A stretch of DNA of 64,000 bases from assembly GCA_013298665.1 (NCBI GenBank), contig JAAFIK010000003.1, positions 19,908 to 83,907 of the forward strand. Reading direction: 5' to 3'. Below are positions 1 to 64,000 of the stretch, piece after piece. The translations under genes and the position numbers were made by a program. The first letter of the stretch is position 1. Each line of letters opens with the position of its first letter. This stretch comes from Chitinophagales bacterium (GTDB lineage Bacteria; Bacteroidota; Bacteroidia; Chitinophagales; Chitinophagaceae). A model generated the notes under the pieces. It was not told the DNA's origin. It was given only the letters and a program-made list of their open reading frames with translations, and did no database searches.

Positions 1-294
1 AAAAGCATCCCCCGCATGGCTCCATTTTCCATTGGCATCCCTGCTACGCAGGTAAAACCGATAAAAACCTTGTGGAAGCCCCGTAGTGGGGATGCTCAGG
101 ACAAGGTTGTTGAGGTCGGGTTGTGGCGATGCTACCGTAATGGGTGTAGCATTACCGGCTCCCGGATCGGTATTGATGAAATATTCCATTTGCACGATAT
201 TGCCCGGTGGTGGTGGCGCAGTGGGATAAGGCGTTTGAGCCCTGAGACCCGTTGACGCCACCAGAACCATCAGCATCAGTAATTTCCGTTTCAT
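1..294 (-). CDS. Secreted hypothetical protein, N-terminal part (runs off the window start)
   Basis: Reverse-strand ATG at 294; reads MKRKLLMLMVLVASTGLRAQTPYPTAPPPPGNIVQMEYFINTDPGAGNATPITV... with signal peptide, open to base 1; not in the ORF track because no stop is in the window. Confidence 0.75.
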   Translation of the reverse strand, partial: MKRKLLMLMVLVASTGLRAQTPYPTAPPPPGNIVQMEYFINTDPGAGNATPITVASPQPDLNNLVLSIPTTGLPQGFYRFYLRSRDANGKWSHAGDAF

Positions 295-320
295 ACACAT
301 TGTTTGATTGGTTAAAACGG

Positions 321-1364
321 TTAATTGTTACTGCGGGTACTTACGGTAATGTTCAGTGGCTGGCCCACACCTACTGTAGATGGTACAGTAAGGCTGTAAA
401 TAGTGGGGATGGGTGCTATGCCGCTGAGCCGGTAAGGATCGGCGGTGCCAAAGGGGCCGCAATCGGGGGTAATGCCGCCCACCGTTTCGCCGGCACCAAT
501 GGCAGGTGAACCAGCAACCAGCCGCCACTGCCCATCGGTGCTGTTGCCAACCGGGTTTACAAAGAGGGCAGTTTCTGTTATATTATTCAGGTTGCCGTTG
601 CCTGCGGGCAGCAAGTTGTTTTCTGCAATATTATTTTTAACAGTGCAGTTGATGGGGTTGAAATTGCTCGGCACAATATCTAAAATAATGTTGTTGGCAA
701 AATAGGTATTGAAAATGTTGAGCTGGGCACTACCCCGGAAGATATTGTTGCGCATGAGGGCACTATTGATATTGCCCACGGCAAAACTCATGGAGCCATT
801 GACGATGCAATTGGTAATCTCCAGATTCTCATAATAAAATTGGGCTGGCGGTGCAGCCCCATTAAAATAACACTTGTTAAATGTGATGTTGGCAGCCCGG
901 TTGGCGGTATTGGGAGCCAGGGTAAACCAACTGATGCTGTTGAAACGGCAACGCTCAAAGGTCATGTTATCGCCACGGGGGTCGAGCCACAGATCAGCAT
1001 TCAAATTAACACCCAGGAACTTAGAGCCGCTGGAAAGACTGTCGAACGATAACGCAGAACTGATAAAAGCGCTGTTGGTATTGGCCTGCAAATTGGGGTT
1101 GCTGCCCGTACCCGCCAAAAAATACCCATTGCCTATTACCACCAGCCTTTTGCTCAGCAGCCCCCCGGGGTTGTAAGCTGTGGCAGACGCTTCTAAATAC
1201 AAGGTATCGCCATTGGCAACCAGCGGGCTTGCAATGGCCGTGCTGTAATTGTTAAAATCGGCCGTAATACCGGGGTTGTTGTTGACGCGCCAGATACGGG
1301 CTTGTACGTTGCTGATACTGAGGAAAACGATTATCACCAGGAAGATGATTTTTTTTTGTGCCAT
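321..1364 (-). CDS. Secreted hypothetical protein, possible right-handed beta-helix repeat
   Basis: 347 aa ORF, N-terminal signal peptide, N-rich repetitive strands (NNIAENNLLPAGNGNLNNI). Confidence 0.75.
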   Translation of the reverse strand: MAQKKIIFLVIIVFLSISNVQARIWRVNNNPGITADFNNYSTAIASPLVANGDTLYLEASATAYNPGGLLSKRLVVIGNGYFLAGTGSNPNLQANTNSAFISSALSFDSLSSGSKFLGVNLNADLWLDPRGDNMTFERCRFNSISWFTLAPNTANRAANITFNKCYFNGAAPPAQFYYENLEITNCIVNGSMSFAVGNINSALMRNNIFRGSAQLNIFNTYFANNIILDIVPSNFNPINCTVKNNIAENNLLPAGNGNLNNITETALFVNPVGNSTDGQWRLVAGSPAIGAGETVGGITPDCGPFGTADPYRLSGIAPIPTIYSLTVPSTVGVGQPLNITVSTRSNN

Positions 1365-1620
1365 GGTTGTTCTGTTTAAATAAAAGATGTTTTGCTGGTT
1401 TGTAGGGGGTAAGCCAGGTTACACGGCAGATTTTATTACAGCGTAATCCGGATTAAACTAAAGTGCTGTAAAGTTGAGGGGCTAAATTGGTTTGGGCAAT
1501 ATAACCTTGGTTAGGGGGCAGTGGCCATGATCAGCCTGTTCTGCCTGTACGATCAGCACGAATGATAGCGCCAGGCTCAACGCATATTTGTTGATAATGG
1601 CAGGCACCCTTTGGCGGCAA

Positions 1621-2253
1621 TCAGTTTTTCTTAAATACTTTATTAATGGCCTCCGTTTTATTGCTGACGTGCAGTTTTTCGTAAATGCGGTGGATATGCT
1701 GCTTTACGGTACCGGTGGTAATGCTAAGGCGGTCGGCAATTTCTTTGTAGAGCAGTCCGGTGGAAAGCAACTGGATGATTTCTTTTTCGCGGCTGCTGAG
1801 GCCTTCGTCTTCATGGGCCGGGAGACTGTCTTTTTGATAGCGTTGTACCAGGCGGCGGGCAATCTGCGCACTCATGGGCGAGCCGCCGCTGTAGAGTTCT
1901 TTCAGTGCATCAGCTATTTGCGGCATGGAAGATTTTTTGAGTAAGTACCCGCTGGCACCGGCTTCCAGGGCATTGAAAATATTTTCGTCGTTTTCGTAAA
2001 TGGTAAAAATCATGAACTGGGTATGGGTACATTCCGGTTTTACCTTTTTGATACAGTCAATGCCGTTCATACCCGGCAGGTTGATGTCCATAATAACAAT
2101 ATCGGGTTGCAGGGCAGGGATGGTATCTACAGCTTCTTCTGCACGGCCAAGGGTGAACACCAGTTCAAAACCGGCATCCCATATCAACAATGCAGCAATG
2201 GCATTCCTGATGTCTTCAATGTCTTCCACTATGCCAACCCTGATCTTAGCCAT
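1621..2253 (-). CDS. LuxR/NarL-family response regulator
   Basis: REC domain (VGIVEDIEDIRNAI, DIVIMDINLPGMNGID) plus C-terminal LuxR HTH (LSSREKEIIQLLSTGLLYKEIADRLSITTGTVKQHIHRIYEKL). Confidence 0.93.
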   Translation of the reverse strand: MAKIRVGIVEDIEDIRNAIAALLIWDAGFELVFTLGRAEEAVDTIPALQPDIVIMDINLPGMNGIDCIKKVKPECTHTQFMIFTIYENDENIFNALEAGASGYLLKKSSMPQIADALKELYSGGSPMSAQIARRLVQRYQKDSLPAHEDEGLSSREKEIIQLLSTGLLYKEIADRLSITTGTVKQHIHRIYEKLHVSNKTEAINKVFKKN

Positions 2254-2299
2254 AACTTCAAAAATAATATATCAATGGTGATGTACACTATAACTTTGG

Positions 2300-5185
2300 T
2301 TAGAGGGGTACAGAGAAATACAGGTTGGTGCCATTTGCAGTTGCTATCTCCAGAGTACCCTTTACCTGTTGCATTCTTTTTTGCATGTTGTGCAGGCCAT
2401 TGCCCAACTTGATTTTTTGCCGGTCAAATCCCTGCCCGTTGTCGCGTACAACAATAGCCAGCTTACCCGGCTCCCATGCAAAACGCAGTTCCATAGCCGT
2501 AGCCCCGGCATGTTTCACCACATTGTGAACGGCTTCCTTGATGCACAGAAAAATATGCTGCCGGATATCGCCCCGAACGGTAATGCCGGGGATGGCTCCG
2601 GGTACCTGTACTTTAACGGGCAGTTGGCGCATATCGCAATATTCCACTACCCAGGCCTTGCAGTAATACACCAGATTGTCCAACGAATCGTTGCTTTCGT
2701 TCATGGCCCAGATGATGTCGTTCATTTTATCCACCAGTTCATCGGCCTGGGCTGCTATTTTCAGGTTGTTTTCTTTTTGTACTTCCGGTGCAATAAAGGG
2801 GGCGGACTGGCTGAGGTACTTAATGGTGGAAATACCGGCACCGAGGTCGTCGTGCATATCGGTGGCAATGCGGGTACGTTCGCCGGCAATCGCTTTCTCC
2901 TTTTCCAGTTTGATCCTTTGCTGCACCAGCTTGCGTTGCAATATGCTGCGGAACAGGGCATATATGCCGCCGAACAAAAGCAGTACTGTTGCAGTGATAA
3001 AGCCAGCCGTCTTCCAGAAAGGTTTACGAATGACAAAATCGTACACAAGGGATTGGGGGGCATACCTGTTGCCGGGAAAATAAACGGTAACCTGCAGGTG
3101 ATACCGGCCGGGTGGCAGGTTGGCCATATCAAAATCGGCTGCAAGTCCTTCCTGCTTTCTTTCCAGTTCATTACTGGTGAGCCGGAAACTGAAACGGATA
3201 TTTTTTTCGTCTATAAAACTGGGGGCACTGATGCTGAAGCGGAGGTTGTTCCGGTTGTAGGCAAAGGATGGATGCGGTGTGGCGCTGATTTTTTCGCCAT
3301 TTACCCATAGGCTGTTGAAAAATGCGCGGGGTAAAAAAGCCGGTTTGTCTGTGGGATTGATGACCACCTGGTAGATATGCCCGTCATCATTCAACGCGGC
3401 AAAACTGCTGTCGCCCAGGGGTGCCAGACTGATGACCCCGTTAAAGAGGCTGATGCGGCTGTACAATTGCTCTACGGTGGTATCGGCGGGATAAAAATGA
3501 ACCATATCAAGACCTGTAACTGTGGCTACGAGCAGTTGTTGTTTGCCTGCTGCTGCCATGCCGGTTACAAAGAGGTTGGTGAGTCCGCGGGAAGTGCCAA
3601 TGGCATTGATATACTGGTATCCGGCTGCGCCGGCCCTTGCCAGTACGAGCCCTGTGGTACGGGTGCCGATACAGAAGGTATCCCCGTTCCAGTGCATGAC
3701 ATCACGGGTTGAATAACGCTTGTCCAGGAAGGTATTCATCCGGGTGATTCCGGATGTCTGCAGGCGGTATTGTACGATGCTTCCATCCCGTGCAAAGCAC
3801 CAGTAATTGCCACTGGTATCTGCTACGGCTCTATCGGTAAAGTAGGGTAGTGGTACCGACCATTGCCTGTACTGGGTGTCAACAATTGAAAGTTGCTCAC
3901 CAGCTATCAATAGCCGGTTGCTGCGATCAAAAGCCACCTTGAACGAAACGATTCTACGGGCGGTTGACGCATTGTGCAGATGGATCCGTTTGCCGGTAAC
4001 GCTTTCAATTGCCCCTTCACCGAGCAGGTACCACAACTGGCCGTTCCACTCAAAGGCCTGGAGGCTTCCCGCGGGTGCAATATTTTTTGTGGCATCCGCT
4101 TTTCCGTTACGGAAGGTAAGCAACGTATCTTTTTTTCCTACCACTACAGACCTGTTGCTGCTGCCGCTAAGGGTAATGCCTTGTTTCAAAGCATGGGTAT
4201 TATCCTGCATGAATGGGTGTACACTACTTTTTGACAACTTGTGTACACCCTTACCCGGCGTCATCAGCCAGCCATTCCATTCTGCGTCCTCAAAAAAATC
4301 GGTTGCGCCATCGGGAAGTCCATTGGCAGTGTTATACATCGTACTGCTGCCGGTAAGCGTATCTATGCAGCATAGCCCTTTTTGGGCATTGATCAGCCAT
4401 ACCCGCTGTTCCCGGTCAATATACAGGTTCTGGAAATCGAACCCCGGGGGTATCCATTTCCTGAAACAGAGCGGTGCAGCCGCCAGCCCGCCTTTTTGCC
4501 ATGCGGCAGTATTGAGTTGAAGCCAACCTGTTGTGGTATGGACAAAGCAGGTTTTACCGGTGTAAACAAGGCTGTTGATGCCTGCGGTTTTCAACTCACT
4601 TGCCGGTTGCAGGGTATGCCAGTTGCGGAGCAGCAGTCTGCCCGTCCGGCCTGAAGTGGCAGCAGACAGCAGGTAATCCCCGGCCAGTATCATCTTATCA
4701 ATGCCTGTCATCCCGTCGGGTACAGGCGACAATTGGTTGCTGAGGCGTTGTACTGATTTCCCATCGTAATAAAACAGGCCATTATTGGCGGAAAGTAAAA
4801 AGCTGTTGGGGCCGGTGGGCAAGATGTCGCCGGGCTCCTTGACCTGTGTAAAAAGCGTAGTGTCGGCATACAACAGGTGCTGGTCCTGTAAATAAAATAT
4901 GCCGGAGAGGGCTGAAATGAGCATGCGCCCATCGGGCATTTCGTGGATGCCGTTAACAATGGTTAGCTGGCGGGTACCTGTCTGCGTATGGTTGACAAAA
5001 CGCTGGCCATCAAAGCTGCTGAATCCGTCGCGGGTAAGGAAATAAAGTATGCCCCTGCTGTCCTGGAAAATTTTGTGTACCCTGGCATCCACCAGGCCAT
5101 TGGTAGGGGTATAGGTCTGCCAGGTTTGTTGTGCAACAGTTGCCTGGCACACCACTGTTAAAATACAAAGCAGCAGGAAACGCAT
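2300..5185 (-). CDS. Beta-propeller sensor histidine kinase (HisKA_3/HATPase_c)
   Basis: Repeat propeller N-terminus, Y_Y_Y-like region, TM helix, H-box ERTRIATDMHDDLGAGIST and HATPase (VVRDNGQGFD); followed by response regulator. Confidence 0.9.
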   Translation of the reverse strand: MRFLLLCILTVVCQATVAQQTWQTYTPTNGLVDARVHKIFQDSRGILYFLTRDGFSSFDGQRFVNHTQTGTRQLTIVNGIHEMPDGRMLISALSGIFYLQDQHLLYADTTLFTQVKEPGDILPTGPNSFLLSANNGLFYYDGKSVQRLSNQLSPVPDGMTGIDKMILAGDYLLSAATSGRTGRLLLRNWHTLQPASELKTAGINSLVYTGKTCFVHTTTGWLQLNTAAWQKGGLAAAPLCFRKWIPPGFDFQNLYIDREQRVWLINAQKGLCCIDTLTGSSTMYNTANGLPDGATDFFEDAEWNGWLMTPGKGVHKLSKSSVHPFMQDNTHALKQGITLSGSSNRSVVVGKKDTLLTFRNGKADATKNIAPAGSLQAFEWNGQLWYLLGEGAIESVTGKRIHLHNASTARRIVSFKVAFDRSNRLLIAGEQLSIVDTQYRQWSVPLPYFTDRAVADTSGNYWCFARDGSIVQYRLQTSGITRMNTFLDKRYSTRDVMHWNGDTFCIGTRTTGLVLARAGAAGYQYINAIGTSRGLTNLFVTGMAAAGKQQLLVATVTGLDMVHFYPADTTVEQLYSRISLFNGVISLAPLGDSSFAALNDDGHIYQVVINPTDKPAFLPRAFFNSLWVNGEKISATPHPSFAYNRNNLRFSISAPSFIDEKNIRFSFRLTSNELERKQEGLAADFDMANLPPGRYHLQVTVYFPGNRYAPQSLVYDFVIRKPFWKTAGFITATVLLLFGGIYALFRSILQRKLVQQRIKLEKEKAIAGERTRIATDMHDDLGAGISTIKYLSQSAPFIAPEVQKENNLKIAAQADELVDKMNDIIWAMNESNDSLDNLVYYCKAWVVEYCDMRQLPVKVQVPGAIPGITVRGDIRQHIFLCIKEAVHNVVKHAGATAMELRFAWEPGKLAIVVRDNGQGFDRQKIKLGNGLHNMQKRMQQVKGTLEIATANGTNLYFSVPL

Positions 5186-5404
5186 GTTTAAAAGTACGGA
5201 TTATCCGGGATCGGACTATCCGATTCTTCAGCAGTTTGCACCGGTACCGGGTCGGGGCGTACCGGCAAAAGGAATGATCTGGTGCTGAACCGGTTCTTTG
5301 CTACAGCAGATATTTTTGTTTGGCAGGTGTAAAAAAGATTTATTTTTAATAAACCACCAATCCTGAAAACAGTTGGTGGTATCTGTAAACTAAAAAAATA
5401 AACA

Positions 5405-5959
5405 ATGAAAACAGCATTGACCCTTTTCCTCGTCATCGCAGCACTTCACACATCAGCACAAGACAAATACGACCACCTGGCGTATAATAACATTACCGAT
5501 CTGGATGGCAGCAACTACGTCATCGCTACAGCAGGGCATTATGGCAAGAAAACAAGTGGCAGCAGGTTTCTGCTGTTCATTAATACCAGTGGCGGAGAAA
5601 GCAGGCAGGTTGATTTTCCTGATGCTGCCTATATTAACCGCATTGAACAGGTGAAGATTGACAGCCTTGGTATCAATAAAGTGATGGTGATCGCCAATAC
5701 GGTAAACTTAGACGGGGGCAAGTATATTGACTGGGATGATCCCAGGCAGGTTTTTCTCCTGTCGCCGGATGGAAAAGAAAAAGTACAGGTTACGGAGGAT
5801 AAGTTTTTTGTAAGGAGCTGGATGATCAAAAGACAAACGGGTGTGATCATTATTACCGGTAATTATGACTCCAATGATAATGGAAAATATGATGTGAAGG
5901 ATAAGAGTGAGATTTTACTCTACGACTTGAAAACAGCAAAGCTAATCAGCCGGATATAA
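5405..5959 (+). CDS. Secreted hypothetical protein
   Basis: 184 aa ORF with signal peptide MKTALTLFLVIAALHTSAQ. Confidence 0.7.
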   Translation: MKTALTLFLVIAALHTSAQDKYDHLAYNNITDLDGSNYVIATAGHYGKKTSGSRFLLFINTSGGESRQVDFPDAAYINRIEQVKIDSLGINKVMVIANTVNLDGGKYIDWDDPRQVFLLSPDGKEKVQVTEDKFFVRSWMIKRQTGVIIITGNYDSNDNGKYDVKDKSEILLYDLKTAKLISRI

Positions 5960-6011
5960 TGCTTTACTGTGCTGTCATTAGCGGAGTCGGCGCGGAATAG
6001 TATGCCTGGCA

Positions 6012-7139
6012 CTACAGAACAGCGTTCACTGCCGCTTCTGCCAGTCCGAGGCCGAGCGTCATTCCTGCACCCCCCAATCCATTAAAAATATATACTCCTT
6101 TATCTGCCTCCGCAAACAGGTGCGAACGGCCATCGGTCAATTTAGGGTAGATGCCGTTCCAGGTCTGGATCAGTTTCCAGCGGTGGGTGGTAACGAACTG
6201 GTTAAGATAATCCCTTATTAAATGATTGATTGGCATTTCATCAAAGGGGTCGTGAACACCACCATACGCATGTGAGTCGCCTACGGTAAGTTCGCCCTTA
6301 TCATTCTGCGATACCATTACATGGATACCGTGTGCCAGGTATTCGGGCATTTCCCTTGCATATCTTTGCCTGAGTGCTTCCAGTGTACCTGCGGCTTTAA
6401 AGCTATTGTAGTGGATGAGTGAAAGGCCGCCGCACAAAGAGGCACCGATGCTGAAATGCTCGTCATCACTTTTAAAACGCATCATTTGCGGTTTGCAGGT
6501 GGTCATGCCATTGTCGCGCAATACCCGGGGGTAGAGGGTTTGTATATCTGCCCCGCTGCACAATACAATAATATCTGCTTCATGCGTCTCATGCCCTGTA
6601 TGAATTTTCCCGTTTTCCACCGCCGTTACGGCTTTATCCCATACAAACTTTACGTTCTGTTGCCCGGCAAGGTAATCCGCTACTGAAGCGATGGCCACGC
6701 GCGGATCTACTACCATTTCCGTAGCGCTGTACAATCCGCCCCGGAAATTCGCCGGGTTGATGGCCGGAAACCTTGCGATGGCCTCATCCTTTCTGAGCAG
6801 TTGTACGGGTCTCCCCTCTGCGGCAAAGATGGTGGCCAATTCCTGCAGCACATCCCATTCGTCGCGGTGATACGCGGTGTGTACACTGCCTGATTCATTG
6901 TGCCAGAGCCCTGTTGCGCCGGCTATCGTTTTCCATATGGCTTTTGTAGCCAGTGCCGTTTCATAAAGCAGACCGGAGGGCTGCCCCACGGGCCAGATCA
7001 TTCCAAAATTCCGCACAGAGGCACCAACTGCTTTTTCATTTTTCTCAAATACGGTTACGGCATATCCTTTTAATGCCAATGCCCTTGCCATAGCCAGACC
7101 TGCAATACCTGCACCGGCTACGATCGCTTTCTTTTTCAT
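6012..7139 (-). CDS. FAD-dependent oxidoreductase, TIGR03364-like (phosphonate-associated)
   Basis: GxGxxG Rossmann motif (AIVAGAGIAGLAMARALALKGYAVTVFEKN), SVRNFGMIWPVGQPSG, C-terminal NGLGGAGMTLG; ATGA overlap with upstream gene. Confidence 0.82.
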   Translation of the reverse strand: MKKKAIVAGAGIAGLAMARALALKGYAVTVFEKNEKAVGASVRNFGMIWPVGQPSGLLYETALATKAIWKTIAGATGLWHNESGSVHTAYHRDEWDVLQELATIFAAEGRPVQLLRKDEAIARFPAINPANFRGGLYSATEMVVDPRVAIASVADYLAGQQNVKFVWDKAVTAVENGKIHTGHETHEADIIVLCSGADIQTLYPRVLRDNGMTTCKPQMMRFKSDDEHFSIGASLCGGLSLIHYNSFKAAGTLEALRQRYAREMPEYLAHGIHVMVSQNDKGELTVGDSHAYGGVHDPFDEMPINHLIRDYLNQFVTTHRWKLIQTWNGIYPKLTDGRSHLFAEADKGVYIFNGLGGAGMTLGLGLAEAAVNAVL

Positions 7140-8440
7140 ATATCCTTTTTCAGTTTTTTAATCAATACACCATGCATCCGCAATGCAACAATCATCAGTA
7201 TAAGGCCTGTTATGCCCGTTGTGTAAAATAAGCAGGAGAAAAAATCCACCCAACTGTACCGGATGGGTATAAATTCCTTTACCAGTAATACCACTACAGT
7301 GCCGAGGTAGCCAAAGGCATCTGCGATATACATGACAAAACCAAAATTGCCCCTTACCCGGTAAACGGATATAAGCCGCTCAAAATAAAGACAGTTGAAA
7401 GGGATGTAGGCCAGGTACAATCCCGTACCGGCAACAATCATCCATATGAGCGGAGAAATAAATTGCTGGTTGAAGAGCGCTGTTGCCAGTGCTGTGGTGA
7501 GTACACCAATGATTACGGCGTAATGTGCAAGTTTAAAGGCAATCGTATTGTTTTTTACGGTATAAAAAGCCGCGATGAGCAGCAATACAATCAGCGAGAT
7601 AATGGTGCCGGTACGGGCAAAAATGCCTGCATTGTTGCGATAGCCTGTTTCTGCCCATAATTCGTTGGCAAAGTCTTCCATGAAATCGCGGGTGATGGTA
7701 AAGGCCGCATATGCTACAACCACCGGTAATATTGCGCGTCCGAATTGCTGTAAAAAGGCTTTTCGTTCCGGCCTGGTCATCGGGTTGCGTATCGTCCGCA
7801 GGGCAATATCACCGGCCGTTGGCGGAGGGGTGTGGCGCAGTACACCGGCCGCGATGAGCAGCGGAACAATAAAAAAAGAACCAGCGACAAATGGCATCCA
7901 CCATTCGCTGATGCGGAGATCCAGGAGCAACCATTTTCCTGCGGTTTTTGCCAGCCCGGAAGCAAAAATGAAACTGGTGGCCAGGAATGCCCCCATGATT
8001 TCCGTTGTTTTACGGCCTTCCAGAAAACCAAACACCAGTCCATAAATCAATCCCAGCGGCAACCCATTGATGAACAGGCAGATGATATTAAAGGGAGGAG
8101 GAATAATGGCAAAAAGCAGCAGCGACAGCCACGCAATTCCGATGGCCAATAAGATGCTGCGGATGCGTTTTTCGGGCTTCATGGCCGCAATAAAGCGTAT
8201 GCCATAAAATTTACTGGTCATATACCCCAGCACCTGTGCAATGACGAGGCACACTTTATAAGAAATGCCCAGGAAGTGGAAGTCGTTGTACGCGGCTGCG
8301 GTATAGGGTTTCCGGAAGCCATACATACAGGTGTATAAAACAAAAGCAGACAGGGATACAACAAACACCATCATGGCCGGTGAGCGCACCAGCCATTGCT
8401 GAAGATTACTTTTTTTGCCAAACCCGACAGACCCGTACAT
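7136..8440 (-). CDS. DUF5690-like MFS-type membrane transporter
   Basis: 434 aa, multiple TM segments, AFVLYTCMYGFRKPYTAA motif near the N-terminus. Confidence 0.75.
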   Translation of the reverse strand: MYGSVGFGKKSNLQQWLVRSPAMMVFVVSLSAFVLYTCMYGFRKPYTAAAYNDFHFLGISYKVCLVIAQVLGYMTSKFYGIRFIAAMKPEKRIRSILLAIGIAWLSLLLFAIIPPPFNIICLFINGLPLGLIYGLVFGFLEGRKTTEIMGAFLATSFIFASGLAKTAGKWLLLDLRISEWWMPFVAGSFFIVPLLIAAGVLRHTPPPTAGDIALRTIRNPMTRPERKAFLQQFGRAILPVVVAYAAFTITRDFMEDFANELWAETGYRNNAGIFARTGTIISLIVLLLIAAFYTVKNNTIAFKLAHYAVIIGVLTTALATALFNQQFISPLIWMIVAGTGLYLAYIPFNCLYFERLISVYRVRGNFGFVMYIADAFGYLGTVVVLLVKEFIPIRYSWVDFFSCLFYTTGITGLILMIVALRMHGVLIKKLKKDI

Positions 8441-8449
8441 GACAGTTGA

Positions 8450-9118
8450 TTAAAGTAAGGGCAGCAGCTCTGCAAGACTGTTGATGATGTAATCGGGATT
8501 GGCTGCTTCTAATTGTTCAAAGTTGTGTGCTCCGGTTGTAATGCCGATGCTCAGTCCGCAACCTGCATTTTTCCCTTCCCGTATATCAATGGCAGAGTCG
8601 CCTACTTTCACCACTTCTGCCGGGTTGGAGATGTTGAATTTTTGCATCGCCAGCAGAATCATATCGGGATGCGGCCGGTTGTTGCTTACATCACTGGCTG
8701 TAATGAGCGCATCTATATGCACACCCACCTGCCAGCCTATTTTCTCAAGTACCGCATTTGCCATTGCTGCGTTATACCCTGTATTCAATACAACCAGGAT
8801 ATTACTTTCCCGCAGTGATGCAAATACATCATCGGCGCCTTCCTGCGGCAGTAACTCGTATTGATGATAGGCTGATGCCAGCTCTGCTGCAAAGGCGGAG
8901 TATATTCTGGCAGCCAGTATTTCATTGACCTGCGGATAACTCATGGCAATAATGTCGCGGATAGCATTTTGCTTTTCTTTACCTGCCCCTGTTTCGAGTA
9001 CCTGCTCCAGTGTAAAATCAAAACCTTCTTTGTTGATGGTGTTGCGGAGTGTTTTATACACAATATTATTTTCATCAACGGTGGTGCCTGCAATATCGAA
9101 TACGACCATTCTGATCAT
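8450..9118 (-). CDS. Phosphonatase-like HAD hydrolase (PhnX-like, TIGR03351-type)
   Basis: HAD motif I VVFDIAGTTVDE; candidate PhnX-type Lys in ETGAGKEKQNA; motif III/IV VKVGDSAIDIREGKNAG. Confidence 0.8.
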   Translation of the reverse strand: MIRMVVFDIAGTTVDENNIVYKTLRNTINKEGFDFTLEQVLETGAGKEKQNAIRDIIAMSYPQVNEILAARIYSAFAAELASAYHQYELLPQEGADDVFASLRESNILVVLNTGYNAAMANAVLEKIGWQVGVHIDALITASDVSNNRPHPDMILLAMQKFNISNPAEVVKVGDSAIDIREGKNAGCGLSIGITTGAHNFEQLEAANPDYIINSLAELLPLL

Positions 9119-9165
9119 GTCTGTTGTTTTTGGATAATGTTAGTATTTGTGTAACGGATTTTTGT

Positions 9166-9783
9166 TTATAATTCCTGAAGGGCAAGGTGTTCTGTGATCA
9201 ACAGCCGGTACTGTGTCAGATCCGGCAATGGCTTGTCTGTGCTTTTTGCCTGTTCATCCCTGCGGCGCAGTGCTACATACTGGTCTGCGAGCGGATCGTT
9301 TTCAAAAACGGCAGCCTCGGCCGCTGTCATTGGGCCTCCCTGCATAACGAGGGTCTGTTTGCTTGCTTCAGAAAGAAGTGCATAATAGTCGGGGAATTTG
9401 AATGTGAGGTAGCGCTTGGCTGCTACATGGCTGGCAACAAGGGATACAATCTTTCCGGAGAATCCCCGGCTTTTCAGAAAGGCTGCCCCGAGCATTTCAT
9501 GATCGGCAACACCAAATGCATCCATATGCTGTACTTCCATTTCCGGGTGGGCATAGGCGCATAAGTGCCCGATGTCGTGCAGGAATGATGCAAGTACCAC
9601 TTCATCATCGCCCCCTTCTGCTTCAGCCAGTTGCGCACACTGGCACATGTGCTGTACCTGCGATACGGGCTCGCCGATATAGTCGGCATGGCCATACTGT
9701 TCATACAATGCCATGATTTCGTCAACCGTTGCTGCTACTTTTGCTGCTCCTTCCATATACTGTGTTTGTTGTGTTGCGGCCAT
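9166..9783 (-). CDS. PhnZ-like HD-domain protein (phosphonate-degradation associated)
   Basis: YIGEPVSQVQHMCQCAQLAE followed by HD motif SFLHDIGHL; Y-x-x-E spacing as in PhnZ-type oxygenases. Confidence 0.8.
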   Translation of the reverse strand: MAATQQTQYMEGAAKVAATVDEIMALYEQYGHADYIGEPVSQVQHMCQCAQLAEAEGGDDEVVLASFLHDIGHLCAYAHPEMEVQHMDAFGVADHEMLGAAFLKSRGFSGKIVSLVASHVAAKRYLTFKFPDYYALLSEASKQTLVMQGGPMTAAEAAVFENDPLADQYVALRRRDEQAKSTDKPLPDLTQYRLLITEHLALQEL

Positions 9784-9795
9784 TTTTATATGGGT

Positions 9796-12237
9796 TTAAT
9801 CCCTGTCTTTGCCCTTTTTTTCATCACCTGTTGCGGTTTGCAGAAAAGCACTCCGCCTTGGCGCGGGCATTATACTTCTTTCACCTTTTACCGCCTTCCA
9901 GATGACCTGGCTGAACAGGAGATCGGGGGCACGGTCTTCCCTGCTGAAATCGAATGTTTCGCTCAGGCGTGCACTTGCTGTAGCCCGGGTATTTTTATCA
10001 CCAAGGTTTACCCGGGCGGGTACAGCGGTGAATATCGTGGTATCGGGTGTTTGGGAAAAGCACCGCCACATGGGCACTGCTGCGGCATCGTACTGGCTCA
10101 TCGGCGGTAAGCCCAGTATCAATTCTATGGTACGGAGCATTGATGATGTGGAATAGGGGGTATGGTCCGCAAATTGTCTTTTTACCCAACCCCCGGCCAC
10201 ATAAGCAGTAGACCGGTGTGCATCAATATGATCCGGGCCATTCTGTGCATCGTCTTCTGTAATAAATACCACGCTTTCTTTCCAGATGCTGCTCCTCGAT
10301 AAATACTCCACAAACATACCCACGGCAAGATCATTATCTGCTACGTGCGCAAACGGAGTAGGGCGACCGATGCGCTGCCCTTCTGTATGGTCATTGATAA
10401 AGCGCAATGAATTGAAACGGGGTACCTGGTTGGCCAGCAGCAGCGAATTAAACTCCCTGCGCCATTGGTAAAAACGGGTGGTATCCCGTACACTTTCATC
10501 CCAACTGGTATAGTAGGGGCAGAAATGATTTTCGAGAATGGGGATATTGGCTTTGTAGTCGTCGGCAAACTCTCCGTAGGTGCGGTAGCTCAGGCCTGCT
10601 CTTTTGCAATAATCCCAGATGAAGCCATTTTTAGGATTGGCGATGGCCCGGTTGCCTTCAGCATCATAGTTACCGCCACGATTGCCATAGCTGCTTACCC
10701 ATGTCTTTTCGAGGTAATCGTTTGCATTGGCAGACAGTGACCAGTTGTGCCCGTCAGCGCTTACTTCACCATCCACATAAAAGTGATCGAGCAGTACAAA
10801 CGTCTTAGCCAGCTTATGCTGATTGGGGGTGATGTTTTCGCCAAAGAGTACCAGGCTGGTATCACCATCGCCTTCTTTTACATCGCCGAGCACCTGGTCG
10901 TAAGTCCGGTTTTCTTTGATGATGTAAAAAACATACCTGATGGGAGAGGGATCGCCTACTTTCATCGGTATGGGATTGCCTGGTTCTCCGGCAGCCAGTA
11001 ATTCCTTGTCTTTGGTATAAGGCGTATTTTCATACACTGTTTTTGCATAAGCAGCAAGTGTTTTTGCAGATGGTTCGTTGATGATGCTTAACGTACCTTT
11101 CATCAGCCCGCCAATGTATTCCACTTTTGTTGCTGCGGGCTTTTCTCCCTTCTGGTAAGTAACTTTCTGCTTTGCGCTTACGGGGTTCGGGCCGTTTGGA
11201 TTGGCAAAAGAAGAAAATCCCTTACCATTTGTTACCCATATTTTTCTGCCGGTTACTTTTACATTTGTCGGGTACCAGCCTACGGGTATAAAACCCTTTG
11301 CCCGGCTGTTGCCCTTTTCGGATACATCAAATACCGCCAGGCAGTTGTTGTCGGCATTGGCAATATACAGGGTCTGTTGGTTTTCCGAAAGTGCCAGGCC
11401 ATTACTGGCAGAACCGGCAGGTGCATTCGGGTAGAGTGCTGCATTCAGTACCTCTGTTACTTTTCTGGCGGGTACATCAATCACAGAAACGCTGTTGTCG
11501 TTTGCATTGGCCACAAAGAGCCGCTTCCCGTTTTTGGATAGCAGGAGTTCGTTCGGATTGTCGCCCACGGCAATGGAGTCGGTTATTTTTGCATTGGCGA
11601 TATCATAGACCATCACTTTGTCGCCACCCCAAAGCGAAATGAATAATTCTTTTTTACCGGCTGAAAGTACGCAGGCGTATGCCTCAGCACCAAGCGGTAC
11701 CTCCCGGATGGTTTTTTTTGTGGCCATGTCAATCACATACAAGGCATTATTTTCCTTTGTAACCACAAATAATTTTTGCTGCGCATCATCTATGGCGATA
11801 CCTGCGGGCGAAATTTTGTTGGGCCAGGGGGCACCGAGTATAATCGTATCGGCAATGGATAATTTTTGGTTGATGATGTTGTAGCGTAATATCCAGTTGT
11901 CATTTCCGCCAGCCACAAACAGTGCGCGTTCGTTGGCGCTGAATGCGAGGCCATACCAGCATTTTGCAACTTCAATGTTATCGAGCACTTTTCCGGAAAC
12001 TGTATTGATGAGCTGCAGGCTCTGCACGCCCTGGCCATTATTGGTTACGGCCAGCAGTTTTTTTGATGCGGAAACGGCCATGTTCAGCGGCAGGTCGCCC
12101 AGCGGTAAGGACCGGCCCGCCGGGGAGAGTGTCCATCCATTGGGCAGGACTACTTTCGGGGCAGTCTTCTGGGCAAGCGCCATCACTGGCAGCAGTAACA
12201 AAGTAGCGGTACACCATTTTTTTATGCAAATCATCAT
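9796..12237 (-). CDS. Beta-propeller (YncE-like)/phosphoesterase family protein 1
   Basis: YVTN-like repeats (LLSKNGKRLFVANANDNSVSVIDV) then PF04185-like domain (RYVFYIIKENRTYDQVLGDVKEGDGD, HNWSLSANANDY, FITEDDAQNGPDHIDAHRS). Confidence 0.85.
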   Translation of the reverse strand: MMICIKKWCTATLLLLPVMALAQKTAPKVVLPNGWTLSPAGRSLPLGDLPLNMAVSASKKLLAVTNNGQGVQSLQLINTVSGKVLDNIEVAKCWYGLAFSANERALFVAGGNDNWILRYNIINQKLSIADTIILGAPWPNKISPAGIAIDDAQQKLFVVTKENNALYVIDMATKKTIREVPLGAEAYACVLSAGKKELFISLWGGDKVMVYDIANAKITDSIAVGDNPNELLLSKNGKRLFVANANDNSVSVIDVPARKVTEVLNAALYPNAPAGSASNGLALSENQQTLYIANADNNCLAVFDVSEKGNSRAKGFIPVGWYPTNVKVTGRKIWVTNGKGFSSFANPNGPNPVSAKQKVTYQKGEKPAATKVEYIGGLMKGTLSIINEPSAKTLAAYAKTVYENTPYTKDKELLAAGEPGNPIPMKVGDPSPIRYVFYIIKENRTYDQVLGDVKEGDGDTSLVLFGENITPNQHKLAKTFVLLDHFYVDGEVSADGHNWSLSANANDYLEKTWVSSYGNRGGNYDAEGNRAIANPKNGFIWDYCKRAGLSYRTYGEFADDYKANIPILENHFCPYYTSWDESVRDTTRFYQWRREFNSLLLANQVPRFNSLRFINDHTEGQRIGRPTPFAHVADNDLAVGMFVEYLSRSSIWKESVVFITEDDAQNGPDHIDAHRSTAYVAGGWVKRQFADHTPYSTSSMLRTIELILGLPPMSQYDAAAVPMWRCFSQTPDTTIFTAVPARVNLGDKNTRATASARLSETFDFSREDRAPDLLFSQVIWKAVKGERSIMPAPRRSAFLQTATGDEKKGKDRD

Positions 12238-12247
12238 GTGCTTGTTT

Positions 12248-14947
12248 TTATTGATTGATGGCTTTTCGCATATCGGTTACATTATCCATGGCCGGGCCTT
12301 GCAGCACTTTACGCCAATCAATACTCCTGGGGTATTTTTTCATGGCTTTGTCTGCATCAAATACCCTTGTGTCGTGCTGTTCTAAAGTAAAGGGGGTGAA
12401 GTCAGGTTTGTCTGTAAAGAAATCCTGCAGTAGTGTTGCGGTTACATCATACTGGTTCACATAGTTTACGCCAAGGATATTGTATATGGTTTTAAGGATA
12501 GCGCCAAAGTTGGCATGTGTATGGCTCACGTATCCGTGTTTGACATATGGCCCTGCCATCATCAGTATGCTGCGGTGTGCGTCAATATGATCCACACCAC
12601 CCTGCGGATCGTCTTCTGTAATGATGACGAGCATATTTTTCCAGTAGGGGGTGCGGGACAGGAAATGCAGGATCCGGCCAACGGCAAGGTCATTGTCGGC
12701 CATAAATGAATGCCGGTAGGGGTAGCCATCATCCGGTCTTGGGGAGGCCGTATGGTCGTTGGGTACCTGCATGGCTACGAGGGCGGGCATCTTTTGCTTT
12801 CCGTGCAGCCACATTTTTGTAAACTCTTCTTCAAACTGGTTCATCCTGAACTGGTCGGGAATATTGGTATTGTAACCCGCATAATTGGTGCTGGTACGGG
12901 TATATAATGCTTTTTGCATAGGCACCATTACGGCATGTGCAGCACCGGTGGCCGTATCATGCCATTCTTCGCGTACGTGCGCGGTTTCATTGGCTTCGCC
13001 AAAATTGTAAAAGGAGATGTTTCTCCGCTCCAGGGCTTCCCATAACCCGCCTGTTTCTGCATAGTCTTCAGGATCCATGCTGCCTGTAGAGCCCGGGAAG
13101 CGCCGCCCGGGTGCTTTTGAAAACAACTTTGCCGTTTTACTTACATCGGAATTGGCTTCTACCCATTCGTTGGGAATTACGCCCATCATCCAGTGGTGGC
13201 CATGAATGGAGGCATCGCTGTCGCAGTAAAAATTATCGCTGAAGGCAAATTGCCTGGCTGCTTTATGGTGGTTGGGCGATACGCGCATGCCGGGGAATAA
13301 TGGACGGAGCGAGTCGGGGAGGGTATATTCGCAGTTTACGCCAAACCTGGCGAGGCTGCTGTCGCCTTCAGCATTTTTCAACTGACCGAACACTTCGTCA
13401 TAGGTGCGGTTTTCCTTAGTGATGTAAACGATGTGTTGTACCGGACTTTTTCTTATGCGGGGTAATGGTGGCAGTGGATTTCTGCCATCGTCCACCATTG
13501 TTTTTACCGTAAATGTATTGGCAATGGTCTGGCGGGTAAGGGCTGCCAGTGTTTCAGTATTGCCCAGTGGCACTTTTTGAAAACTGCCCAACTGGATATC
13601 GCCGATATAAGTTCCCTGTGGTGGCGCCGTAAAGCTTTTGCCGCCATTGGGGCCTGCACCCAGACCCCGGCAGGAGGTGATGTAGATTTCTTTTTCGTCT
13701 TTTGACAAACGCACCCTTGATGGCCCCCAGCCGGTGGGGATCAATCCTTTGGTGATTTTTTTGCGCAGGTCAATTACCGCTATGGCGTTGGCACCGAGCA
13801 ACGCTACATAAAGTGTCTGCTCATCTTTGCTCAGGGTAATACCAAAGGGCAGCAAACCACGGTAACGGTCGATGCGTTTATCCATGGTGATGGGAATATG
13901 ACCGATGATTTTATGCCGCTTATAATCGATCACTGAAATATTGTCGTTGGTGGCATTGGTTACATAAGCATAGGTTTTTCCTGCGGCAATAGAATTGGGG
14001 CTGGCACCGCCTACTACTTCCGCATCTTCAATCATCTCGCCTACCTGGTTGCCTGTTTTGAACTTATCCATTACCCGGTTGGTACGCAGATCGATGGTAA
14101 ATACACTCATCGCTTCCGGTGAAGCGGGACTGCCCACGCCCGGTATTTTTTTGCCTTCGATCATAGTACCTTCAATGGAGGCCTTTGTATTGTCGCCATA
14201 GGGGTGGCGTGAAATCATCATGGCCTCCTTGTTTTCTTTGGTCATGCCTTCCACGAGGGGATAGGCATACATGCCCACGTTGGCCACAAATGCAGTTTTT
14301 TTGTCCGGACTGATGGCAAGGCCAAAGGGTTGCCGGCCTGCGGGGATGGATGCGGTTATTTTATGCTGCAGCAGGTTATAGCGTACCAGGCGAAAGTTTC
14401 CCCTGTCGAGCACCAGGAGTTCATCATCATTCAGCAGCAGATCGGAAGTGAAACTGTCTTCAAAGTTCAGGCCATTTACCACACCATTGAGCGAAATGGA
14501 ATCGACCTGCTGCATCGTTTCAGTATCATAGACAACCACTGAACCATTGTCGCCACCACTCAGGTAAATGGTCCGGGAATCTTTGCCGAAGGCCACACCA
14601 AGGAAAGCGCCATCGGGGAGGGGAGATTTTATTTTTTTGTCATAGCCGGGTACCCTCAGGCCATTCATGGCAGCGATATCGATAAGGGTAAATACGCCAT
14701 TGTGCAGGGTTACCGCTTTTTTGCCATCAGGTGAAATGGCGAGGCCGAAGGGGTCGTGTGTGATGCGGAGCAAGCTGCCTGCGGGTGTAAGCAACCGGCC
14801 ACTGGGCAACACAGAAGTGCCGGTTTCATTAATGCTGCAAAAACGATCCTTACCGGGTACTTCCAGGATGGTAAAGGATTGTTGTGCCCGGCTGCAGTTG
14901 CAGGATAAAACAAAAAGCAATACGATAACTGATCTGTACATGTTCAA
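12248..14947 (-). CDS. Beta-propeller (YncE-like)/phosphoesterase family protein 2
   Basis: Paralog of preceding gene: HIVYITKENRTYDEVFGQLKNAEGD, IHGHHWMMG, IITEDDPQGGVDHIDAHRS. Confidence 0.85.
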   Translation of the reverse strand: MNMYRSVIVLLFVLSCNCSRAQQSFTILEVPGKDRFCSINETGTSVLPSGRLLTPAGSLLRITHDPFGLAISPDGKKAVTLHNGVFTLIDIAAMNGLRVPGYDKKIKSPLPDGAFLGVAFGKDSRTIYLSGGDNGSVVVYDTETMQQVDSISLNGVVNGLNFEDSFTSDLLLNDDELLVLDRGNFRLVRYNLLQHKITASIPAGRQPFGLAISPDKKTAFVANVGMYAYPLVEGMTKENKEAMMISRHPYGDNTKASIEGTMIEGKKIPGVGSPASPEAMSVFTIDLRTNRVMDKFKTGNQVGEMIEDAEVVGGASPNSIAAGKTYAYVTNATNDNISVIDYKRHKIIGHIPITMDKRIDRYRGLLPFGITLSKDEQTLYVALLGANAIAVIDLRKKITKGLIPTGWGPSRVRLSKDEKEIYITSCRGLGAGPNGGKSFTAPPQGTYIGDIQLGSFQKVPLGNTETLAALTRQTIANTFTVKTMVDDGRNPLPPLPRIRKSPVQHIVYITKENRTYDEVFGQLKNAEGDSSLARFGVNCEYTLPDSLRPLFPGMRVSPNHHKAARQFAFSDNFYCDSDASIHGHHWMMGVIPNEWVEANSDVSKTAKLFSKAPGRRFPGSTGSMDPEDYAETGGLWEALERRNISFYNFGEANETAHVREEWHDTATGAAHAVMVPMQKALYTRTSTNYAGYNTNIPDQFRMNQFEEEFTKMWLHGKQKMPALVAMQVPNDHTASPRPDDGYPYRHSFMADNDLAVGRILHFLSRTPYWKNMLVIITEDDPQGGVDHIDAHRSILMMAGPYVKHGYVSHTHANFGAILKTIYNILGVNYVNQYDVTATLLQDFFTDKPDFTPFTLEQHDTRVFDADKAMKKYPRSIDWRKVLQGPAMDNVTDMRKAINQ

Positions 14948-15100
14948 TATTTATCTCAACGCCTGCGGTATTGCGATGCTGATATCCACCATGCCGCAAA
15001 CAAAACTACGGTTAAAAAAACTGCGGATGTTTATTTGCCAACAGTAAGGCGGAATTTAGATAAATTCCGCCTTTATATCTACCCTTTTTTAAAAAAATGA

Positions 15101-16660
15101 TTATTTGATAATCCACATTTTGGCATTGATGTCATCGTTGCCACCGTATTGGGATTGTATGGCACTGTTCACATTTGCTGCATTTACGGCTTTTTCTGCT
15201 GCGGGATATTGAAAGCGTAAGGCAACCCTGTTGCTGTTGCCTGATCCTGCACCCGTTTGAAATGCCGGCATGCCCGTTCTTCTCCAGTTATAGTAAGCTT
15301 CCCAGCCACTGTTCTGGTAAAAGGCCAGGTATTTCTGCGTCAGTATCTGGTTGAGGCCACCGGTGGTATTGCCGGCATATTTAACAGTTCCCTGGTTGTA
15401 ATAGGCATCCCAATCGAAGTTGATGGTATAGCTGTTGTAGTCGGCAAGTGAGCCGCCTATTTTTTGAAAATTGACAGTGTTTACCCCATTGGCGAGGCCA
15501 TAAAAACCGATGCTGGCCTTTATGCCTTTGCTGTACCAGTCTTCTGCGTTGCCGGTAACCCAGCCGCGATTGATGGCTTCTGCAATATTGAAACACATTT
15601 CAGGGTATCCTATCTGGATGCAGTTTTCTGCGGTGTACGTACTGTAATAGCGTTTACGGTTGATAAATGAATACAACCCCTTGCCTGCATTGGAACTCAT
15701 GGTGGCAAGGTCTTCCCCGCTGTTTGAACCCTGAAAAGCCTGGAAACTGTTGGGGGCTGCACCGGCGCGTACCAGCGAATCTGCCGGTTCGGCAACAACA
15801 AATGTGCGGGGATCTTTGAAAGCAACCAGCGTATTGAGGTAGGTGGCTGCCATATTGTAGCGTGCAACATCAAAACCATAGGAATCCGGGTTGGTGGGAT
15901 ATTTGTTATACTGGTTGTTATAGACATATTGCATATTATCCGCCATACCTGTAAACATGGCATACTTTGACGCGTTGCTGAGTGTTTCCGCAAACTTCTG
16001 TTTGATGTTAAGGTCTGTATCACTGGCATAACGGCTCAACTGGATCAATACCCGCAGTTTGAATGCACTCACTACTTTACGCCACCTGGCAAGGTCGTTG
16101 CTGAAGTAGAAGTCGCCGGATAAAACATAGTTCCCTTTGGTGATTACGGAACCCATATCATTATTGGCTTCTTCGAGCCAGGTCAGTACCTGTTTGAAAA
16201 CATCTTTTTGTGTATCGTACCTGGGCGTGAAATTGCTGAGCGACTGGAGCGCTTCGGTCATCGGGATATCACCCGTTTGCATGGTGAGGTTGTAATACAG
16301 GTAAGCCCGGAGAAATTTACCGATCGCACTGTACGGATTGGGTGCAGGCGCGCCTTTAGCAGCTTCTTCCTCCATTTTCAGCACATTTTTCAGTATGGCG
16401 TAAGTATTGTACGATACGTTGGTCCAGTTGTATTGCTGATCGCCATAGTAGGCATAGTTGCAGCAGTAGAACTGGTTCCAGCGTTGTGTGGAATTGAACG
16501 GACCGTAGTAAACATCTGTCAGCACCCCACCGAGTACAAGATTGGGTGGAACGGCCGTGGGACGGTTGGGGTCGGTCTGCAGGTCGTCAAATTTCTTTTT
16601 GCAGGATACCGCACCAAGCATCGGTAAAGCAATGGCGAGGATATATATTATCTTTTTCAT
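15101..16660 (-). CDS. SusD/RagB-like nutrient-binding lipoprotein
   Basis: Lipobox-like MKKIIYILAIALPMLGAVSCKKKFDDLQTDPNRPT; C-terminal SusD features (ENCIQIGYPEMCFNIAEAINRG, YLAFYQNSGWEAYYNWRRTGMP); directly downstream of SusC. Confidence 0.93.
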   Translation of the reverse strand: MKKIIYILAIALPMLGAVSCKKKFDDLQTDPNRPTAVPPNLVLGGVLTDVYYGPFNSTQRWNQFYCCNYAYYGDQQYNWTNVSYNTYAILKNVLKMEEEAAKGAPAPNPYSAIGKFLRAYLYYNLTMQTGDIPMTEALQSLSNFTPRYDTQKDVFKQVLTWLEEANNDMGSVITKGNYVLSGDFYFSNDLARWRKVVSAFKLRVLIQLSRYASDTDLNIKQKFAETLSNASKYAMFTGMADNMQYVYNNQYNKYPTNPDSYGFDVARYNMAATYLNTLVAFKDPRTFVVAEPADSLVRAGAAPNSFQAFQGSNSGEDLATMSSNAGKGLYSFINRKRYYSTYTAENCIQIGYPEMCFNIAEAINRGWVTGNAEDWYSKGIKASIGFYGLANGVNTVNFQKIGGSLADYNSYTINFDWDAYYNQGTVKYAGNTTGGLNQILTQKYLAFYQNSGWEAYYNWRRTGMPAFQTGAGSGNSNRVALRFQYPAAEKAVNAANVNSAIQSQYGGNDDINAKMWIIK

Positions 16661-16678
16661 TTGAATCTATTTATCAGT

Positions 16679-19600
16679 TTAGAAAACAAAATTGATGTTG
16701 AACCCATAACTGCGGGTGGTGGGTGTTTGCAGGTTGATGCTGGACTGGCTGCCGGCATACTGGTCGATGTCCACATCCTTAAAGCGGTTGTCCCTGATTA
16801 CATAGAGCAGGTTACGCGCTACAAACGACATGGAAGCACCCTGGATAAATCCGCGCCCTAAAAACTTTTTGGGCAGACTGTACCCCAGCACTATTTCACG
16901 AAGTTTGAAGAAGGTCTTGCTCATCATATTGGGTTCGGGAATACTGTGTACCCGGCTGATGTAATCCTGTACAAATGTTTTGGTGGTATTATTGGCAAAC
17001 TGCAGGTTGGCGTAGTTGGTGATCTGCCCGGTAACGGCATCAAAGGCTATGGGTACACCATTGGATACCTGAACACCTTCGCCCGTATAAGCTTTGTTGC
17101 CGAGATTGTCTTCAATACGCGCAATCCCGAATGCTCCCTGTATGGTTTCGATATGTCTGCCCCCCTGGAAAGTTTTCTTGCGTACATAATCTTCCATCAC
17201 ACCACCCACGCGGCCATCTACCTGAAAACTCAGGGTAATGTCTTTGTACCTGAATTTGTTGGTCATACCCCAAACCCAGTCGGGGTTTGCCGTGCCGGCA
17301 TACTGCGCTACGGGTAATATGATGGGCCGGCCACCAGCATCGTTAATGATGCGGCCATCCTGTGTGCGGGCAAACTTGCGGATATAGACTTCATCTACAC
17401 GGCTGCCTACTTTGTAGAACGTATTCAGTGCAGCTACGCCGGCCGGCAGTTCCTTAAAGGTTTCTTTGAAAGTGGACAAGTTGAGCAATACATCCCAACT
17501 GAAGCCATTGCGCAATTTCACCGGTGTGCCTGTTACAGAGAGTTCAAAACCTCTTTTCTGTGTCTTGGTGGCATTGAGCGTATAGTTGCTGTAGCCTGAT
17601 GCTGAAGATATCTGTTTGCTGAAAATCTGTGGCCCGTCAATATAATTAAAGTAAGCCACATCAACGCTCAGCCTGTTTTTCAGGAAGCGCATATCCAGCC
17701 CAAGCTCCGTACTGGTGCGGTTGTCTGGTTTGATGTTATCGTCCACTAAGGAATTGGTAAACCTTGCTTCTGTTATATTATTGTAACCAGCCGTTGTACT
17801 GTACACACTGCTGTTGTTGTAAGAAGGTCCGCCATAGGTGGAAGTGTATTCTGCACCGTAGCCCAGCGGATAACTATTACCCGGTGTGGCACCGATGGTA
17901 CCGGATACAAAATTACCGCCACCGCGAACGGCAGCAAATGAGCCCCTGAGTTTGAGCAGGGAAATAAAGCCAGGCAGTTTGGCGTAATCTGAAATGACTG
18001 TGCTTGCACTCACGGAAGGGTAGAAGAAGGTATTGTTTTTGGAAAACAGTGCCGACAGTTTGTCGATACGTCCGGTTGCATTGATGTTGGCATATTTACC
18101 CAGGCCAAAGTCAACAGAAGTAAATGCACTTAATACCCGCATGTCTGAAGAAAAGTTGTAGGCTTTAACAGGATTCCGGCTGTTGGCGAATGTATAGACA
18201 TTCGGCACATTCAGGTAATCTGTGGTGATAAAACTGGACGAGTAATTGAATGAACGGAGGTTGGTGCCTGCAAATCCGTTGATGTTGAGGAAATTGGCAA
18301 TTTTTGGTGATTTTAAACGCAGCATGAGTTCGGTATTGTTTTCAAACAGCGACCGCTTGTCTTCCCGATAGTCACCACGGCCTTCTTCGCGTCCATACGG
18401 GTGTGCAGAGAAAGGCATTTTTTCCGTACGCGTCAGGTCGTAAGTGGTGATGGAGGTGCGCGCCATCAACTCGGCAACATTGTTGAATTTGTACGTTAAA
18501 GTAGTGTAGGCATAGATGTCATTCTTGTGGTGACCGCGCAGCCATTCGTAACTCATGAAGTATGGGTTGTGGTAGCGCTGGTATTCTGCATATATGCTTT
18601 GTACACCTTCTTTGCCGGGTTGCCAGTAACTGCGCATATCATCGATATTCCAGTCGGCAGCACCCCAGATGGTAATATTGTAGATGACACTGTTGGGACC
18701 ATAGTTTACATCCGGGATATTATCGGTGTATTGTTTGTTAAAATTGATATTGGCATCCAGCGTTAATTTTTTGCTGAACCGGAGGGTGGATGCCAGGTTG
18801 AAGCTTGTTGAATTGAGACTGGTATTGGGAACCAATCCGCGTTGATAGGTATGCCCCACGGAAAAACGGAGGTCATATTTTTCTCCGCTTGCGGCTACGG
18901 AGATATTGTTGGTGGAGAGGATGCCTGTTTGTATAAAGCGCTTCAGGTTATCTCTACCACGGGCTACCCAGGGTGTTTTGGCCCGGATGCCGGTTACCGG
19001 ATCAACGGGGCTGTCGTATTGTTCAATCAACTGGCCGTCAAATCTTGGTCCCCAGATATCATAATCATTATCATTGATGCCCCCGCCCTTGCCATCACCG
19101 AATTTATACTTGCCGTGATCGCCGGGGCCATACAGATCCTGCGTTTTGGGCAGTGCAATAAAACCGTTGTTGAATTGTGTGCTGCTGTTGAACTCAACAG
19201 CGATGCCGCGTTTGTCTTTTGTGCCTTTTTTTGTGTTGATGATGATGGCGCCGTTTTGTCCGCGATAGCCGTATAATGCAGACGCAACAGGGCCTTTTAG
19301 TACGGTATAGCTTTCAATATCATCTGAGTTGATGTTCCAGGTATCGGAGTTGATGGGTACACCATCCACCACATAAAGGCTGATGGCACCACCGCGGAGC
19401 AATACCTGCGGGTTGCCGAGCAGTTCGGCAGAGGCGCCTACTGTTAATCCGGATACCTTGCCCACCAATGAATTGATTGCATTCGGCTCCCTTGCTTTTA
19501 CCAGGTCTTCTCCTTTGACTTCCTGCGTGGAGTAACCGATGATCTTCTTGTCTTTTTTCACACCAAGTGCGGTTACGACTACATCGGTCAATTGTTTATT

Positions 19601-19921
19601 GACCGGAAGCAGCGTAATGGTGTAAAATGACTGGTCTCCGTTTGCCAGGATGGTTGAAGACTGAAAACCGGTAAAACTGATGGTGATGGTTTCACCTTTT
19701 TGCGCATTGATGCTGAAAGCACCTGTTGCGTCTGTGGCTACTGTTTTACCGGATTTTTTTGCGGTAACCGATGCGCCGGAAAGTCCTTCGCCGGTATTGG
19801 CGTCAGTAACTTTTCCTTTTACATGTACGGGTTGTGATTTGTTTTGTGCGTAGGTGCCAGGGACAAAAAGTAATAAGCCCGCGACCAGTACAAACAGAAG
19901 TGTACACTTATGCTGTTTCAT
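16679..19921 (-). CDS. SusC/RagA-family TonB-linked outer membrane protein
   Basis: Carboxypeptidase-like N-domain, plug (VVVTALGVKKDKKIIGYSTQEVKGEDL), C-terminal beta-barrel; start set at MKQHKCTLLFVL signal peptide. Confidence 0.95.
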   Translation of the reverse strand: MKQHKCTLLFVLVAGLLLFVPGTYAQNKSQPVHVKGKVTDANTGEGLSGASVTAKKSGKTVATDATGAFSINAQKGETITISFTGFQSSTILANGDQSFYTITLLPVNKQLTDVVVTALGVKKDKKIIGYSTQEVKGEDLVKAREPNAINSLVGKVSGLTVGASAELLGNPQVLLRGGAISLYVVDGVPINSDTWNINSDDIESYTVLKGPVASALYGYRGQNGAIIINTKKGTKDKRGIAVEFNSSTQFNNGFIALPKTQDLYGPGDHGKYKFGDGKGGGINDNDYDIWGPRFDGQLIEQYDSPVDPVTGIRAKTPWVARGRDNLKRFIQTGILSTNNISVAASGEKYDLRFSVGHTYQRGLVPNTSLNSTSFNLASTLRFSKKLTLDANINFNKQYTDNIPDVNYGPNSVIYNITIWGAADWNIDDMRSYWQPGKEGVQSIYAEYQRYHNPYFMSYEWLRGHHKNDIYAYTTLTYKFNNVAELMARTSITTYDLTRTEKMPFSAHPYGREEGRGDYREDKRSLFENNTELMLRLKSPKIANFLNINGFAGTNLRSFNYSSSFITTDYLNVPNVYTFANSRNPVKAYNFSSDMRVLSAFTSVDFGLGKYANINATGRIDKLSALFSKNNTFFYPSVSASTVISDYAKLPGFISLLKLRGSFAAVRGGGNFVSGTIGATPGNSYPLGYGAEYTSTYGGPSYNNSSVYSTTAGYNNITEARFTNSLVDDNIKPDNRTSTELGLDMRFLKNRLSVDVAYFNYIDGPQIFSKQISSASGYSNYTLNATKTQKRGFELSVTGTPVKLRNGFSWDVLLNLSTFKETFKELPAGVAALNTFYKVGSRVDEVYIRKFARTQDGRIINDAGGRPIILPVAQYAGTANPDWVWGMTNKFRYKDITLSFQVDGRVGGVMEDYVRKKTFQGGRHIETIQGAFGIARIEDNLGNKAYTGEGVQVSNGVPIAFDAVTGQITNYANLQFANNTTKTFVQDYISRVHSIPEPNMMSKTFFKLREIVLGYSLPKKFLGRGFIQGASMSFVARNLLYVIRDNRFKDVDIDQYAGSQSSINLQTPTTRSYGFNINFVF

Positions 19922-20065
19922 AAACATGGTTTGTTTTAGACCACAAACGTAGTCCTCCAATGTTATGAAATGGTGCAGATTAGGTTAAGCAAATGTGAAG
20001 TAATACTATACAAGATGGGTTAATCAGGTCAATAAGTTTATAAATAGTGAACTTTTGCGATTTTT

Positions 20066-20638
20066 CTATTTGGGCTTAAAGAAATATACGACCAGGATTA
20101 CCGCGCTTTCTGATCCGTTGTTTACCGGATTGTGCGGAGCCGTTGCATCAAAATACAGCGAGTCGCCTTCTTCCATCTGGTATTGCTGATCGCCGATATG
20201 GTAGTCTATTTTGCCTTTTAGTAAAAATTTAAATTCGTAAGCATCGGTGGTTACCATTGGCCTGGTGGCACCTGGTGATACGGTGAGCAACACAAAATCT
20301 ACATGGTAGTCTAAAGTGGTGGTGGAAAACAGTCGCTGGTAAACGAATCCTTCTGTGTGTTCTTTTTCAAAATACTGGTATTGCCCGGCTTTTTTAAAAA
20401 TCACCTTCTCTTCAGCCAGCACATCAATTTCCTTAAAAAAATCATTCAGGTCAATTTCCAACCCTTTGATTACGCTCAGCAAAACGGTAAGTGAGGGGAT
20501 GGTACGGCTGTTTTCGATCTGTGAGAGCAGGCTTTTTGATACACCAGCCATTTCTGCAAGTTCCTGCAGCGTTATCTTTTTGTGCTTCCGTACTTCCCTG
20601 AGCCTGTTGCTGATTTGAATAATGATATCTTCTGCCAT
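20066..20638 (-). CDS. XRE-family transcriptional regulator with C-terminal cupin
   Basis: HTH ITLQELAEMAGVSKSLLSQIENSRTIPSLTVLLSV; cupin YHIGDQQYQMEEGDSLYFDATAPHNPVN. Confidence 0.9.
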   Translation of the reverse strand: MAEDIIIQISNRLREVRKHKKITLQELAEMAGVSKSLLSQIENSRTIPSLTVLLSVIKGLEIDLNDFFKEIDVLAEEKVIFKKAGQYQYFEKEHTEGFVYQRLFSTTTLDYHVDFVLLTVSPGATRPMVTTDAYEFKFLLKGKIDYHIGDQQYQMEEGDSLYFDATAPHNPVNNGSESAVILVVYFFKPK

Positions 20639-21039
20639 AAGGTAAATCCGAAGTTGTTTTTGGCTTCTATGCTGCAAGTATAATCAAATCTGGTTGAATC
20701 AAAGCGCCTGACACTTTTGCCCCTCCTTAACCATGGCTTGTATATATGGTTATTGGGGAATAAAAAAATGCTGGATTTTTTTGTAAAAGTTTTTTTATAA
20801 CAATTTAAAATGACATCAGGATTTTGGTACAGAAAATTTTCATAAATGCAGGCTTTTTTTTACGCTGCGCAGGGCAATACCCGGGTACGCCTCATGATAA
20901 AAACCAGCATATGACCGTAATTTTACGGGATATCTGTTACTATTTTTCCACAATTCATCATGCGGGACATAAGCCTGTTGCTTTTGCCATTTATAAAAGT
21001 TAAATTGTTGTATTCTTTAACTTCTTCAAACTAACTTTT

Positions 21040-24000
21040 ATGCTAAAGCTTAAGCTTCTCATGACGACTTCATGTCTCTTGCTTGCGGGGTACGGGTTTA
21101 CACAGGTACAGCAGGTAAGGGAAAATCAGGCGGGTATTTCCGAGCGTTTGCAACAGGAGATTGATATGACCAAAGACCCTGTGCTGGGCTATGTGCCTAA
21201 GGCAAGGTTGCTCAATGCCTATCAATACCGTTCAGCCCGTATCGCACAAATGAACGAGGCCAGCCGGGCGCCTTTGTTTACATGGACAGAACGTGGCCCC
21301 AACAGTGATGTGGTGGGACCCAGCAACGGCAATACAAGGCCGGGCAATGGTAAGACTTCGGGCCGTGTACGCGCCATCTGGGAAGACCTGGGTGATGCCA
21401 CAGGCAAAACGGTATGGGTAGGCGGTATTGATGGCGGACTCTGGAAGACCAATGATATCACGCTGAATCCGGCTACCTGGACACCGATTAATGATTTCTT
21501 TGGTAATCTTGCCGTAGCGAGTATTTGCCAGGATCCGTCTGATGTAAACATTATGTATTTTGGTACCGGCGAAAAGGCCATCAATGCTGATGCCGTTCGG
21601 GGTGCCGGTATCTGGCGCAGTACCGATCACGGTGCGAACTGGACGGTTATGCCGGGTACAGCAAACTTCTGGAATGTGAGTAAAGTGATTTGTGATGCTG
21701 CCGGAAATTTGTATGTGGGCTGCAATTCTATCTCCAATACCGCAGGGTTACAGCGTTATACAAAAGCTACGGCTACCTGGACTAATATTACACCATCGGG
21801 GCTTGATCCAAGAATACCCGATCTGGAACTGAGCAGCACCGGCAGACTGCATATTACCTGTGGCTATTTCAATACGCCGGCTGCAAGTGCCGGTTACCGC
21901 TATACGGATAATCCTGCTACGGTTATGTCTGCCGGATGGACCTCTCCGGCGGTTTCTTTTTCGCCGGTTCAATACAATGTAGACCTCGCCAGTAATGGCA
22001 ACACGCTGTACGCATTGCCTTCAGCAGCTCCTGTCGGCAATAACTACAATGTAAACACCATCTACAAATCAACCGATGGTGGTGCAAACTGGGCAGCTAC
22101 GGGCAGTACGCCGGGATTTACGAGTGGACAGGCCTGGTATTGCATGGGTATTGCGGTTGATCCGAATAATGCGGACAATGTTATTGTAGGCAGCCTCGAT
22201 TGTTATAAGTCAACCACCGGCGGAGCCAGTTGGTCAAAAATCAGCGAATGGATTGGTACCACGGGTCAGTATGTGCATGCTGATCAGCAGATCATCACCT
22301 GGCGCAGCAACAACCAGGTACTTATCGGCAGTGATGGCGGGGTACACTATTCTGCGAATGGCGGCGCTACTATTTCAGACCGGAACCAGGGTTTGCGCAT
22401 CAAACAGTTTTACGCTGTAGCCAATCACCCTACATCCACCAACTATTTCCTGGTGGGCGCACAGGATAACGGGGTTCACCAACTGAATAGCGCGGGACTG
22501 GGCGCTTCTGTTGAAGTAACCGGTGGCGATGGGGCTTTTGTACATATTGACCAGGATCAGCCACAGTTTCAATGGGGCTCCTATGTGTACAACCAGTACA
22601 GGAGAAGTACCAATAGTGGCTCATCCTGGACGTCGGTAAATTTTTCCGGCTCGGCAGGGCAATTTATCAATCCAACGGATTATGACGATGTTAATAATAT
22701 CATGTACTGCAGTGGTAATGCAGATACTTACCTGCGCTGGAGTAACCCGCAAAGCGGCAGTACTTTTACAGCAGTAACCATGAGTGGTCTCAGTACCGGC
22801 AAGGTGACGGCGGTTAAGGTATCCCCCTATACGAATCATACGGTGTACTTTGGTGGCGGGGGTAATGGTATTGCGCCTTCGCTCATCAAAGCAACCGGGG
22901 CAAATGCCACGCCCGTACTCACCAGCATTATCGGTGCAGGTATGACAACGGCGAGCGCCCGTATTTCCTGTATAGAACTGGGTACGGATGAACAGAATAT
23001 TATTGTGGTGTATTCCAATTTCGGCGTCAGCAATGTATGGGTAACCAATAATGGCGGTACCACCTGGACGGCTATTGATGGCAACCTGCCTGATATGCCT
23101 GTACGCTGGGCAATGTTTTATCCCGGTAGCAATACGAGAGCCATCATTGCTACAGAAACAGGTGTTTGGCAAACAGAACTGATCAATGGAGCGGCCACGA
23201 TCTGGGATCCCGAAACGGGCTTCCCCAATGTGCGTACTGATATGCTCCAATACAGATCGGGCGATGGATTGCTTGCTGCCGCTACACATGGCAGGGGATT
23301 GTTTACCACGATTGTTGGTGCCGCACCTTCCTGCGGCAATGTTACCGGCTTAAACGCTACTGCCATTGCCAATACGGGTGCTACAGTGAACTGGACGGCG
23401 GTAAGTGGCGCGGTTAGCTATGATGTAGAGTATAAACTGAATGCTTCGGCTACCTGGACGAATGCAGCCACGGCTACCACGGGTCTGTCCGTTGTCCTGA
23501 GTGGCCTTACGCAGGGCAGCCTGTACGATTACCGCGTACGGGCAAATTGTGCTGCGGCTACAGGTACTTATGCACAGGCACAGTTTACCACCACATCGCC
23601 CGCCACCTGTAATGCTCCTGCAGGCCTGGCATCAGGTTCCATTACTTCCGGTGGTGCTACGGTAAGCTGGACAGGGGTGAGTGGTGCAATCAGCTACGAT
23701 GTTGATTACAAGTTAAGCACTGCCGCTGCCTGGACAAATGCAGCAACAACCACTACGGCAACCTCAACAGTGATCAGTGGATTAACAGCCGGTACTTTAT
23801 ACGATTGGCGTGTACGTACCAATTGCAGCGGATTGAGCAGTACTTACAGCCAGGCACAATTTACTACTGCTGCGGTATCTGTCTGCCCCGGTCCGCTTGA
23901 TGTAAGTACCAATGGTACAGCTTCAGGTGCCGCCACAATTCCGTTCAATACGGATGTAAAAGGAACCATCAGCCCAACCGGTGATAATGATTATTATAAA

Positions 24001-24519
24001 TTTGTGATCAATACCGGCGGTACGGCTACCATTACGTTAAGTACATTACCTGGTGATTATGACCTCAAACTGTACAGCAGTAATGGTACTTCGCAGTTGG
24101 CCATTTCGCAACTTGGCAGTACAAGCAGTGAAACGATCAGCCGTACCTATACGGCCGGTACTTATTATGCACACGTGTATGGATACAATGGCGCCAACAG
24201 TGCTGCTACGTGCTATACATTACGCGTGCAATTGGGTACGGCCAGTGTGAATGGCATTGAGGGTGTTGAACCCGGCCTTACTACGGTAAAGCTGTTCCCC
24301 AATCCTGTACAGGATAAGTTGAATGTATATATTGTAGGAGATAATACGCCGAAAGACTTTGTGCTGACAAATGCTGCGGGGAAAGTGGTATATACACAAA
24401 GGCTTACTGACATGATCACTACGCTGGATATACAACAGTTGTTGAAAGGTATCTATTTTGTAAAAGTTACCGGTAAAAAAGGTGAACTGATTTACAAGGA
24501 TAAACTTATTAAGCAATAA
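21040..24519 (+). CDS. Secreted T9SS-type protein with BNR/sortilin-like propeller, two FN3 domains, PPC-like domain and C-terminal sorting domain
   Basis: Repeated GGxxWT Asp-box-like motifs; two FN3 repeats; LKLYSSNGTS PPC-like region; C-terminal VKLFPNPVQDKLNVYI...KGIYFVKVTGKKGELIYKDKLIKQ. Confidence 0.88.
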   Translation: MLKLKLLMTTSCLLLAGYGFTQVQQVRENQAGISERLQQEIDMTKDPVLGYVPKARLLNAYQYRSARIAQMNEASRAPLFTWTERGPNSDVVGPSNGNTRPGNGKTSGRVRAIWEDLGDATGKTVWVGGIDGGLWKTNDITLNPATWTPINDFFGNLAVASICQDPSDVNIMYFGTGEKAINADAVRGAGIWRSTDHGANWTVMPGTANFWNVSKVICDAAGNLYVGCNSISNTAGLQRYTKATATWTNITPSGLDPRIPDLELSSTGRLHITCGYFNTPAASAGYRYTDNPATVMSAGWTSPAVSFSPVQYNVDLASNGNTLYALPSAAPVGNNYNVNTIYKSTDGGANWAATGSTPGFTSGQAWYCMGIAVDPNNADNVIVGSLDCYKSTTGGASWSKISEWIGTTGQYVHADQQIITWRSNNQVLIGSDGGVHYSANGGATISDRNQGLRIKQFYAVANHPTSTNYFLVGAQDNGVHQLNSAGLGASVEVTGGDGAFVHIDQDQPQFQWGSYVYNQYRRSTNSGSSWTSVNFSGSAGQFINPTDYDDVNNIMYCSGNADTYLRWSNPQSGSTFTAVTMSGLSTGKVTAVKVSPYTNHTVYFGGGGNGIAPSLIKATGANATPVLTSIIGAGMTTASARISCIELGTDEQNIIVVYSNFGVSNVWVTNNGGTTWTAIDGNLPDMPVRWAMFYPGSNTRAIIATETGVWQTELINGAATIWDPETGFPNVRTDMLQYRSGDGLLAAATHGRGLFTTIVGAAPSCGNVTGLNATAIANTGATVNWTAVSGAVSYDVEYKLNASATWTNAATATTGLSVVLSGLTQGSLYDYRVRANCAAATGTYAQAQFTTTSPATCNAPAGLASGSITSGGATVSWTGVSGAISYDVDYKLSTAAAWTNAATTTTATSTVISGLTAGTLYDWRVRTNCSGLSSTYSQAQFTTAAVSVCPGPLDVSTNGTASGAATIPFNTDVKGTISPTGDNDYYKFVINTGGTATITLSTLPGDYDLKLYSSNGTSQLAISQLGSTSSETISRTYTAGTYYAHVYGYNGANSAATCYTLRVQLGTASVNGIEGVEPGLTTVKLFPNPVQDKLNVYIVGDNTPKDFVLTNAAGKVVYTQRLTDMITTLDIQQLLKGIYFVKVTGKKGELIYKDKLIKQ

Positions 24520-24537
24520 ACTATTTTTTGTCACCCC

Positions 24538-24578
24538 AAAAAGCGGCTGTCTCAAAATATGGGACAGCCGCTTTTTTT
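24538..24578 (+). terminator. Rho-independent-like terminator
   Basis: aaaagcggctgtctcaaaatatgggacagccgcttttttt, perfect GC-rich stem plus T-run just after stop at 24519. Confidence 0.85.
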
Positions 24579-25429
24579 ATTTGGTCACCCAATGAATACT
24601 GGCGTGCAGTAAACGATTGGCCGGTGTTTTATTTACCCTGGTAAGTGCATATTGTTGCTGAACCCGGGTTTTGCAGTAGAAAAATTTGGATTAAATGTAT
24701 TTCCCCTGCTTTACAAACAGTTTGTCAGACTACCCTTTGACTTTTTTGCCGCCACGTTAACATTGGTGGTGAAGGTAAGTACGCAAAATGGGGAACTTTT
24801 TTTTGTAAAATCCTTTTTCAGCTTTTTTGTGACAAATTTTTTTCTGGTCTAAAAAATGTCACAGCCTTGTGACAATTTTTTTGTGACAATTTAAAATGTC
24901 ACAATTTTTTTGTCACAATTTTTTTTCAGCATGATGGCGGTAATTTTTTACTTTGTGCAGGAGAATGGCCGGATTTTGAAATAAAAAGGAGCATTTCGTT
25001 ACCCGTACGGGTGCCATCATGTAATCCTGGTTTTATTGCTTATCCGTAATGAAGTATCCTGAACAAACTGAGGCCCGGCCTTTGTTTTAACAAATAGTAT
25101 ACTTTTTACCGTTTATATTTGTACAAGTCAGGAGAGAGACAACAGTTCTTATTTGATAACCAAAAATAAAACAGATGCCATCAACTTCCTTTCCGAAGCA
25201 ACCTTCTTTGGACACGAACTGCCTGATTTTCTATATTGAGCACCATTTTCCCGATTCTCTATACGTGTGATTTTATTGCGGTTGAAGGACTGACTTCCTT
25301 TGTCCGGGCAGTGCATAATTTCTCCTGGATAAAAATATATGCATGCGGCATCCCAATTATTTTTCAGCAGGCCAGACCTTTTGTCAACCAGTAAAAAGGT
25401 GTGGTCATTTTTCACATAAAACAAATAGT

Positions 25430-26347
25430 ATGAAAAAGAACATGCAGTTAACAGTAGCAGGATTCCTGTTCATGACCAGTGCGGCTTTTATGTCGTGCGA
25501 CAAACCTATTGTTGCGGGGAATACCGGTGGTGGTTCCGGTGGTGGTAACCCTAACCCTTCTGCTTTGGCCAAACGCGTCATCACTGATACGCCTTATGGC
25601 CCGGATCCCAAACAGCAAATGGATATTTACCTGCCCGCAGGAAGAAACAGCAATACCAAAGTAATCGTCATGATTCATGGCGGGGCATGGGTGGCGGGCG
25701 ACAAAAGAGACCTTGACGGTATTATCCTCACCTTTCAGCAAAAATGGCCGGAAGCTGCCATCGTTAACATCAACTACCGGCTCGCCAACACCACCAATAT
25801 TCATCATGCCGAAATTATGGCAGATATCAAAAGCGCGGTTGCGTTTGTGACCGGCAATAAAAACAGTTTGGCTGTATCGGATACGCTCGCCATGTTTGGT
25901 GCCAGTGCAGGTGGACAGCTTGCCCTGCTTTATACCTATACGCAGAATACAAATAACTATGTAAAATGTGTGGGCGATCTTTTTGGCCCGGCTGTACTGA
26001 ACGACTGGCAATGGTACAATAGTTATAATATTTTTCTTGGTGTATTTATCAAAGATGTGCTTAAACAGTACAATGGCAGTACCTGGGAAGCTGATGCTAC
26101 TGATTATATTGCCAATAGCCCTTATTCAAGGGTACAGGCCAATTCAAAACCAACGATCGTCTTTCATGGGCAGTGGGATCCGGTTGTACCGGTTTACCAA
26201 AGCCAGTGGTTCAGTGCTAAACTGGCGCAGTTGGGTGTGCCTTATGTGTATACAGAATATCCTTTTGAGTTTCACAGCCTGAATGCCGGCAATACGGTTG
26301 ATTGTGTCAGCAAAACAGTCAATTTCTTCCAGCGCTATATGCATTGA
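25430..26347 (+). CDS. Secreted alpha/beta hydrolase (esterase/lipase-like)
   Basis: VIVMIHGGAWVAGDKRD oxyanion HG motif; LAMFGASAGGQLAL (GxSxG); HSLNAG catalytic His region; start reset to MKKNMQLTVAG. Confidence 0.88.
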   Translation: MKKNMQLTVAGFLFMTSAAFMSCDKPIVAGNTGGGSGGGNPNPSALAKRVITDTPYGPDPKQQMDIYLPAGRNSNTKVIVMIHGGAWVAGDKRDLDGIILTFQQKWPEAAIVNINYRLANTTNIHHAEIMADIKSAVAFVTGNKNSLAVSDTLAMFGASAGGQLALLYTYTQNTNNYVKCVGDLFGPAVLNDWQWYNSYNIFLGVFIKDVLKQYNGSTWEADATDYIANSPYSRVQANSKPTIVFHGQWDPVVPVYQSQWFSAKLAQLGVPYVYTEYPFEFHSLNAGNTVDCVSKTVNFFQRYMH

Positions 26348-26361
26348 TGCATCAGATTGGC

Positions 26362-26406
26362 AATCCCGGTGTATGCCTGTTTTGCAGGACACACCGGGAT
26401 TTTTTT
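26362..26406 (+). terminator. Rho-independent-like terminator
   Basis: aatcccggtgt ... acaccgggatttttt stem-loop 15 bp after the hydrolase stop. Confidence 0.8.
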
Positions 26407-26448
26407 ATGGCCATTGTGTATAAACTTGCAAAGGAGTACGGGCGTTGA

Positions 26449-27213
26449 TTAACTGTTCATTACCGATCCGCAGTTGATATCAATGGTTTGCCCGGTTATA
26501 GAGGATTGCCGCAACAAATAACTGACGAGGTCGGCGATTTCGGCGGGGGTACTCATCCGCCTGAGTGGTACATGCTGCATGGCCATTTCATAAAACACCG
26601 CTTTGGTGATACCGATGCCATCGGCAATGCCTTGTAAACCCGCCTGCGCCATATCTGTATCCACCCAGCCGGGGCAGATGGCGTTGACCAGTATTTGTTC
26701 CGGGGCATATTCCACAGCCCAGCTCCGCATCAAACCGAGCAAACCTGCCTTGGAGGCACAGTAGGCCGAATAATTGGCTACCCCAAGCCGGGCGAGTACA
26801 GACGAGGTGATGATGATTTGTTTGCAGGGTTGTTGACTTTTGCGCAGGGCAGCAAGGAAGTATTGTACAGTGTAATAAGTGCCGGTAAGGTTAGTGGTGA
26901 TGATTTCCTGCCAGCGGTCGCCTTCCCCAAAATGGTTCTCCCCACCCAGGCCCGCATTGGCCACAATGCCATCCAGTATTAATGCAGGGTGCTGATCAGT
27001 TACTGCCTGCATGGCGGCGGCATTCGCTACATCTGCCACCAGCACCAGGTGCTCACCTTCACCCAGCAGCGATAATACGGCATTGAGTTTGTTCACATCC
27101 CGGCCCATTAAATAACAGGTATGCCCCTGCCGGGATAGTGCAACAGCGATGGCTTTACCGATACCACTACCGGCGCCTGTGATCAGGTAATTCATGTTAT
27201 ATGTATTGGCCAC
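26449..27213 (-). CDS. SDR-family oxidoreductase
   Basis: TGAGSGIGKAIAVAL, NAGLGG, YSAYCASKAG. Confidence 0.92.
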   Translation of the reverse strand: MANTYNMNYLITGAGSGIGKAIAVALSRQGHTCYLMGRDVNKLNAVLSLLGEGEHLVLVADVANAAAMQAVTDQHPALILDGIVANAGLGGENHFGEGDRWQEIITTNLTGTYYTVQYFLAALRKSQQPCKQIIITSSVLARLGVANYSAYCASKAGLLGLMRSWAVEYAPEQILVNAICPGWVDTDMAQAGLQGIADGIGITKAVFYEMAMQHVPLRRMSTPAEIADLVSYLLRQSSITGQTIDINCGSVMNS

Positions 27214-27269
27214 AAATGTAGGGCAATGCCTACAATGCGCAAGCGATAGCGGTTATGACAACAGCACGG

Positions 27270-27845
27270 CTAATGGTGTCCATGCATCGGGCAGCCCATC
27301 ACCTTTGTTTTGGTGACTTTAACGGGTTGTTTGTTCAGCAGCGCGTTTACGGCATTTTCTACATAGCGGGCTGTAATATTGTCGCCGGAGTAGTCATCGT
27401 CTATCGCACCTTCGTAGGCAATGGTAAAACCTGCGGGTGTATTGAGCAATATAAAGGTATGGGCATTCAGCTTTACATGGTATTTCGCGGTTACCTGTTC
27501 GGAGGCGTCGTGCAAAAGGGGATAAGTATATTTCAGGTCGGTTGCCCTTTTTTTCATGGCGGCGATACCATCTATGGGGTCGATCGCCACTACGGGGAAG
27601 CCAAGGCCGGCGTATTTGGTATGGAGCGCCTGTATACGAGCCTGGTAGGCGCTTGCTACGGGACAGGCATTGGTTACAAAAGTGAGGATTACACCTTTCT
27701 GCGTTTTAAAGTCCGATAAGGCCACGGATTGCCCGTTAACCGCATTCTTTAAATTAAAATCAGCAGCGGGGCGTGGCTGGGCAAACGCGTTAGTCATGAT
27801 GCATGTTGCTGCAATGGAGAGTAAAAACAGGCGACGCATTTTCAT
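27270..27845 (-). CDS. Secreted redoxin/thioredoxin-like protein (AhpC/TSA-like)
   Basis: Signal peptide MKMRRLFLLSIAATCIMTNAFAQ; GVILTFVTNACPVASAYQ. Confidence 0.82.
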   Translation of the reverse strand: MKMRRLFLLSIAATCIMTNAFAQPRPAADFNLKNAVNGQSVALSDFKTQKGVILTFVTNACPVASAYQARIQALHTKYAGLGFPVVAIDPIDGIAAMKKRATDLKYTYPLLHDASEQVTAKYHVKLNAHTFILLNTPAGFTIAYEGAIDDDYSGDNITARYVENAVNALLNKQPVKVTKTKVMGCPMHGHH

Positions 27846-28808
27846 TTGTTTTGTGTTGTGATAAACGAGTTTCAGGTCATATTGCAAGTGTAAGATACGC
27901 AAATGTTTAATGAAGTCCTTTGGACGGACCCTGAAAAATTGAGCAGGGCAGGGGGGCTTATTCATCCTCCTGGCTTCTAGTTGTACAACCAGTCCTGCGC
28001 CCGTCAGTTAACGGGTGCTGTATTCAGGTCAAAAAACGATTATAATACCGTTATTTTGCGCTTGCTCCCATCGGCGGCGCTGCATAGTTTTGCAGACACT
28101 TTTACTTTATCTGTATTGACAGCATAGAAGTGTGAGATTATAAAACCCAACCTGCATAGTTATCCATTCACTTTGTTGAAAAGGATGATCGCAGGCAAAA
28201 ATAACCCCATGCAAAAAAACAATAACCAGCCCAACCTGCCACATCAATATTGGTGGCAGCGCCTCAGCCTCATCATGTATCTGGTCAGCGGCCTGATATA
28301 TATTCCTCCAATACGGAGCATTCCGCTTATTGATGGCGTCCGGCCATTTCCCGAACGATTATAATGTACAAAAGGTTGTCATTTCCTGTGCATGTAGCTT
28401 TGGCTCAACATTTAAAACGGGTATGCAGGATAATGTTCAGGGTGGTATGGCTTTTCTGTTAAGCATGTCAAGAGATTTTTCTGGTTCTATTTGGATATCG
28501 GGGGTGGTTTCAACCATCCCTTTTTTGGTGTACTGAGGCTTAGCTGCGGACAATTTGTGACCACGCCTTTTTGCTGTATATGCTTCGTATGCCGGCAGTT
28601 ATTGCATCGATGCCTATACTGTCGCAGTACCCTGTTTATGGTATTGCATGCCTTGTAGAGAAGGATTTTCTTTGTATCATCAATTGTCATCATGCAATTG
28701 ATCACTTGTAAACATATAGCCGGTCATTCGCCATGAAAAACTATTGAAACCTGCGGGGGTCTTCAATGGCGGGGACTGATTTACTTAACAACACATACAT
28801 TTAAGGAC

Positions 28809-29843
28809 ATGAAAAAAAGAAACAAGTTTTTTTTGCTTGTGCTGGCTTCGGTAATGATGCTGGCAACGGGATGCCGGCGTAATACGGAATGGGTGGTTCC
28901 GGAAGGTGCAACAGGAGGGCGTACAACCGTAAGTGCGGCAGCGCGGGAAAATGGATTGGTGACTACGGTCGCGTATATAAAAAATCTCGATGATGGCAGT
29001 ATCGAGTATGCATTCAACGAGAAACAGGCCACTTTTGTGGTAAAGCGTACCCAGGCAGACTTTGAAAGGATACTGGTTATTGCCCGTGAAGGATTGGCGA
29101 AGTCAATGCCGGTGAAGATATATACAGTCGGGAGCAATGACCTTACTGATCTCACCTGGCCCGATCCGGTTGAAACAGATACTTACCTGAAATGGTACAG
29201 AGACAGGATATTTTCTCCCGAACCGGCAAGGAAGGTAAATGTTTCGGTGATTGAGTCAGCAAAGTTTAACGATGCCGTCTGGCAGAACTGGACTATATTC
29301 CGGCGTTGCACAAATGTGTTGCCGGACTATTCTACGGCATTGAAAATATTCAACTATTGTGCGGCCCAGGGTTGTTATCTCGGTTCTGCACTTGTACAAC
29401 CATGTATTCCTTTTGAGTATGTTCGCGATGGTTGTTTTGCAAGGGCGCATAAAATGCGGCAGATTATCGAGGGGAAGTATGGTTATTGCAGCGAAAAGGT
29501 ATTCAGCTATGGCTCCCTTAGTGTACAGGCGAATAAGTGGGGAGGCTGCTGTGTCAGTTGGTCTTATCATGTAGCCCCTCTGGTAAGGGTAAAGTCTGGC
29601 AGTTTTACTTTTTGTTATGTCATCGACCCGGGTATGTTTGATAAACCGGTACTGCTGGGTACCTGGCTGGCTGCCCAGGAAAATACTTCCTGCAATAGTA
29701 GTGCGAATGTAAACAGTTATTCGATACAGCCCTCATCGGCTTATACACCCGCGAGTAGCAGCACTTACTCAACCGATCCGGGATACAGCAAGACCAATGC
29801 GGATTTGGTTTACTATAATGCTGCAGGTAACACCTGTCAGTAA
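28809..29843 (+). CDS. Protein-glutaminase-like secreted lipoprotein
   Basis: Lipobox ASVMMLATGC; DGCFARAHKMRQIIEGKYGYCSEKVFSYGSL, CCVSWSYHVAPLV, CYVIDPGMF: Cys-His-Asp motifs in the order seen in Chryseobacterium-type protein-glutaminase. Confidence 0.85.
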   Translation: MKKRNKFFLLVLASVMMLATGCRRNTEWVVPEGATGGRTTVSAAARENGLVTTVAYIKNLDDGSIEYAFNEKQATFVVKRTQADFERILVIAREGLAKSMPVKIYTVGSNDLTDLTWPDPVETDTYLKWYRDRIFSPEPARKVNVSVIESAKFNDAVWQNWTIFRRCTNVLPDYSTALKIFNYCAAQGCYLGSALVQPCIPFEYVRDGCFARAHKMRQIIEGKYGYCSEKVFSYGSLSVQANKWGGCCVSWSYHVAPLVRVKSGSFTFCYVIDPGMFDKPVLLGTWLAAQENTSCNSSANVNSYSIQPSSAYTPASSSTYSTDPGYSKTNADLVYYNAAGNTCQ

Positions 29844-29901
29844 GCGGGAGCAGTCAATAGGTATCCTACCGGTACAGCGCACTTTTCAGTACAGCGTATT
29901 C

Positions 29902-29945
29902 CTATTACAGCAAACGGGGCGATATCGCCCCGTTTGCTGTAATAG
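29902..29945. terminator. 44-bp perfect palindrome between convergent genes; candidate bidirectional terminator
   Basis: ctattacagcaaacggggcgatatcgccccgtttgctgtaatag equals its own reverse complement. Confidence 0.75.
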
Positions 29946-29961
29946 TTTATTTGTATACCGG

Positions 29962-30978
29962 TTAAAGCCCGGCGCTCATCTTTTTCTGGCGTAAGCTGGC
30001 TAAAGATGGATCCATTTCCACCGCTTTATCGCACATCTGCTGTCCGCGGTCTACCTGTCCTTTTTTCTGGAAGCAAAGACCTGCCTGGTAGAGTGCTTTA
30101 CCATCGTTTTTGTCCATTTCCAGCAGTTTCTGGCAAAATTCGAGCGACTTGTCGTAGAATTTGCGCTGGTAATAAATCTCTGCAATGTCACGCAGGATAT
30201 CTTTATTACCCGGTTTTTTAGCATAAATATCAAGTAATATCTTTTCGCCCTTTTCAAAATCACCGGTATAAATATGACAATAGCCGATGTTTTCGTTGAA
30301 ATCACTGCTTTTAGCATAGCCATGGTCTGCTGCTCTGGTAAACATGGCCAGGGCATTTTTAAAATCGCTGAGGTTGTAGTGCTGTAAGCCCAGTTCATAC
30401 ATCCAGGTACCACGGCTGGTGTCAATGCTGATGGCTTTGGTATAGTATGGAATAGCATTTTTGTACTCTTCCATATCAAGATAGCTGCGGCCAATGGTAT
30501 ATTGTGCTTCTGCATCATTGGGGTTTTTACTCACTACCGTGAGTAAGGTCTTCACCGCATTGGCATAATCCTCCAGTTCATAATAACTGAGACCAATCAT
30601 GCGTTCTGCATCGGGACAACCGGTACATTTCCGGGCAAATGCAATGGCATTTTCGTATTGCCGGTAACTGAAATAGAGTTTGGTAAGTTCGCGTATGGCT
30701 ATGGCGTTTGTTGGCTCCAGCTCATATACTTTTGTAAAATGGGTTCTGGCCACATCTGTGCGACGCATTTCAAGGTTCGTCAGCCCGTTTTCAATATAGG
30801 CATCTACAAATTTGGGGTTAAAACGGATGGCTTTGTCAAAATGGGCAGCGGCTACGAGCCACCGCTTTGCAGTTTTCTCATCGGTACCTTTCTGGAAATA
30901 AAAACGGGCACTATCGGTTTGCGCAACTGCTGAATGCACAGCAAAAAGCAGAACAACTGAACTAAGCAGGTTCTTCAT
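29962..30978 (-). CDS. Tetratricopeptide-repeat protein, secreted
   Basis: Multiple TPR units (AEAQYTIGRSYLDMEEYKNAIPYYTKAISID), N-terminal signal peptide. Confidence 0.9.
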   Translation of the reverse strand: MKNLLSSVVLLFAVHSAVAQTDSARFYFQKGTDEKTAKRWLVAAAHFDKAIRFNPKFVDAYIENGLTNLEMRRTDVARTHFTKVYELEPTNAIAIRELTKLYFSYRQYENAIAFARKCTGCPDAERMIGLSYYELEDYANAVKTLLTVVSKNPNDAEAQYTIGRSYLDMEEYKNAIPYYTKAISIDTSRGTWMYELGLQHYNLSDFKNALAMFTRAADHGYAKSSDFNENIGYCHIYTGDFEKGEKILLDIYAKKPGNKDILRDIAEIYYQRKFYDKSLEFCQKLLEMDKNDGKALYQAGLCFQKKGQVDRGQQMCDKAVEMDPSLASLRQKKMSAGL

Positions 30979-31020
30979 TTGAATATTTTATTTGTGGTTC
31001 TGAGGCAAAAACTATTCCAA

Positions 31021-33033
31021 TCACCGGAATATTACTGCTCCTAACGCCGGAAGATGAATATTTATTTCATAAATTTTATCTTTTTTGTCCACAAGACGAC
31101 ACTCCGGTGCCGGGTTATACACATCCCCTGTACCCCAATAGCCCGTTGCATCGCTGTTAAAGATTTCCGTCCATTTGGCCTTGCCGCTTATCTGCAATTT
31201 CCAGTCGCGCCGGACAACAGGAGTCATATTCAGTACAATCAACAGATCTTCAGCCTTTTTTTTGCCTTTGCGGCGGTAGGCAATCACCGATTCACTGCGG
31301 TGATCCAGGTTTACCCACTCAAACCCGCCAGGGTCAAACTGCAACTCATGCAACGCCGGTTGATCGCGGTACAGCCCGTTGAGGTCTTTTACACAGTCCT
31401 GCAGCAGACGGTGGCAGTCGAACCGGAGCAGTTCCCAACTCAGTTCGCTCTTGTAGTTCCATTCCGTAGTCTGGCCAAATTCATTGCCCATAAAGAGGAG
31501 TTTGGCGCCCGGGTGGGTATACATATAAGTATACAGCAGGCGAAGGTTGGCAAATTTCTGCCATTCATCGCCGGGCATTTTGTACAGCATGGGACTTTTG
31601 CCATGTACCACCTCGTCGTGGCTGAGCGGCAGCATAAAGTTTTCGTCAAAATAGTACATCATGCTGAAAGAGAACTTATCCTGGTGAAACTGTCTGAAGA
31701 TCGGGTCAAATTTAAAATAGTCCAGCGTATCGTGCATCCAGCCCATCATCCATTTCATGCCAAAGCCCAGCCCGTCGCTGTTGGTGGGGCGGGAAATACC
31801 CGGCCAGTCTGTCGCTTCTTCAGCAATGGTTTGTACATCAGGGAAATCGCGGTAAATCGTTTCGTTCAGTTCTTTGATAAAGGCGATGGCTTCAATATTG
31901 CCGTTGCCTCCAAATTCGTTGGGTTCCCACTGGCCTTCCGTACGGGAATAATCCAGCCGCAGCATTGAACTTACCGCATCTACACGGATGCCATCAATGT
32001 GAAACCGGTCGAACCAGAAGCGGGCATTGCTCACCAGAAAGGATTTAACCTCGCCGCGCTTATAATTAAAAATATAGCTGTTCCAGTCCGGATGAAATCC
32101 CTTACGCATATCAGCATATTCGTAGGTATGGGTACCGTCAAACATAAAAAGGCCATGGATGTCGTAAGGGAAATGGGAGGGCACCCAGTCGAGTATGACG
32201 CCAATACCTTCCTGGTGAAAGGCATCAATCATAGCCATAAAGTCCTGCGGGGTACCAAAGCGGGAAGTCGGTGCAAAGTATCCCGTACCCTGGTAACCCC
32301 AGCTACCATCAAAAGGATGTTCCATCACCGGCATCAGTTCAATATGTGTAAATCCCATACCTTTTACATAGGGTACCAGCCGTTCGGTGATCTGTGCGTA
32401 GCTGTTCAGGCTTTCCTCATCATCTTTTACCGGACGCATCCAGCTCGCGAGGTGTACCTCGTATATGCTCCAGGGCGCCTCAAGCGCATTGTTTTTTTTA
32501 CGTCCTTTCATCCAGGCGGCATCATTCCAGGTATAATCGAGGTTCCAGCTTATGGAAGCCGTTTTTGGCCGCAGCTCCCAGAAATTGGCATAGGGGTCGC
32601 CTTTGTCCACCTCAATACCTTTATACCCTACTATATGGTATTTATAGGCTTCTCCTTTCTCCAGCTCAGGAATAAACCCTTCCCAGATGCCCGAATTGTC
32701 CTGCCGTACAAAAAGCGGGTGGAGAAATTTGTTCCAGCTATTGAAATCGCCCACAACCGATACTGCTGTGGCATTGGGTGCCCATACGGCAAAATAGTAA
32801 CCGGGGGTATCCAATACGGCAAGCGCGTGGCTGCCCAGCACTTCGTAGGCCCGGTACCAGGTACCCTGCTGAAAATTGCGGATGTCTTCATCCGTAAAAA
32901 GGGAATAATTCCAGACGGCTTTCCCGGTATCTACAAAATGAATATCCTCATAACGCTTAACCGGTGGTGCTTTCTTTTTTTCCGGCGGTACCAATTTTTG
33001 TTTTGCAGACGCGGTTTTGGTTTTCTTTTGCAT
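31021..33033 (-). CDS. glgB: 1,4-alpha-glucan branching enzyme
   Basis: FAVWAPNATAVSVVGDFNSW (CBM48), HIELMPVMEHPFDGSWGYQGTGYFAPTSRFGTPQDF, GIRVDAVSSML, LPLSHDEVVHGK. Confidence 0.96.
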   Translation of the reverse strand: MQKKTKTASAKQKLVPPEKKKAPPVKRYEDIHFVDTGKAVWNYSLFTDEDIRNFQQGTWYRAYEVLGSHALAVLDTPGYYFAVWAPNATAVSVVGDFNSWNKFLHPLFVRQDNSGIWEGFIPELEKGEAYKYHIVGYKGIEVDKGDPYANFWELRPKTASISWNLDYTWNDAAWMKGRKKNNALEAPWSIYEVHLASWMRPVKDDEESLNSYAQITERLVPYVKGMGFTHIELMPVMEHPFDGSWGYQGTGYFAPTSRFGTPQDFMAMIDAFHQEGIGVILDWVPSHFPYDIHGLFMFDGTHTYEYADMRKGFHPDWNSYIFNYKRGEVKSFLVSNARFWFDRFHIDGIRVDAVSSMLRLDYSRTEGQWEPNEFGGNGNIEAIAFIKELNETIYRDFPDVQTIAEEATDWPGISRPTNSDGLGFGMKWMMGWMHDTLDYFKFDPIFRQFHQDKFSFSMMYYFDENFMLPLSHDEVVHGKSPMLYKMPGDEWQKFANLRLLYTYMYTHPGAKLLFMGNEFGQTTEWNYKSELSWELLRFDCHRLLQDCVKDLNGLYRDQPALHELQFDPGGFEWVNLDHRSESVIAYRRKGKKKAEDLLIVLNMTPVVRRDWKLQISGKAKWTEIFNSDATGYWGTGDVYNPAPECRLVDKKDKIYEINIHLPALGAVIFR

Positions 33034-33168
33034 GTATAATCCGGTTAAAAGGAAGTGGTTTGATGAATTGCTGAAATTAACAATATTTTAAGTAGTATTT
33101 CAGGCACTATTCAAAAATACTCTATACTTTTAACTAAATCTTTAGTTTAGTACTCAAAACTGATTGGC

Positions 33169-35964
33169 ATGAAAAAACTGGCTGCTTTATGCATAGGCCT
33201 ATTTGTAGTTAGCTTTTCTGTGGTGGCGCAAAAGAGCATTGTTAAAGGGCTGATAGCAGATACCACCAACCGTAAAAGTGTATCCAATGCAGTAGTAACG
33301 CTGCTCATCCCGAAAGATTCTGTATTTTACCGCTTTACCCGTTCGGATGCGAACGGGAATTTTGTTTTTAACAATATTGAACCGGGTAAATACATCCTGA
33401 TGGTTACGCAACCCCTCTTTGCAGACTATGTGGATGATATTGACATCAAAGCAGGGGTAACAGATATGAAGTCTATTGCTGTTACGCCAAAAAGCAAGCT
33501 GCTCCAGGAGGTAATTGTACGCAGCGGGGGTGCCATCAAGATCAAAGGGGATACCGTGTCGTACACAGCAGACAGTTTTAAGGTGAGTGCCAATGCCAAT
33601 GTAGAAGAACTGCTGAAAAAACTGCCGGGCATTCAGGTGGATAAAAATGGCCAGATCAAAGCGATGGGTGAGAAAGTGGAAAAAGTACTGGTGGATGGGG
33701 AGGAGTTTTTTGGGGATGATCCGGGTATGGCGGTTAAAAACCTTCGTGCTGATGCGGTAAAAGAGGTGCAGGTATTTGACAAGAAAAGTGACCAGGCCGA
33801 ATTTACGGGTATTGATGATGGTAAAACCCAGAAAACGATCAACCTGAAACTGAAGGAAGACAAGAAGCACGGCTATTTTGGAAAAGTTGACCTGTCGGGT
33901 GGCTTGCAGGATAAAATTGACGATCGTTATAATAATAATATTATGCTCAACGCCTTCAGGGGTAAGCGCAAGATGGCTGCTTATTTCCTGCAGGGCAATA
34001 CCGGGCAGGATGGGCTGAACTGGCAGGACCAGCAGAAGTTTGGCGGAGAAGATGAGAATGTAACTTATGGACTTGATGAAGAAGGCGGTGGTATGTTTAT
34101 GACCATGAGCCGTGGGGGAGACGAGGATCCTTATATTGATACCCGGAACGGTTTCTTCGAAAACCAGAATCTGGGTGGGCAGTACTCCAATAAGTGGAAT
34201 GATAAAAAGACCCTGAATTTCTCTCCCAAGTTTAACCGTCAGCAATACTCCAATACCAGAAATACACTTTCACAACTGCAGTTTGGCGATTCATTGTACA
34301 ATACAAACTCCAATGAAAATACTTATGCGAACAAACGCAATTTCAAAAACAGCGCCAGCTACGAAATCAAGATTGATTCTGCCAATACGTTGAAAATAAC
34401 GGCAAAGGCTAATTTTTATGAAAATGAGAGTGTGGTATCGCGCCAGTCGGAAAACCGCGGAAAGAGTGGTGTGCTGAGCAATTCGAGCAGCCAGGTAACC
34501 ACTGCCAATTCGGATAAAGCCAGTTTCGGAACAACGTTACTTTTCAAACACAAGTTCAAAAAGGCAAGGCGTACATTTTCGCTCAACGCTGATTTTAACC
34601 TGATGAACAGCAGCACCCTCAGCTTTTTGCGGGCCAATAACGTGATCAATACAGGAGGGGGTAATTTTGTGGGCGAAAATATTGATCAGAAAAAGGACGT
34701 GGAAAACCGGAATGCCAGGATATCAACCAAGGCTGTTTATACCGAACCATTGAGCAAAAAGTTTTCGCTGGAACTGAATTATGAATTTGCTTTTACCAAA
34801 GGGAAAAATGACAATGCCACACTTACGCAAACCATACCGGGTAGTGGTAAATACGACCTGATCGTGGATTCCCTGACCAATAATTTTGACCAGCAGATCT
34901 CCACGAACAAAACAGGGTTTAAGATCAGTTATAAGAATAAAAAGATCAAATACTCCTTTGGTGCAGCCGCAGGGTTTACACATTTCGATCTGCGCGACAT
35001 CACTTTCAATAAAGACTATGTACGCAATTTTATTAACCTGTTCCCATTGGCTACATTCAACTACAGCTATAAATCTAACCACAACCTCTCTGTAACCTAT
35101 AATGGCCGTACAATACAGCCCTCCATGAACCAGTTGCAGCAATTGCGGAACAATAACAATACGCTGAGCATATATATCGGTAACCCATTGCTGAAGCAAT
35201 CGTTTACACATGATGTGGGGATCAACCACAGTTCCTACAACTTCCTGAAAGAAATGTGGACGTATCAGTCGGTGAATGTATCTTCCACATCAAACGCCAT
35301 TACCAATAGCCAGAATATCGACCCTACATCAGGTAAAACGGTTACACAGCCGGTGAATACGGATGGTAATTACTCGGTGTCAAGCTGGATGGGGATGGGT
35401 AAGAACCTGAAGAAAATAAAAACGAATCTTAACATCAACGCAAGCCTGTTTTACCAGAAATACAATGATATTGTCAATGGCATCACCAACAAAACCAGCA
35501 ACCTTGGTGCTTCCATCGGGTTCTCACTCAGCAAATCTAAAGACAAGGTATATGAAGTTTCCCTCCGCGACGATTTCGGGTATAACATCAACCGCTCATC
35601 TGTGTCCAGCCGGCAAACAGTAAAGTACAATACGAATAGTATTTATGCAGATGCATCAGTTTATTTCCATAAAGTATGGAAACTGAGTACAGAGATCCAG
35701 CAGAACTACCGCCAGCGTACCCAGGATTTTGACCGCAATGTAAACAATACGCTCTGGAATGCCCGTTTTGAACGTACATTCAAAAAAGATGAATTTACCC
35801 TGTATTGCACAATCCGCGATATCCTGAAACAAAACATCGGTATCGACCGCAACCTCAGTGGTAATGGCTTTACCGAAGAGCGCAACGACCGTTTGCAGCA
35901 ATACTGGATGCTTGGTTTCCGCTGGGATTTTAAAAATAAAAGCAAGGCTACGGCAAAAAAATAA
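33169..35964 (+). CDS. TonB-dependent-receptor-like outer membrane protein, copy A
   Basis: Signal peptide; CarboxypepD_reg-like domain; plug (LLKKLPGIQVDKNGQIKAMGEKVEKVLVDGEEFFGDDP); barrel. Confidence 0.9.
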   Translation: MKKLAALCIGLFVVSFSVVAQKSIVKGLIADTTNRKSVSNAVVTLLIPKDSVFYRFTRSDANGNFVFNNIEPGKYILMVTQPLFADYVDDIDIKAGVTDMKSIAVTPKSKLLQEVIVRSGGAIKIKGDTVSYTADSFKVSANANVEELLKKLPGIQVDKNGQIKAMGEKVEKVLVDGEEFFGDDPGMAVKNLRADAVKEVQVFDKKSDQAEFTGIDDGKTQKTINLKLKEDKKHGYFGKVDLSGGLQDKIDDRYNNNIMLNAFRGKRKMAAYFLQGNTGQDGLNWQDQQKFGGEDENVTYGLDEEGGGMFMTMSRGGDEDPYIDTRNGFFENQNLGGQYSNKWNDKKTLNFSPKFNRQQYSNTRNTLSQLQFGDSLYNTNSNENTYANKRNFKNSASYEIKIDSANTLKITAKANFYENESVVSRQSENRGKSGVLSNSSSQVTTANSDKASFGTTLLFKHKFKKARRTFSLNADFNLMNSSTLSFLRANNVINTGGGNFVGENIDQKKDVENRNARISTKAVYTEPLSKKFSLELNYEFAFTKGKNDNATLTQTIPGSGKYDLIVDSLTNNFDQQISTNKTGFKISYKNKKIKYSFGAAAGFTHFDLRDITFNKDYVRNFINLFPLATFNYSYKSNHNLSVTYNGRTIQPSMNQLQQLRNNNNTLSIYIGNPLLKQSFTHDVGINHSSYNFLKEMWTYQSVNVSSTSNAITNSQNIDPTSGKTVTQPVNTDGNYSVSSWMGMGKNLKKIKTNLNINASLFYQKYNDIVNGITNKTSNLGASIGFSLSKSKDKVYEVSLRDDFGYNINRSSVSSRQTVKYNTNSIYADASVYFHKVWKLSTEIQQNYRQRTQDFDRNVNNTLWNARFERTFKKDEFTLYCTIRDILKQNIGIDRNLSGNGFTEERNDRLQQYWMLGFRWDFKNKSKATAKK

Positions 35965-35977
35965 TCAATACAGAAAC

Positions 35978-36739
35978 ATGAAGCAGATAACCCTATTTGT
36001 CATCGGTTTTGCAGCGGCGGTAAGTTTACACGCGCAGCAGTTTATCAGTAAAGGGAATGTTGAGTTTGAAGTAAAGACCAATATGAAAAAGGTATGGGGT
36101 GGGGATAACCCCTGGTCAGAAATGTTACAGGATCAGTTACCTCCGTTTAAAACGGCTTATTATCACTTTACTTTTGCAGCGGGTAAGAGCTTGTACAAGT
36201 TTCATCATTTTGATGACGCTTCATTGAAAATACCGGAGTTTATGCGTAAAGACGATGAGGAGGGGAGTTGGTTTACCGACCAGCAGAAGGGTGAAATGAC
36301 CATCGTCAAGAATATTTTTGGTAGTGTGTTCAGCATTAAAGACAGCCTGAAAGCTGTAGAGTGGCGATTCTCCAACGAAAGCCGGGTGATTGCCGGGTTC
36401 AACTGCCGGAAAGCGATTGGTAAGATTTACGACAGTGTATATGTATTTGCCTTTTACACAGATGAGATTACGATATCAGGCGGCCCCTGCAGTATTACCG
36501 GTTTGCCGGGGATGATACTTGGAATGACAATCCCGCGCTTATACACTTCCTGGATTGCTACCAAGCTGAATATTGAGGGCATTGACGAAGCCAAAATCAT
36601 TTCTCCCGCCGTTAAAAAGCCTTATACCATCAAAGAATACCGCAAGACGCTGATCGATAAAAGTAAGGATTGGGGCGGGGATGGTGATGAAAGCAGCAAA
36701 AAATGGATTGAGCAATTTTTATGGTCGGCCATGCTTTAG
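35978..36739 (+). CDS. GLPGLI family protein, copy A
   Basis: ITGLPGMILGMTIPR; signal peptide MKQITLFVIGFAAAVSLHAQ. Confidence 0.9.
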   Translation: MKQITLFVIGFAAAVSLHAQQFISKGNVEFEVKTNMKKVWGGDNPWSEMLQDQLPPFKTAYYHFTFAAGKSLYKFHHFDDASLKIPEFMRKDDEEGSWFTDQQKGEMTIVKNIFGSVFSIKDSLKAVEWRFSNESRVIAGFNCRKAIGKIYDSVYVFAFYTDEITISGGPCSITGLPGMILGMTIPRLYTSWIATKLNIEGIDEAKIISPAVKKPYTIKEYRKTLIDKSKDWGGDGDESSKKWIEQFLWSAML

Positions 36740-36801
36740 TTATTGCCGGATGTTGTTATCCCGAAACGCACTATTCCCGTACCATATCAACCAGAACCAG
36801 G

Positions 36802-39582
36802 ATGAAAAAATTTCTTTCAGGGATTATTCTTTTGTTGCTGATGTCTGTTGCCCACGCACAAACGGGTAGTATAAAAGGCGTGGTATCGGATACCACCAAT
36901 AAGAAGCCGGTACCCTTTGCCGTGATTGCCCTGCTTACGCCGAAAGACTCTCTGCTGTATGCCTTTACCCGCTCGGACAGGGATGGTTCCTTTCTGCTGC
37001 CTGCTGTAGCTCCGGGAAAATACATTGTACAGATTACCCAATCGAGTTTTGCAGATTATGTTGATGAAGTTGATATGGGTAAGGAAGCCCTCGATCTGAA
37101 AACCATTGCCATTACCCCCAAGTCTAAACTGCTGCAGGAAGTGATTATCAAAAGTGGTAACCCCATCAAGATTAAAGGCGATACGATTGTCTATACCGCA
37201 GATAGTTTTAAGGTAGGGCCCAATGCTAATGTAGAAGCCCTGCTGAAGAAATTGCCGGGTATTCAGGTGGATAAGAACGGGCAGATCAAAGCGATGGGAG
37301 AAGTGGTGAGTAAAGTGCTGGTGGATGGGGAGGAGTTCTTTGGCGATGACCCGGGTATAGCCATAAAGAACCTGCGCGCAGACGCGGTCAGGGAGGTACA
37401 GGTATATGATAAGAAAAGCGATCAGGCAGAGTTTACGGGTATTGATGATGGACAAAAAAGTAAAACCATTAACCTGAAGTTAAAAGACGACAGGAAGAAA
37501 GGTTATTTTGGAAAATTAGAATTGGCTGGCGGGCTGCAGCGTGAAACAGGTAGTCGTTATAATAGTGCGGCTATGATTAATGCTTTCAGGGGGAAACGCA
37601 AATTCGCGGCTTATTTTATTAGTGGTAATACCGGAAAGGATGGCCTCGACTGGCAGGATGAACAGAACTATGCCGGCCAGGGAGATCAGTATTCGGTATC
37701 GCTTGATGAAGCGAGCGGAAACCTGAACTATGCGTGGAATGGCGGGGATGATGGGGATGTATATGTGAATACGGATGAGGGATTTGCCAGAAACTGGAAC
37801 GGGGGACTGCACTACAGCAATAAACTTAATGATAATAACAACATCAATGCGGGCCTGAAGTTTAATAAACTCAATTACCGCAGGGGTTCGGCCGGTTTCT
37901 CTCAAACCTTTCTGCCGGATACCAGTTTTTCGGAAAACAATGTTGAAAACAACTTTCTGCAAAAGCAGCAGTATAAATTCAATGTTACCTACGACCTTAA
38001 GCTGGACTCAATGAACAGCATCAGGGTTACGGGCAATGTGTCGGCATTACGTTCGGAAACGGATAATATCAATTATTCGGATGCGGTGAATAAGGGCGGT
38101 GGGCTCGTTAATACAAGTGATAAATTTATTACCAACACCACAGACAAACTGAACCTGAACACCAACATATTGTGGAAGCACAAGTTTAAGAAGCCCAAAC
38201 GTACCCTGTCTGTTACGGCAGAAATACGGTATGGCGGGGTTGACGGGCGTGGTTACCTCCAGGCATTGAACCAGTTTTACGACAATGGCAGTTTTATCCG
38301 CAAAGATTCGATCGACCAGTATAAAACCACCATTACTGCCAATACCACCATTAATACGCGTCTGTCTTATACAGAGCCACTGGCTAAAGATATTTTCGGC
38401 GAGATCAATTACGGGGTGAATGCAGCGATTGGCGATAATGACCGGACAAATTTCGGAAAAACAACACTGGGTAAGTATGAAGACCGGATTGATTCGCTGA
38501 GCAATACCTTCCGCCAGAACATCATCACGCACCGCGGTGGGGTAAATCTTCGTTACATCAAAAAGAAATACAATTTTTCTGTAGGCATGGGGCTTGCTTC
38601 CACCGCTTTTGCGCTGCACGACATCAGCCGGAGCCGCGATTATCATTATAATTTCCTCAACCTTTTTCCTTCTGCCAGCTTCAACTATACCATGAAAAAC
38701 AACAGGAGTATGCGGTTTAATTATAATGGCTCTACCCGGCAACCTTCGTTGAGCCAGTTGCAACCCTTGCGCGAAAACAACAACCCGCTCAACCTTTATA
38801 TTGGTAATCCTAACCTTAAGCAAACTTTCCGGCATGGCTTCAATATGGGCTACAACGGCTACAGTATGATGAAGCAACGCGGGGTATATGCGAATGCCAG
38901 TTTTTCCTTTGCACAAAATGCCATCACCAACTCAATTACGCTCGACAATCTGGGTCGCAGGATAACCACACCGGTAAATGCTGACGGCATATACAACGGG
39001 AATCTATACATGAGTTTTAACCGGAAGATCAAATCGCTGGATATGCACATGAATTTCGGACCTAATATCAATTTTGGCCGTAATGTCGATTTTATCAACG
39101 GACTGAAAAATAAAAGTACCCGTCTCTCTGCAGGAATGAACCTTGGCTTCAGTAAATCCAGGGATGATGTGTATGACGTTTCCTGGTATGTATCGTTAAA
39201 CCAGACACGCAACCGCTCTTCACTTAATAATACACCCGTCAGTTTTTTTTCGATGGAACATAATGTTGATGCGTCTTACTACATCAATAAAAACCTCATC
39301 ATTGGCAGTGAAGCTGAGTTCAACTACCGGCAGCAGACATCTGCTTTTGATCGTAATAATAATAATATTGTGTGGAATGCATTCCTGAGTAAGTTTATGG
39401 TTAAGAAAACACTGGTACTCAAACTCAGTGTGGAAGACATCCTCAACCAGAATAACGTGATCAACCGGGTGGTTACGAGTAACTACCTGAGTGAAACCAA
39501 TACCCAACGGCTCAAGCGGTATTGGCTGCTCACACTGATCTGGAATTTTAGTAAAAATGCCAGGGCACCGGGCAGCGATTAA
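36802..39582 (+). CDS. TonB-dependent-receptor-like outer membrane protein, copy B
   Basis: Close paralog of copy A (LLKKLPGIQVDKNGQIKAMGEVVSKVLVDGEEFFGDDPG). Confidence 0.9.
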   Translation: MKKFLSGIILLLLMSVAHAQTGSIKGVVSDTTNKKPVPFAVIALLTPKDSLLYAFTRSDRDGSFLLPAVAPGKYIVQITQSSFADYVDEVDMGKEALDLKTIAITPKSKLLQEVIIKSGNPIKIKGDTIVYTADSFKVGPNANVEALLKKLPGIQVDKNGQIKAMGEVVSKVLVDGEEFFGDDPGIAIKNLRADAVREVQVYDKKSDQAEFTGIDDGQKSKTINLKLKDDRKKGYFGKLELAGGLQRETGSRYNSAAMINAFRGKRKFAAYFISGNTGKDGLDWQDEQNYAGQGDQYSVSLDEASGNLNYAWNGGDDGDVYVNTDEGFARNWNGGLHYSNKLNDNNNINAGLKFNKLNYRRGSAGFSQTFLPDTSFSENNVENNFLQKQQYKFNVTYDLKLDSMNSIRVTGNVSALRSETDNINYSDAVNKGGGLVNTSDKFITNTTDKLNLNTNILWKHKFKKPKRTLSVTAEIRYGGVDGRGYLQALNQFYDNGSFIRKDSIDQYKTTITANTTINTRLSYTEPLAKDIFGEINYGVNAAIGDNDRTNFGKTTLGKYEDRIDSLSNTFRQNIITHRGGVNLRYIKKKYNFSVGMGLASTAFALHDISRSRDYHYNFLNLFPSASFNYTMKNNRSMRFNYNGSTRQPSLSQLQPLRENNNPLNLYIGNPNLKQTFRHGFNMGYNGYSMMKQRGVYANASFSFAQNAITNSITLDNLGRRITTPVNADGIYNGNLYMSFNRKIKSLDMHMNFGPNINFGRNVDFINGLKNKSTRLSAGMNLGFSKSRDDVYDVSWYVSLNQTRNRSSLNNTPVSFFSMEHNVDASYYINKNLIIGSEAEFNYRQQTSAFDRNNNNIVWNAFLSKFMVKKTLVLKLSVEDILNQNNVINRVVTSNYLSETNTQRLKRYWLLTLIWNFSKNARAPGSD

Positions 39583-39631
39583 ATACTGCTCAGCTTATAA
39601 ACCGATTGTTCAACTGTTTAAAGTTATACTG

Positions 39632-40369
39632 ATGACTAAATACTTTTGTCTGCTCATTACCCTGTTCCTCTTCACGAAAACCCGTGGACAGGAAATGGTT
39701 ACCCGGGCAAAAATTGAATTTGAAGTGCGGACAAATATCCAGAAAACCATGGGCGATGATTCCTGGCGGGAGAAGATAAAGGAAGCGCTGCCGCAGTTTT
39801 CAACGAAGTATTTCAACTTTATCTTCAACGGCAACCAGAGCATTTACCACTACACGCGGTCGGACGATAAGGTGAAGATACCCTCCTGGATCAATAACAG
39901 CGATGAGGAAGAAACTACCTGGTATCATGATTATGCCGGTGGTAAATCGGTTGTGCTGCGCAGTATCTCGGGCGAAAAATACTTGATGGTTGACAGTCTG
40001 CGTAAAATGGAATGGAAAATCACAAATGAAAGCCGGGAGATTGCAGGTTTCTCCTGCCGTAAAGCCGTGAGCCGCTTGTTCGACAGTGTATATGTATTTG
40101 CATTTTACACCGATGATATTATGATCAGCGGCGGGCCCATGAGTTTATGCGGGTTGCCGGGGATGATCCTCGGTGTTACCATTCCGCGTATGTTTACTTC
40201 TTATATTGCCACTTCTGTACAGGTGGTTGGCGTGGATGAAAAGAAAATTGTAGCCCCGGCAAAAGGTAAGGCAAAAACCAATGCTGAAATACGCAGTATG
40301 ATTACTGATATTACCAAAAACTGGGACAAAAAATACCGCGATAAATTTATATGGGGGATATTTTTGTAG
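39632..40369 (+). CDS. GLPGLI family protein, copy B
   Basis: LCGLPGMILGVTIPRMFTS; paralog of copy A. Confidence 0.9.
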   Translation: MTKYFCLLITLFLFTKTRGQEMVTRAKIEFEVRTNIQKTMGDDSWREKIKEALPQFSTKYFNFIFNGNQSIYHYTRSDDKVKIPSWINNSDEEETTWYHDYAGGKSVVLRSISGEKYLMVDSLRKMEWKITNESREIAGFSCRKAVSRLFDSVYVFAFYTDDIMISGGPMSLCGLPGMILGVTIPRMFTSYIATSVQVVGVDEKKIVAPAKGKAKTNAEIRSMITDITKNWDKKYRDKFIWGIFL

Positions 40370-40471
40370 GGGAAGACAAAGAACTTAGTACCCGATAGTA
40401 TTAATCTTACTTCTCATCCTTTGTATCTGCAATCTTGTATCCCCTGGCTTGTATATCATTTCACTGACCGG

Positions 40472-42121
40472 CTATTTTATTTTACCCCAGGCATCTTTCA
40501 GTGTCACCGTCCGGTTAAATACCGGGTAACCGGGTGTAGCCATTTTATCTAAGCAGAAATAACCTTTGCGGATAAATTGAAACCGGTCTGCCGCTGTGGC
40601 ATTGGCGAGGGAAGGTTCAAGATAAGCGGTTACCACTTTGAGCGAGTCGGGGTTGATATATGATTTGAAGTCGCCTTCTTCCGAAGCCGGATTCTCTACA
40701 CCAAACAGCCGCTCATAGAGTCTTACTTCCGCCTGTATCGCGTGTGCTGCGCTTACCCAGTGTATGGTGCCTTTGGCGGTGAGTCCGCTGCTGTCCTGCC
40801 CGCTTTTACTTTCGGGAATATAGGTACAATAGATCGCGGTAACATTACCTGCATCGTCTTTGTCGAAACTTTCGCATTGTACAATATAGGCGCTTTTAAG
40901 GCGAACCAGCATACCCGGTGCTAGGCGGAACCATTTTTTTGCGGGTACTTCCATAAAGTCTTCCTGCTCTATCCAGAGTTCGCGTCCAAAAGGCAGCACG
41001 CGCGTATCCGCAGCATTGTCGGGATAATTTTCACTGGTCAGTTCCTCCACTTTTCCTGCCTCATAATTGGTGATGATGAGTTTAACCGGATCCAGCACAG
41101 CCATTGCTCTTTTAGAAGTCAGGTTCAGGTCCTCGCGGATGCAGAATTCCAGCAGGCCTACGTCAATCAGGTTGTCGCGTTTGGCCACGCCGATGCGGTC
41201 GCAGAAATTGCGGATGCTGGCAGGCGTATACCCGCGGCGGCGGAGTCCGCTGATGGTGGGCATACGTGGATCGTCCCAGCCGTCTACATGCTTTTCGTTT
41301 ACAAGCTGGAGCAGTTTTCGTTTGCTCATGACGGTATAATTGAGGTTGAGCCTGGCAAACTCGTACTGGCGGGAAGGGTAGATCCCCAACTGGTCGATAC
41401 ACCATTCGTAAAGCGGCCGGTGAGGGATAAATTCCAATGTACAGATGCTGTGCGTAATCTTTTCGATACTATCGCTCTGGCCATGTGCAAAATCGTACAT
41501 GGGGTAGATGCACCAGGCATCGCCTGTGCGGTGATGGTGTGCGTGTTTGATGCGGTAAAGTATGGGGTCGCGCATGTGCATATTCGGACTGGCCATGTCG
41601 ATTTTAGCCCGTAATACTTTTTCACCATCCTTGTATTGTCCCGCCCGCATGGCTGTAAAAAGGGCCAGGTTCTCTTCGATACCGCGGTTGCGGAAGGGAC
41701 TGTCTTTACCCGGCTCTGTGGGAGTGCCTTTGAGGGCAGCAATCTGCTCCGGGCTGCTATCATCCACATAAGCGAGGCCTTTTTCAATCAGTTGTACAGC
41801 AAAGCCATAGAGCTGCTCAAAATAATCTGAGGCATAGAAGACATCTGCCCATTGAAAACCCAGCCATTGAATATCTTCCTTGATGCTTTCTACATATTCG
41901 GTATCCTCTGTTACGGGGTTGGTATCATCGAAGCGCAGGTTGGTTTTGCCGCCGTACCTGGCGCTGAGGCCAAAATTGAGACAGATGCTCTTGGAATGGC
42001 CGATGTGGAGGTAACCGTTTGGCTCTGGCGGAAAACGCGTAAGTATGCTGGTATGCTTACCCGAGGCAATATCCGCTTCGATAATCTCTTCCAGAAAATT
42101 CAGGCTCTTTTCTTCACTCAT
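40472..42121 (-). CDS. glnS: Glutaminyl-tRNA synthetase
   Basis: [24 protein letters not shown] (HIGH), [11 protein letters not shown] (KMSKS-like), class I GlnRS architecture. Confidence 0.96.
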
Positions 42122-42235
42122 CTTTTTTCGATTGAGGGGCAAATTTAGTTGAAAATCGGGGAAATCAATATTTAGAGTGAACTGTAATATGTGGGATTAT
42201 AAAATCTTTTCCGTTGAAAACGCATCTTTATAGCA

Positions 42236-43294
42236 TTAGTATCCGGGTATCCAGTCAATAGTGACTTTAACTTTATCAATGCATTCGGGAAATTCTTTTC
42301 TTAGCCTTTGTCTATAAGCGTCGCATTTCCCGGCGAAACGCTCTAACTCTTGTTTTTCCAGAATTTCCCAGTCACTTTTGGCGATCTGGTCCGCATGAAT
42401 GTCTCTACGTACATTGATTGATTCATTAAGCGTACTTAAGATGGTTGGGATGTCAAGTAATATTATTTTGCCATCATTATCCTTTCGGTAATGTAATTTA
42501 AAGGGTCTTGTTCTTCTTCCTACTTCTGCTTCTAAAAAATCAATTGTGTTATTATCTTTTAGTCCCTTTATAACATTGTGATTTGATGTACTCATCTCCT
42601 TTGGAATTAGAATTTCTGCCCGAAGTTGTGCACGTTCTTTGATTGTTAGTGCGCGCATTACCGGCTTACCGGTATTATCTTTCCTCCTGGTTTCAATATA
42701 TACATCAACTTTGTAGTTCTTTCCTTTTTCATCCTTCTGAAAAACATGAGGAAATACCATGTCTAAGAAATTTTTCTTATAATTCTTATATAATCCTATT
42801 GCTGTTGGAATCTCAGCTATCGGTGATTGATAGAAATCGGTAACCGGATTACCAAACCAATCTATCTGATCAATTTTGGTTATTATTTTTTTTAGTAATG
42901 GTCGTAATTTCTGCTTTGCTGCGGTTGTGTTTTCATAATCAATCTCATGATAGCGGTACTCAGCAATATCAAATGGAGTAGCTACGTTCTTTTTGGAAGG
43001 AACACTATCTTTTAGTGTAAGATAAGGCTTACCAAATGCATGATAAACACCCATTTCGTACATCACATTGGGTGTACTACCTGTGATGTCAGCAATCAAT
43101 AAATCTGCTTGCTCCAGATTTAGCAGTACCTGACGCATAATATTTCCAATCTCACCTTCATCCGGAGTAGCGACAGTAAAGCCCAATGGCTCAAGGATAG
43201 GCTTGATGATCTTTTCCCGGAGTTTTTCAAGCTTCTGGATATTTTCCATCGGTCCGATAATAAAGCAACGTTTGATTTTTTGAAGATTTTTCAT
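42236..43294 (-). CDS. Predicted TIR/nucleoside-deoxyribosyltransferase-like domain fused to prokaryotic STING domain
   Basis: N-term RCFIIGPMENIQ...ADLLIADITGSTPNVMYEMGVYHAFGKPYL; C-term IPTAIGLYKNYKKNFLD, LRAEILIPKEMS, ILLDIPTILSTLNESI, EKQELERFAGKCDAYRQRL, resembling remembered bacterial TIR-STING proteins. Confidence 0.72.
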   Translation of the reverse strand: MKNLQKIKRCFIIGPMENIQKLEKLREKIIKPILEPLGFTVATPDEGEIGNIMRQVLLNLEQADLLIADITGSTPNVMYEMGVYHAFGKPYLTLKDSVPSKKNVATPFDIAEYRYHEIDYENTTAAKQKLRPLLKKIITKIDQIDWFGNPVTDFYQSPIAEIPTAIGLYKNYKKNFLDMVFPHVFQKDEKGKNYKVDVYIETRRKDNTGKPVMRALTIKERAQLRAEILIPKEMSTSNHNVIKGLKDNNTIDFLEAEVGRRTRPFKLHYRKDNDGKIILLDIPTILSTLNESINVRRDIHADQIAKSDWEILEKQELERFAGKCDAYRQRLRKEFPECIDKVKVTIDWIPGY

Positions 43295-43701
43295 GATTCA
43301 AGTATTATGGTTAATTTTGCGTGCGTAACTGATGTCTAATCACTTTAGACAGCGTGATTCAAATACTTATTCTATAGCTTTGAGTCATTAGCTATTGTGT
43401 AAACATGATTATTGTTTTTTTAAGTTTTGCAATAAAAAATCAATGCATTAATGTTTGCACAAAGTACACTATCAGATTAATAATTACAACCCGGAAAAAA
43501 GCCCATTTTTAGATAGTGATACTTTGTAGGCTTACAGACTAACTTTGGTTAAAGCACTATTGAAATCAGGAAATTTATACTTCTTTACTTATTATGGTAA
43601 AAAAGGTGTTTTCACCCTTGCAACCTGTTCCGGAAAGGATTATTTTGTGTGGTGTAAGCGCATTTATCTATCATAAAGCATTTATTTAAACCATACACAT
43701 T

Positions 43702-44283
43702 ATGCCAACGCCATCCCCATTTGCACTCGCACTCGCCAATACAGCGCAGGAGCAACACAATCGTTTTCAATTTACCAATGAAGCCGATCCGGTACTTTGC
43801 CAGCAGATCAAGAAATGGACACAGGAGATCGGGTTTAAGTTTACCAGTTGTACACAGGTGCCCTGGTCGGCGGTATTTATTTCCTGGTGTGTAAAACAGG
43901 CCGGTGCCACAAAGGCTGAGTTTAAATTTGCCATGTCACATTCGGTATTCGTAAACCAGGCTATCAGGAATGCAGTCAAGGGAACCGGGGTATTCCAGGG
44001 GTTTGATTTTAATGCACAGCCCCCTGCCATTGGCGATATCATCCAGAACAACCGCCGCGGCAATACCTTTAACTTTGCATTTGCCAAAAAGAATGCCCAA
44101 TACGAATCGCACTCGGTGATTGTTGTGGAAACCGGTCGTGATGCGCAGGGCGGCTTTGCGTTCTGTATTGGAGGTAACGAACAGGATTCCGTGCGGAGGA
44201 GCGTGGTACGGCTTGACGATGATGGCTTGATCAAACAACGTACGGGTAATTCATTTATCGCAATTGTGAAGAACCTGAAGTAG
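43702..44283 (+). CDS. DUF2272-like domain protein
   Basis: PWSAVFISWCVKQAG ... FAMSHSVFV ... HSVIVVETG, CHAP/NlpC-like Cys/His pattern. Confidence 0.7.
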   Translation: MPTPSPFALALANTAQEQHNRFQFTNEADPVLCQQIKKWTQEIGFKFTSCTQVPWSAVFISWCVKQAGATKAEFKFAMSHSVFVNQAIRNAVKGTGVFQGFDFNAQPPAIGDIIQNNRRGNTFNFAFAKKNAQYESHSVIVVETGRDAQGGFAFCIGGNEQDSVRRSVVRLDDDGLIKQRTGNSFIAIVKNLK

Positions 44284-44338
44284 GCAACCTGATGCAAAAA
44301 AATATGCGGATATAGATTGATTACGTATACAGGGTTAT

Positions 44339-44719
44339 CTATGGCCTTACCGCCGTTACTTCTATCTCTATCCTGATCTTTTCACTGGTCAGCCTTGCGC
44401 AAAAGACCGTACAGGCTGGTCTGATGTCATCAAAGTATTTCCTGATAACTGGCCAGCATTTCTCAAATTCATCAGGGTCTGCTAAAATATAATGTACCCG
44501 CACCACATCTTTTAGTGAAGCCCCTGCTTGCTGTAATGCGTATTCGATGTTTTTAAATGTCTGCTCAGTTTGTTCCGCGATGTCATCAGCAATTGTTGTG
44601 GTGGTATAGTTGTACCCGGTACAACCAGATACATAAATCGTCTTATCCGCCACAACAGCCCGTGAAAAAGCGACTTCTTTTTCAAAGATGGAACCGGTGC
44701 TGATTAATTTTTTGTCCAT
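44339..44719 (-). CDS. RidA/YjgF family protein
   Basis: FSRAVVADKTIYVSGCTGY, EQTEQTFKNIEYALQQAGASLKDVVRVHYIL. Confidence 0.92.
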   Translation of the reverse strand: MDKKLISTGSIFEKEVAFSRAVVADKTIYVSGCTGYNYTTTTIADDIAEQTEQTFKNIEYALQQAGASLKDVVRVHYILADPDEFEKCWPVIRKYFDDIRPACTVFCARLTSEKIRIEIEVTAVRP

Positions 44720-44818
44720 AAATGTATATTGACTGGTATTTGAAAATGGCTCTTCTTACCGGAAGGAACCTTTTCACGTCAAAGGTAAAAAAATATGGAT
44801 CATTCCTGTCATCTCTGC

Positions 44819-45844
44819 TCATGTGCCTTGAAACCCCGTAGCCGAAATACTCGTTTTGCTGTCGCGGATTAATCTGGGTAACCAAATGCTTAAAGAAATA
44901 TACCAGACTGACCAGCCCAGCCAGAGCGTTCGCTGGATCAATCCTTCAAACTGTTGCTGAAGATTGGGTACAAACCGGAGTATAAAAAGCAACATAATAC
45001 CGAAACTTATCAGGGATAGTTTTCTGATGGCCGAAAAGTGGCCGTTCCGGCGCCATAACAGGAATACAAGTAATGCACCGGTCATAATGCCCAATGGGAG
45101 CGGACCCAGCAGGCCATGATATGTATTGCCCGATGGGAAAGTAGCCCCCCAGGCCATCGAAACCGACATGCTGATACTCAGTACCGCTGGAATAATACTG
45201 ACTTTCAACGTCCTGGCGGCTTTGATAAAACCAATGTTAAACAGCAACGTTAACAGGGCAAGCAGCATGGATGCAATGGCCATAAAAACCTCAGATTCGG
45301 TTCCAATGGTTCCCAATTGACTTACACCCATTTTTGTATGGCTGTAGTGCCTTTGTAAAAGGCCACCAATAATAATCATTAACCAGAAAAGTAACCCGCT
45401 GATAAGACCCAGCCTGAGTAAAGTTATGGTGGATATGGATTTTCTGGCCAGGATCAAAATGATAAACAAACCAAGCAGGATAATACCCAGGGAGATATAA
45501 ACCGGTGGATTGAAAAAAAATGGATTACGCAATACGTTGATTTGCGTAGGAAAGGTTGTTGTTTTTTTAAAGAGTATATCAAAATCGTATTTTTCGCCGG
45601 GAGCCAATACAAAACGGGCAGAGTCAATATCCGTAATGACCTTAACGGTATGAGCATTGAGGTTATTACCAATGGAATAAATATCCGGGTTCTTACCTTC
45701 CTCCATGTACCAGTTGACTACAGCACCGTCATGTTTGAAAATGATGTCTTTGGTATTTGACTGTATAACCGGGCGTTTTTCCTGTGCGGAAGCATGCAGT
45801 CCGATGACAAGTGCAAATAGCAGCAGGCAGTATACTTTTTTCAT
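44819..45844 (-). CDS. Membrane protein with N-terminal signal peptide and multiple TM segments (DUF998-like)
   Basis: 341 aa, about eight hydrophobic helices after a secreted N-terminal segment. Confidence 0.6.
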   Translation of the reverse strand: MKKVYCLLLFALVIGLHASAQEKRPVIQSNTKDIIFKHDGAVVNWYMEEGKNPDIYSIGNNLNAHTVKVITDIDSARFVLAPGEKYDFDILFKKTTTFPTQINVLRNPFFFNPPVYISLGIILLGLFIILILARKSISTITLLRLGLISGLLFWLMIIIGGLLQRHYSHTKMGVSQLGTIGTESEVFMAIASMLLALLTLLFNIGFIKAARTLKVSIIPAVLSISMSVSMAWGATFPSGNTYHGLLGPLPLGIMTGALLVFLLWRRNGHFSAIRKLSLISFGIMLLFILRFVPNLQQQFEGLIQRTLWLGWSVWYISLSIWLPRLIRDSKTSISATGFQGT

Positions 45845-46063
45845 GCATTTATATTATGGTGGGATGATCTTTTTGTGCCTGCCGGAATGGTGCAACCGGA
45901 TTGCACCTGTTGGGTACGGACAGTATCATCAAGGATAAAGATTCATTCTTTTTTACAAACGGATAAGCGGATAGTTACCAGCGGTTGAAAATTCAGTTTT
46001 ACCGGTGGACATGTGACGGGTTGTTTTACCGGTGCCCAAAACAGTTATGGCACACCACACAAT

Positions 46064-47602
46064 TTACCACTCGTATGCTGCTTTTGCCGGGGTATCAAAT
46101 ACCTCTTTTTCCGTCCATTGTTTCCCCTGGCTGTTGAGCAACTGCAATACTGCTGTCCTGCCTGCTTTGCCGAGATCGATTGAAAAATCGTTTACATACA
46201 GGTCAATATGCTGCCGCATTACGGCTTCATTCATTTCCTGCGCATGCTGTCGTACATAAGGCGACAGTTGCGGATAATGTGCAAAAGCATATTGCACGGA
46301 CTGCTTAATCAGGCGATCAACCGTTTGCTGCACTGTAGCGGGCAGGTTGCGCCGGATGACGATACCGCCAAGGGGGATGGGCTGTCCGCTGGTCTTTTCC
46401 CAAAAATCGCCGAGGTCGGTTACTTTTTCCAGACCTTTCTCTGCATAGGTAAACCGGTTTTCATGAATCAGTACACCTGCCGTGGTTTGTCCGTTCAGTA
46501 CAGCCTGTTCAATCATATCGTAGCGTAGAAAACTTTTCTTCGTTACGCCCGGGCAGGCCGCCGAAAAGAGCAGGTGAGCGGTGGTATGTTCGCCGGGTAA
46601 GGCTACAGAAAAATCCCCTTCAGTATTAACGGCTGCTGTATTACCGGCGCGGGTAACGAGCAATGGCCCAACACCGCGGCCCAAAGCACTACCGCTGTTG
46701 AGTACCCGGTAACGATCCAGTACCAGGGGCAATACGCCATAACTCAGCTTGGTAATATCGGGCAGGCCGGCAATCGCATGTTCGTTAAGGGTCTCCACAT
46801 CATCCAGCAATACGTCAAATGTCAACCCCTGCGTATCAATTTTGCCATGCACCAGTGCGTCAAAAATAAAAGTATCGTTGGGGCAGGGTGAAAAGGAGAG
46901 GGACAAGGTTGGGGGAGCAGTCTTGACGCGTGGCAGAGCAAACATATCTCCCCGCAGCGTAGGTAGCAGTGCCAGCAGGGCTTTGTTGAGGTGCTGTATC
47001 GCTTCTGTGATCATCCAGCGCGTTTTATCCCGTTCACCCACGGTGTTGCTGGTGGCGCGGTACTGGATAAAGGGGGTGTTCTGGCGGCGGCATACATAGT
47101 GTAGAGCTGCCCCTTCCATGGTTTCTATGGCCGGAGCAAAATTTTCCGTCAAAACGCGGCATTGTGCAGCGTCATCCGTTACGCGGTTTACCGTCACGGC
47201 ATCCACTACCGGCGGCAAGGTTGTAAATGCGCCCAGCCAGTCGTTGGGGAGGCGGCCATTTACATAGGGCAGTTCATTGGGATACTGCAGTGCTGTAGCG
47301 GTAATCGGTGTAAAGACGCCTTTAGCCTCCGTGCCAAGGTCGCCAAATACATCGGTACTGGCCACTACTACCTGACCCAATGGGGCTGTATGATCAAAAA
47401 CACCAGCTATCCCTGCCTGAATGACAAGGTCTGCCGGGTGGCGGTGGAGGGCATCGGTAAGCGCCCAGGCAGCAGCAGCCTGACCAACGCCCGTAATCAA
47501 AATACTGATATCATGTGCTGCGCAGCGTGGATCGTTGGCTGCCATACGTTCGCAAAATGGCGCAATTTCGGCAGCGGTTGCCGCGGCAAGAATAATGTGC
47601 AT
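46064..47602 (-). CDS. mqnB-mqnD: Futalosine hydrolase / 1,4-dihydroxy-6-naphthoate synthase fusion (MqnB-MqnD)
   Basis: N-term MTA/SAH-nucleosidase-like (ITGVGQAAAAWALT, IQAGIAGVF, ETMEGAALHYVC); C-term MqnD-like (SLSFSPCPNDTFIFDALVHGKIDTQGL, DITKLSYGVLPLVL); one uninterrupted frame; start reset to MHIILAAATAAE. Confidence 0.88.
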   Translation of the reverse strand: MHIILAAATAAEIAPFCERMAANDPRCAAHDISILITGVGQAAAAWALTDALHRHPADLVIQAGIAGVFDHTAPLGQVVVASTDVFGDLGTEAKGVFTPITATALQYPNELPYVNGRLPNDWLGAFTTLPPVVDAVTVNRVTDDAAQCRVLTENFAPAIETMEGAALHYVCRRQNTPFIQYRATSNTVGERDKTRWMITEAIQHLNKALLALLPTLRGDMFALPRVKTAPPTLSLSFSPCPNDTFIFDALVHGKIDTQGLTFDVLLDDVETLNEHAIAGLPDITKLSYGVLPLVLDRYRVLNSGSALGRGVGPLLVTRAGNTAAVNTEGDFSVALPGEHTTAHLLFSAACPGVTKKSFLRYDMIEQAVLNGQTTAGVLIHENRFTYAEKGLEKVTDLGDFWEKTSGQPIPLGGIVIRRNLPATVQQTVDRLIKQSVQYAFAHYPQLSPYVRQHAQEMNEAVMRQHIDLYVNDFSIDLGKAGRTAVLQLLNSQGKQWTEKEVFDTPAKAAYEW

Positions 47603-47837
47603 GTTGCAAAAGTAAGACAGATAGGGGAGGAAATGGCGCCTGTTACCTGGGTCGTACAGGTACTTTATACCCATCAGTTCTTAACAGAGAAGCCCCCTGT
47701 AGAAACAGCGGGCTTTTACGATTGCTTGCTATATGAGAAAGTTTACTATCGATTGTAAAGATTGACACAGCCCCTGGTGCTGGCGATCATTTCTGCCTCG
47801 GGTAATGGTCAATCTGTTGGTCTGCAGGTACTGCACA

Positions 47838-48947
47838 TCAGAATTTGTATACCGCAGCCAGCACCACCGAAGCATTACTTTTTTTCGGTGTACCACTGTT
47901 GGCAAGATAAATCTTATCCCTGGCCGATTCAATGCGCAATTCCGGGATAAAAATAAAACCACCGCTTTTAATATTGGCAGAAAGCGTATGAACAAATAAT
48001 GAAGTTCCTAAACCCTTCAGGCTTTCTTTGTCGTTAAACAATTCCGAGCGCAGGGTAACCCCCAGCCAGTCTTTGGGATCTGCATTCAGGTAGAGCGCGG
48101 CTCCCCACCATTCTTTTGCAGCCGCATTTTTTGTGCCAGTCCACACACGGGTTTCATTGAGCGTACCATTGAAGCCAATCCCAAAGCGGGGCAGAAGCTG
48201 GGCTGTGGCAACAAGGTCGAACTGGTTGCTGATGGCACTGTCAGGCCCTTTGCCACCCACGTAATTCAGGTAGATTTTTGTTTTGTCATCTGGCGCAATA
48301 CTATACTGTGCCAGCAGAAATTTTTTGTTGATATGTCCGGCCAGCGGTACACGGTAATCTGTAGCATTCGATACACCCAGCATCAGCCCGTGTTTACCCT
48401 TTGCGAGTTCAGCCTTGATACCAGTATGCGAAAAAGGACCGTTGGTAAACATATAGCTCATGCTGTAATTACGGTTGAGCTGTGGATCCAGCAATTCATA
48501 GCCCACATGTGTAGCCCAGGTGCCGCCGGTAAACCTGATCCAGCCGGCAGGGGCATACGTGATATAAAGCTGCTTGATTGCCCTTGTAATTCCATCTTCA
48601 TTATACGAGAACTCTTTAGCGCGGTTGCCAAAACCGAGGTCAGCCACGATACCTACTTTATCGCCGCCGTGTTCAAGCCTTATTGAGGCCATACCCAGGG
48701 CAAAAGCATCATGTGTACCCGTAAAGCTTGTTTTGTTATTGGCAGCCAGGCGGTCAAAATCGTAGCGGTAGTAAACATCTACCGAACCCGAAAAAGTCAC
48801 CAATGGCTTTTTGTCCGTTACCGGCGGCGCTGCCGCCGGAGCGGGGTTGCTGGTTGGGGAAGGAGTTTCAGTTACAGCAGCCACCTGGGCAGTACTGTAT
48901 ACAGTGAAGAGCATGGCGATGCCAGTTGCGATTTTTTTTTGTAACAT
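47838..48947 (-). CDS. Outer membrane beta-barrel porin
   Basis: Signal peptide; barrel-like alternating strands; terminal Phe (VVLAAVYKF); downstream of amt. Confidence 0.8.
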   Translation of the reverse strand: MLQKKIATGIAMLFTVYSTAQVAAVTETPSPTSNPAPAAAPPVTDKKPLVTFSGSVDVYYRYDFDRLAANNKTSFTGTHDAFALGMASIRLEHGGDKVGIVADLGFGNRAKEFSYNEDGITRAIKQLYITYAPAGWIRFTGGTWATHVGYELLDPQLNRNYSMSYMFTNGPFSHTGIKAELAKGKHGLMLGVSNATDYRVPLAGHINKKFLLAQYSIAPDDKTKIYLNYVGGKGPDSAISNQFDLVATAQLLPRFGIGFNGTLNETRVWTGTKNAAAKEWWGAALYLNADPKDWLGVTLRSELFNDKESLKGLGTSLFVHTLSANIKSGGFIFIPELRIESARDKIYLANSGTPKKSNASVVLAAVYKF

Positions 48948-49035
48948 TGCAATAGATTTTTAGTATTAAAAGAAAAGGGTACGGATTATAGGCTTTTACC
49001 AGAAGCCTGTATATAAAACTGTATCCTTTTCTGTT

Positions 49036-50421
49036 TTATTCTCCTGCCGGTTCTTCCTGCAGTATGCCATTTTGCTGTACAAGCAATGTGCCCTGCAGGT
49101 ACTTTTCATCATGCTGCGTAGCATCAAGTCCCAGTTCCTCTTCCTCAGAACTTACCCGCAGCGGCTGAATGAAATTGATAAATTTAAAAATGCCATACGA
49201 TACAGCAAAGCTGTATGTAACCACGATGCCCAGTGCTTTCAACTGGGTAAAAAAGAAGCTGGCATTACCATAAAAAAGGCCATCATTTCCTGCTGCATTT
49301 ACCGCCTTGGTGGCAAAGACACCGGTGAGCAGCATACCCACCATCCCGCCAACACCATGGCAGGGAAACACATCAAGCGTATCGTCCAATTTTGATTTTT
49401 GTTTATAATACACAGCCACATTTGAGATGATTGATGCCAGTACCCCCACAAAAATGCTCTGGGGAATGGCCACAAAACCTGCCGCCGGTGTTATGGCTAC
49501 CAGTCCCACCACAGCCCCGATACAGAAGCCGAGTACCGAGGGCTTCTTGCCGCGAAGGACGTCAAAAAACATCCAGCTCAGGCCTGCAGCAGCGGCAGCC
49601 GTATTGGTGGTAGCAAAGGCCGATACAGAAAGAGCGTTGGCACCCAGGGCCGAACCAGCATTAAAACCAAACCAGCCAAACCAGAGCAGCCCGGTTCCGA
49701 TAAGTACATATGGAATATTTGCTGGTGGTATTTCACGATGGTCAATATGCGCCTGGCGGCGTTTCAGTACCAGTGCCCCGGCCAATGCAGCACAGCCGGC
49801 TGAAATATGTACAACCGTACCACCAGCAAAATCAAGGACCCCCATCTTGAAAAGAAAACCCTCCGGATGCCAGGTCCAATGCGCAATTGGTGCATACACC
49901 AGTATGCTGAACAAGGCAATAAAAAGTATATAAGAAGTGAAACGTATCCTTTCGGCCACAGCGCCCACCACCAGGCCTGGGGTAATAATGGCAAACATCA
50001 ACTGAAAAAGTGCAAAAAGGGTAAGCGGAATAGTAGGGGCAAGCGACCAGGGTGCTCCGGAATTAACACCCTTAAAGAAGAGGTGTGTCAACGGATTCCC
50101 GATGATGCCATTGATCGATTCACCAAAGCAGAGACTGTAGCCTACCGTCACCCACAATATGGTAACCACACCCGTAGCCACCATACTCTTTATCATGGTC
50201 GAGATCACATTTTTACGATGCACCATACCACCATAGAAAAAAGCCAGACCCGGTGTCATCAGGAATACCAATGCTGTGGCTACAATAATCCAGGTAATGT
50301 CAGCAGCGCTGTATTTACCGGTGTCCACAAAATCACTTACGGGCTTAATAAACAGCGCAGCAATCGCTACTATCGCCAATACCAGAAAAGGAGCAATTTG
50401 CTTGAATGAAAGTTTTCGCAT
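49036..50421 (-). CDS. amt: Ammonium transporter
   Basis: VFLMTPGLAFFYGGMVHRKNVIST, DFAGGTVVHISAGCAALAGALVL, CHGVGGMVGMLLTG. Confidence 0.96.
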   Translation of the reverse strand: MRKLSFKQIAPFLVLAIVAIAALFIKPVSDFVDTGKYSAADITWIIVATALVFLMTPGLAFFYGGMVHRKNVISTMIKSMVATGVVTILWVTVGYSLCFGESINGIIGNPLTHLFFKGVNSGAPWSLAPTIPLTLFALFQLMFAIITPGLVVGAVAERIRFTSYILFIALFSILVYAPIAHWTWHPEGFLFKMGVLDFAGGTVVHISAGCAALAGALVLKRRQAHIDHREIPPANIPYVLIGTGLLWFGWFGFNAGSALGANALSVSAFATTNTAAAAAGLSWMFFDVLRGKKPSVLGFCIGAVVGLVAITPAAGFVAIPQSIFVGVLASIISNVAVYYKQKSKLDDTLDVFPCHGVGGMVGMLLTGVFATKAVNAAGNDGLFYGNASFFFTQLKALGIVVTYSFAVSYGIFKFINFIQPLRVSSEEEELGLDATQHDEKYLQGTLLVQQNGILQEEPAGE

Positions 50422-50898
50422 ACCTGTCAGTTTAAATATTATATAAAAACATACTTTGTTATATAAAAGCTAAAGTAACTATAAAATTATTATTTGTGTT
50501 GTATTTTATATACATTGATATTATTATAATATATTTGGATAGAATGTGTTTTTATATATTAATATGTTGATAATCAATTTATTAAGATGTATTTTCTATT
50601 TTGGATGTATGATAATACATAATATATTGTACGGCTTGAAAGATAGAATAGTAATGTTGGGAGATGATTTTTTGGCTGCTTAACTGTATGGGTTATTTTA
50701 AATACCTGCCTTGAATATGGCTTGGTATTTTTCTGTTGGCTAAAAGCATAAATACCATTCACGAACAGGCCAAAAAACGAGTGATGATCAGTTTTCTGAC
50801 CAGAATTGATAAATACTGCAATTATTTGCTGCATCCCCCGTTTTATCAACACACCAAAACTCACCCATTATGCATAAACCATTTAAACTCCTTATTGC

Positions 50899-52227
50899 AT
50901 GACCGAAATGTATTCAAAACTACAGCAAGTGTATAGCCTTTCTGTGCTTTCCAATGCTGCATTTGGCTTTACTTTTTCCAACTTCTCCGCGCTTCAGCAC
51001 TTTGTTACCACGATTGTACACCAAACCCTCTCAGCACCCGCCACACAGCAATTACTCGGCAGGGGCTGGGTACCCGTTTGGGGGCCGGTCGTATTCAGCA
51101 ATAACCCTCAGGCTTCCTCCGTAGTGGCCGATAATACCATGATGCTACTGTATAACACCGCACAGCATCTTTTTGTCATAGCCATTGCCGGCACCAATAT
51201 CAAATCCACCTATGGATGGTTTCAGGAAGATTTTAAAGTCAATGCCATCGTAAAGTGGAAAGACATTACCGGTAAGTCGGGCTCCGCACTTGAGGTGATT
51301 CCTGCAGCTATCGCAGAAGGTACCAATACAGGCTTGCAGATACTGACCAGGATGAAAGATTCCACCGGAATGTCCATGATCGAAGCACTCTCCGGCTATC
51401 TGCCAAAGGTTAAACCCGGTGCTGAACTTGCCGTGTCCGGTCATAGCCTTGGTGGCGCACTCACACCGGTAATGGCCTTATACCTTAAAGACACTATGAC
51501 AAGCTGGAATAAAAACCATATCGTAAAGGTTATTTCCGCCTATCCTACCGCAGGACCCACAGCCGGTAATGAAGCCTTTGCCCGTGCTGTGAGTAAAAAT
51601 ATTGTATACGAAAGCAGGTACAACAATATAGATGTGGTGCCGCAGGGCTGGCAGAAAAGCACGCTCGCCAGGGTACCGGAATTCTACGCAGACTACATCA
51701 TGCCGCCTGCCGGTGCTGATCCCTTCAATCCACTCATCGGTACCCTCTGTACCGGCGCTGTTCTCAATACGATTGACACCTCCGGGCGGGTACCCAAGCC
51801 CATCAGCTATATACAGGCCGAGCCCTGGATACCCATGACCGGACATTTCGACATCGCCACCGATGAAACCATCCGGCGCAAATTCGCCAACATAGGAATG
51901 GTTGTGCCCGACCCGTTGAAAGCTTATATCCCTTATCTCGTCAATTTTGCCCGCTTCCTGGCGCAGTTGGGGTACCAGCACCTCGATGCCTACCATACAC
52001 AGTTAGGGATCAAAAAATTTGCAGGTATTTATGAGAGCGTTATTGCAGGAGATGCCCCGTCAGGACAATCCAAAGCAAAAGCCAGGTTAGAAGCCATTGG
52101 TAAAACAGTTGCAAACCTCACAGGTATTCATGCATTTGAACGCCTCGCCACAGCAGAATCGGCAGTGTTGCCCGATAACAGCAAGACCAATAAGCCTGCT
52201 GCCAGCCTACCCATGGCAGAAGTATAA
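50899..52227 (+). CDS. Lipase family (class 3-like) protein
   Basis: AVSGHSLGGALTPVMALYL (GxSxG). Confidence 0.85.
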   Translation: MTEMYSKLQQVYSLSVLSNAAFGFTFSNFSALQHFVTTIVHQTLSAPATQQLLGRGWVPVWGPVVFSNNPQASSVVADNTMMLLYNTAQHLFVIAIAGTNIKSTYGWFQEDFKVNAIVKWKDITGKSGSALEVIPAAIAEGTNTGLQILTRMKDSTGMSMIEALSGYLPKVKPGAELAVSGHSLGGALTPVMALYLKDTMTSWNKNHIVKVISAYPTAGPTAGNEAFARAVSKNIVYESRYNNIDVVPQGWQKSTLARVPEFYADYIMPPAGADPFNPLIGTLCTGAVLNTIDTSGRVPKPISYIQAEPWIPMTGHFDIATDETIRRKFANIGMVVPDPLKAYIPYLVNFARFLAQLGYQHLDAYHTQLGIKKFAGIYESVIAGDAPSGQSKAKARLEAIGKTVANLTGIHAFERLATAESAVLPDNSKTNKPAASLPMAEV

Positions 52228-52243
52228 AGTAGTATAAAAGAGT

Positions 52244-52292
52244 ACCCCTTCACAGGTACAACGGCTGCTCCTGTCGGGGTGGTCGTTTTTTG
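52244..52292 (+). terminator. Putative terminator after lipase gene
   Basis: accccttcacagg...cctgtcggggt stem followed by cgttttttgtt. Confidence 0.5.
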
Positions 52293-52379
52293 TTAATCGT
52301 ACTCCTTTGATGGACAAATCAAAAAAAAATGTATTTTTATTACCAGCATCATCATTTGTCAAGCTAAAAACTACAGGAA

Positions 52380-52808
52380 ATGTTAACAGTCGCAAACATG
52401 CTCAGCCAGAAAGGTAATGTCGTGTATTCCGTTACCAGTACTATCATGGTATATGACGCCCTGAAAATTATGGGTGAAAAAAACATCGGCGCACTCCTCG
52501 TTATTGAAAATGATATACTGACAGGGATACTCTCTGAGCGTGACTATGCACGAAAAGTAGTACTGCAGGGAAAAAACTCCCGCGAAACCACCGTTGGAGA
52601 AATCATGACTGCCAATGTCATTACCGTTGCCCCGTCAGACAGTATTGATACCTGCATGTCCATTATGAGCAATAAACACATCCGTCACCTGCCCGTACTC
52701 AACAATAACCAGGTGGCAGGCATTATCTCCATCAGCGATGTGGTAACCGCCATTATTCAGTCACAGCAGGAAACCATCGATTACCTCAAGTCCTACATTA
52801 CCCAATAA
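52380..52808 (+). CDS. CBS-domain pair protein
   Basis: VYDALKIMGEKNIGALLVIEND, VGEIMTANVITVAPSDSIDTCMSIMSNKHIRHLPVLNNNQVAGIISISDVV. Confidence 0.93.
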   Translation: MLTVANMLSQKGNVVYSVTSTIMVYDALKIMGEKNIGALLVIENDILTGILSERDYARKVVLQGKNSRETTVGEIMTANVITVAPSDSIDTCMSIMSNKHIRHLPVLNNNQVAGIISISDVVTAIIQSQQETIDYLKSYITQ

Positions 52809-53018
52809 ACTACGGATTACCGTATTGTATTTTCTGCTGTTGGTCATTTTGCACTGTGATAGGACAGGGATATTGCCATCCCGGCTATTGCTGTTGCGGA
52901 GACTGATAACGTAGCAGGAATAGTTGCAGGATAGGGGGCGTCTTGAATCTTCTATCCTGAGTCTCACTTCTTATGTCCCACTTCTCATCCCTCATATCTT
53001 GCCTCTGGTAAACAAATA

Positions 53019-53049
53019 TTTGGCCGGATAAAATTTTTATTTATATTTG
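53019..53049 (+). promoter_or_regulatory. Candidate Bacteroidota-type promoter upstream of RiPP locus
   Basis: TTTG (53019-53022), 19-nt spacer, TATATTTG (53042-53049) matching -33 TTTG / -7 TAnnTTTG consensus. Confidence 0.4.
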
Positions 53050-53331
53050 GATAACAAAACTGAGAACAGTTGTCCGTGTGAAAGAATTCATCAACCTGTT
53101 AAACAAACAAAAAGTATTACAAGCGTAAAAACACAAACAATCACTATTACGCACATTTCTTAGGCAACACAGGATCCGGCAAAATGAAATGGCTTTGCTG
53201 TTATGTTCATTTTACAAGATCTCCCTTTATCCAACATAACTTCTTACCTGCAATACGCACAGCACCATTTTGAGTATATGCTCCATGGTATTCTTACGTG
53301 CAAATCATTGATAAGATTAAAAACAACCAAT

Positions 53332-53691
53332 ATGAATCAAGCGCATTTGTGTCCCAATTCAGCCTTTACCGTAGGCAACAAAATTCTGGGGGTTAAAGAT
53401 GGCGATAAAACTGTACGCCTGGGTGAGCTTACCGTAATAACCCCGGAAATGTATGAAGACTTTGCACAATTTAAGGAAACCAACTCCATGTTCAGGATGA
53501 CGGGCAAATGCCAGCGCAACAATTGCAGCAACTGGAAAAATGACCACTGCAATATACCATCTATACTGGAGAAACTGGGCGTGGAAGCTGTAGATGAAAT
53601 ACCCGACTGCGACATCAGGCAGGGCTGTGTATGGTATGCCCAGGAAGGAGAAAGTATCTGCAGGTACTGCAACCAGATTTGTAACCAATAA
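53332..53691 (+). CDS. Small Cys-rich protein, possibly metal/Fe-S binding, first gene of RiPP locus
   Basis: 119 aa from MNQAHLCPNSAFTVGNKILG; CX4CX7C plus CX4CX9CX2CX3C patterns; longer upstream start at 53203 less likely. Confidence 0.65.
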   Translation: MNQAHLCPNSAFTVGNKILGVKDGDKTVRLGELTVITPEMYEDFAQFKETNSMFRMTGKCQRNNCSNWKNDHCNIPSILEKLGVEAVDEIPDCDIRQGCVWYAQEGESICRYCNQICNQ

Positions 53692-53702
53692 AAAATAGTC
53701 AT

Positions 53703-53882
53703 ATGAACAAAAAAGTAAAACTGTCGGCAGACAAAGCCAAACAACTGGCAGAAAAAATCAGGAAATATGAAAACCTGAATGCGAGTGTAAAAAACATACT
53801 CGGCGGTGTGGGCGAAGGCACCAGCAATCCCATGTTCAGCAGGCTTTCGGGGTACGTGGGTGAGGATCCCAAATCCCTGTAA
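53703..53882 (+). CDS. RiPP precursor peptide 1 (double-Gly leader)
   Basis: MNKKVKLSADKAKQLAEKIRKYENLNASVKNILGG|VGEGTSNPMFSRLSGYVGEDPKSL; under track length cutoff. Confidence 0.87.
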   Translation: MNKKVKLSADKAKQLAEKIRKYENLNASVKNILGGVGEGTSNPMFSRLSGYVGEDPKSL

Positions 53883-53974
53883 TGGACAGTATAACCGATG
53901 TCGTTTATCATGACCTTTCGCTTGTCAGGCTATGGTAAAGGATATGAATTTCGTAACAAAAAAACATACATAAC

Positions 53975-54139
53975 ATGAAAAAAGCAATCAAAGTGCCAAC
54001 AGAAAAGGCAAAACAAATCAGCGACAAACTGAAAAAGTACGAAAATCTTAATGCCGCAAGTAAGAACATTCTGGGTGGTATTGGTATCGGTTTTGGTCGC
54101 CTTGCAGGTATCGCTGCTGAGAAAGCTAAACAAGCCTGA
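53975..54139 (+). CDS. RiPP precursor peptide 2 (double-Gly leader)
   Basis: MKKAIKVPTEKAKQISDKLKKYENLNAASKNILGG|IGIGFGRLAGIAAEKAKQA. Confidence 0.87.
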   Translation: MKKAIKVPTEKAKQISDKLKKYENLNAASKNILGGIGIGFGRLAGIAAEKAKQA

Positions 54140-54241
54140 TTTCCGGCAGATGGAGCGTATCACTATGCGGTAATCTTACGGCAGGTACCTCTTTCGTCCG
54201 GAAGACAATCACCTATTTCTTTAATCATTAAATAAACACGT

Positions 54242-54415
54242 ATGAACAAATCAATCAAAGTTCCCGCCAGTGAGGCGAAAGTAATCAGCGACAAACTGAA
54301 AAAGTACGAGAACCTCAATGCCGCCTGCAAAAATGTAGTTGGGGGTATTGGCGTAGGTGCATTTCAGCGCCTGAGTGGCATCATCGCCGAAGATCCGCAA
54401 ATGAAGAATGCCTGA
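54242..54415 (+). CDS. RiPP precursor peptide 3 (double-Gly leader)
   Basis: MNKSIKVPASEAKVISDKLKKYENLNAACKNVVGG|IGVGAFQRLSGIIAEDPQMKNA. Confidence 0.87.
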   Translation: MNKSIKVPASEAKVISDKLKKYENLNAACKNVVGGIGVGAFQRLSGIIAEDPQMKNA

Positions 54416-54543
54416 TTGCTCTTCCGGCATTACAGGCAGATTGCTGTTTTGTATAATGCCGGAAAGCCATAAACAATCAGCGCCGGGCTTACCGGCATTA
54501 TTTGTTTATCTATTGTCCAGTAACCAATAAAAAATGACAACAT

Positions 54544-54714
54544 ATGAACAAGAAAGTCAAAGTTCCGGTTGAGAAGGCTGCAAAAATCAGCGAAAAGCTG
54601 AAAAAGTACGAAAACCTGAATGCTGCCTGTAAAAACATTGCGGGCGGTATAGGTGCCAGCTTTGGCCGCATGGGCGGTGCAAGGTATGAAAACGAAATGG
54701 CAAAGCACGCCTGA
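54544..54714 (+). CDS. RiPP precursor peptide 4 (double-Gly leader)
   Basis: MNKKVKVPVEKAAKISEKLKKYENLNAACKNIAGG|IGASFGRMGGARYENEMAKHA. Confidence 0.87.
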   Translation: MNKKVKVPVEKAAKISEKLKKYENLNAACKNIAGGIGASFGRMGGARYENEMAKHA

Positions 54715-54856
54715 TCATCTTATTGAATGATCATTTGGGTCACAGAAAAAATAAGCTGGTTGAATGAGCAGGTTTACCTGTTTATTCGACCGGTTTATTT
54801 TTTAGAATATAATCACCGGTAAAGCAACAGCACACTCAGTCAAAAGGAAACAGACT

Positions 54857-56131
54857 ATGGATCAATTGCAGGAAACAGAAATACCTAAATGTGTAATGGC
54901 GGTGGTAAAAGTAGCCGGCCGGTGCAACATCAATTGTACCTATTGTTACATGTACAACTCCGGCGACAGTACTTCTGTGCAGCAGCCCAAACGCATGAGC
55001 GATGATACCGTAGCCCACCTCGTTGGCCGCGTGCGCGAACATTGCCTCGCGCATAGCATCAACCGTTTTACCTTTATCCTCCATGGCGGCGAACCACTGC
55101 TGGCCGGGATGGATTTTTTCCGCGACTTTGTAGCCAAAGCAAAGCAGGTATTGCTCCCCGAAGTAAAACCTTTGTTTGGGATTCAAACCAATGGTATGCT
55201 GCTGAATGAGGATTGGTGCACCCTGTTTGGCGAACTGAATATTACCGTTGGGGTCAGCCTCGATGGAACCAAAGAAGCACACGATATGTACCGTCTTGAT
55301 TTTAAAGGCCTGGGTACTTACGATAAAGTGGTGGCCGGATTGCAAATCGCACAGCAATCACCCGCACTGCCCCATCCTCCGGGTATCCTCTGTGTGCAGA
55401 ATGTAGATGCAGACCCCCTCAACGTATATGCTGCCTTTAAGGACCTCGGGGTTACCAATGTTGATTTTCTGCTGCCCGACCATACACACGATACACCACC
55501 CCCTGAAGCCCATTACCAGCACAGTCCGCATGCTTATGCCGACTGGCTCATCAAAATATTCGATACCTGGTTTTATGAGAAAGAAGGAACCATGCGTATC
55601 CGGTTCTTTGAATTTATTACAGGCACCATTCTCGGCTGCGATTATGATTTCGATTCCCTTGGCTTTAATAAAAACGAATTGCTCGTTGTGGAAACAGATG
55701 GCGGCATTGAAGCGCTCGATGTACTCAAATCCTGCGGTGATGGATTTACCAAAGCCGGTGCCAATGTAGCCACACACAGCTTTGACGACGCGATGCAGAC
55801 AGAACTGGCCCAGCTCTACCATTACAGCCATATCCGCCTGCCTGAAAAATGCAGCATATGCCCCGTACGCGAAATTTGCGGCGGGGGGTATATCCCGCAC
55901 CGCTACAGCAGTATCAACGGCTTCAATAATCCCTCCGTTTATTGCAACGACCTCCTCAAACTCATCACTCATATCCAGAATGCTGTAATCGACATACTAC
56001 CCCCTGAGATTGTAGCGGAAACGGATCTTGGTAAACTGACATATGACGAGGCCCTTGCCATTATTGCCGGCGAACTGGCAAAAAAGGAAGATCCCGCACA
56101 TACATTTGAACTGGAAAGCTTTAAGCAATAA
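54857..56131 (+). CDS. FxsB-like radical SAM/SPASM peptide maturase
   Basis: VAGRCNINCTYCYMYNSGD (CX3CX2C), FILHGGEPLLAG, VGVSLDG, SPASM CSICPVREICGGGYIPHRYSSINGFNNPSVYC. Confidence 0.92.
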   Translation: MDQLQETEIPKCVMAVVKVAGRCNINCTYCYMYNSGDSTSVQQPKRMSDDTVAHLVGRVREHCLAHSINRFTFILHGGEPLLAGMDFFRDFVAKAKQVLLPEVKPLFGIQTNGMLLNEDWCTLFGELNITVGVSLDGTKEAHDMYRLDFKGLGTYDKVVAGLQIAQQSPALPHPPGILCVQNVDADPLNVYAAFKDLGVTNVDFLLPDHTHDTPPPEAHYQHSPHAYADWLIKIFDTWFYEKEGTMRIRFFEFITGTILGCDYDFDSLGFNKNELLVVETDGGIEALDVLKSCGDGFTKAGANVATHSFDDAMQTELAQLYHYSHIRLPEKCSICPVREICGGGYIPHRYSSINGFNNPSVYCNDLLKLITHIQNAVIDILPPEIVAETDLGKLTYDEALAIIAGELAKKEDPAHTFELESFKQ

Positions 56132-56148
56132 CTTTGCCCTTACCGTTG

Positions 56149-58389
56149 ATGTTGTTCCAGTCTAAGTTCCCATATCATTTCCAGTACGACCGTATGGATT
56201 GCGGCCCCGCCTGCCTCCGCATGGTGTGCAACTATTTTGGCCGCGATTACGATGTCGATTACCTCCGCGGCATCACCCATATCAGCCGGCAGGGCGTAAG
56301 TCTGCTCGACCTCAGCGAAGCCGGCGAACAACTGGGCTTCCGCGCCATGATGATCCAGCTCACCGTAGATGAACTGCTCGAAGATTGCCCGTTTCCTGCA
56401 ATCCTGCACTGGAACCAGGAACATTATGTAGTTCTCTATGGCGTGGAACACAAAAAAAAATGGCTGTCGGGTAAATCCGCTGCCGACCGTATCCGTTTCA
56501 GGATAGCCGACCCTGCCCATGGCATCGTGCAGTTGGACAAAACAACCTTTGCCTCCAAATGGGAACGCGATGGAAAGGGGGTGGCCCTGGTACTCCTGCC
56601 CACAGATGCCTTTCTTGCAGAAGAACCGGCAGCCAAACCCACTGCCGATCGCGGCAAAGGATTGTACCACCTGCTCCGGTACATACGCCCGTATAAAAAA
56701 TATTTCTTTCACCTGCTGCTCGGAATGCTGCTCGGCAGCCTGATCTCCCTGCTCTTTCCCTTCCTGATGAAGAGTATGATCGACAAGGGGGTGGCAGGCA
56801 GGAGCCTTAGTATTGTACTGCTGATACTGCTCTCACAACTCTGTCTCTTTATCGGTGAGGTAGCCATCGACTTTCTCCGCAACTGGATACTCCTGCACGT
56901 CAATACCCGCGTGAGCCTGGCCATCATCTCCGACTTCCTCAACCGCCTCATGCGCCTGCCCGTAAAGTTTTTCGATGCTACCACCACCGGCGACATCAAA
57001 CAGCGCATCAACGACCATTACCGCGTGGAAAACTTCCTCACCAGCACTGCCCTCATCACCCTTTTTTCCATCGTAAACATACTGGTCTTCTCAATCGTAC
57101 TGCTTACCTACAACGGTAAAATATTTCTGCTCTTTTTTGGGTTGAGCCTCCTCGGTACCCTCTGGATCGTCATCTTCCTCAAACGGCGTAAAAACCTCGA
57201 ATACAAACGCTTCCAGAGCCTGAAAAACAACCAGGACAGCATCCTCGAAATCATTTCGGGCATGCAGGAAATCAAACTCAACAACAGCGAACTCACCAAA
57301 CGATGGGAGTGGGAACGCATACAAATTGAACTCTTCAAAGTCAATACCCGCAGTCTGGTACTCGACCAGTACCAACGTATCGGCTTTACCTTTATCAACC
57401 AGTTGAAAAATATCATCATCTCTTATATTGCCGCAGTGGAGGTCATCGGCGGTGGTATGTCGGTTGGTATGATGCTCGCCATCTCCTATATCGTTGGCCA
57501 GACCAACGAACCCCTCCGGCAACTCATTTTCTTTTTCCGCAGTAAACAGGACGCCTCACTGAGCCTGGAACGGTTACGCGAAGTACACCTTAAAGAAACG
57601 GAAGAAGAAGAACAGGGAGCCGCACCGTCGGGCTGGACCGGTGAACCCGAAGGCGATATCCGCATCAGCCGGCTTTCCTTTCAGTATGGCGGCCCGCACT
57701 CGCCGGTAGTACTCAAAAACATCAACCTGACAATACCCCGGGGAAAAATAACGGCCATTGTAGGCGATAGTGGCAGTGGCAAAACCACACTGATGAAATT
57801 GTTGCTGAAGTTTTATCAGCCCGCAGAAGGTGCCATCACCATTGGCAACGCTGCACTGCAGGATATCCCCAACCGCATCTGGCGCGGTCAATGCGGCACC
57901 GTAATGCAGGATGGTTATATTTTTGCCGATACCATCGCCAGGAATATTGCGCCAGGTGGCGGTGTCATTGATGAGGCGCAGGTAAAAAAAGCGGTGGAAG
58001 TAGCCAATATCGGCGAGTTTATTGATGCATTGCCTGTAAGTTTTGCCACCAGGCTGGCTGCTGGTGGAGGCGGACTTAGTGGCGGACAAAAACAACGCCT
58101 CCTCATTGCCCGGGCCATCTATAAAGATCCATCATACCTGTTCTTTGACGAAGCGACCAGCTCCCTTGATGCAGGTAATGAAAAAGTGATCATGGAAAAC
58201 CTCAATGCGTTCTTTACCGGCAAGACGGTGCTCATCATTGCACACCGGCTGAGTACCGTGCGCAATGCAGACCAGATCATTGTATTGCAAAAAGGGGAGA
58301 TTGCAGAACAGGGCAATCATGAACAACTCGTGGAAAAGAAAGGCGCATATTTCAACCTTGTCAAAAATCAATTGGAATTAGAAAAATAA
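56149..58389 (+). CDS. Peptidase-containing ABC transporter (C39 peptidase + TM + ABC ATPase)
   Basis: C39: YDRMDCGPACLRMVCNYFGR, HWNQEHYVVLYG, DPAHG; Walker A GDSGSGKTTL; signature LSGGQKQRLLIARAIYKDPSYLFFDEATSSLD; ATG at 56149 (track used TTG at 56134). Confidence 0.95.
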   Translation: MLFQSKFPYHFQYDRMDCGPACLRMVCNYFGRDYDVDYLRGITHISRQGVSLLDLSEAGEQLGFRAMMIQLTVDELLEDCPFPAILHWNQEHYVVLYGVEHKKKWLSGKSAADRIRFRIADPAHGIVQLDKTTFASKWERDGKGVALVLLPTDAFLAEEPAAKPTADRGKGLYHLLRYIRPYKKYFFHLLLGMLLGSLISLLFPFLMKSMIDKGVAGRSLSIVLLILLSQLCLFIGEVAIDFLRNWILLHVNTRVSLAIISDFLNRLMRLPVKFFDATTTGDIKQRINDHYRVENFLTSTALITLFSIVNILVFSIVLLTYNGKIFLLFFGLSLLGTLWIVIFLKRRKNLEYKRFQSLKNNQDSILEIISGMQEIKLNNSELTKRWEWERIQIELFKVNTRSLVLDQYQRIGFTFINQLKNIIISYIAAVEVIGGGMSVGMMLAISYIVGQTNEPLRQLIFFFRSKQDASLSLERLREVHLKETEEEEQGAAPSGWTGEPEGDIRISRLSFQYGGPHSPVVLKNINLTIPRGKITAIVGDSGSGKTTLMKLLLKFYQPAEGAITIGNAALQDIPNRIWRGQCGTVMQDGYIFADTIARNIAPGGGVIDEAQVKKAVEVANIGEFIDALPVSFATRLAAGGGGLSGGQKQRLLIARAIYKDPSYLFFDEATSSLDAGNEKVIMENLNAFFTGKTVLIIAHRLSTVRNADQIIVLQKGEIAEQGNHEQLVEKKGAYFNLVKNQLELEK

Positions 58390-58398
58390 TAACAGCCT

Positions 58399-58878
58399 AT
58401 GCCCGGTGCATTCGATAGTACAGATACCCATACAAAAGACATACTCAATGCCATCCCCAAATGGTATGTCCGCTTCGGTATGCCCATATTGGCTGGGGTA
58501 TTTGTGCTGCTGCTCCTTGTATCCACCCGGGTATCTTATCCCGATTACCTCGAAACAACCGGTTTCCTCCAGTCCGGCAGCCATACCTCACCTGATAGCA
58601 TGGCTTCGTATTTTATCACCCGGCTGCCACAGCAGTATATGCCCCTGATCAAAAAAGGAAGTACAGCCAGCCTCACCATCGACGCATGGCCGGCAGTTAG
58701 TCAACTCAGGGGAGAGGTAGACAGTCTCTTACCTCCAATGGCCAGCGATAAAACCTTTGGTGTACGCCTCCGCATCAGGGAAGGCATGACCATCACAATG
58801 CCGGTACAGGATAGTCTCACCGGTACCGCTGCATTCCTCCTGGGCGAACGCTCGCTGTTTGGACAATTGTTCCGTTGA
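58399..58878 (+). CDS. Short HlyD-like membrane fusion/adaptor protein
   Basis: 159 aa, single N-terminal TM (PILAGVFVLLLLVSTRV), HlyD C-terminal-like beta segment (LIKKGSTASLTIDAWPA...GMTITMPVQDSLTGTAAFLLGERSLFGQLF). Confidence 0.7.
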   Translation: MPGAFDSTDTHTKDILNAIPKWYVRFGMPILAGVFVLLLLVSTRVSYPDYLETTGFLQSGSHTSPDSMASYFITRLPQQYMPLIKKGSTASLTIDAWPAVSQLRGEVDSLLPPMASDKTFGVRLRIREGMTITMPVQDSLTGTAAFLLGERSLFGQLFR

Positions 58879-58943
58879 TGAAAGATAATACTGCTGATAT
58901 AAAGCAGACAATACCAACCCAATATAATGGGACAGAGGCAGAT

Positions 58944-59813
58944 TTATTTAACCGTAAAATTAAATTGCACGGTAACGGTTTCCTCCGTATCACTCTTATC
59001 AAACTGTACATTACGCAGGTATTCCGCTATCGCGCTGGCATAAGCCTGTGCCCTGGTGGTGGAGTTTTTACCAAAGCCAATAAAAGTACCTGTACCCGTT
59101 GCTGATACCTTTACCAGTGCATAAACAGTCGCCTTTTCAAGGTCACCCGTAAAAGCATAGTATTTTATGATCCTGCGGTTGCTGCCGATGACCCTTGGTC
59201 CGCCGGGCCGCCCGCCAGGATTGGTGCCGTAACTGTCCGGACGTCCATTGGGCGAACCCGCATCACCACGGCCATTGGGATTATTGCCCTGGTTGCGGTA
59301 GCCATTGTCTTCGGTCGCACCATTTCCGTTGCCATTACCCGGGCCATTATAGGTAAACCTCGGTTTCTGGGGTTTGGGGGCGGGAGGTGCAACAGTGGTG
59401 GCCGGAGGTGCCGTTCTTACGGGTGTCACTGCAGGCTTTTCCGGTACAGGTGTTTTGGGCGTTGGCTTATCCGGTTTGGGTAAGGCCGCAGCCTCCGCAT
59501 CCTTTTCATTGTCATCCGTCAAATCGGGAGCAGGATCAGTGGAAGCCGCGGGAGCTGACTGTGGCTGGTCAGACTGTGGTGGTTCGGGCGACATCTCGCC
59601 TTTCACCAGCGGCTGTACATCCCCAAAGCCTTCCTGTTCATTACCCAGATTGATTTCGATAAGATCCTGCGCTACAGGTAGCGGCATACTGGGGTGCGGG
59701 ATATGCACCAGAATCAGCAGCAAGAGGATGATGCAGCAAATGACCGTGGTATATAAAAAGGCTTTCCTGTTTTTTTCTGCTTCGAATTGGGGCGACATAA
59801 TTGCGTATTGCAT
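58944..59813 (-). CDS. TonB-like energy transducer protein
   Basis: N-terminal TM, Pro-rich linker, Gly/Asn-rich segment, C-terminal VYALVKVSATGTGTF...YLRNVQFDKSDTEETVTVQFNFTVK. Confidence 0.75.
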   Translation of the reverse strand: MQYAIMSPQFEAEKNRKAFLYTTVICCIILLLLILVHIPHPSMPLPVAQDLIEINLGNEQEGFGDVQPLVKGEMSPEPPQSDQPQSAPAASTDPAPDLTDDNEKDAEAAALPKPDKPTPKTPVPEKPAVTPVRTAPPATTVAPPAPKPQKPRFTYNGPGNGNGNGATEDNGYRNQGNNPNGRGDAGSPNGRPDSYGTNPGGRPGGPRVIGSNRRIIKYYAFTGDLEKATVYALVKVSATGTGTFIGFGKNSTTRAQAYASAIAEYLRNVQFDKSDTEETVTVQFNFTVK

Positions 59814-59948
59814 ACCAAAGTTATCGTTTTGTATGGTATAACGATGCAATACCATGCCATATTTCATACACAAGGTCTGCAGGTACCCCAATAAAGAGCG
59901 CAGGAGAAAAGATTTAACATTTTGTATAGAGATGCGGCTGCGGGTTCT

Positions 59949-60677
59949 CTAACCAATGCGGTGATAGATAAATCCCGGCAGCCAGCGCACCAATTGTGCC
60001 ACCAGCCACCAGCGTCGGGTAATATACACACGAAAACGCTTTTTACTGATGGCCCTCATCATCTGTGCAGCAGCTTTTTCCGGTGGAGCTACCCAGAAGC
60101 GACCATTACCCCTGGCCATTTTGGTAGCCACAAAACCCGGCCGCAGATCGGTGATCGTCAGCGGCCATCCCATCCGCTTCGCCTTCATGTACAACCCCTC
60201 CATATACGTACTCATATAGGCTTTTGAAGCACTGTAAGCAGGCGCAAAACTATTGCCCCGCAATGCTGCTACCGAAGAAGTGGCGGCTATGTGCCCATGC
60301 CCCTGCCGTATAAAATAGTTGACCGCATACGCAACGATCTCCGCAAAACCATTTACATTAACCTGTGTTGTTTGCCGTTCAATAACCGGATCGATGGTGT
60401 CCGCCGGCTCACCATACCCGCTGTTGTAAATCAGCAGATCCATACCACCAAGGGCAGCAATCAGTTGCTCCAGTTGTGCAATATTGTCCGGCCCCGTAAC
60501 ATCAAAAACCTGTATCCGTACCTGTGCCGGAAAGCGATCTGCAAGTTCCTGCAGCAAAACTCCCCGCCGGCCGGTAATACCCACCCGCCAGCCTGCTGCG
60601 GCATAGCCCATCGCCATTTCACGACCCATACCCGAACTCGCACCGATAATGATCACCTTTTTGTTTGTTGCTGCCAT
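59949..60677 (-). CDS. SDR-family oxidoreductase
   Basis: IIIGASSGMGREMA, YNSGYGE, YSASKAYMSTYMEGL; start reset to MAATNKKV. Confidence 0.9.
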   Translation of the reverse strand: MAATNKKVIIIGASSGMGREMAMGYAAAGWRVGITGRRGVLLQELADRFPAQVRIQVFDVTGPDNIAQLEQLIAALGGMDLLIYNSGYGEPADTIDPVIERQTTQVNVNGFAEIVAYAVNYFIRQGHGHIAATSSVAALRGNSFAPAYSASKAYMSTYMEGLYMKAKRMGWPLTITDLRPGFVATKMARGNGRFWVAPPEKAAAQMMRAISKKRFRVYITRRWWLVAQLVRWLPGFIYHRIG

Positions 60678-60732
60678 AAGGACTATTTTGACGATTAATG
60701 TAGTAGATTTGTTGCTACCAAAAATAACCAAT

Positions 60733-62025
60733 ATGCAAAGGAATGTCCTGCTTTTTTGTTTGTGCTTTATTGCGTGTACAGCCATGGCGCAGCAACCCGG
60801 CTTAGAGGCCATCGTACGCGCCGATTCAGCAAAAGTGGTAGAGTGGCGGCGGCATTTTCACCAGAACCCGGAGCTCTCCAACCGGGAAATACAAACCGCA
60901 GCTTATGTAGCGGATTACCTGCGCACATTAGGACTGGAGGTTAAAACCGGGGTAGCGAAGAACGGCGTGGTAGCCATACTCAGGGGCAGCAAGCCCGGTC
61001 CGGTAATAGCATTACGCGCCGACATGGATGCCCTTCCGGTAAAGGAGCGCAACAAACTGCCTTTCGCATCAGCCAAAACAGCACCATACAATGGACAGAC
61101 CGTGGATGTTATGCACGCCTGCGGACACGATGCGCATACCGCCATATTAATGGGAGTAGCCTCCGCATTGGTTAAAATGAAAAAAGACATAGCCGGTACG
61201 GTTAAGTTTGTTTTCCAGCCCGCAGAAGAAGGCGCCCCGGAAGGAGAGGAGGGGGGAGCATCGCTGATGATCAAAGAAGGGGTGATGGATAACCCGAAAG
61301 TAGATGTCATCTTTGGGCTACACATTTCCTCATCTGTTGAAATCGGTAATATCCGGTACAAGCCTGGTGCATTTATGGCCAGCAGCGATTGGTTTTCCAT
61401 CAAAATCAAGGGGAAGGGTTCACATGGATCGCAGCCCTGGCGTGGAATTGATCCCATTTCCATTGGCACCCAGGTCGTGGATGGATTGCAACGCATCGTG
61501 AGCCGCCAGTCTGAGCTGACCAAAGCACCCGTTGTAATCACCGTGGGCAAATTCCACAGCGGATTGCGCAACAATATTATACCCGAGGAAGCATTGCTGG
61601 AAGGCACGATCCGCACCTTGGATAACAACATGCAGACAGAAGTACACGACAGGATACGGCTTACGGCCACCAAAATTGCAGAAGCCTCCGGTGCCACTGC
61701 CGAAGTGACAATTGACACCAAAACATTGGTCACTTTTAATACACCCGGGCTTGTAAAAAAAATGCTGCCCTCACTCGAAAAAGCAGCAGGTGCCGGTAAT
61801 GTAAAAGAAATGGAATGGCAGACCGGTGCCGAGGATTTCTCTTATTACGGTACCCGTGCACCAGCGTTCTTCTTCTACCTCGGTGGTATGCCCCGTGGTG
61901 CCGATCCGGCCAAAGCTGCCGCGCACCATACGCCCGATTTTTATATCGATGACAGCATGCTCTCCACCGGTGTCAAAGCCCTTTGTCAACTCGTGTTTGA
62001 TTATCCGGGATTGGCAATTAAGTAA
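60733..62025 (+). CDS. M20-family amidohydrolase/peptidase
   Basis: WRRHFHQNPELSNREIQTA, ALRADMDALPV, HACGHDAHTAILMG, QPAEEG. Confidence 0.93.
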   Translation: MQRNVLLFCLCFIACTAMAQQPGLEAIVRADSAKVVEWRRHFHQNPELSNREIQTAAYVADYLRTLGLEVKTGVAKNGVVAILRGSKPGPVIALRADMDALPVKERNKLPFASAKTAPYNGQTVDVMHACGHDAHTAILMGVASALVKMKKDIAGTVKFVFQPAEEGAPEGEEGGASLMIKEGVMDNPKVDVIFGLHISSSVEIGNIRYKPGAFMASSDWFSIKIKGKGSHGSQPWRGIDPISIGTQVVDGLQRIVSRQSELTKAPVVITVGKFHSGLRNNIIPEEALLEGTIRTLDNNMQTEVHDRIRLTATKIAEASGATAEVTIDTKTLVTFNTPGLVKKMLPSLEKAAGAGNVKEMEWQTGAEDFSYYGTRAPAFFFYLGGMPRGADPAKAAAHHTPDFYIDDSMLSTGVKALCQLVFDYPGLAIK

Positions 62026-62292
62026 TCGCTTACTGCCACAATAATCCGCCGTGGTTAATGCCCCCGCTAACCACAAAAAAAAGCTAACCACAAAGTGGTA
62101 TTGTGTACTTGTCAGAAACGCACCATCTTGCAGTCGATATCACCCATAACCTGAAAGGGTTACCCTTATTTATTTATTGCCGGATCAGCAAGACCAACGA
62201 TACGGTTGGTGCCCGATTTTGTGGTCAACTGCAAAATCAGGCCTGAACACACCAGCCGTTGGATACATTCGTCAACACTCAAAAAAATATAC

Positions 62293-64000
62293 ATGAAAAA
62301 GTATCTGTTATGCTGTTGTGCCATTGGGACATTCTTTACTGCGATGGCCCAGAAACAGCAACCTGTAAAAAGCGATGTCGCTGAAAGAAAGATGTATGGC
62401 GCAATAAAAGCAGGGGAAGCCCTGCTTTCGGAAGCCCGGATGGAAATGTATAAAGGACATCCTTCAAGGGTATTCGATATTACCCTTGCTGAAGGAGGAA
62501 CTTATGCACTCAACGTAATCGGTGGTCTTAATCCTGAAAACCGGAATATGATTGTGGTGGATGATGCAGAAGCTGGTCAGTTGCAGGTAAGCAGCAATGG
62601 TTTTCAGTTGGCAAAAGCAGCTATAAACAGTGTGGGGGGCATGCTCAGTCTGCGCGCAGGTAAGCACCAGATCCGCTTCCTGAGCCAGACAAATGTATTT
62701 CCGCTTATTGATGAGATCAGCCTGACGGGAAACGGCAGCGATGCGGACATGGAAGCACGCTGGGCAAAGCTCAGCCATACATTACAGGTGCTTGCCGCAC
62801 GTACACCTGCCGCATCATCAGCAAAGAGTACCTTGCCGGCTGCAAGAGCGGTTACCAACCCTTTGGCCACCTTCTCACACGATATCGAAGAAGATTTTTA
62901 CTATACCACGGTGCAATGGGTTTACCTCACCGCAGGCGTAGCCACTACTTTTGAAACCCGCAACTCCACGATAGATCCCGTGCTGAGTGTATTCAATACC
63001 AATGATATCGACAATCAATCCTGGGCCAATGACGATGCCAACGGTGGTACAGAGTCTTACCTTACCCTCAACGTACCCGTTTCCGGTTATTACCTGTTGG
63101 TGGTGAGGCCGTACAATACCGGTACCGGTATTACCAATATTTACCAGAATGGCACCCTCCTGCTGGGCTCTGCTCCCATTGGTGGCCGCCGGAGTTATAA
63201 CAGCAGCGCAAAAACGGGCGTACAGAATTTTTTTACCTGTCAGTTGGTGCAGGGTGCCGGTGCCGCAAGTGCCCCAGATACACGCCTGTTTACGATGCAA
63301 CTGTCCGGATATCCATTTTCAGGATACAACGATGATGGCTCAGCCAATGGCGGGGATTTTGTATGGGGACGTGCATCACGCATTTCTAAAAACTATACAA
63401 CCCTGAATAACTATTATACATTTACCTGCGCCTACTCAGCAACCAGCTATGGCCGCTGTGATGTGTATATGGGTGCAGAAAACAGTAATGTCTATACTTA
63501 TTTTGCCAACCTCAAAGCTGGCGATGCCATCACGTCTGCACCAGCCACAGGTGATTACAATTGCATCAGTTGGTCGGGAGGTGTTACAACGGCCTGGCAC
63601 TGGCCGCCCGACAATTACAGCGTGTATTACGTAGCAGGTAATCCACTGCAGGGCTTTGATAATTTTTATAAAAATACTCCGGTGAAACGCTATTCCGGTG
63701 CCTGGAATTATGTACGTACCGGTGTTAATTATTCAGCCGTTGGTGTGGACCTCTGGGCCTATAACGGAAGCTATACCCATGCCTCGGTACGCCGGTTAAG
63801 CAATAACCATCCGCATGGTTATGATACGGAAAGTAAGCCCGGTGGTACGGCACGAACCTTCCATCCGCGCAATGCGCTTGATGGTGCTGCACCATCCTAT
63901 TATGGCAGTGTGGTTGATTATTATGCCCACAACAATACCTATGCACCAAGGTTGAGCGGCATTGGTGGCATTGCCACAGATAAAGCAGCCATAGACGCAG
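62293..64000 (+). CDS. Large secreted protein, truncated by window end (DUF7689-like segment)
   Basis: ATG at 62293, signal peptide MKKYLLCCCAIGTFFTAMAQ, open to the window end; YNCISWSGGVTTAWHWP and THASVRRL...TESKPGGTARTFHPRNALDG; not in ORF track. Confidence 0.75.
   Translation, partial: MKKYLLCCCAIGTFFTAMAQKQQPVKSDVAERKMYGAIKAGEALLSEARMEMYKGHPSRVFDITLAEGGTYALNVIGGLNPENRNMIVVDDAEAGQLQVSSNGFQLAKAAINSVGGMLSLRAGKHQIRFLSQTNVFPLIDEISLTGNGSDADMEARWAKLSHTLQVLAARTPAASSAKSTLPAARAVTNPLATFSHDIEEDFYYTTVQWVYLTAGVATTFETRNSTIDPVLSVFNTNDIDNQSWANDDANGGTESYLTLNVPVSGYYLLVVRPYNTGTGITNIYQNGTLLLGSAPIGGRRSYNSSAKTGVQNFFTCQLVQGAGAASAPDTRLFTMQLSGYPFSGYNDDGSANGGDFVWGRASRISKNYTTLNNYYTFTCAYSATSYGRCDVYMGAENSNVYTYFANLKAGDAITSAPATGDYNCISWSGGVTTAWHWPPDNYSVYYVAGNPLQGFDNFYKNTPVKRYSGAWNYVRTGVNYSAVGVDLWAYNGSYTHASVRRLSNNHPHGYDTESKPGGTARTFHPRNALDGAAPSYYGSVVDYYAHNNTYAPRLSGIGGIATDKAAIDA

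What the first reader, a model, noticed from the sequence alone, without database searches (positions are those of the whole stretch)
53703..54714. Invariant core motif F-x-R-[LM]-x-G-x3-E in all four peptides: possible Phe-x-Arg cyclophane
Seen: cores after GG read VGEGTSNPMFSRLSGYVGEDPKSL, IGIGFGRLAGIAAEKAKQA, IGVGAFQRLSGIIAEDPQMKNA and IGASFGRMGGARYENEMAKHA. Distance from GG to Phe varies (core position 10, 5, 6, 5), but F-x-R-[LM]-x-G-x3-E is kept in every one while flanking residues diverge. Established: three-residue cyclophane enzymes link an aromatic residue to the C-beta of the residue two positions on; FxsB acts on Phe-x-Ser. Inference: here the ring would be Phe-x-Arg, a target I do not recall as typical for this family.
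Basis: partly seen in the sequence, partly recalled or inferred. Interest (0 to 1): 0.88.

Follow-up and report, generated by a model that had tools for sequence, protein, structure and literature searches.

The report
Bacteroidota triceptide cluster, Phe-x-Arg motif
Four tiny genes next to a radical enzyme encode peptides whose one shared ring-forming motif, Phe-x-Arg, is probably closed into a small carbon-carbon ring before export; the class of peptide is known, and the Phe-Arg ring would be a modest new variation on it rather than a new kind.

Summary
Four GG-leader peptides (53703-54714, +) share F-x-R-[LM]-x-G-x3-E in otherwise divergent cores. The shared residues are kept through synonymous codon changes, including Arg AGG versus CGC, so they are not a recent DNA copy. 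Downstream lie a radical SAM/SPASM enzyme (54857-56131), a C39 peptidase-ABC exporter and a shortened HlyD-like protein. The enzyme's nearest solved relative is the cyclophane synthase ChlB; NCBIfam places it just under the FxsB cut-off and well under YhhB's. It sits in a Bacteroidota clade for which no named family was met. Beside its relatives, precursor cores carry aromatic-x-X motifs, with R/K/Q/E/N at +2 in 64% of cases against 26% in shuffled cores. Phe-x-Arg recurs there: 17 of 17 Mucilaginibacter precursors carry F-[ST]-[RK]. In cores 2 and 3 that Phe is the only aromatic residue. A Phe-x-Arg cyclophane is therefore the best inference (about 0.8). 'Atypical' is overstated: Trp-, Tyr- and His-x-Arg and Phe-x-Asn/Ser cyclophanes are published, so Phe-Arg is an expected permutation, not found in the sources I could read. 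The nearest homolog (64% identity) has HxQ/FxE, so the enzyme type does not fix Arg. No chemistry was tested.

The parts
53703..53882 (+). Precursor 1, 59 aa; leader ends ILGG, core VGEGTSNPMFSRLSGYVGEDPKSL; predicted ring F45-S-R47
   Evidence: ORF and alignment A1; aromatic triplets
53975..54139 (+). Precursor 2, 54 aa; core IGIGFGRLAGIAAEKAKQA; predicted ring F-G-R, the only aromatic in the core
54242..54415 (+). Precursor 3, 57 aa; core IGVGAFQRLSGIIAEDPQMKNA; predicted ring F-Q-R, the only aromatic in the core
54544..54714 (+). Precursor 4, 56 aa; core IGASFGRMGGARYENEMAKHA; predicted ring F-G-R, possible second ring Y-E-N
54857..56131 (+). Radical SAM/SPASM enzyme, 424 aa (CNINCTYC motif), predicted three-residue cyclophane synthase
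   Evidence: Pfam PF04055; NCBIfam FxsB 353.7 bits vs cut-off 370, YhhB 346.7 vs 445; ChlB 9gm3 E 1.7e-66; model pLDDT 92, Foldseek to 9gmc TM 0.83/0.94
56134..58389 (+). C39 peptidase-containing ABC exporter, 751 aa in the ORF as listed (TTG start); expected to cut after GG and export the core
   Evidence: PF03412, PF00664, PF00005; homologous exporter beside related rSAMs
58399..58878 (+). Shortened HlyD-like membrane protein, 159 aa: one TM helix plus a small beta domain
   Evidence: HlyD_D23 weak (E 0.026); model pLDDT 83; Foldseek best hit BesA, then MFPs ZneB, MacA, MexA
53332..53691 (+). Cys-rich protein ending 11 bp before precursor 1; probably co-transcribed, role unknown, may not belong to the pathway (the ORF as listed starts at 53203)
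   Evidence: absent from related clusters

Best explanation
This is a triceptide-type RiPP cluster. The radical SAM/SPASM enzyme binds the conserved leader of each of four precursors and joins the ring of the core Phe to the C-beta of Arg two residues on, giving a three-residue cyclophane (-2 Da). The C39-ABC protein then cuts after GG and exports 19-24-residue peptides, each with one conserved ring (core 4 possibly two). Shown here: the genes, homology to cyclophane synthases, motif conservation through codon change, and the aromatic-x-X pattern across relatives. Inferred: that modification happens, that it is at F-x-R, the attachment atoms (aryl carbon of Phe to C-beta of Arg, by analogy with published triceptides), and processing after GG. 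Biological role is a guess: an exported peptide used against, or to signal to, neighbouring bacteria.
For: Enzyme: best NCBIfam models are cyclophane maturases FxsB, YhhB and XyeB; nearest solved structure is ChlB by sequence and by fold. Substrate: F-x-R is the only aromatic triplet invariant in all four cores, and the only aromatic at all in cores 2 and 3; codons differ. Clade-wide: with a mechanical choice of precursors, R/K/Q/E/N occupy +2 from an aromatic in 86 of 134 cases (64%) against 26% in shuffles, 0 of 2000 reaching it, with no such rise at +1 or +3; the hand-picked set gives 76%. Mucilaginibacter: 17 of 17 precursors carry F-[ST]-[RK], 15 of them with Arg. The A1 leader/core profile, run on 7,824 ORFs, hit only the window precursors and precursors beside related rSAMs at E<0.5, the latter weakly. 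Published precedents: Trp-Arg, Tyr-Arg, His-Arg, Phe-Asn and Phe-Ser cyclophanes (PMC11002830).
Against: No product was observed. The four precursors are paralogues in one genome; the family was not found elsewhere in 399 genomes of the order. The nearest enzyme relative (64% identity) has HxQ/FxE cores, not F-x-R. G50 and E54 are as invariant as F and R and have no role in the ring model. The enzyme meets no curated family cut-off.
Confidence: 0.8

Rival explanations
1. The enzyme forms a Phe-Arg cross-link, but at a carbon of Arg other than C-beta, or a different radical modification of F or R.
For: Radical SAM enzymes join Arg to Tyr in ryptides (cited in PMC9055067), so Arg side-chain chemistry outside triceptides exists. 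The enzyme falls below the curated cut-offs of named cyclophane families.
Against: All closest enzymes by sequence and fold are cyclophane synthases. The +2 residue varies among R/K/Q/E/N across relatives, which fits chemistry at the shared C-beta better than Arg-specific chemistry.
Confidence: 0.1
2. F-x-R-[LM]-x-G-x3-E is mainly a recognition or bioactivity motif and the modified site is elsewhere or variable.
For: The motif extends past the ring (G50, E54 invariant), and core 4 has a second candidate triplet Y-E-N.
Against: Cores 2 and 3 contain no other aromatic residue, and every characterised relative of this enzyme acts on an aromatic residue (PMC11002830). The same triplet pattern recurs in relatives without the G-x3-E tail.
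Confidence: 0.07
3. The shared motif only reflects recent gene duplication and carries no information about modification.
For: The four precursors are tandem paralogues with a strongly conserved leader.
Against: DNA identity is only 55-67%, synonymous sites differ at the conserved residues including AGG versus CGC for Arg, and the flanking core residues have diverged.
Confidence: 0.03

Closest known systems
YhhB triceptide maturase (NCBIfam NF041707)
   Same: Radical SAM/SPASM, close in HMM score (346.7 bits); reported to link Tyr-x-Arg and His-x-Arg at Arg C-beta (PMC11002830)
   Different: Score below its cut-off of 445; aromatic partner here is Phe
FxsB / MscB triceptide maturase (NCBIfam TIGR04269)
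   Same: Best-scoring family (353.7 bits); MscB is reported to use Phe as the aromatic partner
   Different: Just below its cut-off of 370; its reported target is Phe-Ser, here Phe-x-Arg inside a longer core
XncB (XyeB family, TIGR04496)
   Same: Reported to link Trp to C-beta of Arg or Asn and Phe to C-beta of Asn
   Different: Much weaker match (210.7 bits, cut-off 450)
ChlB multiple-cyclophane synthase (PDB 9gm3, 9gmc)
   Same: Nearest solved structure; Foldseek TM 0.83/0.94, 35% identity over the aligned part
   Different: The database entry is a radical SAM domain of a protein reported as fused to a hydroxylase (PMC12636437); here the protein is free-standing with a further 45 or so C-terminal residues shared by its Bacteroidota relatives
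Uncurated Bacteroidota relatives (Mucilaginibacter, Pedobacter, Chryseobacterium, Chitinophaga and others)
   Same: rSAM 45-64% identical, GG-type leaders, aromatic-x-[RKQEN] cores, often the same C39-ABC exporter
   Different: Usually two or more rings' worth of triplets per core; the ones scanned match no NCBIfam precursor model either

Membership tests
Triceptides (three-residue cyclophane RiPPs) | Radical SAM/SPASM maturase related to known 3-CyFEs | tested here: met
   CNINCTYC motif and conserved C-terminal Cys; FxsB/YhhB/XyeB top hits; ChlB by sequence and fold
Triceptides (three-residue cyclophane RiPPs) | Precursor core with aromatic-x-X triplet | tested here: met
   F-x-R in all four cores; +2 enrichment across relatives
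Triceptides (three-residue cyclophane RiPPs) | Aryl carbon to C-beta bond in the product (-2 Da) | not testable with these tools
   Needs expression, MS and NMR
FxsB family (TIGR04269) | Curated score cut-off 370 bits | tested here: not met
   353.7 bits
FxsB family (TIGR04269) | Precursor ending in Phe-x-Ser near the C-terminus (from memory of the family name) | tested here: not met
   Cores carry F-x-R, internal, followed by 12-14 residues
YhhB family (NF041707) | Curated score cut-off 445 bits | tested here: not met
   346.7 bits; none of 297 sampled genomes of the phylum passes the cut-off
YhhB family (NF041707) | Tyr/His-x-Arg targets | tested here: not met
   Phe is the aromatic partner candidate in all four cores; Arg is shared
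Double-glycine leader / C39-ABC export | GG leader and C39 peptidase fused to ABC exporter | tested here: met
   GG invariant; PF03412 + ABC domains. Actual cleavage after GG not tested

The most novel reading that the evidence does not exclude
A Bacteroidota clade of cyclophane synthases not covered by any curated family joins Phe (and Tyr, Trp, His) to the C-beta of long polar or charged residues, with a Phe-to-Arg ring that has not been characterised before; this window is a single-ring, four-precursor example.
Probability: 0.5. Interest if true: 0.5.

Novelty: new variant of a known kind. Interest (0 to 1): 0.4.

Why it matters
If the ring is Phe-Arg, the known triceptide chemistry extends to one more aromatic/aliphatic pairing, and precursors 2 and 3, each with one possible site, would be very clean substrates for asking how these enzymes choose the residue at +2. 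More broadly, a sizeable set of Bacteroidota clusters with aromatic-x-[RKQE] cores sits outside the curated families, so current annotation will under-call them. A paper of 2025 says the bioactivities of triceptides have not been elucidated (PMC12257519).

Tried and rejected
Recent duplication as the cause of the shared motif: rejected on codon divergence. Naming the precursors from family libraries: no Pfam match, only spurious sub-threshold NCBIfam matches; related precursors match nothing either. Finding the same precursor family elsewhere: none in 399 genomes of the order, including other genomes of the genus. Finding true YhhB in the phylum for comparison: none over the cut-off in 297 genomes. 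Reading the primary triceptide papers (Sugiyama 2022, Phan and Morinaka 2024, Ruel 2025, Suarez 2024): not held, so I rely on a 2024 review, and absence of a published Phe-Arg ring is not established. The rSAM tree resolves the window with L002 (100/99) but little else, and ChlB is a long branch there, so I draw nothing more from it. I picked cores by eye first, then repeated with a mechanical rule; the effect stayed but was smaller (64% rather than 76%), and that set still contains some spurious ORFs and related sequences, so the shuffle result is not a strict probability.

Full report
WHAT IS THERE. Four small ORFs lie in tandem on the + strand at 53703-53882, 53975-54139, 54242-54415 and 54544-54714. 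They share a leader (K-Y-E-N-L-N-A, then K-N and GG) and, after GG, F-x-R-[LM]-x-G-x3-E; invariant core columns are G37, F45, R47, G50 and E54. Next come a 424-residue radical SAM/SPASM protein (54857-56131), a C39 peptidase-ABC exporter (56134-58389) and a 159-residue HlyD-like protein (58399-58878).

MORE THAN CHANCE. Shuffled cores give F-x-R in all four in 2e-5 of trials. The copies are not recent DNA duplicates: identity is 55-67%, and the conserved residues differ in codon, Arg being AGG in one and CGC in three. Selection on the residues is the natural reading.

THE ENZYME. NCBIfam ranks it as FxsB (353.7 bits, cut-off 370), YhhB (346.7, cut-off 445), then XyeB (210.7, cut-off 450): a cyclophane-maturase relative that formally belongs to none of them. 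The nearest solved structure is ChlB, by sequence (E 1.7e-66) and by fold (model pLDDT 92; TM 0.83/0.94). All 37 aligned relatives match both FxsB and YhhB models, and the radical SAM Cys (C23, C27, C30) and four C-terminal Cys (C332, C335, C341, C363) are invariant. The cluster is patchy: the enzyme was found in 8 of 299 genomes of the family at E <= 1e-40 and in none of the five other genomes of the genus in that sample, while the nearest relative in the genome collection is a Flavobacteriales MAG at 64% identity.

THE TARGET. In cores 2 and 3 the Phe is the only aromatic residue, so if the enzyme acts as its relatives do, F-x-R is the only possible site. Core 1 has a Tyr followed two on by Gly, which has no C-beta; core 4 has Y-E-N, a possible second ring. 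Beside related rSAMs I took small same-strand ORFs by a mechanical rule and removed near-duplicates: R/K/Q/E/N stand two after an aromatic in 86 of 134 cases (64%), against 26% in shuffles (0 of 2000), with 20% at +1 and 11% at +3. For Phe alone the +2 residues are led by E, then R and K. In three Mucilaginibacter loci all 17 precursors carry F-[ST]-[RK], 15 with Arg. Other examples are LFNRHSSWNQFDK (L010), YSQSYSR (L034) and WGRSWGRSWGR (L042). The closest relative, L002, instead has THSQ and TFSE. So the triplet is the conserved feature of the clade and the residue at +2 changes between clusters.

MECHANISM, WITH STATUS. Inferred by analogy with characterised triceptide enzymes: the radical from S-adenosylmethionine removes a hydrogen from Arg C-beta, the carbon radical attacks the Phe ring, and loss of one more electron and proton restores aromaticity (-2 Da); radical attack of the aliphatic residue on the aromatic ring is the mechanism described for this group in PMC12257519. 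The exporter then cuts after GG (C39 domain present; cleavage not shown). The predicted products are peptides of 19, 21, 22 and 24 residues.

WHAT IS KNOWN. A 2024 review reports Trp-Arg (XncB), Tyr-Arg and His-Arg (YhhB), Phe-Asn (XncB, OscB) and Phe-Ser (MscB) rings (PMC11002830). Arg at +2 and Phe as donor are therefore each known; the pairing was not found in what I could read, and the primary papers are not held. I rate this a new variant of a known kind, with a small step in novelty.

LIMITS. No chemistry was done. The precursor family is confined to this genome among those searched. The relatives' cores are not independent of one another, so the enrichment statistic is descriptive. G50 and E54 remain unexplained.

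Noticed in passing
window 58399-58878; L002:9534-10019, L029:10380-11678, L013:9540-9914, L010:5905-6036, L011:9421-9549, L033:9394-9510 and others: The gene right after the C39-ABC exporter forms a graded length series sharing an N-terminal 'IP' plus one-TM segment: 432 aa (full HlyD), 238-248, 154-180 (window, 159), 124, and only 38-43 aa in Chryseobacterium, Flavobacterium and a Flavobacteriaceae MAG. The window's version models as TM helix plus a small beta domain, best fold match BesA, then other membrane fusion proteins. It looks like reduction of a membrane fusion protein down to its anchor; for the shortest forms this rests on position and a short motif only.
   Followed up: partly
window 53332-53691; L060:1486-1920, L061:1489-1845, L062:1474-1836, L063:1465-1866: An unnamed Cys-rich protein just upstream of precursor 1. 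Its homologs, including a paralogue elsewhere in the same genome, each sit directly next to a small ORF of 77-108 aa with a shared N-terminal pattern (e.g. L061:1167-1487), suggesting a peptide plus Cys-rich-protein pair of unknown function.
   Followed up: partly
L003, L004, L007, L009, L016, L018, L019: Several related clusters carry two or three rSAM genes of this clade (two adjacent, a third nearby in some), which might share out different triplets of one precursor.
   Followed up: no
L005, L006, L012, L043 and the ends of L016 and L018: A second precursor type recurs: a pair of GG peptides, one with DKEYKP/DREYIP...YED and one with GGFVEV/GGFIE-type cores.
   Followed up: no
window 54544-54714: Precursor 4 has a second candidate triplet, Y-E-N, so it may carry two rings while the others carry one.
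   Followed up: no
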